64,000 nt of DNA from Pandoraea capi (GTDB taxonomy: Bacteria > Pseudomonadota > Gammaproteobacteria > Burkholderiales > Burkholderiaceae): positions 62,001 to 126,000 of the forward strand of contig NZ_CABPRV010000009.1 of NCBI RefSeq assembly GCF_902459735.1. Reading direction: 5' to 3'. Shown here piece by piece: positions 1 through 64,000 of the stretch. The notes under the pieces were generated by a model that searched no databases, was not told the DNA's origin, and saw only the letters and a list, made by a program, of their open reading frames with translations. Numbering within the stretch: the first letter of the stretch is position 1; each line of letters begins with the position of its first letter. A program made the position numbers and the translations under genes.

Positions 1-219
1 GCCGAGGCCATGCGCGTGGCCGAACTCGAGCGTGCGCAGCGCATGCTCGCGCGTGGCGACGACCCTGCCGCCGTGCTCGAAGCCCTGTCCCAGTCCCTCA
101 CCAAGAAATTCCTGCACGGCCCGACCCACGCGCTGAATACGGCGCGCGGCGATTCGCGCGAGCAAATCATTCACCTCATTCCCGAACTGTTCCGCACCTC
201 GGGATCCGCCGACAAATAG
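1..219 (+). CDS. hemA: Glutamyl-tRNA reductase, C-terminal fragment (cut by window edge)
   Basis: The open frame runs from the first base to a TAG at 217-219 and gives about 72 residues; the rest of the gene lies left of the window. The peptide is helical and carries the family's C-terminal signature (LARGDDP, then [14 protein letters not shown]), the dimerisation end of glutamyl-tRNA reductase, which makes glutamate-1-semialdehyde for tetrapyrrole synthesis. The next gene starts one base after the stop, and hemA-prfA-prmC is the usual order in Burkholderiaceae. Catalytic Cys and NADPH domains are outside the window, so only the C-terminus supports the call. Confidence 0.9.
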
Positions 220-1302
220 ATGAAAGCGAGCATGCAAGCCAAGCTCGACCAATTGACGCAACGTCTGGTCGAGCTTGATGGCCTATTGAGCCAGGGCGAC
301 GTTACCCGCGACCTGGACAACTACCGCAAGCTCACGCGCGAACACGCCGAGCTGGCGCCGGTCGTCGCGCAATATCAACAGTATCGTCAGGCGCAGAACG
401 ATGTCACGGCAGCGCAGGAAATGGCGGCCGATCCGGAAATGCGCGAGTTCGCCGAAGACGAGGCCATGAATGCCCGCGCCCGCATGGACGACATGGAAGG
501 CACGTTGCAGCGCATGCTGCTGCCGCGCGACCCGAACGACGATCGCAACATCTATCTGGAAATCCGTGCCGGCACCGGCGGCGACGAATCGGCGCTGTTC
601 GCGGGCGATCTGCTGCGCATGTACACGCGCTACGCGGAGCGCCAACGCTGGCAGGTGGAGATCATGTCGGCCAGCGAGTCGGATCTGGGCGGTTACAAGG
701 AAGTGATCGTCCGGCTGATCGGTCAGGGCGCGTATTCGCGGCTGAAGTTCGAATCGGGAGGGCATCGCGTGCAGCGCGTGCCCGCCACGGAAACGCAGGG
801 GCGTATTCATACGTCCGCCTGTACCGTGGCCGTGATGCCCGAAGCCGACGATGTCGCCGACGTCGAAATCAACCCGGCAGACATCCGCATCGACACGTTC
901 CGTGCGTCGGGGGCGGGCGGCCAGCACGTCAACAAGACGGACTCGGCCGTGCGCATCACGCACTTGCCCACGGGCATCGTCGTGGAATGTCAGGACGACC
1001 GCTCGCAGCATCGCAACAAGGACAAGGCGCTCAAGGTGCTCGCGGCGCGTATCAAGGACGCCCAGCTCCGTGCCCAGCAAGCCAAGGAAGCGGCCACGCG
1101 CAAGAGCCTGATCGGCTCGGGCGACCGCTCCGAGCGCATTCGCACGTACAACTTCCCGCAGGGGCGGATGACGGATCACCGCATCAACCTCACGCTCTAC
1201 AAGCTCGAATACATCATGGACGGGGATCTCGACGAGATGATCAACGCGCTGGTGACCGAGCATCAGGCGGAATTGCTGGCGTCGCTGGGCGAGGCGGCCT
1301 GA
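220..1302 (+). CDS. prfA: Peptide chain release factor 1
   Basis: A 360-residue cytosolic class I release factor that recognises UAA and UAG and triggers peptidyl-tRNA hydrolysis. The codon-reading PAT motif lies in [10 protein letters not shown] (about residue 190) and the catalytic GGQ in GAGGQHVNK (about residue 234); both are intact. Length is the family norm. The ATG immediately follows the hemA stop, and the TGA overlaps the prmC ATG by one base (TGATG), so termination-coupled translation of prmC is likely. That is apt, because PrmC methylates the Gln of this GGQ. Confidence 0.98.
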
Positions 1303-2195
1303 TGGCGTCGGGCGCGGCTGAAGCGACCGACGCAAACGTTGGCGAGAACGGTCAGACAGGCATTGCCACGGTCGCGTCGCTGCTGCGTGAGCCGGGGCTT
1401 CCGCCGGCGGAGTCGCGCATTCTGCTCTCCCACGTGCTCGGCTGGACCCGCACCCAACTGATCACCCGCGACCGCGAGCCGCTCGCCCCCGAGACGGTCG
1501 CCGTCTACCGGGCGCTGCACATGCGTCGCGTGGCAGGCGAACCCATCGCCTACCTCACCGGCACACGGGAATTCTTCGGGCTGACGCTGACGGTGAGTCC
1601 GTCAGTGCTCATCCCCCGGCCGGAAACGGAACTGCTCGTGGAACTGGCGCTCTCGCGCATCGAATCGCGCCGCGCACCGCGCGTGCTCGATCTGGGGACC
1701 GGCAGCGGCGCCATCGCGTTGGCCATTGCGCATCGCCGTCCGGATGCGCAGGTCACTGCCGTCGACCGCTCGGGCGATGCCCTCGATGTCGCCCGGGAGA
1801 ACGCCCGGCAGCTCGGGCTGGAGACGCGCGTCGAGTTTCTCGAAAGCGACTGGTACGCGGCGCTGCCTGCGGATGGCGACGGGTATGCACCGTTCGACAT
1901 CATCGTCTCCAATCCGCCTTATATCGTGTCGGGCGACGAACATCTCTCACAGGGCGACCTGCGCTTCGAACCGGTCGACGCCCTCACCGATCATGCCGAT
2001 GGTCTGGCCGCGCTGCGCGTCATCGTCGCCGGGGCGCCGTCACGGCTGCTGCCCGATAGCTGGCTGCTGTGCGAGCACGGCTACCACCAGGCGGCGGACG
2101 TCCGCGCGCTTTGCTCGGCGGCAGGCTTCGCGGACGTGATGTCCGAGCGCGATCTCGCCGGGATCGAGCGCACCACGGGCGGCCGGCGGGTCTGA
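1302..2195 (+). CDS. prmC: Release factor glutamine N5-methyltransferase
   Basis: A 297-residue class I SAM-dependent methyltransferase that modifies the GGQ glutamine of RF1 and RF2. The SAM-binding strand is LDLGTGSGAIALAIA and the substrate motif is NPPY (SNPPYIVSG). Upstream in-frame sequence exists back to 987, but the ATG at 1302 overlaps the prfA stop by one base and gives the normal protein length, so it is preferred. The substrate gene prfA is directly upstream. A stretch of about 120 bases separates it from grxD. Confidence 0.96.
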   Translation: MASGAAEATDANVGENGQTGIATVASLLREPGLPPAESRILLSHVLGWTRTQLITRDREPLAPETVAVYRALHMRRVAGEPIAYLTGTREFFGLTLTVSPSVLIPRPETELLVELALSRIESRRAPRVLDLGTGSGAIALAIAHRRPDAQVTAVDRSGDALDVARENARQLGLETRVEFLESDWYAALPADGDGYAPFDIIVSNPPYIVSGDEHLSQGDLRFEPVDALTDHADGLAALRVIVAGAPSRLLPDSWLLCEHGYHQAADVRALCSAAGFADVMSERDLAGIERTTGGRRV

Positions 2196-2317
2196 GCGTC
2201 TGAGCATCGGGCAGACGGTGTCCGAAAGGGCGGCCGAGCGGCGTCCGACGGACCCGCCCGAAAACCGCTAAAATGCCGGATACGCCGACTTTCCGGCATC
2301 CCCACGGGCTTCCGATC

Positions 2318-2632
2318 ATGACTACCCAGCAACGTATCCAGCAAATCGTCTCCGAACATCCCGTCGTCCTTTTCATGAAGGGCAACGCGCAATTCCCGAT
2401 GTGCGGCTTCTCGGGCCGTGCCGTGCAGATCCTGAAGGCATGCGAAGTGGGCGACCTGTTCACGGTCGACGTGCTGCAAGACGACGAAATTCGTCAGGGT
2501 ATTAAGGAATTCGCCAACTGGCCGACCATTCCGCAGCTCTACATCAACGGCGAATTCATCGGCGGCTCGGACATCATGATGGAGATGTACCAGAGCGGCG
2601 AACTCAAGCAGGTTCTCGCCGAACTCGCCTGA
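2318..2632 (+). CDS. grxD: Monothiol glutaredoxin, Grx4 type
   Basis: A 104-residue monothiol glutaredoxin with the CGFS active site (FPMCGFSGRAVQIL) and the family's WPTIPQLYING and GGSDIMMEM segments. Such proteins bind a 2Fe-2S cluster with glutathione and pass clusters on within the cytosol. An earlier in-frame ATG at 2273 would add 15 residues that do not resemble the family, so the ATG at 2318 (MTTQQRIQ) is chosen. It sits in the hemA-prfA-prmC-grxD-ubiX run seen in Burkholderiaceae. Confidence 0.95.
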   Translation: MTTQQRIQQIVSEHPVVLFMKGNAQFPMCGFSGRAVQILKACEVGDLFTVDVLQDDEIRQGIKEFANWPTIPQLYINGEFIGGSDIMMEMYQSGELKQVLAELA

Positions 2633-2667
2633 TTTCACGTTTCGCCGATTTCGCCGATCCGCGGTCG

Positions 2668-3279
2668 ATGACGGTTTCGACGGGAGCCTCCCGAACGCCT
2701 GCACGTCTGGTCGTCGCCATTACGGGCGCGACCGGTGCAGTGTATGGCGTGCGCCTGCTCGAACGCCTGCGCGCAATGGGCGGCGTGGAAACGCATCTGA
2801 TGGTGTCGAGCGCGGGCTGGCTGACGCTGCGCCACGAACTCGGCATGGAACGCTCGGACGTTCAGGCGCTGGCCGATCAGTACCACAGCGTGCGTGAGAT
2901 CGGCGCGAACATCGCCAGCGGCTCGTTCGCCACGGCGGGCATGATCGTCGCGCCCTGCTCGATGAAGACGCTCGCGAGCGTCGCTCACGGGCTCTCGGAC
3001 AACCTGATCGCGCGCGCCGCCGACGTCACCCTGAAGGAGCGCCGCCGCCTCGTGCTGATGGTGCGGGAAACGCCCTTCAACCTCGCGCATCTGCGCAATA
3101 TGACCGCCGTGACCGAGATGGGCGGCATCGTCTATCCGCCACTGCCCGCGTTCTACAACCGCCCCGCATCGCTCGACGCGATGGTCGACGATACGGTCGC
3201 GCGCGTGATCGATCTTTTCGGCATTGCCCCGCCGGTGGCGTCAAGCTGGGACGGGCTCGGCAAAGACGCCGAAGTCTGA
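2668..3279 (+). CDS. ubiX: Flavin prenyltransferase UbiX
   Basis: A 203-residue flavoprotein that makes prenylated FMN, the cofactor of the UbiD decarboxylase in ubiquinone synthesis. The N-terminal ITGATGAVYG phosphate loop, VAPCSMKTLASVAHGLSDNL and RETPFNLAHLRNM segments are diagnostic. It lies 35 bases after grxD on the same strand. The first ten or so residues are variable; the start at 2668 could be slightly upstream of the true one, but no better ATG precedes the ITGATG block. Confidence 0.94.
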   Translation: MTVSTGASRTPARLVVAITGATGAVYGVRLLERLRAMGGVETHLMVSSAGWLTLRHELGMERSDVQALADQYHSVREIGANIASGSFATAGMIVAPCSMKTLASVAHGLSDNLIARAADVTLKERRRLVLMVRETPFNLAHLRNMTAVTEMGGIVYPPLPAFYNRPASLDAMVDDTVARVIDLFGIAPPVASSWDGLGKDAEV

Positions 3280-3362
3280 CACGCCTCGGCACTGCGCAGC
3301 ACATCCCGGTCAACGGCCGCGCGCACGCGATCTCACTGACGCCCGGCTTCACGGCCCCTCGT

Positions 3363-3436
3363 TTCGGCTTCGGCTTCGGCTTCGGCTTCGGCATTACGGC
3401 ATTACGGCATTACGGCATTACGGCATTACGGCATTA
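3363..3436. repeat. Two adjoining short tandem repeats
   Basis: Five exact copies of the hexamer TTCGGC (3363-3392) pass directly into five exact copies of the octamer ATTACGGC (3393-3432) and a decayed sixth (ATTAGGCC). The array sits between the ends of two convergent genes (ubiX and the VOC gene). The core CGGC is shared by both units. This is a simple-sequence array, likely variable in copy number between strains; no function is evident. Confidence 0.95.
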
Positions 3437-3451
3437 GGCCGCTACCTCACC

Positions 3452-3982
3452 TCACGCCATCCAGCCAGCGTTGCAGTGTGTCGAGCGCCCCTGAGCCTGT
3501 CCGGCGGCCGATTCCGGTGTCTGAACGCACAACTCCAGCATGATCTCGTTCGGGTCCAGCAAGTAAAGATGCTCACCATCGCCGTGACGCTCGGCCGCAA
3601 ACGGCACCTCATACGCCGTCAGACGCGATTTCCAGCGATCGAGTGACTCGAGGTCTCGCACGCGTAGCGCCACGTGGTGGATCTGTGTTGCAGGCGTGTC
3701 GGGATGAGGCTCGGGCGCGAGGCCGTCGCAATTGAAGAACGCGAGGGCTTCGCCCGGCGCGATCTGGTAACTCACCAGCAAATAGGGTTTGCCCCACAGA
3801 TGGCTCATGCCGGTTTGCGCACCCGCCAGCGTGAACCCCATGACCTCGACGTAGAATCGATGCGTGAGCGTCGCGTCGTAACTCGGATACGCGACGTGAT
3901 CGATCGCCACAGGAGTGACAGCAGGCACGCGTGCCGTGGATTCGACGGCAAGGCTGAGGTCTGGCACGGCCTGATTCATCAC
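3452..3982 (-). CDS. VOC (glyoxalase/dioxygenase fold) family protein
   Basis: A 176-residue single-module vicinal-oxygen-chelate protein. Candidate metal ligands are His in IDHVAY (about residue 29), His in HHVALRV (about residue 100) and Glu in IMLELCV (about residue 150). RFYVEVMGFTL and LYLLDPN are typical of the glyoxalase/bleomycin-resistance fold. The substrate cannot be read from sequence. It converges with ubiX across the tandem-repeat array and has its own likely promoter upstream. The C-terminal 25 residues are low-complexity and may not belong to the fold. Confidence 0.8.
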   Translation of the reverse strand: MMNQAVPDLSLAVESTARVPAVTPVAIDHVAYPSYDATLTHRFYVEVMGFTLAGAQTGMSHLWGKPYLLVSYQIAPGEALAFFNCDGLAPEPHPDTPATQIHHVALRVRDLESLDRWKSRLTAYEVPFAAERHGDGEHLYLLDPNEIMLELCVQTPESAAGQAQGRSTHCNAGWMA

Positions 3983-4031
3983 GATCCCCCGGCGTGCAAA
4001 GTGGCGACGGCAATCGGGAAACTGCGTTTCT

Positions 4032-4061
4032 AGTGTAGTCCTGCAACCCGCGTGGCATCAA
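4032..4061 (-). promoter_or_regulatory. Candidate sigma-70 promoter of the VOC gene
   Basis: On the minus strand TTGATG (-35, 4061-4056) is followed after 18 bases by TACACT (-10, 4037-4032). Transcription would start near 4025, about 40 bases before the VOC start at 3982. Found by eye only. Confidence 0.4.
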
Positions 4062-4178
4062 CCGAGTGTCAGCCGGAGCCGCATGGACTATAGTGAAAAC
4101 GCCACACTTTGCTCGCCGGACGGCATGTTCGCGTGCATCCCCCCAGTGGTGTGACAGGTTTGCGACCGGAGTTTTGTC

Positions 4179-4481
4179 ATGGAGACCGCTTTTTCCTCGC
4201 TTCCGCCCGTCGTCGTCTACGCCGTCGTGACGCTCGTTTTCGTCATGCTGGTGCTTGTGGTGCCTGCCGGCGCCCGCTGGCGCAACGTCGCCTGGCCGGC
4301 GGCCGTGCCCCCGCTTTCGCCGCATCGTCCCGGCGACCTGCTCGGCACACCGCGCACGCCCTACTGGCGCTCGCCGGACGACACGCAGGATCTGCGTCGC
4401 CCCTCCTACTTCGCAACCTCTGCGCGACGCGGTCGTCGCCCGGCCAGCTTTCTCGCCCCGCGCGATCACCAGCGCCGCTGA
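4179..4481 (+). CDS. Small single-pass membrane protein, unknown function
   Basis: A 100-residue frame with a GGAG ribosome-binding site at a normal distance from its ATG. Residues 7-29 form one strong hydrophobic segment (VVVYAVVTLVFVMLVLVV); the remainder is Arg/Pro-rich and hydrophilic, suggesting a short outside end and a basic cytoplasmic tail. I do not recognise the family. The overlapping long reading frames in other phases lack such a start and look like shadows. A possible -10 (TATAGT) lies at 4089-4094 without a good -35. Confidence 0.5.
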   Translation: METAFSSLPPVVVYAVVTLVFVMLVLVVPAGARWRNVAWPAAVPPLSPHRPGDLLGTPRTPYWRSPDDTQDLRRPSYFATSARRGRRPASFLAPRDHQRR

Positions 4482-4799
4482 GTGCAGACTGCCGACTGAC
4501 CCGCCCGGGCGTCACCCAACGCCCGGCACTCGCCCCTCGCCCATCCTCCCACGACGCTCGACATTTTCCTCGGCCAGCATCACGCCCGGCGACCACAATC
4601 GCAGGCCACCTTACGCCTTGTTACATCTGTAGTGCCGCGGTAGCACCGTGCGCCGTCGGCCGTCCGTAGAATTCGATTCAAGGCGCGCGCCTGCGTGTCG
4701 ATGCCACGAGGCACGGGAACGGCAGGCAAGCACGACATCGAGCGATATCTGCCCGTTCGTGCAGGGAGCGCGAGATCGAAAAAGAGAGAAGGAGAACAG
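4482..4799. other. Gene-free stretch upstream of the exported protein
   Basis: About 320 bases with no reading frame I can support on either strand. The last 100 bases must carry the promoter and leader of the gene at 4800, whose GGAG site is at 4791-4794. No convincing -35/-10 pair or hairpin seen. Confidence 0.5.
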
Positions 4800-5117
4800 A
4801 TGCAACATCGTTTGTGGATTGCGACGGCAGCCGTTGCCGGCCTCGCAGCAGCTTTCACGTCGGGCAGTGCCTTTGCCCGCACCGACGTCTCGGTCAACAT
4901 CGGCATTCCCGGTCCGGCCTTCGTCGCGCCGGGTCCGGTCTACGCGCCGCCCCCGGTCTATGCGGCCCCAGCGCCGATGGTCGTCGCACCGCCGCCGCCC
5001 GTCGTCTATGGTCCGCCCCCGCGTTACTGGCGCGGCCCGCCGCCGCGTCACTGGCATCACGACCGTGGTTGGGATCGCCGTGGCTGGGATCATCGCGACG
5101 GACATCACCACCGGTAA
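4800..5117 (+). CDS. Exported Pro/Ala-rich, His/Trp-tailed protein (PXPV-like)
   Basis: A 105-residue protein with a Sec signal peptide (LWIATAAVAGLAAAFTSGSAFA, cleavage after about residue 25). The mature part is a run of PxPV/YAPP elements, ending in a Trp/His/Arg-rich tail (RHWHHDRGWDRRGWDHRDGHHHR region). Such small exported proteins are common in Burkholderiaceae and of unknown role; the tail suggests metal or surface binding, which is inference. The start at 4800 is chosen for the GGAGAAC site and the signal peptide; the frame opens upstream at 4695. A strong terminator follows. Confidence 0.75.
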   Translation: MQHRLWIATAAVAGLAAAFTSGSAFARTDVSVNIGIPGPAFVAPGPVYAPPPVYAAPAPMVVAPPPPVVYGPPPRYWRGPPPRHWHHDRGWDRRGWDHRDGHHHR

Positions 5118-5137
5118 GCGCGTTCGCCACGAAGGCG

Positions 5138-5178
5138 AAAAAAGCCCCGCAAGGTCGCTCGACCTGCGGGGCTTTTTT
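5138..5178 (+). terminator. Rho-independent terminator
   Basis: A stem with arms about 5138-5157 and 5160-5178 (AAAAAAGCCCCGC pairing with GCGGGGCTTTTTT, extended by AGGTCG/CGACCT with one bulged A) ends in six Ts. It lies 20 bases after the exported-protein stop. The A-run on the left arm makes it usable from both strands. Confidence 0.92.
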
Positions 5179-5449
5179 ACTCGCCAGGATTTCAAGCCAC
5201 ATCGCACATCAGCGGCTTCATAGCGCTTCCAGCCTTTCAAGACATCGTCAGTCGTTGCCACCGGTGTCGCCGACGCTCATGCAATGCGCGCATGAAGCTT
5301 CGCAAATTTATCGAAGCTTCATGCGTCATCGCGCACTGACGAATTCACCAGTTTTTGAATTAGCTTTGATCGCATTAATACCCTGAATTGTCTTGCATTC
5401 TCATCCGGAAAAATGAAAGCCATTTCACCGAAAGAGAACGCGTCGGACA
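5179..5449. other. Intergenic stretch between terminator and small lipoprotein gene
   Basis: Together with the terminator this makes a 330-base gap after 5117. The second half (about 5290-5420) is markedly AT-richer than the surroundings. No supportable gene on either strand and no second strong terminator seen. Confidence 0.5.
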
Positions 5450-5563
5450 TCAATAGCGATAGCAGCAACGATGTCCGTAATAGCCCCCGTAATAAGGCCG
5501 CTCCGGAACGACGACACATCCGGCAAGGGTAATGGCAAGCAACGCAGCAACGACTAACTTCAT
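5450..5563 (-). CDS. Very small lipoprotein (37 residues)
   Basis: A minus-strand frame from ATG at 5563 to TGA at 5450-5452. The N-terminus MKLVVAALLAITLAGC is a lipoprotein signal with a clear lipobox (LAGC), leaving a mature peptide of 22 residues rich in Tyr, Gly and Cys (PYYGGYYGHRCCYRY). A GGAG site lies eight bases before the ATG, which supports translation. Its size resembles small entericidin-like or osmotically induced lipoproteins, but I do not recognise the family. The gene stands alone between a terminator and the regulatory stretch upstream. Confidence 0.7.
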   Translation of the reverse strand: MKLVVAALLAITLAGCVVVPERPYYGGYYGHRCCYRY

Positions 5564-5690
5564 GATCTGACTCCACAGGGACGAACGCGAATCCGTTCGC
5601 TTTCTTTATATCGTCGCGGCTGTAGGAAGCCCATCACGTGTCTGTAAGCCGTGTAAGCGAAGGTTGCCAAACGGGGAATGTGTCGCACTT

Positions 5691-5724
5691 TGTTACGTAA
5701 CGCGGTGGGCGTGTGTTCGTAACA
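5691..5724 (+). promoter_or_regulatory. Paired upstream activator sites for the sigma-54 promoter
   Basis: Two related dyads, TGTTACGTAAC (5691-5701, with a perfect GTTACGTAAC core) and TGTTCGTAACA (5714-5724), have centres 23 bases apart, about two helical turns. They end 73 bases before the sigma-54 promoter at 5797, the usual place for enhancer-binding-protein sites. The protein that binds them is not encoded next door. Confidence 0.55.
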
Positions 5725-5796
5725 TCGCCCGATAGCGGCATTCCACGCATCTGCGAAAACCCAATAAATACGGGGCTTTCTCAAGTTTCGTGTCGC

Positions 5797-5812
5797 TGGC
5801 ACAGCGCTTGCA
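5797..5812 (+). promoter_or_regulatory. Sigma-54 (-24/-12) promoter
   Basis: TGGCACAGCGCTTGCA matches the sigma-54 consensus TGGCACG-N4-TTGCA at all but one position with exact GG-to-GC spacing. Transcription is predicted to start near 5823 on the plus strand. No protein start follows at a sensible distance before a terminator, so the product appears to be a non-coding RNA. Confidence 0.8.
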
Positions 5813-5822
5813 TAGTCATAAG

Positions 5823-5904
5823 CGTCGCCCTTTCAATTGCCCCGAAGAGTGCGGCTTTGACTCAAACCCTCCTCCCGTTGCAGACACGGGAGGAGGCTTT
5901 TTTT
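5823..5904 (+). ncRNA. Predicted sigma-54-dependent small RNA, about 80 nt
   Basis: The segment starts about 12 bases after the -12 element and ends at the T-run of an intrinsic terminator. The first 45 bases look largely unstructured. The terminator's left arm contains CCUCCUCCCG, complementary to Shine-Dalgarno sequences, so the RNA could pair with ribosome-binding sites if this arm opens. No frame with a good ribosome site lies inside. Promoter, upstream dyads and terminator are directly visible; the RNA itself and any targets are inference. Confidence 0.65.
5868..5904 (+). terminator. Rho-independent terminator of the predicted small RNA
   Basis: A perfect 10-base stem, CCTCCTCCCG (5868-5877) with CGGGAGGAGG (5887-5896), a 9-base loop, then C and seven Ts. 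No protein gene precedes it on the plus strand for several hundred bases, so it serves the transcript from the sigma-54 promoter. Confidence 0.9.
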
Positions 5905-6270
5905 CAAATCTCTCCGATCCTTGCCGGAACCTGTTTCCGACAAGCGATCGCGCCAATTTCCTGCACCGTGAATGTGCAGGCGCATTCGTATTCCTATTTC
6001 ATCTGTGCGTTTGAAATGTATCGACGCTATAACGGCGTCGACTTCCTATGCGATTCATTTATCTTTAAAGCCTTATTGGATGCGGTTTTCGAAGCGATTC
6101 CCCTTGGCATCGGCATAAACCAGATGCGGGTAGGCACCGATCTCAAGTTGCCTATTTCGCTGTCGTAATCGCGTCTATAGAGGACTGCGTTCTCAATTGG
6201 GGGGGCACGCAGATCCCTTTCGTGACGGCCGCACGACACGCGCCGGGGCAAGCGTCTCAGGGGAATAGTC
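5905..6270. other. Leader/promoter stretch of the chemosensory operon
   Basis: No gene seen; the plus-strand frame across it lacks a ribosome site and family character. Two small dyads are present: CCTGCAC/GTGCAGG (5960-5980) and TCGACGC/GCGTCGA (6021-6041), neither followed by a T-run. AT content is higher than average between 5990 and 6170, where the receptor gene's promoter should lie. I could not find a flagellar sigma-28 element. Confidence 0.45.
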
Positions 6271-7968
6271 ATGGAAATCGCCACGCCTGAATTCCAGATG
6301 GAACAACAGGAACTACAGGCCGTCACCGCCGCACTCAACCGCGTGCAGGCCGTCATCGAGTTCGACTTGCAGGGTCGCATTCTTCACGCCAACGAGAATT
6401 TCCTGCAAACGGTCGGTTACCGGCTCGACGAAATTCAAGGCCAGCATCACCGGATGTTTTGCGAGCCGGACTACGCGGCGTCCAGCGCGTATCGCGATTT
6501 CTGGGCCAAGCTCGGCCGTGGCGAGTTCGATGCGGGCGAGTACAAGCGCCTCGGCAAAGGCGGGCGCGAAGTGTGGATCCGCGCCTCGTACAACCCGGTG
6601 TTCGACGCGAACGGTGTCGCTTACAAGGTCATCAAGTTCGCCACCGACGTCACGGCGGATCGCACGCGTCAGGCCGAGTTCGAGGGCAAGGTGCGCGCGA
6701 TGGACATCGCACAGGCCGTCATCGAATTCAACCTCGACGGCACCGTGATCACGGCCAACGACAACTTTCTGAAAACGCTCGGCTACTCGCTCGACGAGAT
6801 TCGCGGCAAGCACCACCGCGTGTTCTGCGAGTCGGATTACGCGGCGTCCAATGCCTACCGCGAGTTCTGGGCCAAGCTCAATCGCGGCGAATTCGACGCC
6901 GGCCGCTACAAGCGTCTTGGCAATGGCGGACGCGAAATCTGGATTCAGGCGACCTACAACCCGATCCTCGACGCGAACGGCCGGCCATACAAAGTCGTGA
7001 AGTTCGCCACGGACATCACGCAGCAAGTCGAGCTGGAAGCCAGCGTGAAGCGACGCGCCGAGGAAGATCAGCGCAAAGTGGCGTTGCTGCTCGACACCGT
7101 CAACCGTGCGGCCGCCGGTGATCTCACGGGTGAGATCGCGGTAGCGGGCACCGACCCCATCGATCAACTGGCCGACGGCATTCGCCACATGATGGACGAC
7201 CTGCGTGGCGTGATCGGCAAGGTCGTCAATTCGGCAGGCGAATTCTCGGGCGCGTCGCGCGACATCGCCGACCGGGCCAATACCGTGGCGACGGGCGCTC
7301 AGGCGCTGGGCGCGACGGTGGAGGAAATGAACGCGTCCATCGAAGAACTCACGGCGTCGATCAACTCGATTGCGGACAACACCAAGGGCGCCGACCAACT
7401 CGCCAAGTCGACCCAGCAGGAAGCGGAAACCGGCTCGCGCGCCATCGCCCGCTCGATCGAAGCGATGGAGCTGATCAACAAGTCGTCGGAAGACATCGGC
7501 GAGATCGTGAAGGTGATCGGCGAGATCGCCGGGCAAACCAACCTGCTCGCGTTCAACGCAGCCATCGAAGCGGCGCGCGCCGGTGAGCACGGTCTCGGCT
7601 TCTCGGTCGTGGCCGACGAAGTCCGTAAGCTCGCCGAACGCTCGTCGCAGGCGACCAAGGAAATTTCCAAGCTCATCAACGAATCGACCAAGCGTGTCGC
7701 GCAGGGCAGCGATGTGTCGCGTCAGGCCGGAGAAGCGTTCGAGAAGATCGTGAACGGTGTATCGCGCACCACGCAGGCGATTTCCGAGATTTCGTGCGCC
7801 GCCGAGGAACAACTCGTGGCGGCACGCGAAGTGAGCCTTGCCATCCAGCACGTCGCGGAAGAGACGGAGAAGTCGGCAGGTGCCTGCGAGACGATCGCGC
7901 AGGCAACGACCGGGTTGAATCAGGAGGCCGAGGCACTCGATCGCACCGTGTCTAGATTCAAGGTGTAA
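6271..7968 (+). CDS. Soluble methyl-accepting chemotaxis protein with two PAS domains
   Basis: A 565-residue receptor without any membrane segment or signal peptide. Two PAS/PAC units (about residues 20-130 and 142-252) are near duplicates: each has IEFxLxGxIxxANxNFL, HHRxFCExDYAAS, GEFDAGxYKRLGxGGRExWI and a KFATDxT end. A HAMP-like linker and a long signalling coiled coil follow, with the conserved tip [20 protein letters not shown]. No C-terminal CheR-tethering pentapeptide is present. The architecture resembles BdlA, the Pseudomonas biofilm-dispersal receptor. It heads an operon with cheR, cheD and cheW, so it is probably methylated and deamidated by its neighbours. The ligand or redox cofactor is unknown. 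Confidence 0.92.
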
Positions 7969-8004
7969 GCACGCGCTTCCCAACGTCCGCCTGGAGAGCC
8001 CGAT

Positions 8005-8847
8005 ATGGAAATCGAAGCTGAAGCCGACGCCGTGACCCAGCAAGCGCTCCTGCGCGCAGTTCACCGGCACACCGGCATCTCGATGAACGAGAAGAAGTGG
8101 ACGATGTTGCAGGGCCGTTTGCGCCCACGCCTGCGCACGCTGTCGCTCAGCCACTATCGCGACTACCTGGCCCTGCTCGAGAGCACGCCTGACGAGGTGC
8201 GCAATTTCGTGAATCTCGTCACGACGAACGAGACCACGTTCTTCCGCACGCCGCGCGTGTGGGACTACTTCGCCCAGCATTTCCTGCCGCGCTGGCAGGC
8301 GGCGAACCCCGGCCGCACCTTCCGGATGTGGTCGGCGGCAGCGTCCTCGGGGGAAGAGTCCTACTCGGCCGCGATGATCTGCGAGGAATTCCGCACGCGC
8401 CACGCGGGCTTCCAGTATCAGATCCACGCGACGGACATTTCGAGTCAGGTGCTGGCCGTGGCGATGGCCGGCAACTATGGCGGGCGCAGCATCGACGGTC
8501 TCAAGCAGCAGCGCCCCGCCATGCTCGCGAAGTACTTCCGTCCGAGCGCCGGCGGCTTCACCGTGGCCCCTGAGCTGCGCGCGCACATCACGTTTGCGGA
8601 ACACAACCTCTACCAGCGGCTGGCGCGTCGCGAGACGTTCGACCTCGTCATGCTGCGTAACGTGCTGATCTATTTCGAGGCAGGCGATCAGGAACGCGTG
8701 CTGGAAAACGTACGAGGCACGCTTGCCCCCGAAGGCGTGCTGATCGTCGGCGAATCGGAGTCGCTCTCGCGGCTCTCGACCGGCTATCAGTTCGAGCAAC
8801 CGCTCATTTATCGCAATCAGGGGGCATCGAATGGGGCAGTCGCATGA
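8005..8847 (+). CDS. cheR: Chemotaxis protein methyltransferase CheR
   Basis: A 280-residue SAM-dependent methyltransferase that methylates receptor glutamates. It has the N-terminal helical domain, the TTNETTFFRTPRVWDYF entry, the SAM loop WSAAASSGEESYS, ATDISSQVL and LRNVLIYFE. A GGAGAG site precedes the ATG. It follows the receptor gene by 36 bases and its end overlaps cheD by 17 bases. No cheB methylesterase is present in the operon. Confidence 0.95.
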   Translation: MEIEAEADAVTQQALLRAVHRHTGISMNEKKWTMLQGRLRPRLRTLSLSHYRDYLALLESTPDEVRNFVNLVTTNETTFFRTPRVWDYFAQHFLPRWQAANPGRTFRMWSAAASSGEESYSAAMICEEFRTRHAGFQYQIHATDISSQVLAVAMAGNYGGRSIDGLKQQRPAMLAKYFRPSAGGFTVAPELRAHITFAEHNLYQRLARRETFDLVMLRNVLIYFEAGDQERVLENVRGTLAPEGVLIVGESESLSRLSTGYQFEQPLIYRNQGASNGAVA

Positions 8848-9358
8848 CATTCAGGTGTTGATGGGCGAGGTGCGCATCGGGCGCGGCGAAGACGTGCTGC
8901 GCGCGACGCTCGGCTCATGTGTCGGTATCGGGCTGATGTGGCGCTCGCGCGGCCTCTACGGACTTGCGCATTGCCTGTTGCCCGAAGCGCCGAACCCCAC
9001 GCTCGCTATCGGCGCGAAGTACGTGACGCAGGCGGTGCCGTCGTTGCTCGCGCTGATGAAAGCCGACGGGGCGCGTCGCAGCGAAATCGAGGCCGTGATC
9101 GCGGGCGGCGGCAACATGATGCCGCACCAGCCACCGGCCAAACATGGCTTGATCGGCGTCGCCAATGCCAAGATGGCACAAGCGCTGATCGCCGAGACAG
9201 GCATACCGATCGTGCACGTCGAAGTGGGCGGCGAAGTCGGCCGGCAACTGACGATCGACTGCGCGCATCACGCGTTCGTGGTGCGCACCATCGGTTCCAA
9301 CGGGGGCGCTGCGGTACCGCGTCGCCCCGCGCTCAGACTCGTGGGACGCGAATCATGA
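8831..9358 (+). CDS. cheD: Chemoreceptor glutamine deamidase CheD
   Basis: A 175-residue CheD that deamidates or demethylates receptor residues. The catalytic Cys sits in ATLGSCVGIGL (about residue 36) and the His in GLAHCLLP (about residue 53), followed by the family's AGGGNMM segment. Its start lies inside the cheR end and its TGA overlaps the ATG of the CheW gene (ATGA), so the three are translationally coupled. Confidence 0.94.
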   Translation: MGQSHDIQVLMGEVRIGRGEDVLRATLGSCVGIGLMWRSRGLYGLAHCLLPEAPNPTLAIGAKYVTQAVPSLLALMKADGARRSEIEAVIAGGGNMMPHQPPAKHGLIGVANAKMAQALIAETGIPIVHVEVGGEVGRQLTIDCAHHAFVVRTIGSNGGAAVPRRPALRLVGRES

Positions 9359-11181
9359 ATGCACGGACACCGGGCTTTCCATTTTTGCATCACGACGCCA
9401 TCGCCGGCACGACGGTCCTGCCGCCGACGATATCGCCCTATCAGGGGTATCAGGGTTTGAAGGGCTACGGGGCGGGCTATGGGTCACTGCCCGGCGTGAC
9501 GATGCGTGTCGGGCAAACGGCAGATGCCCCGGATGTGTCGGATGTTGCGGATGTGCCGCCATACGACGCACACCCGGCAGACGAAGTGCCCACGGCAGCG
9601 CTGACGCCACCGCTCACCATACCCGCGTCACCCAAACCCGCGCCGGCGCGCGCCGACGATGTCGAAGTCTTCGGCTCGTTTCATCTGGGCGACGTGGAGT
9701 TCGCGCTGCCGATTGCGGCGTTGCAGGAGGTGGTGAACTACCCGGCGCGCATCACGCCGGTGCCGCTCTCACCGGCGTTTCTGCTGGGCCTGTTCAATCT
9801 GCGCGGCACGCTCATCCCGATCGTCGATCTGAAACCGTTACTTGCCATTGCCGGGGACGGGATGGGCAAGGCGACGCCCGTCACAGAGAAGATCGCCATC
9901 GTCGATGTCGAGGGCGTGCGCGTGGGATTGCTATTCGACAGCACGAGCGAGATTCTGCGCGTGCGGGCATCGCAACGCACGGGCTTCGAATACGATGCGT
10001 CGCACACGGCGCCGCAGGTGGTCTCCGGCGCGATCAAGCTCGACGGTGGCGATCGGATCTTGCAGATCCTGGCCCCGGCTGCGCTCGTGCGCATCGAGAA
10101 CATGCCGCAGTTGCTCGCGCGTCAGGCGCTCACCGCGCCGCAGCGCCGCCAGCAGCGTCAGCGGTTGCAATGCGTGTCGTTCACCGTCGAACAGTCGCAT
10201 CTTGCGTTGCCGATGGGGGCGATTCGCGAAATCATCCGCATTCCCGACTTGCAGAATTCGGCGCTGGCGAGTGTGTTTTGCGTGGGCATGCTGAATCTGC
10301 GCGGCACTGTCGTGCCGGTCATCGACTTCGCGCACTTTCTGGGGTTGCAGGCGAGTCGCCCGGAGGCCGAGATTGCGGGCACGGCGTCCGATCCGCGCCG
10401 CATCCTGATCGTCAAACAGGAGGACGTGCATTTCGGCTTGCTGGTGGACGCGGTGGACAGCATCGTCACGTATTTCGCTGACGAATTGCTGGCGATGCCT
10501 TCGTTCAGCGCGTCGCATGCACAACTGTTCTCGGGCTGCATCGCGCGAGAGCAGGCGGACGACATCGTGTTGCTCAACGCGGATGAACTCTTCACGCATT
10601 CGCAGGTGCTCGAACTCACGCGCGGGCATCGAGAACTGTATCGCGAGACGGATCCGGCGCAACGCGCGAAGGCGGGCGACGGTGCGTGGCGGGGAGCGAA
10701 GTCGTCGCGCGGCACGCGGCACGCTTATGTGTCGTTCCGTCTGCAACACATGCTGGCGGTGCGTCTCGATCAGTTGCGCGAGATCATCCACGATTCGGCG
10801 GAGGTGATGCCTGCGCCGGGGGCACCGCCGTTCGTGCGCGGCATGCTCAATCTGCGGCGCGAGCTGGTGACGATCGTCGATCTGCGGGCGCTTTACGGCA
10901 TGCCGGCACAGGACGATGCGCAAACGCGCAAGATTCTCGTCATCGAGCACGGCAAGGACAAGTTCGGGCTGCTGGTCGACGCCATCGAGAACATCGTGAC
11001 ACTGGACGAGGCGGACAAGTTGCCGGTGCCTGCCCTGCTGCTCGGACGCGCCACGCACGAGATGCGCAACGACATGCGCGAGGCAGTGGAGTTGCCGACG
11101 GCGGACGGCGCCGCGCGCACGGCCATGCTGCTCGACCTGCAACCGCTCAAGATGCGTCTGGAAGCCGCGCTGGCGCAGTGA
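9355..11181 (+). CDS. CheW-like coupling protein with three CheW domains
   Basis: A 608-residue protein. The first 100 residues are low-complexity (Gly/Tyr, then Pro/Ala/Asp-rich). Three CheW modules follow at about 105-250, 270-415 and 445-600, each with a version of the core ending in NLRGTLIPIVDL, NLRGTVVPVIDF or NLRRELVTIVDL, and GLLFD/GLLVDAVD/GLLVDAIE strands. Ordinary CheW has one module and couples receptors to CheA; three in tandem could cross-link array positions. The ATG at 9355 overlaps the cheD stop; the frame is open further upstream but that part lies over cheD. No kinase gene follows. Confidence 0.9.
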   Translation: MNARTPGFPFLHHDAIAGTTVLPPTISPYQGYQGLKGYGAGYGSLPGVTMRVGQTADAPDVSDVADVPPYDAHPADEVPTAALTPPLTIPASPKPAPARADDVEVFGSFHLGDVEFALPIAALQEVVNYPARITPVPLSPAFLLGLFNLRGTLIPIVDLKPLLAIAGDGMGKATPVTEKIAIVDVEGVRVGLLFDSTSEILRVRASQRTGFEYDASHTAPQVVSGAIKLDGGDRILQILAPAALVRIENMPQLLARQALTAPQRRQQRQRLQCVSFTVEQSHLALPMGAIREIIRIPDLQNSALASVFCVGMLNLRGTVVPVIDFAHFLGLQASRPEAEIAGTASDPRRILIVKQEDVHFGLLVDAVDSIVTYFADELLAMPSFSASHAQLFSGCIAREQADDIVLLNADELFTHSQVLELTRGHRELYRETDPAQRAKAGDGAWRGAKSSRGTRHAYVSFRLQHMLAVRLDQLREIIHDSAEVMPAPGAPPFVRGMLNLRRELVTIVDLRALYGMPAQDDAQTRKILVIEHGKDKFGLLVDAIENIVTLDEADKLPVPALLLGRATHEMRNDMREAVELPTADGAARTAMLLDLQPLKMRLEAALAQ

Positions 11182-11233
11182 GCGAGGACCGAATCAAGGA
11201 AGGACCGGTGAATCGCGAGCGCCGGTAGCAGGG

Positions 11234-11265
11234 CCCTGCGGCGTGTCGGGGGGCACGCCGCAGGG
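11234..11265. other. GC-rich hairpin between convergent genes
   Basis: CCCTGCGGCGTG (11234-11245) pairs perfectly with CACGCCGCAGGG (11254-11265). It lies between the end of the cheW gene and the end of the patatin gene. There is no T-run on either side, so it may stabilise transcript ends or act weakly as a terminator. Confidence 0.6.
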
Positions 11266-11286
11266 GTAGTATGGAAGACACCAGCG

Positions 11287-12468
11287 TCAGATCACTTCCT
11301 GACGATGGATGTCGTGCGTGACGAAGCCGCGCGCGTCGCTGGGCATCGCCAGCCAGTCGGGATTCGCGAGCGTGCGGCGCATGTCGTCCAGACCGCTCGC
11401 CCAATGGTCGAGCATCGTCGCCAGACCGAACTGGTAATCCTTGTAGTGCCCCTCGTATTCCTTGTTGCGGTAGATCATTTGGATGACGTTGTACCGCTTG
11501 CTGCACGCAATCTCCTCCGCCGCGTGACACCACGGATCGCGCGCACGCACGTCCGCCGGCACCCGGTCCAGCACTTCGCGCAACACACGACGATAGTGCT
11601 GCGCGCGCTGAAGGTTGTCCGTCACCAGACGCGTGCGGCTCGAAAACTGAATGTCTTTCTGACGTCCCGCAACGTCGTTCAGATTGTCCGGCAGCGGACC
11701 GCGTGCGCTCCACAAGTCGACCTGAAAGGCGAGCGTGTCGCGTCGCGGCGACGTGCCCAGCACCTCCGAGAGCGGCGTGTTCGACACGAGGCCGCCATCC
11801 CAGAAATACTGCCCGTCGATTTCCACCGCAGGAAACCCCGGCGGCAGCGCGCCCGACGCCATGAAGTGCTCCGCGCGCAACCGCTCACGCGTGTTGTCGA
11901 AGTACACGAAGTTGCCCGTATGCACGTTCACCGCACCGACCGACACGCGAATCTCGCGCGAGTTGATCCGGTCGAAGTCGGCAAACCGCTCCAGCGTGCC
12001 GCGCAATGCCGAGGTGTCGTAATAGCTCGCATGCGCCGGGTCGCCCATGGCGGTGGGCAACGGCTGCGGCCAGCGCGGCGTGAAGAATCCTTTCTGCCCC
12101 TCGACGAGCGCGCGCCATGCTTGCCAGGCGCTGTAGGCGATGCGTCCCGACTCGGGACCGTTGAGGATCGCTGCCTCGAACGGCGCAGGCAACGGCGGCA
12201 AGACACCCGGCTCGCAGATCGTGCGCCAGAAGGCTTCGAGCTGCGCCACCCGACGCTCCGGCGCATTGCCCGCGATGATCGCCGTATTGAGCGCGCCGAT
12301 GGAAATGCCCGCAATCCAGTTCGGCGCAATGCCCGCCTCGTACAACCCGGCATAAACGCCCGCCTGATAAGCCCCGAGCGCACCGCCGCCCTGCAAGACG
12401 AGCGCCACCGTCTCGTACGGCGGCAGATCGATGGCGCGTTTGGGGACTTTCGGGGGGTTGGCCGTCAT
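11287..12468 (-). CDS. Patatin-like phospholipase with DUF3734-type C-terminus
   Basis: A 393-residue serine hydrolase with a Ser-Asp dyad. The oxyanion hole is VLQGGGALGAYQAGV (about residue 28), the nucleophile elbow GISIG (about residue 55) and the Asp motif DGG in FWDGGLVSNTP (about residue 225). The C-terminal 100 residues contain KDIQFSSRT and a HYKDYQFG segment typical of the DUF3734 patatins of beta-proteobacteria. No signal peptide is seen, so it is probably cytosolic. It lies downstream of bdhA on the same strand, separated by a nested inverted repeat. A link to polyhydroxybutyrate or lipid turnover is guesswork. Confidence 0.88.
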   Translation of the reverse strand: MTANPPKVPKRAIDLPPYETVALVLQGGGALGAYQAGVYAGLYEAGIAPNWIAGISIGALNTAIIAGNAPERRVAQLEAFWRTICEPGVLPPLPAPFEAAILNGPESGRIAYSAWQAWRALVEGQKGFFTPRWPQPLPTAMGDPAHASYYDTSALRGTLERFADFDRINSREIRVSVGAVNVHTGNFVYFDNTRERLRAEHFMASGALPPGFPAVEIDGQYFWDGGLVSNTPLSEVLGTSPRRDTLAFQVDLWSARGPLPDNLNDVAGRQKDIQFSSRTRLVTDNLQRAQHYRRVLREVLDRVPADVRARDPWCHAAEEIACSKRYNVIQMIYRNKEYEGHYKDYQFGLATMLDHWASGLDDMRRTLANPDWLAMPSDARGFVTHDIHRQEVI

Positions 12469-12513
12469 GACCGTTCTCCTGAAGCGTGCTACGTGAACTG
12501 GAAGTGCTGAAAC

Positions 12514-12583
12514 CGTCCCCGTCGGCGATACCTGCGGTCATACGGCAATACGACATACGCACCATATGACCGCGCCGGGGACG
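12514..12583. repeat. Nested inverted repeat between bdhA and the patatin gene
   Basis: The outer arms CGTCCCCG (12514-12521) and CGGGGACG (12576-12583) enclose the inner arms GCGGTCAT (12534-12541) and ATGACCGC (12566-12573). All 16 pairs are exact. The stretch is 45 bases before the patatin ATG on the transcribed minus strand and has no T-run, so it could be a leader structure or regulator site. Confidence 0.75.
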
Positions 12584-12646
12584 ATGGATCAGTGAATCGA
12601 CGGATCGGTGGTCCGACGAATCGCCGTATACCGGATGTCGTTCGAC

Positions 12647-13444
12647 TTACTGCATGAACCACCCGTGGCTCACCACGAACGACTGCCCCGTGAACGCAGC
12701 CGTCGGGAACGTGGCGAGGAAGAGTGCGGTCTGCGCCACATCGTCGACCGTGGTGAACACCCCGTCGACCGTGCCGCCGAGCATGACCTTCTTGATGACC
12801 TCGTCTTCCGAAATTCCCAGCTCCTTCGCCTGCTCGGGAATCTGTTTGTCGACGAGCGGCGTGCGCACGAAGCCCGGGCAGATGACATGCGAGCGCACAT
12901 TGTGCTTCGCGCCTTCCTTGGCCAGCACGCGAGCCAGTCCGAGCAGCGCATGCTTGGCGGCGACATAGGCCGACTTCAGCGGCGACGCCTCATGCGAGTG
13001 CACCGACCCCATGTAGATGACGATGCCGCCACGGTCGTCCTTGTACATGTGCTTGAGCGCCGCCTTGGTCGTGAGGAATGCGCCGTCCACGTGAATCGCC
13101 TGCATCTTCTTCCAGTCGGAGAACGCATAGTTCTCGATCGGATTGACGATCTGAATGCCCGCGTTCGAAATCAGGATGTCGATCGAGCCGAACGTCTGCG
13201 CCACGCGGTCAATGCCGCTGTTCACCGCTTCTTCGTTGGTGACGTCCATCGCCACGCCAATCGCTTTGCCACCGGCCGCCTTGATCTCCTCAGCCACGGC
13301 ATCGGCGCCCTGCTGATTCAGATCGGCGATGGCAATGGCCGCGCCGGCGCGTGCCAGCGTCAACGCGATCTCCTTGCCGATGCCGCTGGCAGCGCCCGTC
13401 ACCACGGCGACTTTCCCATTCAACTGATTCACTGACTGGCTCAT
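12647..13444 (-). CDS. bdhA: 3-hydroxybutyrate dehydrogenase
   Basis: A 265-residue short-chain dehydrogenase that interconverts (R)-3-hydroxybutyrate and acetoacetate with NAD. The NAD loop is [10 protein letters not shown], and the catalytic Ser and YxxxK lie in YMGSVHSHE and [10 protein letters not shown]. The segment [19 protein letters not shown] and the C-terminal HGWFMQ are specific for this enzyme rather than general SDRs. An upstream in-frame GTG exists at 13450, but AGGAG lies seven bases before the ATG at 13444, which decides the start. Confidence 0.95.
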
Positions 13445-13580
13445 TTGCACACTCCTGATTCGTCAAAATGGCGGGTCGTGCGGCACGCAGGCGCACACGC
13501 GCGACTCGTCGAACACTGGCTGATAGCGACCGGACACACCCCATGCATGACGCAGGCGAATCCTGCCGCTGCACAAACAG

Positions 13581-13604
13581 AAAAGGCGCCTTGCGGCGCC
13601 TTTT
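13581..13604 (-). terminator. Terminator after ettA
   Basis: A perfect stem AAAAGGCGCC (13581-13590) / GGCGCCTTTT (13595-13604) with a four-base loop lies just beyond the ettA stop on the minus strand. The T-run is short (four), but symmetrical A/T ends are typical of such hairpins. Confidence 0.8.
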
Positions 13605-13610
13605 CCTGCA

Positions 13611-15278
13611 TTACCGCGCGATCGGCTTGTAGCGGATTCGCTTCGGTTTTGCTGCCTCCTCGCCGAGGCGCTTCTTCTTGTCCGCCTCGTACTCCTGATA
13701 GTTGCCCGGGAAGAACTCGACGTGCGAGTCGCCTTCGAAGGCCAGAATATGCGTAGCGATACGATCGAGGAACCAGCGATCGTGCGAGATGACCATCACA
13801 CAACCGGCGAACTCGAGCAGCGCGTCCTCGAGTGCACGCAGGGTTTCGACGTCCAGATCGTTCGAGGGTTCATCGAGCAGCAACACGTTGCCGCCGGAGA
13901 TCAGCGTCTTGGCCATATGCAGACGACCGCGCTCACCACCGGAGAGCGAACCGACCTGCTTCTGCTGGTCCGAGCCCTTGAAGTTGAAGCGACCGATGTA
14001 GGCGCGCGACGGCGTTTCGTACTTGCCCACCGTCAACACGTCGGCACCGCCCGAAATCTCTTCGAACACCGTCTTGGTGCCGTCGAGAGCATCGCGGCTC
14101 TGGTCGACGTAGGCCATCTTGACCGTCGGACCGACCTTGATTTCGCCGCTGTCCGGCTGCTCGCGTCCCGTGAGCATCTTGAAGAAAGTCGACTTACCGG
14201 CGCCGTTCGGGCCGATGATGCCGACGATAGCGCCCGGCGGCACCTGGAAGCTCAGATCGTCGATCAGCAGACGATCGCCGAACGCCTTCGACACGTTCTT
14301 GAATTCGACGACTTCGTTACCCAGACGCTCACCCACCGGGATGAAGATTTCCTGGGTTTCGTTGCGCTTCTGGTATTCCTGGCTGTTCAGCTCGTCGAAA
14401 CGGGCGAGACGCGCCTTCGACTTCGCCTGACGGCCCTTCGGGTTCTGACGCACCCACTCCAGTTCCTTCTTGAGTGCCTTCTGACGCGCCGATTCGCTCG
14501 ACTCTTCCTGCTTCAGGCGCTGTTCCTTCTGGTCGAGCCACGAGCTGTAGTTGCCCTTCCAGGGAATGCCGTGACCGCGGTCGAGTTCGAGAATCCACTC
14601 GGCGGCGTTATCGAGGAAGTAGCGATCGTGGGTGACGGCGACGACCGTGCCCGGGAAACGCGTGAGGAACTGTTCGAGCCAGTCGACGGATTCCGCGTCC
14701 AGGTGGTTGGTCGGCTCATCGAGCAGGAGCATGTCCGGCTTCGAGAGCAGCAGACGCGCGAGCGCCACACGACGCTTTTCGCCGCCGGAGAGCACGCCGA
14801 TCTTGGTGTCCCATGCCGGCAGACGCAGTGCATCGGCAGCGACTTCCAGCGTCTGCTCGATGTTGTTGCCGTCGCTCGCGGCCAGAATGGCTTCGTACTT
14901 GGCCTGCTCGGCTGCCAGCGCGTCGAAGTCGGCGTCCGGCTCGGCGTAAGCGGCATAGATTTCGTCGAGCTTCGTGCGGGCTTCCATGATCTCGCCCATG
15001 CCGCCTTCGACGGCCTCGCGCACGGTCTGCTCGGCGTCGAGCTGCGGCTCCTGCGGCAGATAACCGATGTTCAGGTTCGACATCGGGATCGCTTCACCTT
15101 CGATCTCCTTGTCGACGCCCGCCATGATCTTGAGCAGCGTCGATTTCCCCGAACCGTTCAGGCCCAGCACGCCGATCTTGGCGCCGGGGAAGAACGACAG
15201 GGAGATGTCCTTGAGGATGTGACGCTTGGGCGGCACGATCTTGCCCACGCGGTTCATGCTGAATACGTACTGTGCCAT
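13611..15278 (-). CDS. ettA: Energy-dependent translational throttle protein EttA (ABC-F ATPase)
   Basis: A 555-residue ABC-F protein with two ATPase domains and no membrane part; it binds the ribosomal E site and gates elongation by the ATP/ADP ratio. Walker A loops are GLNGSGKST (about residue 39) and GPNGAGKST (about residue 356). Signature and Walker B motifs are [11 protein letters not shown]...[11 protein letters not shown] and [11 protein letters not shown]...[11 protein letters not shown]. The N-terminal [19 protein letters not shown] is EttA-specific. The length matches the family exactly. It is probably monocistronic, with a terminator right after it. Confidence 0.97.
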
Positions 15279-15344
15279 TCGGCTTTCCTGATCCTGAAAC
15301 GGTTATGACGGCTCACGGGCGAGCGCCAGATAGCGGCAAGTTTA

Positions 15345-15719
15345 TCAAAGCGCAGCACGCACAGCATCGGGCGCGTGGATGACGAGGTCGTGGCTGGCGT
15401 ATGCGCAGCACGGCAGCAACCAACCGTCCACCTTCTCGTCACTCGACAGGCCCGGCCACTCGATCCGGTACCTCACCGGCGCACTCGCGCCACCGGGCTG
15501 CGTCTGACACAGGCAAGCGCGGCACGTGCCGTTACGACACAGGCTCGGCAGCTTGATGCCTGCGGCGAGCGCGGCGAGCAGGATCGGCATGTCTGCCGGG
15601 GCGTCGAACTGCCAGCCGGACGGCATGAGCGTGACGCGCCAGGGCCGGGCGTCGCCGGCATCGGCAGGCGCCCCGGCGGGCGGCACGGCTTGGGGATTGG
15701 CGGAAAAAGAAGGATCCAA
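15345..15719 (-). CDS. Plant-type 2Fe-2S ferredoxin-like protein
   Basis: A 124-residue protein ending in a 2Fe-2S ferredoxin domain. Cluster ligands are visible as C-x4-C-x2-C in LCRNGTCRACLC (about residue 60) plus a later Cys in LLPCCAYAS (about residue 103). The first 25 residues are Pro/Ala-rich and poorly conserved in type, so the true start may be downstream. Partner reductase or oxygenase genes are not adjacent. It lies 66 bases after the ettA start on the same strand and diverges from the MazG-like gene. Confidence 0.85.
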   Translation of the reverse strand: MDPSFSANPQAVPPAGAPADAGDARPWRVTLMPSGWQFDAPADMPILLAALAAGIKLPSLCRNGTCRACLCQTQPGGASAPVRYRIEWPGLSSDEKVDGWLLPCCAYASHDLVIHAPDAVRAAL

Positions 15720-15809
15720 AGGATGAACGAGGCTGCGATGATCGAAACGCTACACGGCGCGACGCGCGCCAACGCGCTACCATACCCCACTTCCGGAGTC
15801 CCGAATCCC

Positions 15810-16220
15810 ATGTCCACAGCGCCCAAGGATCCCAGCCCGTCCGCCGAGGCCCACGAAGCCGACGAAGCGTCGCACACAGCCGCCAGCCCCGTTGCCCGTC
15901 TTATCGATACCACCGGGCTCGAAGCCGAGTTGCACGCCTTCGCGGACGCGCGCGACTGGCATCGCCACCACACGCCCAAGAACCTCGCGATGGCGCTGTC
16001 GGTCGAAGTCGCGGAGCTGGTCGAGATCTTCCAGTGGCATACGGATGCGCAAGCCAAGGCCGTGATGCAGACGGACGAGGCGCGGCACGTCGAGCAGGAG
16101 CTCGCCGACATCGCCATGTACCTCGTGCGTCTGTCCACGGTCCTCGGCGTCGACCTCAATCGCGCCGTGGCCGACAAGCTCGTAATGAACGCTCAGAAGT
16201 ATCCGGCGCCAAAGGCATAA
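15810..16220 (+). CDS. MazG-like nucleotide pyrophosphohydrolase
   Basis: A 136-residue single-domain all-alpha NTP pyrophosphatase. The Mg-binding pattern ExxE...ExxD is visible in SVEVAELVEIFQW (about residue 75) and EQELADIAMYLVRL (about residue 102), with KYP near the end. Such proteins remove non-canonical or excess dNTPs. In-frame ATGs at 15723 and 15738 would add up to 29 residues; 15810 is chosen because it leaves room for a promoter between it and the divergent ferredoxin gene and gives the normal family length. The start is uncertain. Confidence 0.85.
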   Translation: MSTAPKDPSPSAEAHEADEASHTAASPVARLIDTTGLEAELHAFADARDWHRHHTPKNLAMALSVEVAELVEIFQWHTDAQAKAVMQTDEARHVEQELADIAMYLVRLSTVLGVDLNRAVADKLVMNAQKYPAPKA

Positions 16221-16406
16221 GGACGTACGGACGTTAGCCGAAGACAGCCGACGTCATCCGCCGTCGCGCACCGCCGACCGGGGACCCGCGCAGACGGTCA
16301 CGCCCATTCGGCGAATTCCGCGAATGGCGTGCCGCCCCTCTTGCAATCGGGCGTGGCGCCCGCATAACGGCGAGAGTCCGCCCCCGAATTCTGATCCGAC
16401 AACGCT

Positions 16407-17636
16407 ATGTCCCAATCTTCCGAAGCTTCGCAGGCCGCACAGACACCGCCCGGTGCGGGTCACGCGCACGGCAAGCCGTCGAAGCGCACACTGCCCGCGC
16501 GCCCGCGCTGGCTGATGCTCGCCATCATCGCGCTGCTGCACGCCTACATCGGCTGGCGACTGCTCACGCCGCTGCCCGTCGCCATCGGCTGGAAGGTGCT
16601 CGGCGGGCTATGGCTCGTCGCGTCGACCGTGCTGATTCCGTTGGGCCTCATGAGCCGCTCCATCCAGAAAGAGCCGCTCGCCACCCTGCTCACGTGGACG
16701 GGCATGACGGCCATCGGCGTTTTTTCGTCGCTCTTCGTGCTCACGTTGCTGCGCGACGTCGTGCTCGGCGTGGCAATGGCGCTTTCCATGCTCGACGCAC
16801 AGCTCGTCACCCGTTCCGCTGTGATCGTGCTGATCCTGACGGCCGCCTCGACCCTGCTGGGTTTCTATAACGCCCGACGACTGGCGCGCGTGGTCGAGAT
16901 CGACATTCCGATTGCCGATCTGCCGCCCGAACTGGGCGGGTTCACCATCGTGCAGTTGAGCGACATTCACGTGAGTTCGACGATCCGGCGGCGTTACATC
17001 GAAGCCATCGTCGAAGCGTCGAACGCCCTCAAGCCCGATCTCGTCGCGATCACGGGCGATCTGGTCGATGGCGGTGTGCCCGCGTTGCGCGACCACATCG
17101 CGCCGCTCGGCCAGCTCGCTTCGCGTCATGGCACGTACGTCTGCACGGGCAACCACGAGTACTACTCGGGGGCGCTCGCCTGGGTCGCGGAATTGCGCCG
17201 CATCGGCCTGACCGTCCTCGAAAACGAGCACGTGGTGCTCGAACACGAAGGCGCCTCGCTGACGGTTGCCGGGGTGACGGACTTCACCGCCCATCACTTC
17301 GACGAAGCCAAGCGCAGCGATCCCGTGGCAGCCGTGGCCGGCGCACCGGAAGGCGTGCCGCGCGTGCTCCTCGCGCATCAGCCGCGCAGCGCACCGGCCG
17401 CACAGGCGGCGGGCTTCGACCTGCAATTGTCCGGACACACGCATGGCGGACAATTCTGGCCGTGGATGTACTTCGTCCCGCTGCAACAGCCGTTTGTGCA
17501 CGGTCTGCACCGGCTGGAGCAACTGGCCATCTATGTGAGCCGGGGCACCGGGTACTGGGGACCGCCGAAACGCTTCGGCGCGCCGTCGGAAATCACGCGT
17601 ATCCGGCTCGTGCCGGGCACGCCGGGCAAGGCATGA
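16407..17636 (+). CDS. Membrane-anchored metallophosphoesterase (YaeI-like)
   Basis: A 409-residue protein. The N-terminal 160 residues contain four hydrophobic segments (about 36-52, 58-80, 94-112, 130-150). The rest is a calcineurin-type phosphoesterase with all metal motifs: LSDIHVS, GDLVDGG, GNHEYY and GHTHGGQ. Related proteins cleave UDP-diacylglucosamine-like lipids or act on phosphodiesters; the substrate here is unknown. acyP follows after four bases, so the two are co-transcribed. Confidence 0.9.
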   Translation: MSQSSEASQAAQTPPGAGHAHGKPSKRTLPARPRWLMLAIIALLHAYIGWRLLTPLPVAIGWKVLGGLWLVASTVLIPLGLMSRSIQKEPLATLLTWTGMTAIGVFSSLFVLTLLRDVVLGVAMALSMLDAQLVTRSAVIVLILTAASTLLGFYNARRLARVVEIDIPIADLPPELGGFTIVQLSDIHVSSTIRRRYIEAIVEASNALKPDLVAITGDLVDGGVPALRDHIAPLGQLASRHGTYVCTGNHEYYSGALAWVAELRRIGLTVLENEHVVLEHEGASLTVAGVTDFTAHHFDEAKRSDPVAAVAGAPEGVPRVLLAHQPRSAPAAQAAGFDLQLSGHTHGGQFWPWMYFVPLQQPFVHGLHRLEQLAIYVSRGTGYWGPPKRFGAPSEITRIRLVPGTPGKA

Positions 17637-17640
17637 CGCT

Positions 17641-17937
17641 ATGAAGTCTCTCTCGACCAGCGCATCGCTGGAAACCGTGTCCGTGCGTCTGCGCGGCAAG
17701 ATTCAAGGCGTGGGCTACCGTCAGGCGGCCGTGCGCGAGGGGCACCTCATCGGTGTTCGCGGCTGGGTGCAGGCACTGCCGGAGGGCGACATCCTCGCCA
17801 TGGTGCAAGGCACGCCCGATCAGGTCGACAAGATGCTGGAATGGATGCGTCACGGCCCGCCGGGTGCGCGCGTGACGGATTTCGAAAGCGAAGTGGCATA
17901 CACCGGCCGTCGCTTCGACCGGTTCGAACAACTCTGA
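17641..17937 (+). CDS. Acylphosphatase-fold protein lacking the catalytic Asn
   Basis: A 98-residue protein of the acylphosphatase fold. The phosphate loop and Arg are present (RGKIQGVGYRQA, Arg at about 28). In active enzymes the next strand reads GWVRNxxDG, whose Asn positions the attacking water. Here it reads GWVQALPEGD, with Ala at that place. Fold length and the rest of the core are normal. The protein may therefore bind acyl phosphates without efficient hydrolysis. It is co-directional with the phosphoesterase upstream, four bases away. Confidence 0.85.
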   Translation: MKSLSTSASLETVSVRLRGKIQGVGYRQAAVREGHLIGVRGWVQALPEGDILAMVQGTPDQVDKMLEWMRHGPPGARVTDFESEVAYTGRRFDRFEQL

Positions 17938-17962
17938 CGCGAACGCCCAGGCGGCTGACTCC

Positions 17963-18409
17963 ATGACATCGACCAAGCTCAGCACACGCCTCGCCACGCT
18001 CGACGACGCACCACGCATCGTCGCACTGCTCGCCCAGTTGGGTTACGAAACGCCGCTCGACATCGTTCGCCGCAATATCGCGCTGTCGACGGCAGATGGC
18101 GATGACGCCGCATTCGTCGCGCTCGACGAATGCGAAAACATTGTGGGATGTATGGGATTGCACGCGCTCACCATGTTCCATCGGGCGGGGCGGCTGGGAC
18201 GCATTACTGCGCTGGTGGTCGAGGAGAACGTGCGGGGGTCGGGCGTCGGGCACGCGCTGATGGCGGCCGCTCACGCATGGTTCAACCAGCGGGGATGTGA
18301 GAAGTTCGAAGTGACGAGCAGCGACCATCGGGTCGCCGCACATCGCTTCTATGCGCGCCACGGCTATGCCCGGGACGGGCAGCGGCTCGCGCGCAAGTGC
18401 CAGATCTGA
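17963..18409 (+). CDS. GNAT family N-acetyltransferase
   Basis: A 148-residue single GNAT domain. The acetyl-CoA pyrophosphate loop is visible as VEENVRGSGVGHALM (about residues 90-104), followed by HAWFNQRG and the C-terminal HRFYARHGYARDG. The substrate cannot be told from sequence. It follows acyP by 25 bases on the same strand, so it may be the last gene of that small operon. It converges with infA. Confidence 0.87.
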   Translation: MTSTKLSTRLATLDDAPRIVALLAQLGYETPLDIVRRNIALSTADGDDAAFVALDECENIVGCMGLHALTMFHRAGRLGRITALVVEENVRGSGVGHALMAAAHAWFNQRGCEKFEVTSSDHRVAAHRFYARHGYARDGQRLARKCQI

Positions 18410-18437
18410 TGACGTTCAGGCGAACGCCAGCGCTGAC

Positions 18438-18659
18438 TTAATTCTTGTGACGGTAGTTGATGCGGCCCTTGCTCAGGTCGTAGGGCGACATTTCCAGCGT
18501 CACGCGGTCACCCGCGAGAATGCGAATGCGGTTCTTCTGCATGCGGCCGCTCGCATATGCCACCACTTCCACGCCGTTCTCGAGCGTGACGCGAAAGCGA
18601 TTGTCCGGCAGCACATCCGAGACGTGTCCGCTGAATTCGATCAGTTCTTCCTTGGCCAA
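18438..18659 (-). CDS. infA: Translation initiation factor IF-1
   Basis: A 73-residue S1-like OB-fold protein that binds the 30S A site during initiation. [28 protein letters not shown] and [25 protein letters not shown] are standard IF-1 segments. It stands alone, outside any ribosomal-protein operon, and differs from the usual sequence at several sites ([13 protein letters not shown]). This suggests the second infA copy found in Burkholderiaceae. Its upstream gap is long (over 500 bases), which allows a long leader. Confidence 0.93.
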
Positions 18660-19243
18660 TATCGTGTCCTCTTGAGGGTGCCGCTCGCGATGGGCGCAGC
18701 ACCAGTGTTACTGTAAGTTCGTTCGCCAATACCGTCCCCGCACCCGGAATCTGACGGGGGTGCACATCGAACGCCAAAAGGAGCCTACCCGGTGGACCGG
18801 CCATGAAGGCGTGCGGTGCACCGAAAAGCGGCGATGGTTCGAAGGAGCAAGGCACATTGCGGCAGTGCCGCAACGACGAGCAGTGCGTGTCGGGAGGGCG
18901 AAGACCGGTTCGGTCTGCGTCATCGGCACAGCGAGTGATCCGGCTCGCAGGACAGGGTGTCAGCGGCGCCGATAAAGCATTTCGCGATCGTCAGGCGATG
19001 ATCGGCGAATTTTCGCCGATCCCACTAGGATACGCCTTTCTGTGTCGCCCGTGTAGAAAAAATGGCTCACACCCACCCATTTGCACGCTTTTGTCGTCTA
19101 TTTGTTGCGCAATGCATCAATGAGCCGTAGCGAGGCCTGCGCCGACGCCCAGACACGCGTTTGACTCGGGGTGAACGCCGATGTGACGCGCAACGCGCAC
19201 TCATCTATGCTGTAAGTACCCGTAGCCCGCAGGAGGAATGACC
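18660..19243. other. 584-base gap between divergent infA and CBS-protein genes
   Basis: No supportable gene on either strand. It must hold both promoters. A 22-base perfect palindrome lies at 19000-19021. A tract around 19045-19110 is AT-richer than the rest and is the best place for promoters. An AGGAGG site at 19232-19237 belongs to the CBS gene. Confidence 0.5.
19000..19021. repeat. 22-base perfect palindrome
   Basis: GATCGGCGAA-TT-TTCGCCGATC reads the same on both strands with no mismatch. It lies about 220 bases upstream of the CBS-protein gene and 340 bases upstream of infA. There is no T-run, so a dimeric-protein site is as likely as a hairpin. Confidence 0.85.
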
Positions 19244-19720
19244 ATGAAAACAGTCGCTCAGATCCTGAAGTCCAAATCGGTCGACACGGTGTACAAAGTG
19301 CGCCCGTCCGATTCGGTACTCGATGCCCTGACCCTGATGGCCGAAGCGCGCATCGGCGCGGTGCTCGTCAGCGAAGACGACCGCGCCATCGTCGGCATCT
19401 TCACCGAGCGCGATTACGCGCGAAAGGTCGCGCTGATGGGCCGCACGTCCGTCAACACGCCGATTCGCGACGTGATGACCTCCGCCGTACGCTACGTCCA
19501 CCCCGAGCAGACCCTGGAAGAGTGCATGTCGCTGATGACCGAGCACCGCATTCGTCACTTGCCGGTCATGAAGGACGACCAGCTCGTCGGTCTGCTGTCC
19601 ATCGGCGATCTGGTCAAGGCGATCATCTCGGATCAACAGTTCACCATCGACCAACTCGAGACGTACATCATGGGAGGCGCGGCCGCCCTCGTGGGAAGCA
19701 CGCCCTCGCGGCCCAGTTGA
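19244..19720 (+). CDS. Tandem CBS-domain protein
   Basis: A 158-residue protein consisting of two CBS motifs (about residues 10-65 and 78-135), a Bateman module that binds adenine nucleotides and senses energy state. Typical strands are LMAEARIGAVLVSEDDRAIVGIFTERDY and MTEHRIRHLPVMKDDQLVGLLSIGDLVKAII. The frame begins with two ATGs six bases apart; AGGAGG is only one base before the first but seven before the second, so 19244 is the start. No enzymatic domain is attached. Confidence 0.9.
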   Translation: MKTVAQILKSKSVDTVYKVRPSDSVLDALTLMAEARIGAVLVSEDDRAIVGIFTERDYARKVALMGRTSVNTPIRDVMTSAVRYVHPEQTLEECMSLMTEHRIRHLPVMKDDQLVGLLSIGDLVKAIISDQQFTIDQLETYIMGGAAALVGSTPSRPS

Positions 19721-19793
19721 TCGACTGCCCCTTGCGCAAACCTGCCACTGCGTCGCCCGGAGAGCGTTCGTCTCACCCGTCTGCGCAAAGAAA

Positions 19794-19827
19794 AACGCCA
19801 CGACAGCGTTCGTGCGGTCGTGGCGTT
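19794..19827 (-). terminator. Terminator of the MFS gene, within a short repeat array
   Basis: AACGCCACGAC (19794-19804) pairs perfectly with GTCGTGGCGTT (19817-19827); read on the minus strand the hairpin is followed by more Ts. It lies 67 bases beyond the MFS stop. Confidence 0.7.
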
Positions 19828-19856
19828 CGTGGCGTTCGTGGCGTTCGTGGCGTTCG
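19822..19856. repeat. Nine-base tandem repeat GGCGTTCGT
   Basis: Three exact copies (19822-19830, 19831-19839, 19840-19848) and an eight-base fourth (19849-19856). The first copy forms part of the right arm of the neighbouring terminator, so slippage may have extended that arm. Confidence 0.9.
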
Positions 19857-19893
19857 AATGGACGATTAAATCGTCCGCCGATCACGGCATCGG

Positions 19894-21372
19894 TCAGAAA
19901 TCTTCCGCGTCGACGTCGTAGTTCGACGGCTCCCATCGGATCGCCAGCAGCGCGAGCAGACCGATGGCGGGCGCAGCAGCGATCACCCAGAACACCTTCG
20001 TCGACAATGCAGCGGCCAGCACCGGAAACAGAAACAGCGAGACCGTCGAGCTGGCGCGCATGAGCGTCTGGTTGAAGCCGACGCCCACGCCGCGCAGCGA
20101 CGTCGGGTAGCTCAGCGACGCGAACGTCATCGAGTGCGCGCCCGGGCCGAAGCCCTGCCCCAGCAGGAACAACGCGAGGAAGCCGAGCGCCCATGCCACC
20201 TGCACCGCGCCGTCCGGTTTGCCCACGAGCGCCAGACCGACGAGCGCCGTCAGTTGGAACGCGTAGCCCACGACCGTCAACTTCCAGGCCCCGACCTTCG
20301 GCACGAGACGCACCCCCAGCAGGCCGCCGGTAAAGGCGAACAGCAGATTGAGGGCGAGCGACATCAGAATCGTGGTGAGCATCGACTGCGCGAGGAAGCT
20401 GGCGATGATCACCGGCAAGCCGAACGCCACCGCGTTGTAGGCGAACGACGAGGCCACGGCGATGATGGTCGCGAGCGTGGTACGACGCAGATACACGCCC
20501 TTGAGCAGCTTGCCGTAGTTGCTCCACGCCGCCGGACGCCTGGCCACCACGCGCTCGGCGTCCTTGGCCACGACGGCATCGATCCCGTAGGAACGCTTGA
20601 GAATCTTCGCGGCGGCGTCGAGGTCGCCCTGATTGGCGGCCCACACGGGCGACTCGCTCATATAACGGCTGCGAACGGCGATGATCGCCAGCGCGGGGAT
20701 CGCGCCGAAGCCGAGGATGATGCGCCAGAGCAGCGCACTATGCGACGCCGGCAGCAGCGAATAGCACAGCAACACGAGCAAATAGGACCCGCATATCGCC
20801 GCGTACCAGGTCGGGCACCACATCGCGACCCGCGCCGCTTTGTTGCCACGTCCCTTGAGTTTCGAGAACTCGGCGAGGAAGGCCATCGCCACAGGCAGGT
20901 CGATCCCGACGCCCAGCCCCATCACGAAGCGCGCACCGGCGAGCACGTATTCGTTCGGCGCCAGTGCGCAAGCGATGGCCGCGATGACGAAGCACAGCAT
21001 GTCGGCCATGAACACGCGGTAACGGCCGATGCGATCGGTGAAATAGCCGCCGAGGAACGCGCCGACGATGGCGCCGAACGTGATGGCCGACGCCACCATG
21101 CCCGTGCCTGCCGGCGTCAGTTGAAACTCTCGGGTGACGTCCTTGAGGCCGAACGCGAGCGCACCGAGGTCGTAAGCATCGAGGAACACGCCGCCCAGGG
21201 CGATGGCCACGATCCAGCGGGCGTTCGATACGCGCGCGCCGCCTTCGTTGACGAGTTGCGCCACATCGGCGGCGGAACGAATGACGGCGGGGCCACCGGC
21301 GCGCGCGGCGGGCGTTGCCGCGGCACTCGTCTGGGCCGGTACCGCGGAAGACAGGGAAACGTCGACTGACAT
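19894..21372 (-). CDS. MFS transporter, sugar/metabolite-proton symporter type
   Basis: A 492-residue 12-TM inner-membrane carrier. Loop 2-3 carries the MFS signature GGYFTDRIGRYRVF, and the half-way loop contains SPVWAANQGDLDAAAKILKRSYG. FAGLGVGIDLPVAMAFLAEF-type helices place it in the sugar-porter/metabolite:H+ symporter branch. The substrate is unknown. An ATG at 21420 would add 16 residues; 21372 (MSVDVSLSS) is preferred, without a strong ribosome site. No enzyme gene accompanies it. Confidence 0.85.
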   Translation of the reverse strand: MSVDVSLSSAVPAQTSAAATPAARAGGPAVIRSAADVAQLVNEGGARVSNARWIVAIALGGVFLDAYDLGALAFGLKDVTREFQLTPAGTGMVASAITFGAIVGAFLGGYFTDRIGRYRVFMADMLCFVIAAIACALAPNEYVLAGARFVMGLGVGIDLPVAMAFLAEFSKLKGRGNKAARVAMWCPTWYAAICGSYLLVLLCYSLLPASHSALLWRIILGFGAIPALAIIAVRSRYMSESPVWAANQGDLDAAAKILKRSYGIDAVVAKDAERVVARRPAAWSNYGKLLKGVYLRRTTLATIIAVASSFAYNAVAFGLPVIIASFLAQSMLTTILMSLALNLLFAFTGGLLGVRLVPKVGAWKLTVVGYAFQLTALVGLALVGKPDGAVQVAWALGFLALFLLGQGFGPGAHSMTFASLSYPTSLRGVGVGFNQTLMRASSTVSLFLFPVLAAALSTKVFWVIAAAPAIGLLALLAIRWEPSNYDVDAEDF

Positions 21373-21857
21373 GGGACTAAGCTGGGAAACGGGAGAATGC
21401 AGGAAAAAAGCGAACGCCAAAGGTCGCGATGTTACCGCTTGGTACCGCCGTCACCCAAGAGCTTTCTGGTTATATGCTTAGACGAAACCCGCGCCGCACG
21501 CCAATTTTTTGGGATCTAGCACCAATATCTCTCGCATCACTCCCAAATTTGTAGCGAATCCCACTCACTGATTAAGCAATCGCAGAGTATGACCCCATGT
21601 CTCACCGGACGGGAATATGATCGAGTCATCCCTCAAATCCGATGTGTGGTCCGGCAAAGCCACGCGCGGAGGGGATCAGCAGACGTGCACAGTCTTTAAC
21701 AGACGCTTACCTTTTCTTACAGCAGGAAGTTCTGCGGAACCCTACATTCCGCATCGTGGTCGCAATAGATGTGCCACGTGGTGCGCAAGCGAAGCCGGAT
21801 GGCGACCCGCGCACACCACCAAGAATCAACACCTCACGCTCACGAGGAAGATCCAAA
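21373..21857. other. 485-base gap upstream of the SlyB-like lipoprotein gene
   Basis: Divergent promoter region of the MFS and lipoprotein genes. The part at 21470-21600 is relatively AT-rich. No gene, hairpin or clear -35/-10 pair that I can support. The lipoprotein's GAGGAAG ribosome site is at 21844-21850. Confidence 0.5.
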
Positions 21858-22358
21858 ATGAAGATCAAAGCGCTTACGGGAATCAGCGCGGCATTGGCCG
21901 CTGTCATGTTGGCCGGCTGCGTGGCGCCCGGCCCGCAATACGGATACCAACAGCAGGGTTACCAGCAGGGATATCAACAGCCCGGCTATCAACAAGGCTA
22001 TCAACCACCGCAACAGCAGGGTGCGCTGTACGGCACGGTCCAGTCGATCGAGCAACTGAACGGCCCGAATAACAGCCCGAACATTCTGGGTACGGTGCTC
22101 GGCGCAGCCGCTGGCGGCCTGCTCGGCAACACGATGGGCGGCGGACGCGGGCGCACGGCCACCACCATCGCCGGTGCGGCCATCGGCGGTATTGCGGGCA
22201 ATCGCATCGAGAACAGCATGGGCGAGCCGAACGTGCTTTACCGCATCACGGTGCGTCTGGACGACGGTCGTGTCGCCACGGTCACGCAAGCGCCGCCGCT
22301 GCGCGTGCAGCAAGGCCAGCGTGCAGCGGTCTCGAACGATACGGTGTACCCGTACTGA
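21858..22358 (+). CDS. Outer-membrane lipoprotein with glycine-zipper domain (SlyB/PcP-like)
   Basis: A 166-residue lipoprotein. The signal ends in the lipobox MLAGC (Cys about residue 18). A GYQQ/GYQP repeat region (about residues 24-52, five Tyr-Gln-rich copies) follows. Then come the glycine-zipper 2TM segment (VLGAAAGGLLGNTMGGG...TIAGAAIGGIAGNRIE) and a C-terminal beta strand domain with YRITVRLDDG. This is the SlyB layout, an envelope-integrity lipoprotein, with an added Gln/Tyr linker. Start chosen for GAGGAAG and the signal peptide. Confidence 0.88.
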   Translation: MKIKALTGISAALAAVMLAGCVAPGPQYGYQQQGYQQGYQQPGYQQGYQPPQQQGALYGTVQSIEQLNGPNNSPNILGTVLGAAAGGLLGNTMGGGRGRTATTIAGAAIGGIAGNRIENSMGEPNVLYRITVRLDDGRVATVTQAPPLRVQQGQRAAVSNDTVYPY

Positions 22359-22693
22359 GCGAGTCAGCGAAGGCAGGATCAGCCAGGGCGAACAGGACCT
22401 CGATCCCGCTCGTCGGCAAAATCAAACGCCCGCCGGGATTTCCCGGCGGGCGTTTTCTATTGCTGCCGATACAACACGCGCGACGAATTATGTCCGGGGG
22501 GACGCCCGGGGGACGGCGGCAAACCATAATCGACGGCCAATGCACGGTCATACGCAAAGCGAATTTGACCTGCTAAGATACGCGCGAAAATCGGCGTAAC
22601 AATCAGCGCAAGCATCGTGCGACCATCGGAGGGCCCCCGCCGTTCCGGAACTTTGCCGAGTCCGTCAGTAACCGCTACCCTTCGAATCTCGTC
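22359..22693. other. Gap between lipoprotein gene and exopolysaccharide locus
   Basis: It holds the lipoprotein's terminator (22424-22455) and, beyond it, about 240 bases that must include the promoter of the polysaccharide priming gene. TAAGAT at 22575-22580 is a possible -10 without a good -35. No gene seen. Confidence 0.5.
22424..22455 (+). terminator. Rho-independent terminator
   Basis: A perfect 15-base stem, AAACGCCCGCCGGGA (22424-22438) with its complement (22441-22455), a two-base loop and four Ts at the end. It closes the SlyB-like lipoprotein transcript. Confidence 0.92.
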
Positions 22694-24109
22694 ATGTCGA
22701 CTCAGACGACTTACCACCATCGGCTCTTCATGGCGATGGTCGGCGGCTTCAGCGCAGTGCTCAACGCGGGCGCCTTCTTTACCGTTCTGCGGCTCAACGG
22801 TCACAATCCCTACACCCCATACGGCCTGACGCTCGTGTGCGCACTGGCGGCGACGGCGTTCATCGTCTTTGCACGTTTTCATCTGCTCGCCAGCGCCCGG
22901 AACCTCGGCTGGATGCTCGGACGCGGGGCCATGCGCTGGTGTCGTCTGCTTGTCACCGCCATCGTCCTGCTGTTCCTGACGTACGAAAGCACGGAAGACG
23001 TGCGCATGATGGTTGGCGAGTGGGTGCTGCTGGCGCTGCCGCTGCAAATGATCGGACTCGCGGTGCTGCGCGGCATGGCCCACAGCATCAACAATGCGCC
23101 CGGCAATCAACGTCGCGCGGCATTCTTCGGGCTCGGGCCCGAGGCACGCAAGCTCAATCTGCGTCTGCAACGCTCGCCTATTCTCGGCATTCAAGTCGCG
23201 GGCTACTACAACGACGCGCCCATCGCACCTGAAGACGGCGAGGTGCTGCCCCCGTATCTCGGCCGCTACGACGCCGCTGCGGCGCACATTCAGGCGAACG
23301 AATACGAAATCGTCTTCATCGCCATCGGCCAGCAAGACAACAAGGAACTCACCGGCGAGATCGTGCAACGTCTGTACGATTCGACGGCTTCGATCTATCT
23401 GCTGCCCGAGTTCCGCTTCCCCGGCGATCTGCCGATGACGAGCACCGACCTCGCCGGCGTGCCGTTGCTCGCACTGCACGACATCACGGTGCAGGGGCTG
23501 CTGCGCATGATCAAACGCAGTATCGATGTCGTCGGTGCCGCGGCGATTCTCGTGTTGCTGAGCCCCGTGATGATCGCGGTCGCCGTTGCGGTGCGTCTCG
23601 ACTCCCCGGGGCCGGTCCTGTTCCGTCAGCGCCGCTATGGCGAGCGCGGCGAGCCGATCGTCATCCACAAGTTTCGTTCGATGCGCGTGATTCAACCGGA
23701 AGACGCGGCCGCCGCGGCCACGGGCGGCTTGCGTCAGGCGCACGCGGGCGACAGCCGCATCACGCCGATCGGCAAGCACCTGCGTCGCACGTCGCTCGAC
23801 GAACTGCCGCAATTGTTCGATGTGCTGGCGGGTTCGATGAGTCTCGTCGGTCCGCGCCCGCACGCCGAAGAACACAACGAGATGTACCGTCGCATGATTC
23901 CCGGTTACATGCTGCGTCACAGCGTAAAGCCGGGGATTACGGGATGGGCGCAGATCAACGGTCTGCGCGGAGAGACCGACACGCCGGACAAGATGCAGCG
24001 ACGCGTGGAATACGACCGTTACTACATTACGCACTGGTCGTTGTGGCTCGACATCAAGATTCTGCTCAAGACGATTCCCGTCATGGTGACGGGACGCAAC
24101 GCCGTCTGA
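22694..24109 (+). CDS. Polyprenyl-phosphate glycosyl-1-phosphate transferase (priming enzyme)
   Basis: A 471-residue membrane protein that would place the first sugar-phosphate on undecaprenyl phosphate. The N-terminus has four TM segments, then a Rossmann-like CoA-binding-3 domain (about 130-250). After one more TM comes the bacterial sugar-transferase domain with KRSIDVVGAAAIL, SPGPVLFRQRRYGERGE, HKFRSMR, RRTSLDELPQLFDVL, GPRPHAEEHNEMY and KPGITGWAQINGLRGET. The family is WcaJ/WbaP-like; the sugar (glucose or galactose) cannot be read. First gene of the locus on its left side. Confidence 0.93.
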   Translation: MSTQTTYHHRLFMAMVGGFSAVLNAGAFFTVLRLNGHNPYTPYGLTLVCALAATAFIVFARFHLLASARNLGWMLGRGAMRWCRLLVTAIVLLFLTYESTEDVRMMVGEWVLLALPLQMIGLAVLRGMAHSINNAPGNQRRAAFFGLGPEARKLNLRLQRSPILGIQVAGYYNDAPIAPEDGEVLPPYLGRYDAAAAHIQANEYEIVFIAIGQQDNKELTGEIVQRLYDSTASIYLLPEFRFPGDLPMTSTDLAGVPLLALHDITVQGLLRMIKRSIDVVGAAAILVLLSPVMIAVAVAVRLDSPGPVLFRQRRYGERGEPIVIHKFRSMRVIQPEDAAAAATGGLRQAHAGDSRITPIGKHLRRTSLDELPQLFDVLAGSMSLVGPRPHAEEHNEMYRRMIPGYMLRHSVKPGITGWAQINGLRGETDTPDKMQRRVEYDRYYITHWSLWLDIKILLKTIPVMVTGRNAV

Positions 24110-24204
24110 ACTGACGGCGCGGCGCGTCTCTCAATGCATCAGATTCGCTGACACGACAACTGCGGCGGCAATTGCCAACGATTGCCAGCACCGCGCAACG
24201 ACGC

Positions 24205-25020
24205 TCATTCGCGGCCAAGCGCGCGCCACTGCCGCCAGCAGATGCCGATAAATCGCCGGTCTTCGACGAGGTAACGACGCCACATGCGACCCGGGTCCTG
24301 CAAGATGCGGTACATCCACTCGCACCCCGTGCGCTGCATCCACTTGGGTGCACGCTTTTGCATGCCTGCGGCGAACTCGATGGCCGCGCCCACGCAGAGC
24401 ATCAAGCCGCCGGGCATGGTCGGCGCATACGCCATGGCCCAGCGTTCCTGCTTGGGCATGCCCAGACATACGAAGATGAGATCCGGCGCCGCGTCGCGAA
24501 CGCGTTGCGCGATGTCCTGCCCCTCGGGACCGGTCGGATCGAACGTCATCGACGGAATCATCAGCGTGAAATCGAGCCCCGGGAAACGCTGCGACAGCCC
24601 GGCCGTCAATTGCGCTTCCTGCCCGGGGCGGCCACCCACGAAGACTGCACGACGCCCGGACGCGCGCGCCCGGTCGCACAACGCGGGCAACAGGTCAGCG
24701 CCGGTCACGCGCCCCGGCAACGGTCTGCCGAAAAGCCGACTCGCCCAGATGATGGGCATGCCGTCAGCGAAGAGGAAATCGGCCTTGCGGTACTCCTGCT
24801 TGAATTCGGGCAGTACGTCGAGCCGCACGATGTGGTCGACGTTGGGCGTCACCACGATGCGCGAGCGTCCGTCGCGAAGCGCAGCGGCATGCGTGAGCAC
24901 GTCCACCGCCTGCTCGAACGGCACGGCGGCGATGTTCAGGCCAAACAGCGCGACATTGGGCTCGAAGATTTCGCGAGCGTTAGCGTGTGGCGCAGTTTTC
25001 AATTCAGTGTCACGGCTCAT
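24205..25020 (-). CDS. WecG/TagA/CpsF family glycosyltransferase
   Basis: A 271-residue GT26 enzyme that adds a sugar to a lipid-linked acceptor on the cytoplasmic face. Recognised segments are VVTPNVDHIVRL, FLFADGMPIIWASRLFG, GRVTGADLLPAL and PDLIFVCLGMPKQERWAM. It converges with the priming enzyme and diverges from the GMC gene. It is one of only two candidate sugar transferases in the locus beyond the primer. The first 20 residues may be longer than in relatives. Confidence 0.92.
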   Translation of the reverse strand: MSRDTELKTAPHANAREIFEPNVALFGLNIAAVPFEQAVDVLTHAAALRDGRSRIVVTPNVDHIVRLDVLPEFKQEYRKADFLFADGMPIIWASRLFGRPLPGRVTGADLLPALCDRARASGRRAVFVGGRPGQEAQLTAGLSQRFPGLDFTLMIPSMTFDPTGPEGQDIAQRVRDAAPDLIFVCLGMPKQERWAMAYAPTMPGGLMLCVGAAIEFAAGMQKRAPKWMQRTGCEWMYRILQDPGRMWRRYLVEDRRFIGICWRQWRALGRE

Positions 25021-25203
25021 GACCTATCGTGTTCCCCTTATCCGGCGAATCCAGCGTTTCCCGCATGCGCCCATCGTCCAGCAGTACCGGCGACGTTCAA
25101 TGGCAGGCACGATAGTAGCAGCGCGTCTGCGCTGCGTCAGTGACACTTTTGATGAGATGTCGCGTATTTCACGACGACACCCCGAAGAAAAATATCGCGA
25201 CCA

Positions 25204-26931
25204 ATGATCCTCGACGCTCACGACATTCCTTCCGGCTCGCAACTGCAAGCGGATCTGTGCATTGCGGGTGCGGGTGCGGCCGGCATCACGCTGGCGCTGG
25301 CACTCGAAGCCAGCGGGCTCGACGTGGTGCTGCTCGAAAGTGGCGCCGACACGCCCGAGCCTGCCGTGCAGCAGCTCTACACCGGCACCGTGGAAGACGC
25401 GCGCCTGCATCCCCCTGCCGACAGCTACCGCGTGCGCCGCTTCGGCGGATCGACCACGCTCTGGGGCGGGCGCTGCATGCCGCTTGACGCCATCGACTTC
25501 GAAGCCCGCGATTACGTGCCGCACAGCGGCTGGCCCATCGGGCTCGACGATTTGATGCCGTGGTACGGGCAGGCCAATGCCTTGTGCGAAGCGGGTGAAT
25601 TCGCTTACACCGCCGACCAGGCGTTCCCGCGTGCGTCGAACCCGTCGCGCCCGATGATCGGCGGCTTCGACAGCGATGTATTCTCGACGAACACGCTGGA
25701 GAGATTTAGTTGTCCGACGGATTTCGGCAGCCGTTATCGCGCCCGTCTCGCCAAAGGCCGGGTCCGGGTCATTCAGCATGCGAACCTCTGCCATCTGCCG
25801 ATGCAGGACGGCCAGACACGACTCGTCGGCCCCGCGCAGGTCAAGACGCTCGACGGCAAGCCGTTCACCGTCGCCGCACGCGCTTACGTGCTCGCGACCG
25901 GCGGCCTCGAAGTGCCGCGCCTGCTGCTCAACAGCCCCGGCGCGAGCGGTCGTGGGCTGGGCAATGCACATGACGTCGTTGGCCGCTACTACATGAGCCA
26001 TCTGGCGGGGACCATCGGCACGATGGATCTGTCGGGTGCGACGTCCGTCTGGCATGGCTACGACGTCTCGGACGAAGGGATCTACTGTCGTCGACGACTG
26101 GCGTTGCGTGCGCCGGCACAGCACGCGTTGCATGCCGGCAACTTCATCGCGCGCCTGCATCACCCTCGCATTCCCGACGCCGGTCACGGCAACGGCATTC
26201 TCTCAGCGCTGTATCTCGCGCGTCCGATCGTGCCGTACGAATACGCCAAACGCCTGTATGGCGACGCGCCCGGCGGCATCGGCAACTGGCTCGCGCACGC
26301 CCGCAACGTGATCACGGACGTGCCCAACACCGTGCGCTTCCTCACGCACTGGGCGATGCATCGCACGCTCGCCACACGCAAGTTTCCATCGGTCATCGTG
26401 CGCCCGGCCAACCTGCGCTTCAGTCTGGACTTTCACGCCGAGCAGGTGCCCTACGAAAACAGTCGCGTAACGTTGGGCGATGAGCGCGATGCACTCGGCA
26501 TGCGACGCATCCACATCGACTGGCGCTACACGTCGCAGGACGTCGCCACCGTGACGCGCGCGCTGGCCGCGCTGGCGCAGGAAATCGAGCGCACCGGCGT
26601 CGGCCGCTTCTCGTACGACCCTGCCGAAGTGGAAGCCGAAATGACACGCTACGGCGCCTATGGCGGCCATCATATCGGCACGGCGCGCATGGGTGACGAT
26701 CCGCACACCAGCGTGGTCAACGCGGATGGACGCCTGCATGAGGCCGACAACGTGTTCGTTGCAGGCGCTGCGGTCTTTCCGACGTCCGGCCAGGCGAACC
26801 CCACATTGAGCCTCGTCGCGCTGGCGCTGCGCCTCGCCGACCATTTGCAGGGGCGAGCGAACGTGAGTGCACTGCCATCGCCCGCGACATCGGCCACATC
26901 CGCCCTCCAGACTTCTTCGACTCCTACGTGA
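25204..26931 (+). CDS. GMC-family FAD oxidoreductase in exopolysaccharide locus
   Basis: A 575-residue flavoenzyme. The FAD loop is IAGAGAAGITLALALE (about residue 20), followed by RRFGGSTTLWGGRCMPLD. The C-terminal GMC substrate/FAD domain has HHIGTARMGDDPHTSVVNADG and NVFVAGAAVFPTSGQANPTLS. No signal peptide or membrane anchor is visible. The family oxidises alcohols or sugars. The position between polysaccharide genes and directly before an epimerase (13-base gap) suggests it modifies a sugar or lipid-linked precursor, which is inference. Confidence 0.9.
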   Translation: MILDAHDIPSGSQLQADLCIAGAGAAGITLALALEASGLDVVLLESGADTPEPAVQQLYTGTVEDARLHPPADSYRVRRFGGSTTLWGGRCMPLDAIDFEARDYVPHSGWPIGLDDLMPWYGQANALCEAGEFAYTADQAFPRASNPSRPMIGGFDSDVFSTNTLERFSCPTDFGSRYRARLAKGRVRVIQHANLCHLPMQDGQTRLVGPAQVKTLDGKPFTVAARAYVLATGGLEVPRLLLNSPGASGRGLGNAHDVVGRYYMSHLAGTIGTMDLSGATSVWHGYDVSDEGIYCRRRLALRAPAQHALHAGNFIARLHHPRIPDAGHGNGILSALYLARPIVPYEYAKRLYGDAPGGIGNWLAHARNVITDVPNTVRFLTHWAMHRTLATRKFPSVIVRPANLRFSLDFHAEQVPYENSRVTLGDERDALGMRRIHIDWRYTSQDVATVTRALAALAQEIERTGVGRFSYDPAEVEAEMTRYGAYGGHHIGTARMGDDPHTSVVNADGRLHEADNVFVAGAAVFPTSGQANPTLSLVALALRLADHLQGRANVSALPSPATSATSALQTSSTPT

Positions 26932-26944
26932 TCCCGTCCGCCTT

Positions 26945-27874
26945 ATGAAAGCTCGCATTCTTGTCACCGGCGCGACCGGCTTCATCGGCCGCCATGTCGT
27001 CAACGCCCTTGCCGCCAGCGCATGGGCCGAACCCGTCGCGGCTTCGCGTCGTGCCGACGCCGGCATGCGCGCCGTCGATGCGCTCTCCGCCACCTCGCTA
27101 GGCGCCGCACTGGCCGACGTCGACGCGCTGGTGAACTGCGTCGCGGGCTCGCCCGAGACCATCGTCGCCAATGCCCGCGCACTGCGCGAGGCGCTCGACG
27201 CCGTCGGCAAGCCCATGCCCGTCGTCTACTTCAGCTCGATGGCCGTGTACGGCACGGCCGAAGGCCACATCGACGAATCCGCCGCACTCGAAGGCGCAAG
27301 CCCTTACGGCATGGCGAAGGTGGAAGCCGAGACATTGCTCGCCGGACTGCGGACGGTCTCGCTGCTGCGCCCCGGATGCGTCTACGGCGGTGGCAGCCCG
27401 CAATGGTCGGAGCGCATTGCCGAACTGCTGCGCGCAGGGCGTCTCGGCGATCTCGGCGCAGCGGGTGACGCGCACAGCAACCTCGTGCATGTGGACGATG
27501 TCGTGAAGGTCGTCATGAGTGCCTTGCGCCGCCCCGAAGCGGGCGGGCAGGCCTACAACCTCGCCATGACCGACGCCCCGCGCTGGAACGATTACTTCGT
27601 GGCGTATGCCATGGCGCTGGGGGCAACGCCTGTGAAGCGCATCGGTGGACGACGTCTGAAGATCGAGACGAAACTCGTGGCGCCCGCGCTCAAGATTGCC
27701 GAGATTCTGGGACGCAAGGTCGGTGTGAAGGGATTGCCGCCGCCGTTGCCGCCGTCGCTCGCGCGTCTGTGGCAGCAAGATATCTGTCTCGATGCGCGCC
27801 GCGCCGAACAGACCTTCGGTGTGACATGGACACCGTGGCGCGAAGCCGTCAAAGCGGAGGCCGCACGCGCCTGA
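26945..27874 (+). CDS. NAD-dependent epimerase/dehydratase (extended SDR)
   Basis: A 309-residue extended short-chain dehydrogenase. The NAD loop is TGATGFIGRHV, the catalytic Ser lies in YFSSMAVYG and the YxxxK in SPYGMAKVE. It is shorter and less typical than GalE or RmlB and resembles the NAD-epimerase neighbours of GMC genes. The ATG at 26945 (MKARILVTG) is chosen because the NAD loop begins within ten residues; the upstream in-frame part overlaps the GMC end. Both genes probably act in one step series on a sugar. Confidence 0.9.
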   Translation: MKARILVTGATGFIGRHVVNALAASAWAEPVAASRRADAGMRAVDALSATSLGAALADVDALVNCVAGSPETIVANARALREALDAVGKPMPVVYFSSMAVYGTAEGHIDESAALEGASPYGMAKVEAETLLAGLRTVSLLRPGCVYGGGSPQWSERIAELLRAGRLGDLGAAGDAHSNLVHVDDVVKVVMSALRRPEAGGQAYNLAMTDAPRWNDYFVAYAMALGATPVKRIGGRRLKIETKLVAPALKIAEILGRKVGVKGLPPPLPPSLARLWQQDICLDARRAEQTFGVTWTPWREAVKAEAARA

Positions 27875-27980
27875 TCGATGGCGACGGGCGGGGCGCGATG
27901 CCGACCCGCCTGCCCCCCCACGGTGATGCCGCTGACGGTACGCCTCAGCGTCTCAGCGCATCAATCAACGCATCCGCGAC

Positions 27981-29342
27981 TTAACGCCGCGTCAGCCGCC
28001 CTGCCGTCCAGTGCCACAGTGTGGCGAACGGCGACACGCCGAGCAAGCGACGGGCTGCCCACGCGGCGGCCGCACCGTTCACGGCAATCGCCAGCGACGC
28101 CGCCACCGACGCGCCCACACTGCCGCCCATCGGCGTGAGCACCGCGAGCCCCAGCAGCAGCACCAACACCGACACCACATTGATGCGCATGAGTGCGCGC
28201 GTGTGCGCCGTCATGCCGAGCAGTTCCGGCATCGCCGTAAAACAGGCCGCCGCAATCTGCCCGAGCGCCAGCACACGCAAGGCGCTCGCGCCGTCGTCGA
28301 ATCCGTGACCAAACAAGCTCAGCAGGAAGTGCGGCACGAGCAGCATGCCCAGCGTGACCGGCAATGCCAGACACAGCACCAGCCCGATGGCCTGCGCCGC
28401 ACTGCGCTCCAGCCCCGGCAGATCCTGACGCGCATAAAGGCTGGCGAATCGCGGCGCGGCCATGCCCGTCACACCGCTGATCAGAATGTTGACGACGAGC
28501 GCCAGACGCCATGCCAGCGCGAACAGGCCTGTCTCGCGCGACGATGCGACGATGCCCAGCACAATCGCCGGCGCCGACGTAATCAGCAGCTTGGTGAGTT
28601 CGAGCGTGAACAGCGAGAGGCCGGGCTTGAGCAAGCCGGGGATCGCCCCGTGCGGCTCGCCGGCCGACACCTCGCGCAGGAATCGACGCAGCAACACCGC
28701 CCCCACGATCGCCGCGACGGTAAAGCTCGCCGCCGTGAGGACCAGCGTGTTGGCCACCGTCAGTTTGCCCGTCGCCACCAGCGGAATCGCCGCCACACAG
28801 AAAATCGCGGGCCACAACCACGAGTAGATCATCTGGCTGAAGCCCACGCGCTGCAATCCGGCGAGCGCCCCGGCAATGGCCGCACCCATGTTTTGCGGGA
28901 CGAACGACAGCGCACCGAGCATGAGCGGCACCACCAGTTCGGGCTTCTTGAGGATGTCGTTGGCAAAGAGCGCCGCCCCGCCCGCGAGCAGAATCGACAC
29001 TGCGGCCGACGCCAGAAAGACATGCCCCAGCGCCCGGCGAATCGTCGGCCGGACGGCTGCGACGTCACCGGCGGCGACATCCATCGCCAACTGACGCGTC
29101 AGCGCCTGATCGATGCCGAGGCGTCCGAACCCGGCGAGCGCCACCATGGTGCTGAAGACGATGTAGAAATTCCCGGTCTCGACGACGCCCAGCGCCGCCG
29201 CGATCAGCAGGTGAAAACCGTAGCGACTCGGCAGATCCAGCAGCCGAACACCGAGACTGATCACGCTGCCGCGAATCATCGAAGCGCCGGACTTGCCCGA
29301 GGCGGGTGACGATGACGGCGATGGCGGCGGCATCCGATTCAT
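27981..29342 (-). CDS. Wzx-type polysaccharide flippase (MATE/MOP superfamily)
   Basis: A 453-residue integral membrane protein with 12-14 hydrophobic segments and the polysaccharide-biosynthesis (PF01943/PF13440-like) pattern: GSVISLGVRLLDLPSRYGFHLLIAAALG at the start and GIDQALTRQLA in the second loop. It would flip lipid-linked repeat units to the periplasm. It is the last gene of the minus-strand run Wzy-GH44-Wzx, one base after the GH44 stop. The first 20 residues are Pro/Ser-rich and the start is uncertain. Confidence 0.87.
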   Translation of the reverse strand: MNRMPPPSPSSSPASGKSGASMIRGSVISLGVRLLDLPSRYGFHLLIAAALGVVETGNFYIVFSTMVALAGFGRLGIDQALTRQLAMDVAAGDVAAVRPTIRRALGHVFLASAAVSILLAGGAALFANDILKKPELVVPLMLGALSFVPQNMGAAIAGALAGLQRVGFSQMIYSWLWPAIFCVAAIPLVATGKLTVANTLVLTAASFTVAAIVGAVLLRRFLREVSAGEPHGAIPGLLKPGLSLFTLELTKLLITSAPAIVLGIVASSRETGLFALAWRLALVVNILISGVTGMAAPRFASLYARQDLPGLERSAAQAIGLVLCLALPVTLGMLLVPHFLLSLFGHGFDDGASALRVLALGQIAAACFTAMPELLGMTAHTRALMRINVVSVLVLLLGLAVLTPMGGSVGASVAASLAIAVNGAAAAWAARRLLGVSPFATLWHWTAGRLTRR

Positions 29343-29343
29343 C

Positions 29344-31044
29344 TCAATTCACCGCCTTTCGCAGCACGAAGAGCATGATGCTCTGCGGCGGCATATCGGC
29401 GTGCAATTCGCCGCCGGAAACCTCGGCATCCGGCGCGCGCGCGAGCTTGTTGTCCACCAGTTGCCAGACCTCGCTCGTGCCCGCCGCCGCAAAGTTGGCG
29501 ACCGAGACCGTGGCCTGCGCCGCGCGATCGAGTTGCTTGTTGACGACGACGACGGTCATCGCGCCATCCTTCGCGCGCAGCGCCGCGAAGGCCGACACGG
29601 TATCCGGATCGGGCACCGTGGCCGACACGCTCGTCGAGCCGAATTCGCCGCCTTTATCGTCGTAATTGCGATACAGCTTGATCGCCTTGTAGACCGGCAT
29701 CGACGGATCGAGCGTGCCCCAGCGCGTGGCCATGTCCAGCCGCTCGCGGCCGAAGATGCCGAGAATGTCGGCCTGCGCCGTCGCGCCGTTCATACGCGTG
29801 TCCGCGCCCCAGTTGTATTCGGTGAGCGCGATGGGCGTGCCGGGGTAGTAATACGTGTCGACCCACTGACGCATCATCGGAATCAACGCGACCACGCTGT
29901 TGATCCACGTCGGATCCTTGTAATTCGGATCCCACAGATTGCGTGTGGAGCGGTTGCGCATCAGCGCAATGGCCGTCGAGTTGCCGTCCGCCGGTTCTTC
30001 GTACTCTTTGCTCTGCGGATAAAAGTGCAGGCTGAAGATGTCGACCGGACGACCGGCCTTCTTCCACTGCGTGAGCAGCCAGGGAATGTACGGCATGCCG
30101 CCGGTTTCTTTCAGCCGGTCGGGCGCCTGCGCGTAACCATGCGTGACCGAATACTGCTGATCGAAGCCGCTGTACAGATAGCCGTTCCAGCCCCACTCTT
30201 CAGGCGCGAGCACCTTGGCATGCGGATCAGCCGCCTTCACCGCACGCGAATAGGCGATCACCTTGGCGGCGATCTCGCTGGCGTGCGCCCCCGTCGGGTG
30301 CGAGTTGTTGTGAATCAACTGCCACAGACTTGGCTCGTTATCCATCGCGTAGTACTTCACGCCGCCCGCGTTGGCCGGACCGAACTGCTGCACCAGCGCG
30401 CTCACACGCGCCTGCTGGCTCGCGGGATCGTCGGGCACGGTGGCGTCGTCCGGATCGTTCACCACGGGCGTGCCGTCGCGCAGAATGCCGTTGCCGGCGT
30501 CGGTCATGCCGTCCACGTCGTGGTTCTGCTGCGGACCGTACTTCATGATGGAATAGCTCGCGAGCCGGTCGCGCGAGCGCGAGAGCGTAGCCACGCGGCC
30601 GAGCATGGAGATAGTGATGATCGGCTGCGCGCCGGCAGCCTGCGTCAATGCGACGAAACGGTCGCCGAACTGGTCGTTGATGTCCGTCGGATTCACCGGA
30701 AGACTCTCGTAATACCAGTCGCGACCGGCGTTACGCGCGTCGAGCCGCCAGTTGTAGGCCGATGCGCTGTTGCCGCCCGAGCGGTTCAGCGGCGCACGCA
30801 GATCCTGCAACATCGCCGTCGTGCCGAAATTGACGCCGTAGATCAACGGATTGATCGGATGGCGGTTCGCCGCCGCATCCACCGCGATCGAGACCGGCAA
30901 CGGGCCGCCGGGCGTGGCTTTGGTACAGGCGGCAGACGATAGCAACACCGCCGCACCGGCGAATTGGATCAGGCGGGCAAATCCGATTCGCCCAATTCGC
31001 TCAATTCGCCTGGTAGGCGCACTACGGCGCGGCAACACGCGCAT
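29344..31044 (-). CDS. Secreted GH44-family glycoside hydrolase (lipoprotein)
   Basis: A 566-residue hydrolase. An Arg-rich N-terminus precedes a hydrophobic signal (FAGAAVLLSSAAC), with Cys at about residue 40 as a probable lipid attachment site. The GH44 domain shows the start INPLIYGVNFG, the acid/base Glu in YYAMDNEPSLW and the nucleophile Glu in IALTEYNWGAD. GH44 enzymes cut beta-1,4-glucans and xyloglucan. The ATG at 31044 has a GGAG site seven bases upstream and overlaps the Wzy stop by 23 bases; the frame opens earlier at 31137. Confidence 0.9.
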   Translation of the reverse strand: MRVLPRRSAPTRRIERIGRIGFARLIQFAGAAVLLSSAACTKATPGGPLPVSIAVDAAANRHPINPLIYGVNFGTTAMLQDLRAPLNRSGGNSASAYNWRLDARNAGRDWYYESLPVNPTDINDQFGDRFVALTQAAGAQPIITISMLGRVATLSRSRDRLASYSIMKYGPQQNHDVDGMTDAGNGILRDGTPVVNDPDDATVPDDPASQQARVSALVQQFGPANAGGVKYYAMDNEPSLWQLIHNNSHPTGAHASEIAAKVIAYSRAVKAADPHAKVLAPEEWGWNGYLYSGFDQQYSVTHGYAQAPDRLKETGGMPYIPWLLTQWKKAGRPVDIFSLHFYPQSKEYEEPADGNSTAIALMRNRSTRNLWDPNYKDPTWINSVVALIPMMRQWVDTYYYPGTPIALTEYNWGADTRMNGATAQADILGIFGRERLDMATRWGTLDPSMPVYKAIKLYRNYDDKGGEFGSTSVSATVPDPDTVSAFAALRAKDGAMTVVVVNKQLDRAAQATVSVANFAAAGTSEVWQLVDNKLARAPDAEVSGGELHADMPPQSIMLFVLRKAVN

Positions 31045-32365
31045 GAAGACTCCGGGGGACAGCACGATGATCGAATCCGCCTTCGCGCCAGATGTAGACG
31101 AAGATCGCCATAATGACCGCCGTTTCGCCTGGCGCAAGCGTTGGCGGATAGAAGAACGAGACCAGCAGCACGAAGACCAGATAGTCGTACAGCGCGCCGA
31201 GGAAATCGTCTTCGACTTCCGCGCGCAGGCGCCGGTAGAAAAACAGGCCGCGCAACTGAAAACACAGAATGACGAGCGCGCCGACCAGGCCGTACTCGAA
31301 CACGATCCCCAGCCACGTGATGTCAGCGAGGAAGAAGAAGTGGTGGAAATACGTGGTCAGCGTGTCGCCGCTCGCGGGACTGATCGTGCCCACGCCGAAC
31401 AACCAGCGCAGTGAGTCGTTGCCGAGAAAGCGCGTTGCGAGCTCCGCCGAAATACGGCGCGTGTAGAAGCCGGTTTGCGCATTCGCGCTGAAGATCGTGG
31501 CGAGATACCCCATCGAGAACACACCGACCAGCACGATCGGCGCCACGAGCATCAGACCGATGCGCGCACGCGGACGCGCCCAGACGAACGTGTTGATGAC
31601 CAGCACGCCCATGATGCCGATCGCCAGCGCGCGCGACTTCACGATCAGCAACGCGACCGCCAGCCCGATCAGCACGCTGACCAGATAGCCGACGTTACGC
31701 TCGAAGAACGCACGGCGATAGCAGAAGAACAGCAGGATGAACGGGAAGTACATCGACATGCGGATACGGTGTCCGCGACTGTCGCTGGTGAAGAACGGCG
31801 CCTGCCCGAAGACGTAGGTTTCCTTGTACCAGTCGGCGGGCACCAGCAGCCACATGAGAATCAATGCGCCGACGATGACCGCGCCGAGAATCACGAAACT
31901 GCGCCCCAGCTCATGCAACGTGGGCTTGAGCATCAGGAGCAGCGCCAGAAAAGAAAAGAAATACAGAATCGGCAGCAATTTCACCTGCGCTGTCACACTG
32001 GTGAAAAAACTCTCGTTGAAGTAGATGACCGCAGCGAAGCTCGGCACAAGCACCAGCCATGCAAAGCTCAGGAGCACCTGGCGCGTCAGCGGGAAGCGCG
32101 GCTGGCTGCCCAGGCGCAGCACCAGCGGCAGCGTCAGCACCGGGAACGCCTTCGAGAGCGCCCACAGCGGGTAGAGCGCGGAAATGTAGTGAAACGTCTG
32201 GCCGAAGAGCGGCAGAAGCACCACGAGGCACCCGACCACGAAGGTGCGCGGCAGGCCGCCCGCGAACACGGCCGGCAGGTCGTCCGGGACTGGCGTCCCG
32301 TGCGTCGCTTCGGGCGTGTTACCGGGGCGGGTATCCATGTCGAGAGGTGGCTGCGCGGCTGTCAC
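31022..32365 (-). CDS. Wzy/O-antigen-ligase-like polymerase
   Basis: A 447-residue protein with about 11 TM segments and a larger periplasmic loop (about residues 305-350, with FLGNDSLRWLFGVGTISPASGDT), the usual Wzy topology. Sequence identity in this family is low, so the call rests on topology and on the place between Wza and Wzx. It may start at the internal ATG 32338 (MDTRPGN). It overlaps the GH44 start, so translation is coupled. Confidence 0.8.
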   Translation of the reverse strand: MTAAQPPLDMDTRPGNTPEATHGTPVPDDLPAVFAGGLPRTFVVGCLVVLLPLFGQTFHYISALYPLWALSKAFPVLTLPLVLRLGSQPRFPLTRQVLLSFAWLVLVPSFAAVIYFNESFFTSVTAQVKLLPILYFFSFLALLLMLKPTLHELGRSFVILGAVIVGALILMWLLVPADWYKETYVFGQAPFFTSDSRGHRIRMSMYFPFILLFFCYRRAFFERNVGYLVSVLIGLAVALLIVKSRALAIGIMGVLVINTFVWARPRARIGLMLVAPIVLVGVFSMGYLATIFSANAQTGFYTRRISAELATRFLGNDSLRWLFGVGTISPASGDTLTTYFHHFFFLADITWLGIVFEYGLVGALVILCFQLRGLFFYRRLRAEVEDDFLGALYDYLVFVLLVSFFYPPTLAPGETAVIMAIFVYIWREGGFDHRAVPRSLHARVAAP

Positions 32366-32505
32366 GAAGCGGTTGAATTCGGTGGTTAGACTGGCACGAT
32401 TTGCCCCGGCAACGGCGAATTCGCCGCATTAGACCGGAATGGGCCGGGATCGGCCGGAATCACGCCGGGTGTCGCGAATCGCTCGCGACGCACGGCACCG
32501 GACGA

Positions 32506-33234
32506 TCAGAAGCTGCGAGCGCCGTTGATGTCGTAGTTGACGTTCTTGTTGAACGGCAGCCCCTTGTTGATGTACTGGTCGACCCACAGGTCCACTTCGG
32601 CGATCGCCGACTTCGGCACGAAAATCGTGTCGTTCGACTGCAGAACGATGTCCTGCGCCGGATCGCCCTGCTGCGTGAGCGCCTTGACGTCGATCGTGCG
32701 CAACATCGGACGGCCGTCCGGGCTGCGGCGAATCAGCACGATTTCGCCGGTCCGTGCGGTATCGAGCAGGCCCTGGGCGGTGATGATCGCCTGCATCACG
32801 CTCATGCCGGGCGTGAGCGCGAGTTCGCCGGGCTTGCCGACTTCACCGCCGACGAACACGTGTGCGGCGGTCTGCGTCACGGCAACCATGGCCATCGCGT
32901 TCGCGGTCATGTGGTTGGCCGCGAGCGCGCGGTTGACCGTATCGCCGAACTGCGCAAGCGTCTGGCCGGCTGCCGGAAGATTGCCGGCAAACGGCATGGC
33001 GACGGTGCCATCGGGCGCGATGCGGCCCTTGTAGTTGAGTTCGATGTTAAAGGGCAGCACGACGGAAATGTCGTCGCCAGCCAACAGTCGATAGGGTGAC
33101 GGGGAGGTCGAATCGACCCAGGTCGCGAAGCGGTCGGATTGCTGGTATTTGGTGTCGACCCAGGTATGGGTGCAGGCCGTCAGCGTCGTCAGCGCCATCA
33201 GCGCCAATACGCAGGCCGGGCGAAGCATGTTCAT
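32506..33234 (-). CDS. Wza-type polysaccharide export lipoprotein
   Basis: A 242-residue outer-membrane secretin-like protein. The lipobox is LTTLTAC (Cys about residue 20). PYRLLAGDDISVVLP and the polysaccharide-export domain (about 45-130) are followed by two SLBB-like segments (AHVFVGGEVGKPGELALTPGMSVMQAI) and a C-terminal LQSNDTIFVPKS. It is shorter than E. coli Wza (about 380 residues), as in many EPS loci. ATG at 33234 gives a proper signal; earlier in-frame sequence to 33267 does not. It diverges from the Wzz-like gene. Confidence 0.9.
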   Translation of the reverse strand: MNMLRPACVLALMALTTLTACTHTWVDTKYQQSDRFATWVDSTSPSPYRLLAGDDISVVLPFNIELNYKGRIAPDGTVAMPFAGNLPAAGQTLAQFGDTVNRALAANHMTANAMAMVAVTQTAAHVFVGGEVGKPGELALTPGMSVMQAIITAQGLLDTARTGEIVLIRRSPDGRPMLRTIDVKALTQQGDPAQDIVLQSNDTIFVPKSAIAEVDLWVDQYINKGLPFNKNVNYDINGARSF

Positions 33235-33439
33235 GGGACAGATGGCACGAGGCCGGGGTGGTTGCACGGTCTGGACCGTACTCTAGTGCACTTCTGCCGT
33301 CTCGCCAAGCGCGATAAATCGGCGTCGGATTTCGGATAATGCTGGATTTGGGGGGACTTTCCGGGGACTTTTTTGCGTAAGATATGCGCCTTGAAACCAT
33401 CAACCGTGGCCGGGCAACCTTTCTGCTTCTTGCATCCCT

Positions 33440-35638
33440 ATGGCAATTTCGACTCGAGCAAGGCCTGACCGTCACGCCGCGGTCGTCGACGTGACGATCC
33501 GGGATTATCTCAACACCCTTTTTTATTACCGCAAGATCGCCACGACGGTGTTTCTCGCCATCGTGGCGCTCGGCGTACTCGTGGCCCTCTTCGTGCCGAT
33601 TCCGTATCGCGCTCAGGCCACGCTGCTCGTCCTCAATGCGGGCTACTACGACCAGACGAACAATCCGAACGGCGGCGTGTCGCTGCAACCCCCGCCGGGT
33701 CAGCTCAACGGCGTGGAAGCACAGATTCTGTCGAGCCCCGAGCTGCATCGCGACGTCATTCTGTCGAAACTCGGCCCCGGCGCGACGGCGAGCGACATCG
33801 ACCGCGAACTGCAGAATTTCGAGAAGCGCCTGCACATCGAGCAGAACGACCTCGCGAACACCATCACGCTGACGTACTCGGACACCGATCCGAAAGCGGC
33901 AGCCGATGCGCTCGCGCGTCTGCTCGACAAGTACTTCCGCCAGCGCGCCTCGATCTTCACCTCGGGGCGCGTCAATCTGCTGGTCAGCCAGCGTGACGAT
34001 GTCGGCAAGCAACTCGACAAGGCCGACGCGGATCTGCTCGCGTTCCAGAAGAAACACGGCATCGTGAAGATCGACGACCAGACCTCGCGCGCCGTGCTGC
34101 TCGAATCGCAGCTCGTGCAGCGCAAGCTGGAGACCGACGCCAAGCTCGCGCAGGACCGCAGCGAACTGAAGTCGCTGCAAACGTCCACGAAGGAAGTGCG
34201 CTCGACGATTCCGATCTACACGGACGACTCCGAGACCAGCCGCGCGATCAACATCCTGCAAGGCTCGCTGAGCGAGCTCGAGAACAAGCGTGCGGACTAC
34301 GCGTCGCGTTACATGGCGACCTCCCCGTTCGTCGTGCAGCTCGACAAGCAGATCGCCGACATGCGCGCGAACATCGCGAAGCAGCGTCAGGAGATGATGA
34401 CCGCGACACGCCTCGGTCATAACAACTACTACGACGTGGTGCAGGAGCGTCTGGCGGTGCTCAACGCGAGCATTGCCGGAGGTCTCGCGCAACAGGCTGC
34501 GCTCGATGCGCAGATCAAGGAAACGCGCGACAAGCTGCAAGGCATGAGCGACGTGTCGAGCCAGTTGAGCCAGCTGCAGGCGCGTCGCGACATTCTCGCG
34601 GACAGCTTCAAGGACCGCTCGCGTCAGGTCGAACTCGCGCGGGTGCAGCAGGGTCAGGTCAGCCAGATCAACGGCACCAACGTGCGCGTGATTCAGGCGC
34701 CGTTCCCGCCGTCGCAACGCAGCGTGTCGGCCAGTCTGCTGATCGCCGCCTCGATCGCCGCCGGTTTGCTGCTCTCCGCACTGACAGTGCTGATCCTGTC
34801 GAGCCTGCGTGAGACCTTCCTGAGCCCCGAACAAGTCGAGCGTGCCCTGCTGTTGCCGGTGGTGAATGCGCCGGTCCTGCTGGGTGGTGAACGGCGTGGT
34901 GCGGCAGCGGGTGTGGCAGGTGCCGCTGGGGGGATGGCGGCTGGCGTCGCGAACGCGGAACCCGCCTACTCACGTCCCGCTCACCTGGCTTACGGCCGCA
35001 TGATCGCTGCGATCAACAGCAGCACCAGCGCGCATGCCAAGGTCGTCATGGCCTTGTCGACGGGCAAGAACGATGGCCTCTCGTCCGTCATTCAGGGTCT
35101 GACAAGCGAACTGGAACACCGCTCGGGCAAGCCGATCCTGATTCTGGACATCGCCTCGACGCCGGACGCGCCGATGTATGGCAAGCCGAACGCACAAGGG
35201 CTGCTGGCATGGCCGTCGAATGGCGGCAGCGGCACGGCAAGCACCGATGCCACGGCACCGGTCGCCGCCGACGAATCCAACGGCATGCTTGCGGACATCG
35301 TCTTCACGCGCGTCGAGGGTCACAACATCGTCGTGGCGCAGCCGCGCAGCGGGTCGATTCCGTCGTCGTGGCAGCAAGTCACGCGCCTGTTCGACGCGCT
35401 GCGCGACTCGCACGACTACATCGTCGTGCATGCTCCGCCGTCGAGCCAGTCGTTCACCGGCATCGAGAACGCGTCGCTGGCCGACGCCACGGTGCTCGTG
35501 GTGCGCGCCGAAGCCACGCGCAAGCCGGTCATCGCCGGCCTCAAGGCGCAGGTGGAAGACGCAGGCGGACGACTCATCGGTGTGGCGCTCACGCATCGTC
35601 GCGGATATATTCCGAGCTTCATCTACCGGTTCTTCTAG
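33440..35638 (+). CDS. Wzz/BY-kinase-like chain-length protein with degenerate nucleotide site
   Basis: A 732-residue polysaccharide co-polymerase. The Wzz domain begins TIRDYLNTLFYYRKIA, with TM1 at about 37-55. A long periplasmic coiled coil (about 90-430) contains SSPELHRDVIL. The Pro-rich loop RVIQAPFPPSQRS precedes TM2 (about 440-460). The C-terminal domain has the BY-kinase layout. Where Walker A should read PGEGKST it reads STGKNDGLSSV, the P-loop Lys being Leu, and there is no C-terminal tyrosine cluster, only two Tyr at the end. It is likely a structural rather than catalytic partner of Wza. Confidence 0.87.
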   Translation: MAISTRARPDRHAAVVDVTIRDYLNTLFYYRKIATTVFLAIVALGVLVALFVPIPYRAQATLLVLNAGYYDQTNNPNGGVSLQPPPGQLNGVEAQILSSPELHRDVILSKLGPGATASDIDRELQNFEKRLHIEQNDLANTITLTYSDTDPKAAADALARLLDKYFRQRASIFTSGRVNLLVSQRDDVGKQLDKADADLLAFQKKHGIVKIDDQTSRAVLLESQLVQRKLETDAKLAQDRSELKSLQTSTKEVRSTIPIYTDDSETSRAINILQGSLSELENKRADYASRYMATSPFVVQLDKQIADMRANIAKQRQEMMTATRLGHNNYYDVVQERLAVLNASIAGGLAQQAALDAQIKETRDKLQGMSDVSSQLSQLQARRDILADSFKDRSRQVELARVQQGQVSQINGTNVRVIQAPFPPSQRSVSASLLIAASIAAGLLLSALTVLILSSLRETFLSPEQVERALLLPVVNAPVLLGGERRGAAAGVAGAAGGMAAGVANAEPAYSRPAHLAYGRMIAAINSSTSAHAKVVMALSTGKNDGLSSVIQGLTSELEHRSGKPILILDIASTPDAPMYGKPNAQGLLAWPSNGGSGTASTDATAPVAADESNGMLADIVFTRVEGHNIVVAQPRSGSIPSSWQQVTRLFDALRDSHDYIVVHAPPSSQSFTGIENASLADATVLVVRAEATRKPVIAGLKAQVEDAGGRLIGVALTHRRGYIPSFIYRFF

Positions 35639-35656
35639 CCGTCGGTTCAGACCATC

Positions 35657-36646
35657 ATGCAACAAATCAGCGCGATCCTGCCGATCAAGACCCGAGGAAG
35701 GCATTACGCCGACAACATCGGCCGTTGTGACATCCTCTTCTCGTCGCTGCGCCACTTCACGACGCCGGACCTGTTCCATCGCTTCGTGATCATCGTGCCG
35801 CACGACGAAGTCGAGGAAGTGCGCGGCTACGCCAAGGCGTGGTCCGACTTCCCCATCGAGGTGATCGACGAATCGCTGTACATGGGCGCGTTCAACGAGT
35901 TCTCGCAGCGGCACCAGATTCGCAACTGGCATCGGCAGCAGATCATCAAGATCAACGCGCCGGAATGGATCGAGACCGAGTACTTCCTGATCTTCGATCC
36001 GGATTGCTTCGCCACGCACGCGTTCGACTACGACTCGCTGATCTCCGACGGACGGGCGATCACGCACCTCAAGGGGCGCAGTGTCGAGCCGTATTACTGG
36101 GAGGCGTCGGCCAAGCTGCTCGACGTCGATCCGCATCTGGACCGTGAAGGGGTCTGGTGGACGCCCGCGACGCTCTCGCGCTCGCTGTGCCTGTCGTTGC
36201 AGGAGCGGCTCGAAGCCGTGAACGGCACCGACTGGAAGCGCGTGCTGCTCGCGAACTACGCCATCGACTGGACGGAATACACGCTGTACTGGCTCAACGC
36301 CGAGCGCGCCGGACTGCTCGACAAGTACCACACGCAAGCGGTGCCGCCGCAGCGCACGCTGCACGCCGACGAAAGCGTGTGGTTTGCCGACAAGATGCAG
36401 GAGTGGGACGCCGCGCATTACTTCGCGCCGGAGAGCGACGGGCTGTTCGCCGTGGTTCAGAGCAACACGAAGATCCCGCTCGATCAGGTCGTGGCGAAGC
36501 TGTCCCCGTACTTCCCGATCAAGATTCAGCCGTATGAGCGGCACGTGGATCCGGCACTCAAGGGCGCTGAGTTATACTCGGCGGTCGTACGCAAGGGACT
36601 CAAGATGCTCAAGAAGGTGTTGGGCAACGGCGCGGGCATCAAATAA
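35657..36646 (+). CDS. DUF6492-family protein, probable sugar transferase
   Basis: A 329-residue protein that starts SAILPIKTRGRHYADNI and contains FLIFDPDCFATHAFDY, a DxD-type motif (about residue 116) as in GT-A glycosyltransferases. No TM segment. The family (DUF6492) is found in polysaccharide loci but lacks an assigned reaction that I know of. It lies 18 bases after the Wzz-like gene and 36 bases before the acyltransferase, so the three form an operon. A transferase role is inferred from fold hints and position. Confidence 0.75.
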   Translation: MQQISAILPIKTRGRHYADNIGRCDILFSSLRHFTTPDLFHRFVIIVPHDEVEEVRGYAKAWSDFPIEVIDESLYMGAFNEFSQRHQIRNWHRQQIIKINAPEWIETEYFLIFDPDCFATHAFDYDSLISDGRAITHLKGRSVEPYYWEASAKLLDVDPHLDREGVWWTPATLSRSLCLSLQERLEAVNGTDWKRVLLANYAIDWTEYTLYWLNAERAGLLDKYHTQAVPPQRTLHADESVWFADKMQEWDAAHYFAPESDGLFAVVQSNTKIPLDQVVAKLSPYFPIKIQPYERHVDPALKGAELYSAVVRKGLKMLKKVLGNGAGIK

Positions 36647-36682
36647 CGCCAACCGTCCCAAAGATCAACAGGACCCGATTCG

Positions 36683-37822
36683 ATGAGCAGTACGGGCAGC
36701 GCCAAAGGCCGGATGGTCGGCATCGAGATGCTGCGATTTTTCAGCGCGTTCGCGGTGCTTATCTGGCATTACCAGCATTTCTTCTTTCAGCCGCAGACGG
36801 CATCCATCGAGGTGGTTCGCAGCGCCCAGCCGCTCTACGGGCTGCTGCATCCGTTCTACGATTTCGGATGGCTCGGGGTCAATGTCTTCTGGACGATCTC
36901 CGGCTTCATCTTCTTCAATCGCTATCTGACGAAGATCGCGGCAGGCAAGGTCTCCGGCGGTCTGTTCTTCCTGAATCGCTTCTCGCGGCTCTATCCGCTG
37001 CACATCGTGACGCTCGTCGCCGTGGCGCTATTGCAGGCGTATTACGTGCAGCACAATGCGGCGTTCTTCATCTATCCGTACAACACGCCGTACGACTTTT
37101 TCGTCAACGTCATCTTCGCGTCCGGATGGCTCACGCCTTACACCGACTCGTTCAACGGGCCGGTATGGAGTGTGTCGACGGAAATCGTGATTTACGTCGC
37201 GTTCTTCCTGCTGGCGCGGTTTTTCCGCATCGGACTGGCGTGGACGCTCGCGATCATGTGCCTTTCGGCCGCCGCAGGTGGTCTGCTGATCCATCAGCAC
37301 GTCAAGGGCAGCGAAGCGAACATCGTGTTCTGCGCCTTCTATTTCTTCATGGGCGGCGCAGTGCATCTGCTCTACGAGCGGTTGCGCGACGTGATCGAAG
37401 CGCACCGTCGGGCGACGGTGTTGCTGTGCTGTGCGGCGTATGTGGGGTTGATTGTCGTGTGCGCTCTCTTCGGCGGCACGAAGTATCTGGCGGCCACGGT
37501 GATCGCGCCGGTCTCGATCGTGCTACTCCATGCCATCGAGCCGTGGATACCGGAGCGGTTGGCGTCGCCCATCGCCAATCTCGGCAATACGACCTATTCC
37601 AGCTATCTGATTCACTTCCCGCTGCAACTCACGACCGTGATCGTGCTGCAACGGCTGGGGATGTCCAGCGCGACGGTGGCGATGAACCCGTGGTTCCTGG
37701 CGGCGTATCTGATCGTCGTATTCGCGCTCGCCCGAGTCGTTTTCCGGGTGTGGGAAGCACCGGCACAGACGTTCCTTCGGCGACGTCTGGCCTGGATCGG
37801 CGCTCCCGCGAAAGCGCGCTGA
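36683..37822 (+). CDS. Acyltransferase-3 (OafA-like) membrane O-acyltransferase
   Basis: A 379-residue protein with about ten TM segments. The family motifs are EMLRFFSAFAVLIWHYQH (catalytic His), GWLGVNVFWTISGFIFF and FFLNRFSRLYPLHIV. Members transfer acetyl or similar groups to exported sugars. As last gene of the wzz-DUF6492 operon it probably decorates the polysaccharide. No SGNH domain is fused, unlike many O-antigen acetylases. Confidence 0.92.
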   Translation: MSSTGSAKGRMVGIEMLRFFSAFAVLIWHYQHFFFQPQTASIEVVRSAQPLYGLLHPFYDFGWLGVNVFWTISGFIFFNRYLTKIAAGKVSGGLFFLNRFSRLYPLHIVTLVAVALLQAYYVQHNAAFFIYPYNTPYDFFVNVIFASGWLTPYTDSFNGPVWSVSTEIVIYVAFFLLARFFRIGLAWTLAIMCLSAAAGGLLIHQHVKGSEANIVFCAFYFFMGGAVHLLYERLRDVIEAHRRATVLLCCAAYVGLIVVCALFGGTKYLAATVIAPVSIVLLHAIEPWIPERLASPIANLGNTTYSSYLIHFPLQLTTVIVLQRLGMSSATVAMNPWFLAAYLIVVFALARVVFRVWEAPAQTFLRRRLAWIGAPAKAR

Positions 37823-37897
37823 CGACGGCCGGGCGGTCGATACGGCGTCGGGTGAACAAGGCGCGCGGCAGGCTGACGCCGTGCACGCCCGCAGGGC

Positions 37898-38122
37898 TCA
37901 ATGATGATGATGGTGGTGATGCGACCAGAGCGGATCCATCGAATCGACGAACGACGCGACAGCATCCTTGTCGCCCGTGGCGTGACGCATCAACTGGCCG
38001 CACTTGCACCAGCCCTGATAGGGCGTGATATGCGAGCAGGCGGTCGTCTTCTGCAAATACAGCGTGACGGGTTTCGCGCACTTGGTGCACTTGAACTTGA
38101 GGGTCAGGGCAGGTTTGCTCAT
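37898..38122 (-). CDS. Small Cys-rich protein with natural heptahistidine tail
   Basis: A 74-residue protein. Two Cys pairs (KCTKC at about residue 10 and WCKCG at about residue 40) suggest a zinc ribbon. The C-terminus is seven consecutive His encoded by mixed CAT/CAC codons, so it is not a vector artefact. The ATG at 38122 (MSKPALTL) is chosen; the frame is open to 38161 through the terminator of the tRNA unit. I do not recognise the family; metal binding is inferred. Confidence 0.7.
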   Translation of the reverse strand: MSKPALTLKFKCTKCAKPVTLYLQKTTACSHITPYQGWCKCGQLMRHATGDKDAVASFVDSMDPLWSHHHHHHH

Positions 38123-38136
38123 CGGAGATCCATAGC

Positions 38137-38172
38137 AAAAAGCCGGATGTCGTGAAGACACCCGGCTTTTTT
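38137..38172 (-). terminator. Terminator of the tRNA-Ala/tRNA-Glu transcript
   Basis: A stem AAAAGCCGGATGTC (38137-38151, one-base irregularity) / GACACCCGGCTTTTTT (38157-38172). On the minus strand it lies about 110 bases after tRNA-Glu and ends in a T-run. It is also just upstream of the His-tail gene, which therefore needs its own promoter or read-through. Confidence 0.85.
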
Positions 38173-38280
38173 GACTTTGTACTGCGTTTGTACCGCGCGC
38201 ATATCGTGTCGACGAATCGCGTTAGCGAATCTGACGCCGGTCGGCTTCGATGTGTCGATTGTCACACCGCTACCGTTGGA

Positions 38281-38356
38281 TGGCGTCCCCTAGGGGATTC
38301 GAACCCCTGTACTCACCGTGAAAGGGTGATGTCCTAGGCCTCTAGACGAAGGGGAC
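38281..38356 (-). tRNA. tRNA-Glu (UUC)
   Basis: A 76-base tRNA with encoded CCA. Anticodon loop CTTTCAC has anticodon TTC (plus-strand 38320-38322). The T-arm GGTTCGAATCC and acceptor GTCCCC pairing with GGGGAC are complete. It follows tRNA-Ala by 17 bases. Confidence 0.98.
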
Positions 38357-38373
38357 AAAAATCGTCATTCGTT

Positions 38374-38449
<76 letters not shown>

Positions 38450-38464
38450 GCGCGAAGAGGCGTG

Positions 38465-38493
38465 ACTATAGCGCATTTCCTGACAGTCCGCAA
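38465..38493 (-). promoter_or_regulatory. Sigma-70 promoter of the tRNA pair
   Basis: On the minus strand TTGCGG (38493-38488), a 17-base spacer and TATAGT (38470-38465). Start predicted near 38458, nine bases before tRNA-Ala. Confidence 0.85.
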
Positions 38494-38610
38494 CTTTGTC
38501 GGCCAATAGCCGTCACGCGAGGCGAGTAGAATCCGCAACGCGGCATGGCCGGCGATCGTCGCCGCTTATGCACGTTTGTGTACGTTCATGCCATTTGACG
38601 GGACCCTCTC

Positions 38611-39075
38611 ATGAAAACAGCAGTCGCGCTGGCGCTGATGCTCACGGCAGGCTGGGCGCATGCCGAGAAAATCGGCGACGTCAGCACCGCATTCAAGTTT
38701 CTCGGACCGGATCACAAGATCGTCGTTGACGCCTATGACGATCCGAAGGTGCACGGCGTGACGTGTTACGTCTCACGCGCGAAGACCGGCGGCCTCAAGG
38801 GCATGGTCGGTCTGGCCGAAGACAAGGCGGAGGCATCGATCGCCTGCCGCCCCGTCGGCCCGATTTCGTTCTCAGGACCACTGCCCAAAGAGGAAGAAGT
38901 CTTCTCCGAAGGCTTGTCGCCGCTGTTCAAGAAGCTGCGCATCGTGCGCATGGTCGACAAGACACGCAATACGCTCGTCTACCTCACCTACTCCGACAAG
39001 CTTATCGACGGCTCGCCGCAGAACAGCGTGACGGCTGTCCCTGTGGATCGTGCCACAGCGATCCCGATGAAGTGA
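38611..39075 (+). CDS. creA: CreA family periplasmic protein
   Basis: A 154-residue protein with a Sec signal (VALALMLTAGWAHA, cleavage about residue 18). The CreA domain is unmistakable: DVSTAFKFLGPDHKIVVDAYDDPKVHGVTCYVSRAKTGG-type start, then GLAEDKAEASIACRPVGPI and LVYLTYSDKLIDGSPQNSVTAVP. Conserved but of unknown role; the name from the E. coli cre locus does not mean catabolite control. It stands alone between the tRNA promoter and a convergent regulator gene. Confidence 0.93.
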   Translation: MKTAVALALMLTAGWAHAEKIGDVSTAFKFLGPDHKIVVDAYDDPKVHGVTCYVSRAKTGGLKGMVGLAEDKAEASIACRPVGPISFSGPLPKEEEVFSEGLSPLFKKLRIVRMVDKTRNTLVYLTYSDKLIDGSPQNSVTAVPVDRATAIPMK

Positions 39076-39111
39076 GCCGACGGTGCCCGAGCGGGCACTG
39101 CGCGGCCGTCG

Positions 39112-41070
<1,959 letters not shown>

Positions 41071-41201
41071 TGGTCGTCTCCCCCGTGCCGGGTGATCTGA
41101 TGATCTTGTCGTCGTTCCCGAAGCATCTCCCATGCCGGGGGCGTTTGCAATGCGCGATGTCAATCGGAAGACGCCAGCCGATTGAGGGCCTCGGGCAGGC
41201 T

Positions 41202-41265
41202 GTCACGCTCGCGATACAGAGGGTGTCACGGGACGGGACAAACGTGTCACGGATTCGGCACACGT
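41202..41265 (+). promoter_or_regulatory. Three phased TGTCAC boxes, candidate activator sites
   Basis: TGTCAC occurs at 41202, 41224 and 41245, spaced 22 and 21 bases, so all on one helix face. The second is part of TGTC-N9-GACA (41224-41240) and the third overlaps the dyad ACGTGT-N12-ACACGT (41242-41265). They lie 62-125 bases before the sigma-54 promoter, the usual enhancer position. Binding by the adjacent AcoR-like protein is inferred. Confidence 0.65.
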
Positions 41266-41326
41266 TGCACCGCAACACGCGCCGGAAAAGCGGGCGGACC
41301 GGCGTCAACGCGAGATCCGGCCCGGG

Positions 41327-41342
41327 TGGCCCGCGACTTGCT
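41327..41342 (+). promoter_or_regulatory. Sigma-54 promoter of the aldehyde/alcohol dehydrogenase operon
   Basis: TGGCCCGCGACTTGCT matches TGGCACG-N4-TTGCW with a single change and exact spacing. Start predicted near 41353, about 52 bases before the aldehyde dehydrogenase ATG at 41406. Confidence 0.82.
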
Positions 41343-41405
41343 TGGTGACTCTCGCGCGGCTGGCGAACGACCGGCTGCCGACACAACGATATCCGGAGAC
41401 ACAAC

Positions 41406-42926
41406 ATGCGATACACGCCTCCCGGCACGCCCGGTGCCCTGCTGACCCTGCAACCGCGTTACGAGAACTTCATCGGCGGAAAATTCGTGCCCCCGGTGGA
41501 GGGTCGTTACTTCGTCAACACCTCGCCCGTGACCGGCGCAGTCATCGGCGAATTCCCGCGCTCCAATGGCGCCGATATCGAACTGGCGCTCGATGCGGCA
41601 CACGCCGCGGCCGCCAAATGGGGGAAGACGTCCGTTCAGGCGCGCTCGCGCATTCTGTTGCAGATTGCCGATCGTCTCGAATCGCAACTGGAGCGCTTCG
41701 CCGTGGCGGAGACGTGGGATAACGGCAAACCGGTGCGCGAAACGCTCGCGGCCGACCTGCCGCTCGCCGTCGACCACTTCCGCTATTTCGCCGGGTGCAT
41801 CCGCGCACAGGAAGGCACCGCCGCCGAGATCGACGAGCATACGGCCGCGTATCACTTCCATGAGCCGCTGGGTGTCGTCGGTCAGATCATTCCGTGGAAT
41901 TTCCCGCTACTGATGGCCGCGTGGAAGCTCGCCCCGGCGCTGGCAGCTGGCAACTGCGTGGTGCTCAAGCCCGCCGAGCAAACGCCGCTCACGATCACGC
42001 TGTTCGCCGAACTGGTCGGCGATCTGCTGCCGCCCGGCGTGCTCAACATCGTGCAGGGTTTCGGCAAGGAAGCCGGCGAGGCGCTGGCGACGAGCAAGCG
42101 CATCGCCAAGATCGCGTTCACCGGATCGACACCGGTCGGGAACCACATCCTCACGCGTGCCGCCGCCAACCTGATTCCGAGTACGGTCGAGCTGGGCGGC
42201 AAGTCGCCGAACATCTTCTTCGACGACATCATGCGCGGCGAGCCCGAGTTCGTGGAAAAGGCCGCAGAAGGTCTCGTGCTGGGCTTCCTCAATCAGGGCG
42301 AGGTGTGCACCTGCCCGTCGCGTGCGCTCGTGCAAGAATCGATCTACGAGCCGTTCATGGAAGTGGTGATGAAGCGTGTCGAGCGCATCAAGCGCGGCGA
42401 TCCGCTCGACACCGACACAGCCGTCGGCGCACAGGCCTCGCAGCAGCAATTCGACAAGATCCTCACGTACCTCGACATCGCGCGCAAGGAAGGCGCACAG
42501 GTGCTCACGGGCGGAGGGATCGAGATGCTGGACGGACCGCTCGCCAGCGGCTTCTACATCCAGCCGACGCTGCTCAAGGGCGATAACCGCATGCGCGTGT
42601 TCCAGGAAGAAATCTTCGGCCCGGTCGTCGGTGTAACGACATTCAAGGACGAAGCCGAAGCGCTCGCCATCGCGAACGACACCGAGTTCGGACTCGGCGC
42701 AGGCGTGTGGACACGCGACATCAACCGTGCCTACCGTATGGGCCGCGGCATTCAGGCCGGACGCGTCTGGACCAACTGCTATCACCTCTATCCGGCGCAC
42801 GCAGCGTTCGGTGGTTACAAGAAGTCGGGCATCGGCCGTGAAACACACAAGATGATGCTCGATCACTATCAGCAGACGAAGAATCTGCTCGTGAGTTACG
42901 ACGTCAATCCGCTCGGCTTCTTCTGA
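41406..42926 (+). CDS. NAD-dependent aldehyde dehydrogenase (AcoD/ExaC type)
   Basis: A 506-residue class-3 ALDH-fold enzyme that oxidises acetaldehyde and similar aldehydes to acids. Motifs: [21 protein letters not shown] (NAD site), [20 protein letters not shown] (Glu), [11 protein letters not shown] (catalytic Cys about residue 302) and EEIFGPVV. Length and the EVCTCPSR block match the AcoD/ExaC group. It follows a sigma-54 promoter and precedes an iron-type alcohol dehydrogenase, so the pair would oxidise an alcohol to an acid. The activator is next door. Confidence 0.94.
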
Positions 42927-42974
42927 GTCGAACGTCCCGAGTAGTGCCTCTAGTTCCGCCTGACCTTGCAGCAG

Positions 42975-43016
42975 ATCAAAGACGCATCGCGTGACGAGTG
43001 CGATGCTGTCTTTGAT
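42975..43016 (+). other. Intercistronic hairpin between aldehyde and alcohol dehydrogenase genes
   Basis: ATCAAAGACGCATCGC (42975-42990) pairs with GCGATGCTGTCTTTGAT (43000-43016) with one bulged base. No T-run follows, so it may protect or process the message instead of ending it. Confidence 0.7.
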
Positions 43017-43113
43017 GCCTGCAAAAGATGATTCCGGACACCGCGCATCCCCCTGCTGTGCGCCGTTGCGCGCACGCGGTGTGCCCCTCACAGAACAAAC
43101 AAGGAGCATGACG

Positions 43114-44262
43114 ATGAGCACGACATTCTTCATTCCCGCCGTCAACATGATGGGCGTCGGCAGCCTCGACGAAGCGATGGCCGCCCTGCGCCAATACCAT
43201 TTCCGTCGCGCCCTGATCGTGACCGACGCCGGCCTCGCCAAAGCGGGCGTGGCCGAGAAGGTTGCGAAGCTGCTCACGCAGCAGGACATTCAATCGGTGT
43301 TGTTCGACGGCGCGAAGCCGAACCCGACCGTCGCCAACGTTGAAGCCGGTCTGGCGATCCTCAAACAGAACCAGTGCGACTTCGTGATCTCGCTCGGTGG
43401 CGGCTCGCCGCACGACTGCGCGAAGGGCATCGCGCTGTGCGCGGCCAACGGCGGCCATATCTCGGATTACGAGGGTGTCGACCGCTCGAAGAAGCCGCAA
43501 CTGCCGCTCGTCGCCATCAACACGACAGCGGGCACGGCGAGCGAAATGACACGGTTTTGCATCATCACGGACGAAAAGCGGCATGTGAAGATGGCCATCG
43601 TCGACCGTAACGTCACGCCGTTGCTGTCGGTCAACGATCCCGCACTGATGGCGGCAATGCCGAAGGGCCTCACGGCAGCGACCGGCATGGACGCCCTGAC
43701 CCACGCGACCGAAGCCTACGTGTCGACGGCAGCCACCCCGATTACCGATGCGTGCGCGCTCAAGGCCGTTACGCTGATCTCGCAGAACCTGCGGCGCGCG
43801 GTGTCGCACGGCGACGACATGACGGCACGCGAGAACATGGCGTACGCGCAGTTCCTGGCGGGCATGGCGTTCAACAATGCGTCGTTGGGCTATGTGCATG
43901 CGATGGCGCACCAGTTGGGCGGGTTCTACGATTTGCCGCACGGCGTGTGTAATGCCATATTGCTGCCGCACGTGGAAGCGTTCAACGCGAGCACCAGCGC
44001 CGGGCGTCTGAAGGATATCGCGCAGGCGATGGGCGAGAAGGTCGAGGGCTTGAGCGACGAAGACGGCGCGAAGGTCGCGATTGCCGCGATCCACCGCCTG
44101 TCGAAGGACATCGGCATTCCGTCGGGACTCGCAGAACTGGGCGCGAAGGAGGCCGACGTGCCCACGCTGGCGGCCAACGCCATGCAAGACGCCTGTGGCT
44201 TCACGAACCCGCGTCGTGCGGAACAGGCGGAAATCGAAGCCATCTTCTTGCAGGCGTTTTGA
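43114..44262 (+). CDS. Iron-containing alcohol dehydrogenase (type III)
   Basis: A 382-residue NAD-dependent dehydrogenase. [14 protein letters not shown] is the NAD loop; Fe ligands are the Asp and His of [13 protein letters not shown] and the His residues of [19 protein letters not shown]. Length is the family norm. An ATG at 43108 lies only one base from AGGAG, while 43114 is seven bases away and is preferred. It probably supplies the aldehyde oxidised by the upstream enzyme. A perfect palindromic terminator follows. Confidence 0.93.
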
Positions 44263-44293
44263 TGGGTAGCGACTGAGCAGTTGAAACGAACAT

Positions 44294-44322
44294 GGGCTAC
44301 GTGACGTCACGTAGCCCTTTTT
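44294..44322. terminator. Terminator with 24-base perfect palindrome
   Basis: GGGCTACGTGAC and its complement (44294-44317) are joined without a loop and followed by five Ts. Between convergent genes; the plus-strand T-run fits the alcohol dehydrogenase. Confidence 0.9.
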
Positions 44323-44332
44323 ACGTTACCGT

Positions 44333-45691
44333 TCAGGCCATCGCCTGAGCGCCCGGAACCGGCTCGCGCCGACGCATCCGCCACCAGATCAACACGGCGA
44401 CGAACGCTTCGAGCGCCGCCACGATCCAGAGGCCGCCGTTGAAGCTTCCCGTCGCGTCCTTGACGATGCCCAGCAGATACGGCGAACCGAACCCGGCCAG
44501 ATTCGCTACCGAGTTGATGAACGCCACGCCCATCGCCGCAGCACCGCCCGCGAGATAGGCGTTCGGCAACTGCCAGAACACCGGGATCGCCCCCATCGTG
44601 CCCGACACCGCAACCGCGAGGCACAGGAAGGCCGCCACACCGTTGCTCCCCGCGAACCACCCGACACCCGCCAGTCCGCACGCCCCCACGAACACCGGGA
44701 TCGCACAATGCATGCGCGCTTCGCGTCGCTTGTCTGCGCTGTAGCCGATGGCGATCTGGAAGATCGCGCCGAACACGTACATCACCCCCACGAGCAACCC
44801 GATGTGCAACGGATTCGTCGGTCCCAGCGCACGCACGATGGTCGGCGCGAAGAACGACAGCGTCGCATTAGCCGCCACGATCCCGAAGTAGATGCCCGTG
44901 AGCAGCCACAGCTTCGGGCTGCGCACGGCCAGCATGAAGCTGTGCTCACGTTTGCCCGCGCTCTTACGGTCCTTTTCCAGATCGGCCTGAAGCAGACGCT
45001 TTTCCTGCTCCGACAACCAGCTTGCCTGCTCGGGCTTGTCGACGAGGAACCACACCGCCAGAATCCCGGCGAGTACCGTTGGCACCCCTTCGAGCAGGAA
45101 CAGCCATTGCCACCCTGCCCAACCGTTCACGCCATGCATGCCGTTCAGAATCGCGCCGGCCAGCGGTGCGCCCACGACCGACGAGACCGCCGACGCCGAG
45201 ATGAACCACGCAAACGCTTTCGCGCGACGGTGCGCCGGAAACCAGAACGTCAGATAAAGGAGTACGCCCGGCTGGAAGCCCGCTTCGAACGCGCCCAGCA
45301 GGAACCGCATCACATAGAAGTAGGCCGGTGAGTGCGTGAACATCATGAGCACGCAAATCGTGCCCCAGCCCAGCGTAATGCGTGCGAGCGTACGCCGCGC
45401 ACCAATGCGCAACAGCAGCCAGTTGCTCGGAATCTCCAGAAAGAAGTAGCCGAGAAAGAAGATGCCCGCGCCAATGCCGTACACGGTCTCGCTGAAGCCG
45501 AGATCCTGCTGCATCTGCAACTTCGCGAAGCCGACGTTGACGCGATCGATCCACGCCAGCATCCACAGCACGAAGATGAACGGGATGATCCGCCACATGA
45601 TCTTCTTGTAGATCGGATCGAGCATGTCCTGCGATGGATTCGCAAACGTGTGGCTTGCGTCGCCAGCGCGCGAAGGTAACGGTGGGTTCAT
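44333..45691 (-). CDS. MFS transporter, anion:cation symporter (ACS) type
   Basis: A 452-residue 12-TM carrier. KKIMWRIIPFIFVLWMLAWIDRVNVGFAKLQM and GAGIFFLGYFFLEIPSNWLL are hallmarks of the ACS family (phthalate, tartrate, 4-hydroxyphenylacetate permeases). The C-terminus is cytosolic and Arg-rich. GGGGAGGAG precedes the ATG at 45691 at a good distance, which settles the start over 45715. It ends the minus-strand run RpiR-MFS-racemase-MFS; 135 bases separate it from the racemase-like gene. Confidence 0.9.
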   Translation of the reverse strand: MNPPLPSRAGDASHTFANPSQDMLDPIYKKIMWRIIPFIFVLWMLAWIDRVNVGFAKLQMQQDLGFSETVYGIGAGIFFLGYFFLEIPSNWLLLRIGARRTLARITLGWGTICVLMMFTHSPAYFYVMRFLLGAFEAGFQPGVLLYLTFWFPAHRRAKAFAWFISASAVSSVVGAPLAGAILNGMHGVNGWAGWQWLFLLEGVPTVLAGILAVWFLVDKPEQASWLSEQEKRLLQADLEKDRKSAGKREHSFMLAVRSPKLWLLTGIYFGIVAANATLSFFAPTIVRALGPTNPLHIGLLVGVMYVFGAIFQIAIGYSADKRREARMHCAIPVFVGACGLAGVGWFAGSNGVAAFLCLAVAVSGTMGAIPVFWQLPNAYLAGGAAAMGVAFINSVANLAGFGSPYLLGIVKDATGSFNGGLWIVAALEAFVAVLIWWRMRRREPVPGAQAMA

Positions 45692-45826
45692 TTCGACTCC
45701 TCCCCGGAGCAGCATGGTCCGACGCGCATTCTTTCGGCCGCGCGCGGTGTGATACGTCGACGTCGTGATGTGATCGGCTAACGGTTCGATCGAGGTCTCA
45801 TGACGATAGAACGCTGCGTTGCGGCG

Positions 45827-46504
45827 TCAGGCCGCTTCGCCCAGATGCATCGCCTGAAGCAACGCACGACAGGCGGCGGGTACCGGCCCGATCACCGGGG
45901 TCGAGAAGCGCTCACCTAACGCCTGCGCCGCCTCGCCCAGCGGTCCGCCGCCGATCACCACGGCCTGCGCGCCGTCTTCATGCAGGCAGGCCTCGACAGC
46001 GCCGGCGAGACCGCGCTCCAACTGCGACGGCTGATCGCCCAATGCGAGGGGATCGCCGGTCGTGAATCGCGAGCCGGTGAAGTTCGCACCCAGTCCGAGC
46101 TTCCTGACGTTCGATGCAATCGACTCGGCCAGTTGCGGTGTCGTCGTGGCGATGCCGAAGCGTCGTCCGCCGGTCGCAGCCTCACGCACAGACGCCGCGC
46201 CGATGCCTACGACCGGAACTTCCAGTTGTGCCCGCAGCGCATCGATGCCAGGATCACCGAAGGCCCCCACGATCACCCCATCCGCCTGCGCGGCGAGTGC
46301 CACGATGTCCGGGTCGTTCACGGCGTCTGCCGCCACGGCCAGATCCCGCTCGTCGACGATCATCGGCGCGCCGCGCGCGACCGTCGCACCGATGACCGCC
46401 GGTGGCGACGTCATCGCACTCGCGAGATACGCACGTGCGATGTCGACCATCATTTGCGTCGTCGCCGTCGACGTATTGGGGTTGATGAGCAGGATATGTG
46501 TCAT
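45827..46504 (-). CDS. Asp/Glu/hydantoin racemase-family protein lacking both usual Cys
   Basis: A 225-residue protein of the racemase fold, starting MTHILLINPNTSTATT. Active hydantoin or aspartate racemases use two Cys, one before FGDPG and one in a later G-C-A/G loop. Here these read VIVGAFGDPGID (Ala) and VVIGGGPLGEAA (Gly). The remaining scaffold, including PVVGIG, is intact. It may be a cofactor-free isomerase or lyase variant, or a binding protein. It lies between two MFS genes, 52 bases after the first, so it probably acts on the transported acid. Confidence 0.85.
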   Translation of the reverse strand: MTHILLINPNTSTATTQMMVDIARAYLASAMTSPPAVIGATVARGAPMIVDERDLAVAADAVNDPDIVALAAQADGVIVGAFGDPGIDALRAQLEVPVVGIGAASVREAATGGRRFGIATTTPQLAESIASNVRKLGLGANFTGSRFTTGDPLALGDQPSQLERGLAGAVEACLHEDGAQAVVIGGGPLGEAAQALGERFSTPVIGPVPAACRALLQAMHLGEAA

Positions 46505-46556
46505 GAAATTCTCGGCGAGTCGTGAGCAGCGAACGCTGCGGAAATATCAGGAGGCG

Positions 46557-48020
46557 TCAGGAAGTCGCGGATGCCGACACGTCTGTCGACGAACGACCGC
46601 TAGTAGTCGGCGTATCGGTGTCGCCCGGTGCTTCCGGGCCATCGATCGGCTTGCCGAACGTCTCCGGTGCGAAGGTCAGCGCGATGGCGAACACGGCATA
46701 CATCCCGGCCATCATCCCGAACATGCCGCCAATGCCGTACTGATCGAAGACGCGTCCGGCGACCAGCGGCATCGCGGCGCCTGCCAGCGTGCCCAGCGCC
46801 AGAATGAATGCCGTGCCGAAGGCGCGCACACGTGTTGGGTAAAGCTCCGGGGCGTAAATCCAGATGGACGTGTTGAGCAACAACACGCAGAACTGGAACG
46901 CTGCACCGAACACCAGGATCAGCGGTTGCGACTTCGACAGAAAGCCGAAGCACAGGCCGATCACGCACGCGGCGATGGCACCGAGCGTCAGTACGCGCTT
47001 GCGGGGAAAACGGAAGCCGAAGTAAGACGCGGTGATCGCACCGAGCAAGCTGCCCGACTGCATCACGATGGTGAACACGAAGCTCTTGCTCAGCGTGTAC
47101 CCCTGCGCCATGAGAATCGTCGGCATGAGCGTCAGCACCGAGATCTGTGCACCGTACGTCATGCACACGGCGATACCGACCGCCACCGTGCGCCGCGCCA
47201 GCGGTCCCACGAACACCTCTCTCAGACGGACTTTCTCAGCGCGATGCGTCCCCGCCACGGCCTCGCTCAGGTAACGCCTGGCGTCCTTGCCTGCGGACTT
47301 GCCGAGCTTGCCGGACGCCAGAATGTTGAGCACACGGTTCGCTTCCTCTACGCGGCCTTTGGAGAGGAGAAAGCGCGGCGTCTCCGGAATGAAGCGGCGA
47401 TACAGCAGCACGAAGAATGCCGGCAGCACCAGACAACCGAACAGCCAGCGCCAGCTATCCGGCCCCGGGAAGAAGGCGAAGACAGCCAGCCCGAACGCGG
47501 GGGCGAGCATATTGCCCAACCCACCCCCTGCGACGTTGATCGCGCCTACGGCCACACCACGGAAGCGCGACGAGCAGAACTCGGCGAGCATCGTGACGGC
47601 AATCGAGATCTCGCCGCCGAGACCGAAGCCGACGATGAAGCGTCCGGCAGCGAGCATCGAGTAGTTCGTGGCAAGCGCGCAGATCAGCGCGCCCAGCGTG
47701 AAGAGCATCAAGTTGATGCTCAGCATCGTGCGACGCCCGTAGCGGTCGGCGATGTAGCCCGAACCGAGCCGCCCGATGGCCGCCGCACCGAAGGTCAGCG
47801 TGTTGAGAAAGCCGATCTGCGTGGCCGAGATGCCCCAGTACTCGCGCAACAACGGCCCCACGAGGCCGACGGCATTTTGCTCGAAGACGTCGAACAACAC
47901 CCCGAACAGGATCAGCGCGAGGATTTTCTTGTGTGACGGCGTCACCCCGATGTCGTCGAGCGCCCGTTCGAGCTGCTGCAACCTGGGTTCCGACGAGGAT
48001 ACGACCACTTCTGCGCCCAT
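46557..48020 (-). CDS. MFS transporter, aromatic-acid/sugar-porter type
   Basis: A 487-residue 12-TM carrier with a Ser/Thr-rich cytosolic tail. The signature GSGYIADRYGRRTML follows TM2, GFGLGGEISIAVTMLAEF lies in TM4 and YAPELYPTRVRAFGTAF near TM10-11, a sugar-porter/AAHS-like pattern. Substrate unknown. First gene after the RpiR-type operator; it is transcribed with the racemase-like gene. Confidence 0.9.
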   Translation of the reverse strand: MGAEVVVSSSEPRLQQLERALDDIGVTPSHKKILALILFGVLFDVFEQNAVGLVGPLLREYWGISATQIGFLNTLTFGAAAIGRLGSGYIADRYGRRTMLSINLMLFTLGALICALATNYSMLAAGRFIVGFGLGGEISIAVTMLAEFCSSRFRGVAVGAINVAGGGLGNMLAPAFGLAVFAFFPGPDSWRWLFGCLVLPAFFVLLYRRFIPETPRFLLSKGRVEEANRVLNILASGKLGKSAGKDARRYLSEAVAGTHRAEKVRLREVFVGPLARRTVAVGIAVCMTYGAQISVLTLMPTILMAQGYTLSKSFVFTIVMQSGSLLGAITASYFGFRFPRKRVLTLGAIAACVIGLCFGFLSKSQPLILVFGAAFQFCVLLLNTSIWIYAPELYPTRVRAFGTAFILALGTLAGAAMPLVAGRVFDQYGIGGMFGMMAGMYAVFAIALTFAPETFGKPIDGPEAPGDTDTPTTSGRSSTDVSASATS

Positions 48021-48327
48021 CGTAAAACTCCCTGCGCCGTGACTGGCGCCTTGCGACCGATTTGCCTCGCCCTCGGGTGAATCCTGTTTCGTTAATATTT
48101 TTTCAAATTATTTGTTTTTGAAAATTATTTTTCATATCAGGGTTTCACCCGACGCTTTTGCGACCGTCAGGGCGAGCAACGTCCTTGGCCAGACGTGCCA
48201 ACGGACGAGCAGGAAATCGGGGGAGATGCGAGAAAGGCGGGAGAGGCCTGCGAAGGGAAAAGCAGGCCGGGCGCCCGGGGAGCCGGCGAGCTACACGTCG
48301 CCAGATATCCCCTCGCCGGCGGTTGCG
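48021..48327. other. Gap with AT-rich regulatory stretch
   Basis: A 307-base interval between RpiR and MFS genes. The part 48085-48140 is very AT-rich against the GC-rich surroundings and holds the dyads listed separately. No gene seen; frames in the GC-rich half lack ribosome sites. Confidence 0.6.
48106..48134 (-). promoter_or_regulatory. Candidate RpiR operator upstream of MFS-racemase operon
   Basis: TGAAAA-TTAT-TTTTCA (48119-48134) is an exact dyad, and a further TTTTCA half-site lies just upstream near 48100-48108. The A/T-rich TGAAA...TTTCA form is like known RpiR-family sites. It is about 100 bases before the MFS start on the minus strand. Confidence 0.6.
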
Positions 48328-49191
48328 TCAGATTTCGTCGAGCGAGTCGTGGAACGCTTCCACGAGGCCTAGATGACGACGGCCCGGATTGCCTGCCTGT
48401 GTCATCACCTGCGTGACGATCAGGTGGCACAGGCCGATCACAGCGGTGTGATTATCGAGAACGCCGGGCCCCTGCACGTCGCATTGCAGCGACCACTTCG
48501 CGGGCGTCTTTGCGGCAGCGGCACGCTCGGTGCGCTCAGAGATGTAGACGAGATTCGGACACGCCTTCGCGAGTTGCGCAACGACGGTCGGCATCTGACG
48601 CACCCGGCGTCGCAGCGCGAAGACGATCACGACATCGTCGGCGGTGATGCCCGCGAGATGCTCGCCCAGCGTCTCACCCGCGCCCGGAATCGCCTGCGCG
48701 CTCGGCACGATTTGCAGCAACTGCCAGCGCAGATACATCGCCAGCGGATGACTCGACCGAAACCCGACGATCCACACCTTGCGTGCCGCGAGAATCGCCG
48801 CTGCGATCTGTTCGATTTCGGTGGACGAGAGCCGACGGTAGGTCGCCTCGATGTTGGCGAGGCTTTGCAGGCGTTGCGCGCCGACGAGATCGTCGGTTGC
48901 CGCTTCGGTGACGGGCGCCGTCGCGGCCATCGCCAGCGGAGAGCCTGCGCGCTGCTCGGCGCGCACGTGTTTGCGCGCGTCGTCGAACGACTCGTAACCC
49001 AGACGTCTCACGAAGCGCGTGACGGTCGCGTTGGAGACCTGTGCGAGCGCCGCCAGTTCCGAGGCCGAGTACCCTGCTAGATCGCCCGGCAAATCGAGCG
49101 CGAACTCCGCCAGACGTCGCTCTGAGGGCGAGAGCTGATCCAGTTGGTCCCGAATCCGGCCGACGAAGGACTTCTTCACGTGAGATGCCAT
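48328..49191 (-). CDS. RpiR/MurR family transcriptional regulator
   Basis: A 287-residue regulator. The N-terminal HTH-6 domain (LSPSERRLAEFALDLPGD, then ASELAALAQVSNATVTRFVRRLGY) is followed by a SIS sugar-phosphate-binding domain (about 130-260; KVWIVGFRSSHPLAMYLRWQL). Such proteins repress or activate sugar or amino-acid use on binding phosphosugars. It is upstream of and co-directional with the MFS-racemase-MFS genes, with a candidate operator between. Confidence 0.93.
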   Translation of the reverse strand: MASHVKKSFVGRIRDQLDQLSPSERRLAEFALDLPGDLAGYSASELAALAQVSNATVTRFVRRLGYESFDDARKHVRAEQRAGSPLAMAATAPVTEAATDDLVGAQRLQSLANIEATYRRLSSTEIEQIAAAILAARKVWIVGFRSSHPLAMYLRWQLLQIVPSAQAIPGAGETLGEHLAGITADDVVIVFALRRRVRQMPTVVAQLAKACPNLVYISERTERAAAAKTPAKWSLQCDVQGPGVLDNHTAVIGLCHLIVTQVMTQAGNPGRRHLGLVEAFHDSLDEI

Positions 49192-49205
49192 GAGCGTTTG
49201 CGTGG

Positions 49206-49817
49206 TTAGGGCGAGCTATTGTCACCCGATGACGCGCCGATGCCAATCTGCGCTTTCACTTTCGTGCGCGTGGCGTCGAGCATCGACAGCGAACGCGCGC
49301 GGTCGGGCTCGCACCGCGCGAGCGAGATCGCGCCCACAAGCTCGTTCATCATCGAACGCGCCGTGGTGTCCGGATCGGGGACGTTCATGGCGGCGAGCTT
49401 TTCCGCCATCGCCTGCGTCAACGTGCGCACCCCCGCACTGAAGACCGCCTGCACGGCGGGCGACATGCGCGGCACATCCGCCGCAAGCGCCGCCATCGGG
49501 CAACCGAGCGGACGCTGATCCATGCGCTCCACCGACAGATAGTGATCGATGAACCGACTCAACCCTTGCTGCGGCGTGACGCCTTGCGTGACCTGCTGCC
49601 AGCGCGACAGGCTCCCTTCGAACATGTGTGCAACGGCCGCCTCGATCAGCGCGTCCTTCGACGAAAAGTGCGCGTAGAAGGCGCCGTGCGTGAGGCCCGC
49701 CTGACTCATCACGGCCGCCACACCGACCTTGTGGGGTCCGTCCAGACGAATCGCCTGCGACGCCTCGTCGAGAATCCGTTCGTAAGACTTCTGCTTGTGA
49801 TCCGTGCCGTAGCGCAT
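49206..49817 (-). CDS. TetR family transcriptional regulator
   Basis: A 203-residue regulator. The HTH is KVGVAAVMSQAGLTHGAFYAHFSSKDALIEAA (about 30-60), followed by a helical ligand domain with a single Cys in PLGCPMAAL, as in the NemR/AcuR-like branch. ATG at 49817 has GGAGG nine bases before it; the frame opens at 49907. It diverges from the ketopantoate-reductase-like gene, with a palindrome between them. Confidence 0.9.
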   Translation of the reverse strand: MRYGTDHKQKSYERILDEASQAIRLDGPHKVGVAAVMSQAGLTHGAFYAHFSSKDALIEAAVAHMFEGSLSRWQQVTQGVTPQQGLSRFIDHYLSVERMDQRPLGCPMAALAADVPRMSPAVQAVFSAGVRTLTQAMAEKLAAMNVPDPDTTARSMMNELVGAISLARCEPDRARSLSMLDATRTKVKAQIGIGASSGDNSSP

Positions 49818-49922
49818 GGCGCCGATCCTCCGTTCGCCCGAATGTGCCGAGTATGCCCCCTGTGAGACCGACGCCCGATGTCGTGACGTCAGGCGTCTCG
49901 AACACACTCAGGAAATTCATAG

Positions 49923-49938
49923 TATGATAACCATCATA
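49923..49938. promoter_or_regulatory. Candidate TetR operator
   Basis: TATGAT-AACC-ATCATA is an exact dyad between the divergent tetR and reductase genes; another ATCATA half follows directly. It is about 110 bases from each start and could overlap both promoters. Confidence 0.6.
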
Positions 49939-50051
49939 TCATAAAACGCAGCGGCCCAATCGACCGTTGCGGCCCGGCTGTGTGCTGAGCGAACCGTCAG
50001 GAAACGTTGTCGTCGCCCACAGTCTTCAACAACCGTCGAAGGAGCTTCAAC

Positions 50052-50963
50052 GTGAAAATTCTTGTCTTGGGTGCCGGTGCCATCGGGGGCTATTACGGTG
50101 CGCGTCTGGCGCAGGCGGGTGCGCAGGTCACCTACCTCGTTCGGGAAAAGCGAGCGGAAGTCCTCGCGCAACGAGGGTTGACGATCAAGAGCGAACTGGG
50201 CGACGTGCAGCAGGCGGTCGCCACGGTGACGAGCCGAGACGTGAAGCCCGAATACGATCTGGTGCTGCTCGCGTGCAGGACCTACGACCTCGACAACGCC
50301 ATCGAGTCGATCGCCCCCGCGATGGGCGACCGCACCGTCATCCTGCCGTTCCTCAACGGCATGTCGGTGTATGAGCGTCTCGATGCGACGTTCGGCAAGC
50401 ATCGCGTGATGGGCGGCGTGTCGTACATTGCGACCACCCTTTTGCCCTCGGGCGAGATCCTGCATCAAGGGCCGGGGGACAACGTGATCGTCGGCGCGCG
50501 TACGGAGACGATGCGCACGCTGGCGCAGGACGTCTACGCTCTCTTCGCGAAGTCGAAGGGCACACGCGCCCTCAGCGAGACCATCGAGCAAGCGCTGTGG
50601 AACAAGTGGATCGCCGTATCGTGCGCGGGCATCATGACGTGCCTGATGCGCGGCAACGTCGGTCAGATCATGGCGACCCGCGACGGTGAGGCGCTGATGC
50701 GTCGAACCATGTCGGAAGGCCGCGCCATTGCGCAGGCCGAGGGGTATGCGCTGCCGGAAGCGGCCGTCAAGCAGATGGAGGCGTTGCTGCTGGCGCCGAA
50801 GTCGCCGTGGGCATCGTCGATGGCGCGCGATATCGCGTCGGGCGCGAAGCGGCTGGAAGCCGATGCCATCGTGGGCGATCTGGTCACTCGTGCGGACAAG
50901 CACGGGCTCGATGCCCCGATGACGCGTGCGGCGTACTGCCAGTTGCAGGTTTACATGGGGTAA
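50052..50963 (+). CDS. Ketopantoate reductase family protein
   Basis: A 303-residue NADP-dependent reductase with the N-terminal loop [18 protein letters not shown] and the helical C-terminal domain ([26 protein letters not shown]). Relatives include PanE but also paralogues with other 2-oxo acid substrates, so no symbol is given. The start is GTG at 50052, with GGAG seven bases before it; upstream in-frame ATGs have no ribosome site. Control by the adjacent TetR protein is inferred from the divergent layout. Confidence 0.9.
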
Positions 50964-51035
50964 AGCACGTGGGGTGACGTGAGGTGAGTTGTCGACGACG
51001 CTGCCCGATAGCCCGGCAGCGTCGCCTCATCTCCG

Positions 51036-52130
51036 TCACCCGATACGACTACGGCTCAGCCCCGTCACGGCTTGCAAGATCGCCACGCGGGCCTGACCGA
51101 GAATCTGCCCCTGCCACACGGGGTCGTCGAAGCAGAACGCCGAATGCACGGCTTGGCGGATGGCCGAGGCCTGCGCGTCCGGCGCATCGGGATGCCGTCT
51201 GAGCCAGGAGTCGGCGCGCAGCATGTGCAGCATGTCGATGAGCGGCACGGTGCCGTATTCGATAGCCATCGCCGTCACTTGCGCATCCGGTCGTGCGGTG
51301 CGCAGCGTGTCGAGCAACGGACCACCCACGTTGGATGCCACCGTCGTCCCATCCACCGGACTCGCGAGGTCGGCGCCCCACCACGCGCGCGCGCGGGCAA
51401 GCTCATCGGCGTCGAGTCCGCCTACGCAGATCTTCTCGCCATGTCCCGGCGGGCCGAGCCCGGTGTGGAAATCGATCCACCCGATGGCGTCGCAATCTGC
51501 CGCGTGCGTCTCGATCAGCGTGCGCATCAGCCGGGTGCTCCAGACCGGCTGGCGTCCGCCGTAGAACAAGCCGTCGGCGAACGCATACTGGCCGATCGTC
51601 AGCGCACGTTGATAGGCCACTGCGCCGTGCACTTCGATGTAATCCGCAATCGCGCGCACGTTGTCGTTCGAGGGCGGCCAGGTCGGCGGCACGAGCAAGT
51701 CGTGCAACTCGCCATACGCCTCGTTGACGGGCAGCGCCTGCGTGAAGTCGATGCTGTTCCGGTTCAGGTCGACGTTGTCCTCGTTCGTACGCGACAGCCA
51801 CGAGAAGCCGTAGGGATTGATCGCGTGCACGACGAGAATGGCCACGTTGGCGGCCATCAGACGTCCCTGCAATCCCGCATCGCCGAGCAGGGCGATTTGC
51901 GCCGCACTGCCGCAGAAGCCTTCGACACCGTGGGTGCCCGACGTCAGAATGAGCAAGCGCCGCGCGTCGGACGGCCCGAGCCGCACGACATCGGTCGACA
52001 GGGACTCGCCTTCGCGCCCGACGAGATCGGGAATCACGTGGCTCGTCACCTCGACGCCCGCCTGACGCGCAGCGGCCGTAAAGCGCTTGCGCGCTTGTCG
52101 GTAGCTTTCAGAAAACGGACTCGTGGCCAT
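51036..52130 (-). CDS. DUF2817 family (M14-like) metallopeptidase/deacylase
   Basis: A 364-residue cytosolic protein of the M14 carboxypeptidase superfamily, DUF2817 type. Likely zinc ligands lie in SGTHGVEGFCGS (His, Glu) and WIDFHTGLGPPGHGE (His). It also has NPYGFSWLSRTNEDNVDLNRN, the usual substrate segment. It lies six bases after the M20 gene on the same strand and is the last gene of the operon MFS-M20-DUF2817. A joint role in taking up and cutting an N-acyl or peptide-like compound is inferred. Confidence 0.9.
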   Translation of the reverse strand: MATSPFSESYRQARKRFTAAARQAGVEVTSHVIPDLVGREGESLSTDVVRLGPSDARRLLILTSGTHGVEGFCGSAAQIALLGDAGLQGRLMAANVAILVVHAINPYGFSWLSRTNEDNVDLNRNSIDFTQALPVNEAYGELHDLLVPPTWPPSNDNVRAIADYIEVHGAVAYQRALTIGQYAFADGLFYGGRQPVWSTRLMRTLIETHAADCDAIGWIDFHTGLGPPGHGEKICVGGLDADELARARAWWGADLASPVDGTTVASNVGGPLLDTLRTARPDAQVTAMAIEYGTVPLIDMLHMLRADSWLRRHPDAPDAQASAIRQAVHSAFCFDDPVWQGQILGQARVAILQAVTGLSRSRIG

Positions 52131-52136
52131 CTCGTC

Positions 52137-53327
52137 TCAACCCACCAGGAAAGCTTCTGCCAGACGTACCCAATAGGTCGAGCCGAGCGTCAGCACGTCG
52201 TCGTTGAAGTCGTAGCTCGTGTTGTGCAGCATGCACGGGCCGAGACCGTGGCCGTGGGCGCGGTGATCCCCCGTGCCATTGCCGATGTACGCATAGCAAC
52301 CGGGGCGCTCCAGCAGGAAGAACGAGAAGTCTTCGGCCCCCATCGTCGGATCGATGGGATCGACAACGTGATCGCGTCCCACGATCTCCTTCATCACGTT
52401 GAGCGCAAACTGCGTCTCGGCGGCGGTGTTCACCGTCGGCGGGTAATTGCGGATGAACGAGAACTCGACGGTACAGCCATAGGCAGCGGCCGTGGATTCG
52501 CAGAACTCACGCATGCGCGTCTCCACGAGATCGAGCACTTCGAGCGAGAAGGTGCGCACGGTGCCTGCCAGCGTGGCGGTGTTCGGAATGACGTTGATCG
52601 CCTCGCCCGCCTGCATCTGCGTGATGGAAAGCACGGCGGCGTCGATGGGGCGCTTGTTGCGCGTCATGATGCTTTGCAGCCCCGTGCCGATCTGCATGGC
52701 GGTGAGCACCGGATCGATGCCGTCGTGCGGCATGGCGGCGTGTGCGCCCGTACCTTTGACGACGATACGGAATTCGTTGCTCGACGCCTGCGTCGCCCCC
52801 ACGCGCGCACCGAAGCTGCCGGCGGCGAGTCCCGGCCAGTTGTGCAGCGCGAACACGGCATCGACGGGGAATTTTTCAAAGAGACCGTCTTCGAGCATGG
52901 CCTTCGCGCCGCCACCGCCCTCCTCTGCCGGCTGGAAGATGAAGACGATGGTGCCGTCGAACGTGCGGTGTGCGGCGAGATGTTGCGCCGCGCCGAGCAG
53001 CATGGCCGTGTGACCGTCATGACCGCAGGCGTGCATCTTGCCCGCGTGTTTCGACGCGTGCTCGAACGTGTTCAGCTCCTGGATCGGCAGCGCGTCCATG
53101 TCGGCGCGCAGGCCGATGACCTTCTTGCCGGTGCCGTTGCGCAGCACGCCGACGACGCCCGTCTTGCCGAGCCCGCGCGTGACCTCGATACCCCACGATT
53201 CAAGCAGCTTCGCCACGATGTCGGACGTACGCGCTTCTTCGTAGCGCAGCTCGGGGTGCGCGTGGATATCACGTCGGATGGCTTGCAGTTCGGCCGAGCG
53301 TTCGGCGATTTCGGGAATGATGGACAT
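52137..53327 (-). CDS. M20-family amidohydrolase (hippurate hydrolase type)
   Basis: A 396-residue two-metal aminoacylase. Metal ligands are visible in MHACGHDGHTAM (His, Asp/His), FIFQPAEEGGGGAK (Glu pair), the dimer-domain AHAAMPHDGIDP and MGAEDFSFFLLERPG. The group removes acyl groups from amino acids (hippurate, N-acetyl, IAA conjugates). ATG at 53327 (MSIIPEI) is chosen; the long upstream in-frame sequence to 53603 is a GC artefact. Middle gene of the operon, 211 bases after the MFS gene. Confidence 0.93.
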   Translation of the reverse strand: MSIIPEIAERSAELQAIRRDIHAHPELRYEEARTSDIVAKLLESWGIEVTRGLGKTGVVGVLRNGTGKKVIGLRADMDALPIQELNTFEHASKHAGKMHACGHDGHTAMLLGAAQHLAAHRTFDGTIVFIFQPAEEGGGGAKAMLEDGLFEKFPVDAVFALHNWPGLAAGSFGARVGATQASSNEFRIVVKGTGAHAAMPHDGIDPVLTAMQIGTGLQSIMTRNKRPIDAAVLSITQMQAGEAINVIPNTATLAGTVRTFSLEVLDLVETRMREFCESTAAAYGCTVEFSFIRNYPPTVNTAAETQFALNVMKEIVGRDHVVDPIDPTMGAEDFSFFLLERPGCYAYIGNGTGDHRAHGHGLGPCMLHNTSYDFNDDVLTLGSTYWVRLAEAFLVG

Positions 53328-53538
53328 GTGAGTCGTCTCTTGATGAATGCCCCGGATGGCGCGACGCGTGCCGGTCGAACCGACGATGTCGATGGCGTCG
53401 GTTGTGTCGGCCGGTCGGGCCATTGGACAGGGGCAGGTTTGGGAGGCATGTGACGGGCGCACCGGCGAAATCCATCGCCGGGCGCCGTGATGTCGTGCGG
53501 TAGTGCAGATCGTTCGTTGGTGGTGTTCGCGGCGGTTC

Positions 53539-54867
53539 TCAGAGCAGCGGCTGGCGCGAGCGGTCCTTGAGCAGCAGGATCGTGACGAGCCCCACGGCAG
53601 CACCGAAGATGCCGTAGTACACGACGGCGAGCTTGTCGCCCGTCCAGCCGATGAGCAGCGTGGCGATGGCGCCGGCGAATCCGCCGAAGATCATCACGGC
53701 GAAGTTATAGCCGATGGCCATCGACGTGGCGCGCACCCGCGAGGGGAACAGTTCGCACACGAACGCGCAGTAGGAGCCCTGGAACAGACCGAGAGAGAGC
53801 ATCAGGCAGCACTGCACGAAGATCAGCATCGGCAGCGTCGGCACGTGACTCACGGCGAGGAACAGCGGATACGCGATGATCAGGCTGATGAGGGCCGAGG
53901 CGGTCATCGGCTTCTTGCGGCCGATGGCGTCGGAGATGCGGCCCGACGCGAACGTCCCCACGATATAGGCGATGGCCGCACACAGCGATGCGATGACGCT
54001 GCTCTTGAACGGAATGCCCAGCGACTTCGTCGCGTAGCTCGGCATGTAGTAGTAGAAGATGTACGTGCCGATGGTGCCGTACACGGTCAGACCGAAGCCT
54101 GCCACGACCTGACGCCAGTGGACGGTGATCGATTCGAGGAACGGCGAGCGCTTCTCGGCGTGCTGGTGCTTGCGGGCGTCCTTGAAGACGGGCGACTCGT
54201 CCAGACGCGAGCGCACGTAGAGGCCGACGGGCACGATCAGCAGACCGATCACGAACGGGATACGCCAGCCGAAGGCGTCGATCTGTTCGGGGGTCAGTGC
54301 CTGCGTGATACCGATCGAGACGATGGCGCCGAGCAGCATGCTGCATGCCTGCGCGATCATCTGGAAGCTGCCGTACACGCCGCGGCGCTCGACCGGCGCA
54401 TGCTCGACGAGGAATGCCGTTGCGCTGCCGACTTCACCGCCAGCGGAGAACCCCTGAAGGAAGCGGCCGATGAGCATCAGCACGGGCGCGGCCATACCGA
54501 TTTGTGCGTATGTCGGTGCGAAGGCGATCACGGCGACGCCGAGTGCCATGACGGAGATCGTCAGCAGGAGTGCGGCCTTTCGTCCGTGTTTATCGGCGTA
54601 GGCGCCGAGGACGATGCCGCCAAGCGGACGCGTCAGAAAGCCCACACCGAAGGTCGTCCATGCTGCGAGCAGCGCGGCCGTGGGGTTATCGCTGGGGAAG
54701 AACTGGCGCGCGATATTCGCGGCGAAGAATGTGAAGACGGTGAAGTCGAACCATTCGAGCGCGTTGCCGATGGTGGATACCGCGATGATGCCGACGTCGA
54801 TACGCTTTCCCGAGCGCTCGCCGACGGCGGAGTTTGCGGCGCCGTCGCGCCCAACCGAAACTTCCAT
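53539..54867 (-). CDS. MFS transporter, metabolite:H+ symporter (MHS) type
   Basis: A 442-residue 12-TM carrier. TIGNALEWFDFTVFTFFAANIARQFFP at the start and GGIVLGAYADKHGRKAALL in loop 2-3 are typical of the MHS family (proline/betaine, citrate, alpha-ketoglutarate permeases). GRFLQGFSAGGEVGSATAFLVEHAP is the TM4-5 signature. First gene of the operon with the M20 and DUF2817 genes; it faces the LysR gene. Confidence 0.93.
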   Translation of the reverse strand: MEVSVGRDGAANSAVGERSGKRIDVGIIAVSTIGNALEWFDFTVFTFFAANIARQFFPSDNPTAALLAAWTTFGVGFLTRPLGGIVLGAYADKHGRKAALLLTISVMALGVAVIAFAPTYAQIGMAAPVLMLIGRFLQGFSAGGEVGSATAFLVEHAPVERRGVYGSFQMIAQACSMLLGAIVSIGITQALTPEQIDAFGWRIPFVIGLLIVPVGLYVRSRLDESPVFKDARKHQHAEKRSPFLESITVHWRQVVAGFGLTVYGTIGTYIFYYYMPSYATKSLGIPFKSSVIASLCAAIAYIVGTFASGRISDAIGRKKPMTASALISLIIAYPLFLAVSHVPTLPMLIFVQCCLMLSLGLFQGSYCAFVCELFPSRVRATSMAIGYNFAVMIFGGFAGAIATLLIGWTGDKLAVVYYGIFGAAVGLVTILLLKDRSRQPLL

Positions 54868-54973
54868 GGGGATACTCCTCTTCTATGAAGTGTTTTCGTG
54901 GCAAGCCGACCGCACTCGCTTCGCCCCATTCTGCTTGTGCCAAAAAACCAATAAAAGCTAGAATTTGTGATCC

Positions 54974-54996
54974 TTCATCGCAACTTTTTTGATGAA
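54974..54996. promoter_or_regulatory. Candidate LysR operator
   Basis: TTCATC-N11-GATGAA is an exact interrupted dyad with the 11-base gap common in LysR boxes. It lies about 107 bases before the MFS start and 200 before lysR. Confidence 0.55.
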
Positions 54997-55045
54997 TTGA
55001 TCGGTGAGTTGGGAGACGGGTTTGGTGGCAGTTCGGGGGCGTTTC

Positions 55046-55089
55046 GGGGTTATTTCGAGGTTATTTCGAGGTTATTTCGGGGTTGCCTT
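55046..55089. repeat. 11-base tandem repeat GAGGTTATTTC
   Basis: Copies at 55046 (GGGG start), 55057 and 55068, then a decayed copy from 55079 (GGGGTTGCCTT). The period is close to one helical turn. It lies in the leader or promoter of the lysR gene. Confidence 0.85.
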
Positions 55090-55197
55090 GAGGTTGCTTT
55101 CAGGCGTCGGGCGAGATTGGGTCCGGGACTGGAGCGAATTCGAGGACTGACGCCGTGTGAGTCGGTGCGGTTGGGGATATTCAACAACGAGCGAACT

Positions 55198-56070
55198 ATG
55201 AGCAATTTGCGATTTATGAGGACGTTTGCGGCGGTCGCGAGACACGGTTCGTTCGCATCAGCCGCCGAACATCTGGCGATGACGCAGTCGGCGGTGAGCA
55301 TGCAGATGCGGGCGCTGGAGGAGGAGTTCGATCACCCGCTGTTCGACCGTGTCGGGCGTTCCGTCTCACTCAATGCCATGGGACGTGTGCTGCTACCACA
55401 CGCCGAGCAGTTGCTGACGCAATACCAGACGATGCGCATGCTGGCCGCCGGGATCGAATCGACGGCGGGACCGGTGACGATTGGCGCGGTGGAGTCGGCG
55501 GTGAGCGCACTGGCGCGAGCGGTGACACAGATCAAGCAGGCGCAACCGCATCTGGAAATCCTGATTCAGACGGCCCGCTCGATAGAACTAACGGCAAAGC
55601 TCGACGCCGGCGAGATCGATTGTGCGGTGCTGGTGGAGCCGACGGGACGGCGTCCGGCGGGCGTCAGGTGGACGCCCTTGTATCGGGAGCCGTTGGTGCT
55701 ACTAGCCTCCTCGGCATTGAAATCGGCGTCGGCCGCGAAGTTGCTGGAGACGGAGCGGTTTCTGCGGTTCGACCGCACGCAACGAACCGGCGCGCTGATC
55801 GATCGTGCCGTGCGACGTCAGCACGTGAAGGTAAGCGACTTTCTGGAACTGAGTTCGATTGAAGGGATCGTTGCGCTGGTGCGGCAACGTGTAGGTGTTG
55901 CCGTGGTGCCAATGCTGAGAAGCGCCACATGGGCGCAGGAAGACTCGCTACGCATCGTTCCCCTGCCCGGGGTGACGGAGCAGCGGAGTATCGGACTGCT
56001 GGAACGCAACCGTCACGACAAGATGGGGATCACGACGGCAATTGCGCAGCAGGTGATGGCGCAGGGGTGA
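55198..56070 (+). CDS. LysR family transcriptional regulator
   Basis: A 290-residue regulator. The HTH is FMRTFAAVARHGSFASAAEHLAMTQSAVSMQMRALEEE (about 6-43), followed by a periplasmic-binding-like effector domain (about 90-285; RQRVGVAVVP). ATG at 55198 is chosen by the HTH position; there is no clear ribosome site and the frame opens at 54967. It diverges from the MFS-M20-DUF2817 operon and probably controls it. Confidence 0.92.
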   Translation: MSNLRFMRTFAAVARHGSFASAAEHLAMTQSAVSMQMRALEEEFDHPLFDRVGRSVSLNAMGRVLLPHAEQLLTQYQTMRMLAAGIESTAGPVTIGAVESAVSALARAVTQIKQAQPHLEILIQTARSIELTAKLDAGEIDCAVLVEPTGRRPAGVRWTPLYREPLVLLASSALKSASAAKLLETERFLRFDRTQRTGALIDRAVRRQHVKVSDFLELSSIEGIVALVRQRVGVAVVPMLRSATWAQEDSLRIVPLPGVTEQRSIGLLERNRHDKMGITTAIAQQVMAQG

Positions 56071-56147
56071 GGGGGCGTCATGCCTAGAATTGAGCAGCTT
56101 TTCACTGGGTCAATACACGATCAAAAAATTCCTATAAATATCTTATT

Positions 56148-56561
56148 TCATGATGCTACAAGCGATCCATCATCTCGCACCCAGATAATTGCGGGGATAC
56201 TATAAAAATAAACAGCTAATTCAACATCATTTTCGTCTTTTACCTGCGGCGGCCACCGCGAACGGAGCTTTTTAACGATTACTCCCGGTGGTTCCCGCCA
56301 GTGTGCACTCTCGTCAAATATTGTTAGGCTCGGGTGAGGATTTTTAGGCGAAACATAGCAGTCAGCACCAGGAGCAATGAACTTCACTCGGCCCTTCTCG
56401 AGCAACTCATAAACAACGCCGAAAAATGCCTCCTTTTTCTCCTCAAAAGTCATTTTTGGGTTCCACGCCCCGATCGAACTAAATAATCCGGAAATCCACA
56501 AACCGAACGAGTCTCTTAAGATATCGTCTAGGTGTTCAACGCCTGTCACTTGATCCCTCAT
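56148..56561 (-). CDS. Probable CdiI-type immunity protein (DUF596-like)
   Basis: A 137-residue soluble protein that overlaps the end of the cdiA-like gene by four bases (ATGA), so it is translated right after the toxin. The segment MTFEEKKEAFFGVVYELLEKGRVKFIA resembles DUF596 proteins, which accompany CDI toxins; I recall this by pattern only. There is no signal peptide or TM, as expected for a cytosolic antidote. Its DNA is clearly AT-richer than its neighbours, as immunity genes exchanged between strains often are. No other gene lies between it and lysR. Confidence 0.75.
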   Translation of the reverse strand: MRDQVTGVEHLDDILRDSFGLWISGLFSSIGAWNPKMTFEEKKEAFFGVVYELLEKGRVKFIAPGADCYVSPKNPHPSLTIFDESAHWREPPGVIVKKLRSRWPPQVKDENDVELAVYFYSIPAIIWVRDDGSLVAS

Positions 56562-59500
56562 CTAACAAATTTTATCTCGGGGTTGTAAGTTGTCCCCGTT
56601 GCTGCCTTAGGTATATCAATCGTCCACGCTTGCCCCGTTTGGCTTGATGATGTGGAGAAATCGCGCAGCGTGAAATTACCATTAGGGGTGTTGACGACGT
56701 ATATAGTCCCCTTACCAGGAATCACTCGAGCGGGTGGCATCTTCGCGATCCCAACAAGTTCGAGAAAATACGCCTGCACTTGAGATTCTGTGGCACCGGC
56801 AAAAATCGCCGCATTACCAACGTTTGGAGCTTCGGAAAACGATACACCACCAATGTTTATAGTGCCCGGCGAATTCGACGAGAACAAGTTCTTTGTCTGC
56901 TGCAGCGCAGATACTGTCGCTCCGGCAGAAGATTGATTTTGATTGACGTAAACGTTCGGTAGGTCGATATCGCCACCGGCGGATACTCCAGCAGAATTCG
57001 ATGCGCCGGCGCCCGCTGGACGTGTGAAAACCCCACGAGCCCCAACAATCAATCGCCCGATAAGCCATCCACCCACCAAACCGAGTACACCTGACCCCAC
57101 GGTGGTTGCCGCGACACAACCTGTCGTCTGACAATCTGGGGTGTTCTGTACGAACTGCTGCAAGCTTTGGCCATTCAGATACAACTGTGCAACGTCATTA
57201 CGCGCGGTCTGGCACGCCGCACTATCTCCACCGGGCACACACTGTGTCGCAACATCCAGCTTCGCTTGAATATACGCAGTCTGGGTCGCGGTCAACGTAT
57301 CTCGATAGCAATTCATACTCTGCCCGCTACAAGCCTGCTTCTGGGCAGTCAGATACTGATACTTTCCACTCAGCGCATTGTTCGTCGCCTCGTTCTGCGC
57401 GGCAGTCGCACCAGCGTTCGGGTTCTGACCCAATAGCCCAGACAAGCCTGCGCCCGACAGCCCTGCCATCAACGCTATCCCCGCGTTAATCGCCGTATTG
57501 TCGTAACTGACCGTCTTGGTGATCGTGCCGTCACCATTGTCCGTATACGTGACGGTCTCCGCACCGTTGTACAAGGCGTCACGCAACAAAGGACTGAGCA
57601 CCGCGCTGGTCGCTGCGCCAATCGCCCCTCCTCCGCATCCAGTGCCAGACGCCGCCGAGCTGGCACATCCCAATGCAGCGTGCGCCCCCACATATCCCAG
57701 TTGACCTAGCGTCTCCGGACCCAGCGACCCAATCTGATACGCCAGCGCAGCACTCAGATTGCTGACCCCGCTGGTCTTCAACGCATCAAGGAAACTCCCT
57801 CCCTGAATCGTCGACTGCACACCCGCTTGAATCGCCGACTGACCGAAAATCGCCAAACCTTGCGAGAGTAGTTTGTCCGCTGTCGTCGCCGCTGCGTTTC
57901 CTGCTGTACCGCCGACATAACTCGGATTAACGCCCGCCAAACTACTCAAGCTGTTGCTCGAACCGCCCAACGTTGTAACGCCGAGCCCTTCTCCCGCTGT
58001 GTACGTTATGCCGTTCAGCAATCCCGCCGTAATCGCGCCAGACAATCCGCTCGTGACTACCGAGCCGAAGTTGATCGATCCCGTCGTCGCCAATTGCGTG
58101 AACGCGGAACTCGTCATCGCCGTCAGACCTGCGCTCAATGCGATATTGCCTAGCCCTGCGCCAATCGCGATGCCTTCTGCCGTCGTCCCCGCCGCGGCCA
58201 TCATCGTCGCTGTACCCGCCGTCGCGCCCGCGAGGTTACCCACCATTGCCGAGAACATCGGTCCCAACACCGCCGACATAGCGACGGCTGCGACGATCAT
58301 CCCAACCTGCTGAATCCCGAAGTTGCCGCCCTGCTTTACGAAGTCCGTGTGCAGATCGTTTTGCAGGGTCTGCTGCACGAAGTTGTCGCCCAGTTGTGCG
58401 GCGACGCCCGCGATGAACGCTTGCGTTGCAGCTTGGTCGACTTCTCCGTTCTGTCCCAGCAGTTGCAGTGCGCCGCCGATCTGGTTGAACTGATCGACGT
58501 TTAGCGTCAGCCCGCCCGCTGCTGCACTCATGAAGCCGCCCGGTTGCACCATCGTGCCGGTTGTCTTCAGGTAACCCGCGTCCTGGATGTAGCTCCAGAT
58601 CTCACCGACGTCCACCACGTTCGCGCGGTTCGTCAGCGTGCCGGTGTTTACCGTCAGAGAGCCACCCGACGTGATCGAGCCCGTGTTCAGGATGCTGCCG
58701 CCCGTCGCCGTGCTGCCGAAGTTCAGCGACAGATCGTTGCTCGCCAGAATCTGGCCGCCTGCCGACAGCGCCGTGAAATTCTCCGGCAGGTACACCTGCG
58801 GCATCAGTGCCGTCACTGTCGGGCACTTCGCGTTGCCCGTTGCGGCGCAACCCGGCTCGGGCACCGTCTGCTCGACGTACCACAGCATCGGTTGCGACAA
58901 CCCTGCCACCTGCTCAGGTGTCAGCGCTTGACCCAACTGGATGTTGTTCGTCTTCGCGTACTCCACCGCGTTGCCGTACAGCACCAACTTCTGCTGGTCG
59001 TTCACCGTCAACTGCGACGTGCTGTCCGTCGACAAGCCATTGATGAAGCTCGCCTTGCCCGTTTGCGTCAGGGCGGCTTGCTGGAGTTGGATTGCCTCTT
59101 GTTGAGGCGAGAAGTAGAACGTCGTCGTGCTCGGTTGCAGCGACGCTGGCAGATTCGAAATCAGTACTTGCGGTGACACCGGATCGAGCGTTGCTCCCAA
59201 TCCGCCCACGATGTAGCTCGGCCCGTTCTGCTGGCCCGTGGCCCCCGTCAGAATCGACGACCCTGCGCCGCCCAGGCTCGCCGGGATCGTCAGATTCAGA
59301 CCACCGTTTGCCGGAGCCAGACTGATCACCTGCGGTGCGTTGCCCACCTGCGGCGTGTACGTGTTCGCCGTCGTGATGCCGTTGATCAGGCTCGTGCCCG
59401 TGAGCGACACCGACTGGCCCACCACGTTGCCCACGTTGACGATCTGACCGCCCGACGTCACCGTCAGGTTCGGTGCCTGGATCGTTGCGGCGATGTTGCC

Positions 59501-62500
59501 CACCGGCGTGGGCGGATTGATGACACCGCCTACGCTCGTGTACGCATCGCCGTACAGGGACGTACATTCCGCAGCACTGCCGCAACTCCACACGTCGTGA
59601 CGTTTGTCCGACTCGAACATCCCCGTCTCTTGTACCCAATGCGAGTGCCAGTAGGCGTTGAGCGTCTGCGCGCTGTTCACTACGGGGCCGCTGACGTTGA
59701 TCGTCGCGTTAAGGCCCGCCGTGATCAGGCTGCCGACGTTCGTCAGCGACCCCGCATTGATCGTCAGGTTGTTACCGGCACCGATGATCGACGAGTTGCC
59801 TGACTGCTGATCGACGTATGCTTCGCAGTAACTCTCCTTGTAGCCACCCGCAGTCATACAGCCCGAGTACTTTTCGAGCTTGCCGTAGTTCTCGTGCACC
59901 TGCACCGGCGGAGGCAACGTGTTGATGATGCCGCCCGCAACGTTCAACGTCAGGTTGTTACCCGCGAGGATGTTGCCCGACGTGTTCGTCAGCGAGTCCG
60001 CCGCTGTCGTGCCCGTGGCAGACGAGCCGACACCGCCGATCACGAGATCGTGACCCGCGATGAGATCGCCGTATTTGTTGTTGATCGTGCCCGCCGCAAT
60101 CGTCAGGTTGTTGCCTGCGATGATCGCCGCGTTGTTCTGCGCGAAGGTGAATGATGTGGTGTTCGGGTTCTGCCCGCGAACGTCGTTGCCCCGGTAACAG
60201 GCGATGTTGCTCGTGCCCGCAGCACATCCGGCTTGCGACGAAAACTGCTGGGTATTCCCCCCTTGGTTGGTAACGCTCGCCGCGAAAATATTGACGTTGT
60301 TCTGGGCATAGATCATGCCCTCGTTCACCAGATTGCCGCCGTACAGATTGAGTGTGTTGGCCGCAGTGATCAGACCAAGCGACGTCGACCAGGAAATCGT
60401 CGACGTCGATGTCGGCGCAGCCGATCCGGTAGCGATACTGAATGAGACCAGTTGATGCGCCTGCTGCGCATCACCCAGATTCTGGTTCTGATAAGCCGGC
60501 ACTTCAATCGTGCCAAGCGACGCGAGCTGTGCCAGAAACGCCGAGTATTGCCCCTGATCTACCGAGTTGACGACGTTGCTGGTCGTCGTCGGAGATACCG
60601 CGCCATTGGAGAGCGAGCCGACATTGAGCGTCATGTTACGGCCCGCGGCGATCTGCCCGCCTTTATTCGACAGACTCGCGGTCGTCAGCGAGATGTCGCC
60701 GCCCGCGATCATCACGCCCGCCGCGCCCATTTGCATCACCGTGGACGTCTGATTCACCGTGGGCAATGCAATCGCGACCGACGCTTGTGCACCCGGAATC
60801 GGCGCACCGCTCATCTGCCAATAGTCATAGTCGACGGCGTTGTCGCCAACCATCCGACTACCCCGCAGCTTGTTCATGTAGAACGTGCCGGAACCTGTCA
60901 CCGGCGCGGCTGTACCAGCGTTACACGCCAGCAGAGAACCGGTAACCCCCGAACAACGGTCTCCGGTCCACGGGCTGACGTCGTCCCGCTTACCTTCCAG
61001 CGTAACGCCCGTCGGAGAAAGCAGGTCGCCGAGTGTTGCCGTAGCCGAGACATTCTTCCAACGCACATTCATGTCCCCTTCGCCACCGCCCGGCCCTTCG
61101 CTCAGCATCGAACTCCGCATGCCGATCACCGCACTCCAGATCAGACTCGGGTCCACCACCGTGGTCGTGGTGGTCACCGCACCCGACCCGGCCGCCTGAT
61201 CGTTCACCACGGCTCCCGCATTCACCGTCAGGTTGTTCCCCGCGATGATCGTGCCGCCGATGTTGTTCAGCGTGCCCGGCATGTTGAACGTGATGTCGCC
61301 GGCGGCTTGCGTCTTCGCACCGATGTTCGTGAAGTTGCCGCCGGTCACGCTCAGGTTGCGGTTCGCTTCGATCACGCCACTGTTGACGACGTCCCCCGTC
61401 AACGACAGGTCGCGATCCGCGTGAATCGTCGCACCGGCACCATTGATGAGCGCCGCGTTCACCGTCACATCGCTGCCGCCGATCACGCTGCCGATGTTGG
61501 TGAACCAGCCATTGCTCGACAGCGTCAGCGCGCCATTGCCCTGAATCGTCCCGCTATTGATGAACGACGCCAGCCCCGTGAGCGAAACGTTAGCGCCGCC
61601 CAACTGCAACATCCCGGTGTTGTTGATGGCGTTGGCCGTGATCGACATCGTCCCGCCCGCTTGCAGCGCACCGCCCGTCACGTCGAATGTCGCGGCGCGC
61701 ATCGACGCGGCAAGGTTGCGTGTCGCGGCAAGCTCGCCGCCCGCCGTCGTCACTGTGTCCGACCCGTTGACGGTCAACGCAAGATCCGCGCTCGCGGGCG
61801 TCGCGCTCGTGACATCACCCGCCAGAATCATGCCACCGTTGTTGTTCAACCCACCGACGTTCAGCGTGACGCCGTTCGCGCCCAGCAACGTGCCGCTGTT
61901 GGTCAACGCCCCGCCGCCCGTCACAGACGTCGTATCGCCGTTCATCAACCCGGCATTGGTAATGTTGCCTGTCGCGTTCAACGTCAGCGCCTTCGTCGAC
62001 GCCAGTTGTCCCCCCAACTGGTTGACGATGTTGCCCGCGCGAATCGACAGCGGTCCCGCGCTGAGCACCGAGGCGCCCGTCGAGTTGGTGAACGTGCCGG
62101 TGCCTGCGTCGAACGTCGTCGCACCGTTGATCAGTGCGAGGCCGTGCGTGCGGATCCACTGCGTTGCCGTGACGTCCAGCGAACCGCCCACGATCATTGC
62201 GCCCGTGTCGACGCGCGCGCCCGCGAGCTTCGCGCCGTTCGTCACGAAGAGTTGCCCACCGCTCGCGTCGAACGAATCGGTCGCGGTGGCGGTGAAGGCC
62301 TTGGATGCCGTCGTCGCGCCGGTAATGACGACGTTTCCGCCTGTGAGCGCCATGTCGCCCACGACGGTGTTGGTGCCGCCCATCGTCAACGTCTGGCCCG
62401 CATGCAGCGTGACGGTGTCGTTACCGGACACGTCCACCACGCTCAGATTGCCGCTTTGTGCAGTGAGCGTCATGGCGCCCATGCTCGACAAGCCTTGCAG

Positions 62501-64000
62501 CGCGCTCAGATAGGTCGCTGCCGTCGCGTCGAGTGTGCCGCCGACGAGTGTCTTGCCAAGCGTCAGGCCGCCCGCCGTGCTCGCGAGCGTTAGCTTGCCC
62601 ATCGACGTCAGCGCCCCGAGCGACGCATCGCCTTGCGCCTTGATGCCGAGATCGCCCGCCGTATCCACACTGCCCAGCGTCAGCTTGCCGCCCGAGGTGA
62701 TCGCGACATCCTTGCCGAAGGTGAGCGCCGCGTTCGTACCAGCGATATCGCCGCCCGATTGCAGCGTCGCCAGCCCCTTGCCGATGAGATGCCCGTTGAG
62801 GGTCATCGCGCCGCCCGAGGTCAGCGTCGTGTCGCCATTGATCTGGCCAACGGTCTGCCCCGAAGTCTGCGCGCTGCCGAGCGCGAGCGCGCCGCCTGCG
62901 GTTGCCGCGAAGTTCTTGATGGCGGTGATCGGCCCGGCGAGCGTGAGGTTGCCCCCGGTCGCCGTGAGTGCGATGTCCTGATTCGCCGACAACGCACCGA
63001 CCACGCTCAGGTCGCGTGCTGCGGTGACGGTCACACCGTCGCCCGCCGTTACCGCACCGCCCAGAACGACATCGCGTCCCGCCCCGATGGTCAAGCCGTT
63101 ACCCGTGGCGATATCGCCCGTCACCCGGACGTCGCCCGTGCCGCCCGCCGTCAATGCCGCGGACTTGCCTGCCTGAACGGACCCTACCGACAAGTCGCCC
63201 GACGTGGACATCGTCAACGCATTACCTGCGACGACAGCGCCGGTGACTTGCGTCGCCTTGCCCGAGGTCGTGGTGAGACCGCCATTGCCGAACGTCAGCG
63301 AGGTTGCATTCAGATTGCCGCCTGCCTTCAGCACACCGGCCACGGCGTCTGCCACGTCGGCAGCGACGCCGCGCACATTGCCCAGCGTCATGTCGCCGCC
63401 CGATATCAGACGCACGAGGCCATTCGCCGTCGTGTCGCCCTGCATCGTCAGCGACTTGCCAGCATTGACGGAGAGATCGCCCTGCGCGCCGACGTTGCCC
63501 GTCGAGATCGCACCATTCGATGCCGTCAACGTGAGGTTGCGTTCCGACGCGGTGTCGCCCTGAAGACGAATGTCCCCCGACGTAGCGGTCAGCGTGACGT
63601 TGTCACCGCCAACGGTTTTGCCGGTCACCGACACGTCGCGCGCGCCGGTCATCGTCACGGTGCCGAGTGCTACGGCATCGCCGCTCACGCCCACGTCGCC
63701 ACCGCCTGCGGTGCCGTCCGCCGTGACCGTCAGCGACTGCGTCGCCTGCACGTTGTGCAAGCCTGCATCGTTTGCGGCGTGGATGTCGACGTTCTTGCCT
63801 GACAACGTGCCCGTCAGCGCGGTGTTGCGTCCGGCATTCAATGTGACGTCACTGCCGAACACCGTCGCGCCATCGCCGTTGATGTCGTTACCCGCGCGCA
63901 ATGCGCCGATACCTTGCACACTCGTCTGCCCGGCGAGCGTCAGGTCGTTGGCTGCCGAAGCGCGCAAATCGCCCTGGAGATTCAGCTTGCCGCCAAGCGA
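56558..64000 (-). CDS. CdiA/FhaB-type contact-dependent-inhibition toxin, 3' part (cut by window edge)
   Basis: A minus-strand frame open from the right edge, 2480 residues to TGA at 56558-56560; the N-terminus and the two-partner-secretion domain are outside. Residues up to about 1180 are haemagglutinin beta-helix repeats (GNDINGDGATVFGSDVTLNAGRN type). A Cys-bearing filament-tip-like region follows. Then comes a DUF637-like segment (FVQQTLQNDLHTDFVKQGG, nt about 58320-58395) and Gly/Ala-rich pretoxin with TM-like stretches, reaching EATNNALSGK (nt about 57380), an analogue of the VENN boundary. The last 270 residues hold the variable toxin tip, which I do not recognise (RVIPGKGTIYVVNTPNG, then TWTIDIP-like WTIDIPKA). 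Export would need a CdiB beyond the window. Confidence 0.88.
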   Translation of the reverse strand, partial: SLGGKLNLQGDLRASAANDLTLAGQTSVQGIGALRAGNDINGDGATVFGSDVTLNAGRNTALTGTLSGKNVDIHAANDAGLHNVQATQSLTVTADGTAGGGDVGVSGDAVALGTVTMTGARDVSVTGKTVGGDNVTLTATSGDIRLQGDTASERNLTLTASNGAISTGNVGAQGDLSVNAGKSLTMQGDTTANGLVRLISGGDMTLGNVRGVAADVADAVAGVLKAGGNLNATSLTFGNGGLTTTSGKATQVTGAVVAGNALTMSTSGDLSVGSVQAGKSAALTAGGTGDVRVTGDIATGNGLTIGAGRDVVLGGAVTAGDGVTVTAARDLSVVGALSANQDIALTATGGNLTLAGPITAIKNFAATAGGALALGSAQTSGQTVGQINGDTTLTSGGAMTLNGHLIGKGLATLQSGGDIAGTNAALTFGKDVAITSGGKLTLGSVDTAGDLGIKAQGDASLGALTSMGKLTLASTAGGLTLGKTLVGGTLDATAATYLSALQGLSSMGAMTLTAQSGNLSVVDVSGNDTVTLHAGQTLTMGGTNTVVGDMALTGGNVVITGATTASKAFTATATDSFDASGGQLFVTNGAKLAGARVDTGAMIVGGSLDVTATQWIRTHGLALINGATTFDAGTGTFTNSTGASVLSAGPLSIRAGNIVNQLGGQLASTKALTLNATGNITNAGLMNGDTTSVTGGGALTNSGTLLGANGVTLNVGGLNNNGGMILAGDVTSATPASADLALTVNGSDTVTTAGGELAATRNLAASMRAATFDVTGGALQAGGTMSITANAINNTGMLQLGGANVSLTGLASFINSGTIQGNGALTLSSNGWFTNIGSVIGGSDVTVNAALINGAGATIHADRDLSLTGDVVNSGVIEANRNLSVTGGNFTNIGAKTQAAGDITFNMPGTLNNIGGTIIAGNNLTVNAGAVVNDQAAGSGAVTTTTTVVDPSLIWSAVIGMRSSMLSEGPGGGEGDMNVRWKNVSATATLGDLLSPTGVTLEGKRDDVSPWTGDRCSGVTGSLLACNAGTAAPVTGSGTFYMNKLRGSRMVGDNAVDYDYWQMSGAPIPGAQASVAIALPTVNQTSTVMQMGAAGVMIAGGDISLTTASLSNKGGQIAAGRNMTLNVGSLSNGAVSPTTTSNVVNSVDQGQYSAFLAQLASLGTIEVPAYQNQNLGDAQQAHQLVSFSIATGSAAPTSTSTISWSTSLGLITAANTLNLYGGNLVNEGMIYAQNNVNIFAASVTNQGGNTQQFSSQAGCAAGTSNIACYRGNDVRGQNPNTTSFTFAQNNAAIIAGNNLTIAAGTINNKYGDLIAGHDLVIGGVGSSATGTTAADSLTNTSGNILAGNNLTLNVAGGIINTLPPPVQVHENYGKLEKYSGCMTAGGYKESYCEAYVDQQSGNSSIIGAGNNLTINAGSLTNVGSLITAGLNATINVSGPVVNSAQTLNAYWHSHWVQETGMFESDKRHDVWSCGSAAECTSLYGDAYTSVGGVINPPTPVGNIAATIQAPNLTVTSGGQIVNVGNVVGQSVSLTGTSLINGITTANTYTPQVGNAPQVISLAPANGGLNLTIPASLGGAGSSILTGATGQQNGPSYIVGGLGATLDPVSPQVLISNLPASLQPSTTTFYFSPQQEAIQLQQAALTQTGKASFINGLSTDSTSQLTVNDQQKLVLYGNAVEYAKTNNIQLGQALTPEQVAGLSQPMLWYVEQTVPEPGCAATGNAKCPTVTALMPQVYLPENFTALSAGGQILASNDLSLNFGSTATGGSILNTGSITSGGSLTVNTGTLTNRANVVDVGEIWSYIQDAGYLKTTGTMVQPGGFMSAAAGGLTLNVDQFNQIGGALQLLGQNGEVDQAATQAFIAGVAAQLGDNFVQQTLQNDLHTDFVKQGGNFGIQQVGMIVAAVAMSAVLGPMFSAMVGNLAGATAGTATMMAAAGTTAEGIAIGAGLGNIALSAGLTAMTSSAFTQLATTGSINFGSVVTSGLSGAITAGLLNGITYTAGEGLGVTTLGGSSNSLSSLAGVNPSYVGGTAGNAAATTADKLLSQGLAIFGQSAIQAGVQSTIQGGSFLDALKTSGVSNLSAALAYQIGSLGPETLGQLGYVGAHAALGCASSAASGTGCGGGAIGAATSAVLSPLLRDALYNGAETVTYTDNGDGTITKTVSYDNTAINAGIALMAGLSGAGLSGLLGQNPNAGATAAQNEATNNALSGKYQYLTAQKQACSGQSMNCYRDTLTATQTAYIQAKLDVATQCVPGGDSAACQTARNDVAQLYLNGQSLQQFVQNTPDCQTTGCVAATTVGSGVLGLVGGWLIGRLIVGARGVFTRPAGAGASNSAGVSAGGDIDLPNVYVNQNQSSAGATVSALQQTKNLFSSNSPGTINIGGVSFSEAPNVGNAAIFAGATESQVQAYFLELVGIAKMPPARVIPGKGTIYVVNTPNGNFTLRDFSTSSSQTGQAWTIDIPKAATGTTYNPEIKFVR

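Follow-up and report, generated by a model that had tools for sequence, protein, structure and literature searches.

A conserved unit for a predicted sigma-54-driven small RNA in Pandoraea, with control sites resembling those beside Tad pilus genes

Results and discussion

A conserved unit between a lipoprotein-like ORF and a chemoreceptor gene

Within the window, i.e. the whole 64-kb stretch of DNA analysed, sequence comparison confirmed positions 5691–5904 as a conserved unit of upstream sites, a −24/−12 promoter, a predicted RNA of about 80 nt, and a terminator (Table 1). The best reading is that the RNA belongs to a new family of sigma-54 sRNAs, with members seen in Pandoraea alone. We propose, with a probability of roughly two in three for the model as a whole, that the sRNA belongs to the regulon of a GtrR-type, Tad-linked activator and acts by antisense pairing through its loop.

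Table 1. Coordinates of the predicted sRNA unit and associated features (window positions unless a contig or locus is given)
Feature	Position	Strand	Remarks
Lipoprotein-like ORF	5450–5563	minus	37 aa, read from sequence
UAS1, palindrome TGTTACGTAACG, predicted enhancer site	5691–5702		0.94 identity, 25 sequences
UAS2, half-site CGTAACATC	5718–5726		22 bp from UAS1 half-site; 0.94 identity
CAATAAATACGGGGCTTT, possible bending/accessory site, tentative	5762–5779		resembles CAAATAAATACAGGCTTT of the Tad-linked promoter (side-by-side reading)
Sigma-54 −24/−12 promoter TGGCACAGCGCTTGCA	5797–5812	+	exact match; 0.83 identity over 5796–5813
Predicted sRNA, about 80 nt	5822–5904	+	start predicted from −12 spacing; covariance model, 26/32 Pandoraea
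5′ hairpin SL1 (GUCGC...GCGGC)	5824–5855	+	paired in 98.6% of cells; double change (U-A to C-G) in one pair
Unpaired loop AAUUGCCCC, predicted pairing seed	5835–5843	+	UGCCCC invariant in 24/24 sequences, divergent G015 included
Rho-independent terminator, CCUCCUCCCG (5868–5877) in 5′ arm	5868–5904	+	paired in 99.6% of cells; double changes in two pairs
CGGGGCAA, complementary to loop UUGCCCCG, weak candidate target	6244–6251	+	chemoreceptor leader
Sigma-54 activator gene	C2:748846–750336		same strand as the Tad genes, 3′ of them
Tad-linked sigma-54 promoter with YGTTAC/GTAACR array	L130:4411–5005 (G000:C2:764410–765004)		highly conserved

The span 5564–6270 is flanked by a divergent lipoprotein-like ORF of 37 amino acids and by a PAS/MCP chemoreceptor gene (6271–7968), 3′ of which CheR-, CheD- and CheW-type genes are found. 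As an earlier, sequence-only reading had held, this 0.7-kb stretch contains no convincing gene between the ATG of the lipoprotein-like ORF and the chemoreceptor start at 6271; despite two overlapping mechanical ORFs (5560–5802, minus; 5713–6168, plus), the spacers of the unit vary freely in sequence and length among the aligned copies of different species. The −24/−12 element, described earlier as near-perfect, proved to be an exact match, and TGGCACAGCGCTTGCA is the only exact occurrence of TGGCACN5TTGCA in the window, where a Markov-1 simulation predicts 0.05 per 64 kb; with at most one mismatch, four matches were found vs. 1.43 expected. Across the genome, TGGCAYN5TTGC occurs at 49 sites, as compared to 19 for the reversed control, and a single such site taken alone is not rare. 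The GG-N10-GC promoter is kept directly 5′ of the predicted RNA, as expected for the class of sigma-54-driven sRNAs, and because its spacing is correct, +1 would be located at about 5822–5824. The sequence data support the stand-alone RNA of about 80 nt that had been proposed, and its transcription from this promoter is predicted.

Mean pairwise identity in 25 sequences, a set which omits the decayed G020 copy (L027) and G015, was 0.94 for UAS1, 0.48 for the 15 bp separating UAS1 from UAS2, 0.94 for UAS2, 0.48 for the spacer, 0.83 for the promoter, 0.50 for the gap, 0.92 for SL1, 0.70 for the linker and 0.86 for the terminator; 3′ of the terminator (5905–5953) it was 0.46.

Distribution of the RNA

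Of 61 genomes searched with the DNA sequence, 27 were matched, and these are of a single genus. The near relatives retrieved by DNA and pattern searches, among them P. aquatica, P. commovens, P. anapnoica and P. captiosa, are Pandoraea, and the window itself is from this genus. The DNA match in G013 comprises the upstream block only, that in G020 the upstream block and a fragment. A covariance model built from 24 copies and run on 398 genomes of the family detected the RNA in 26 of 32 Pandoraea genomes, 25 of them at 90 bits or above and G015 at 47.7 bits, with one sense-strand copy listed per genome, that of the window included. No match at threshold was obtained for the Pandoraea genomes G003, G013, G020, G024, G026 and G030. 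The alignments used comprise 24 rows each, A1 without L006, and A2 without L005 and L006 and with G015. The copy of G015 keeps the palindrome, the second half-site, the promoter and the loop UGCCCC, and its terminator has been rebuilt. In G020, promoter, UAS2, RNA (26.1 bits) and terminator are decayed and UAS1 is retained; G013 lacks both the RNA and a close chemoreceptor homologue.

The sequence-only reading had been staked on conservation of the promoter and hairpin in relatives and had proposed a covariance search across the Burkholderiaceae. Both elements are conserved within Pandoraea, but not across the Burkholderiaceae, and strong covariance matches among the 398 family genomes come only from Pandoraea. 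An RNA family extending beyond this genus was rejected: the single match outside Pandoraea among these genomes is weak (G162, 31.8 bits), and locus L080 is a terminator following a gene, without the loop. Weak minus-strand matches were likewise discounted as extra copies; they overlap sense copies and apparently represent the terminator in reverse orientation. A 26-base pattern gave 19 matches, 16 of them in Pandoraea; the other three (L032, L040, L046) were not accepted as family members and are taken as chance occurrences, since their covariance scores are 13–15 bits (L032, L046) or absent (L040). A literature search yielded no paper that we recognised as describing this Pandoraea RNA.

Structure and predicted mode of action of the RNA

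The consensus structure consists of SL1, with 10 pairs, and the terminator, in which a stem of 11 pairs (5868–5896) is followed by a T-run (5898–5904), in agreement with the intrinsic terminator proposed earlier. The folding z-score of the transcript is −3.3. In 21 distinct sequences, 99.1% of cells pair, vs. 97.4% in shuffles, and nine cells are changed on both sides, vs. 2.7; when the structure is slid along the alignment, paired cells drop to 49–69%. Two of the five covariation measures were not above shuffles; three pairs with both-side changes were reached in 124 of 500 shuffles, and the 13 additional pair types in 370. The part which is both conserved and single-stranded is the SL1 loop AAUUGCCCC, and antisense pairing through this loop appears to be the likeliest mode of action.

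Other functions were considered for the RNA and its hairpins. The CCUCC stretch noted in the sequence-only reading is present (CCUCCUCCCG, 5868–5877), but it is buried in the terminator stem, and the anti-Shine-Dalgarno action ascribed to it had to be abandoned, since these bases form the 5′ arm of that stem and pair in 99.6% of cells. A C-rich arm does occur in some form in all 24 copies of alignment A2; however, its C/U order drifts (CCUCCCCCC, CCCCUUCCC, CCCUCCCCC), the opposite arm compensating in two pairs, and in NfeR1 (αr14 RNA), according to the published portions available, the motif is unpaired. Wide translational control through this stretch is highly improbable. An RNA which functions mainly as a protein sponge, its C-rich loop titrating an RNA-binding protein instead of pairing with mRNA, is decidedly unlikely: the loop is more constant than the single candidate target examined, whose complement does not covary with it, but CrcZ-like sponges have repeated motifs as opposed to the single short loop of the Pandoraea RNA, and one 9-nt loop fits seed pairing. 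Scarcely tenable is the notion that there is no independent sRNA, promoter and hairpin serving instead as an attenuated leader for the chemoreceptor operon. The chemoreceptor gene does follow on the same strand about 370 bp downstream, but the unit is closed by a strong terminator, 5905–5953 is just 0.46 identical, and the chemoreceptor gene has a conserved upstream region of its own and is kept without the unit in G020, G024 and G026.

For antisense pairing through the loop, the leader of the adjacent chemoreceptor gene is a weak candidate target. CGGGGCAA stands 27 nt 5′ of the chemoreceptor start, and in 19 of 26 species leader and loop are complementary over no fewer than 8 nt, in 22 over no fewer than 7 nt. 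G015 lacks the complement; in G002, G006 and G018 it is weak, and G020 keeps it although the RNA is lost there; across species, no compensatory change accompanies changes in the loop. In a comparison with shuffled leaders, which took in 12 of the 26 loci (the complement count took in all 26), eight leaders beat 95% of their shuffled versions and four did not. In strength, the leader site ranks with the top 1.8% of 2130 windows of 120 nt and is therefore not specific. A search of the genome for the loop complement CGGGGCAATTGA with at most one mismatch gave 22 hits, one of which is the sRNA gene itself; on inspection, none of the other 21 was located at an evident start or ribosome-binding site.

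As a separate observation, the chemoreceptor leader (6150–6270) is strongly conserved over about 100 nt and holds CTCAAGTT-N12-GTCGTAAT, which resembles a FliA (sigma-28) promoter.

Upstream sites shared with a Tad-linked promoter

UAS1 (TGTTACGTAACG) is a near-perfect palindrome, and a like palindrome (CGTTACGTWACG or TGTTACGTAACA) is found in the Tad-linked sigma-54 promoter. The right half of UAS1 reads GTTACA, not GTAACR, in four of 25 copies (L017, L018, L023, L025). The sequence-only reading had described two related dyads two helical turns apart. The first is indeed palindromic, and the GTAAC half-sites are 22 bp apart in the window and, read by eye, 21–23 bp in relatives; the second, however, is merely a half-site, its left arm not being conserved. 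UAS2 is degenerate in G020 and G013, both of which have lost the RNA. Spacing and 0.94 identity are in keeping with upstream activator sites on one helical face, as expected for sigma-54-driven sRNA genes, and bear out the remote enhancer-like sites claimed before. The tentative accessory site CAATAAATACGGGGCTTT (5762–5779) is only partly conserved in other species.

Since UAS1 is kept in G013 and G020, which are without the RNA, it may serve the divergent lipoprotein gene. Apart from this, some 57 bp (5628–5684) in front of the same gene are 0.93 identical across 25 Pandoraea sequences, carry the direct repeat TGTAAGCCGTGTAAGC, and are kept where the sRNA is lost; a regulator of the divergent gene may bind there.

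GTAACRN15-18GTAACR occurs at four places in the genome, two of which are upstream of the sRNA and the Tad-linked promoters. Neither these pairs nor the palindrome with up to two mismatches are enriched genome-wide (4 vs. 21 and 36 vs. 87 in the reversed control, respectively). The match at C2:764416 belongs to the array CGTTACGTAACGTTACCCGTAACGCCCCCCGTAACG, whose half-sites are located 245–190 nt upstream of TGGCACACCTCTTGC, with one further half-site besides. When GTAACR/YGTTAC half-sites were counted within 260 nt upstream of the 49 TGGCAYN5TTGC sites, six were found at the Tad-linked promoter, three at the sRNA promoter, two at one site, one at each of seven sites, and none at 39, so that only the sRNA and Tad-linked promoters have at least three (Poisson expectation, 0.05 of 49 sites).

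The Tad-linked region was detected in 26 of 32 Pandoraea genomes, and in 25 of those 26 array and promoter occur together, the match in G017 being limited to the array part; in some genomes the palindrome is CGTTACGTTACG. G015, G024 and G026, missed by the DNA search, have a sigma-54-type site with a similar, diverged array beside the activator gene, and the Tad genes were checked in G015 and G024. In G024 and G026, the Tad-linked sites are present and there is no covariance match for the RNA. The Tad-linked promoter faces a 105-aa ORF without Pfam match and several repetitive glycine-rich lipoproteins (as read from sequence), with a MarR gene in between. The Tad/Flp cluster contains genes for Flp pilins, prepilin peptidase, RcpC/CpaB, T2SSE, T2SSF and Tad-family proteins, which are oriented opposite to this promoter. 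Because the control sites of the sRNA resemble those beside Tad pilus genes, we suggest that it may belong to a surface-attachment, perhaps quorum-sensing, programme.

A candidate activator

In the window's genome, a sigma-54 activator gene is located about 14 kb from the Tad-linked promoter. In G001, G009, G013, G015, G017, G020, G024 and G026, an activator that matches it in score and length class is found about 13–15 kb from the array and is the nearest activator gene listed in each of these eight other genomes. In a comparison of activators over nine genomes, the type, defined by score and length class, occurs in all nine, RNA-less ones included. The protein aligns with PDB entry 7vbs_A over residues 29–489 (E = 3.1e-179). 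Residues 3–9 of the 7vbs chain are MRNTPAI, and its 465 residues, less two leading ones, make 463; the published gtrR forward primer encodes MRNTPAI, and the length of GtrR is given as 463 (PMC8174753, in the part available). From the match of N-terminus and length we infer that 7vbs is GtrR, BCAL1536 of Burkholderia cenocepacia, and the window's genome would, by this match, encode a GtrR orthologue. GtrR is described as acting with the BDSF receptor RpfR, c-di-GMP lowering promoter binding by the complex (PMC12838280, available in part). The accessible portions of the literature yielded no DNA motif for GtrR, nor a binding motif for BerB or VpsR, and our comparison of activators in nine genomes singled out no single regulator.

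Assignment of the regulator to the Tad-linked activator is drawn only from shared sites and synteny. It would agree with the earlier view that the regulator is not adjacent, its proposed gene being in the Tad/Flp cluster. Control by carbon or nitrogen status, as had been envisaged, is not indicated, the shared sites pointing to the Tad-linked activator; what remains of that idea is the resemblance of the sites to CbrB subsites. It is accordingly conceivable, albeit unlikely, that the same sRNA responds to another activator, either a CbrB-like or DctD-like response regulator or a protein of the VpsR/BerB type, and the signal would therefore be carbon status, or c-di-GMP via a different receptor. 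CbrB, which activates CrcZ and CrcY, recognises TGTTAC and GTAACA subsites with 20–25 bp between centres (PMC6296734, in the portion available), a spacing also found for the Pandoraea sites at 5691, 5697 and 5719, the two GTAACR sites being 22 bp apart. Moreover, 11 of 16 activator matches in the genome are strong, including a VpsR-domain protein and, by reading, response-regulator types. However, CbrAB is described as exclusive of the Pseudomonads (abstract of PMC6296734), like sites occur at the Tad-linked promoter, and the nearest listed activator is 13–15 kb away in the eight other genomes. Ten of the 11 strong activators were compared with NCBIfam; among the best 25 entries per protein, in listings without a CbrB model, none was named CbrB.

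The window has a sigma-54 activator gene of its own (39112–41163, minus strand), of AcoR type by reading, beside an apparent aldehyde dehydrogenase gene (41406–42926). It was rejected as the regulator, as nothing links it to the sRNA unit: near it there is just one TGTTACGTCTCA site with two mismatches, and sites with up to two mismatches number 36, vs. 87 in the reversed control. Elsewhere in the genome, two divergent sigma-54 activator genes coding for 487 and 317 amino acids lie back to back (L086, G000:C2:445500–450500), and a pair of similar spacing is also present in G013.

Comparison with known systems

The Qrr, GlmY/Z and CrcZ families are included in Rfam. Searching Rfam 15 gave no family over the gathering threshold at the unit, and for the window only two tRNAs, so that membership in an Rfam family was rejected; a permissive scan of 5600–5960 gave five matches, all far below gathering, the best with E = 0.17. 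Qrr of Vibrio, which is controlled by LuxO, and GlmY/NrsZ resemble the Pandoraea RNA in being driven by a sigma-54 activator, intergenic, and probably antisense-acting, and a link to quorum sensing would be a further likeness to Qrr if the GtrR link holds. The activator family of Qrr and GlmY/NrsZ differs from that proposed here, and the Pandoraea RNA has one copy listed in the window's genome and no Rfam match over threshold. With about 80 nt, it is also much shorter than CrcZ.

The literature considered, in the portions available, comprised PMC10117139, PMC6296734, PMC7377471, PMC10746234, PMC10253847, PMC5552954, PMC9684580, PMC11722255, PMC12316311, PMC12838280, PMC8174753 and PMC5295037. 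As far as these sources go, CrcZ and CrcY of Pseudomonas share with the Pandoraea RNA a stand-alone gene, a sigma-54 promoter, and TGTTAC/GTAACA-type subsites about two helical turns apart. The published order for CrcZ and CrcY control by CbrB is one forward and two reverse subsites, whereas in the Pandoraea unit the forward and the first reverse subsite abut; unlike CrcZ and CrcY, the Pandoraea RNA has sites in common with a Tad-cluster promoter. The Cuckoo/αr14 (NfeR1) and CcsR RNAs and the Pandoraea RNA all contain CCUCCUCCC. In αr14, as published, the motif is placed within unpaired parts of three hairpins, whereas in the Pandoraea RNA it is paired in the terminator stem; CcsR RNAs are described as co-transcribed with a DUF1127 gene, whereas the Pandoraea unit of about 80 nt has no gene between promoter and terminator. 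Membership in the Cuckoo/αr14 and Cuckoo/CcsR groups was rejected on these two grounds, respectively. NcS25 and BrrF are sRNAs of Burkholderia also reported in Pandoraea, and their loci differ from the unit by the published descriptions; according to the available part of the NcS25 paper, no sigma-54-like motif was found upstream of ncS25. The toxic RNA bdhR1 is listed as RF02278 in Rfam. The proposed activator, aligned over most of its length with 7vbs (presumably GtrR), would connect the unit with the GtrR (BCAL1536)-RpfR regulon, in which our literature search found no sRNA.

Proposed model and implications

In the model we favour, an enhancer-binding protein of the GtrR type, its gene located in the Tad/Flp cluster, would bind YGTTAC-GTAACR sites about 80–105 bp upstream of −24 and open the sigma-54 promoter. 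The resulting transcript of about 80 nt would expose AAUUGCCCC on its 5′ hairpin and end in a terminator hairpin. Its UGCCCC loop is predicted to pair with G-rich leaders (GGGGCA) and might adjust some mRNAs in step with expression of the Tad-linked lipoproteins, the neighbouring chemoreceptor mRNA being one possible target. A tentative extension, rather doubtful at present, is a Qrr-like arrangement in which the GtrR-type activator, responding to BDSF and c-di-GMP, induces both the sRNA and the Tad-linked lipoproteins, and the RNA lowers chemotaxis expression at settling.

To our knowledge, sigma-54-driven sRNAs are few, and through each of them a global signal is coupled to post-transcriptional control. 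The RNA predicted here would be a new addition to this class, with an unusual regulatory link. Pandoraea would have an sRNA family whose enhancer motif can be identified, YGTTACGTAACR being a testable prediction of the binding site of a GtrR-type activator, and for which a candidate activator is named, so that an RNA arm of a Tad-pilus or quorum-sensing sigma-54 regulon would become directly testable.
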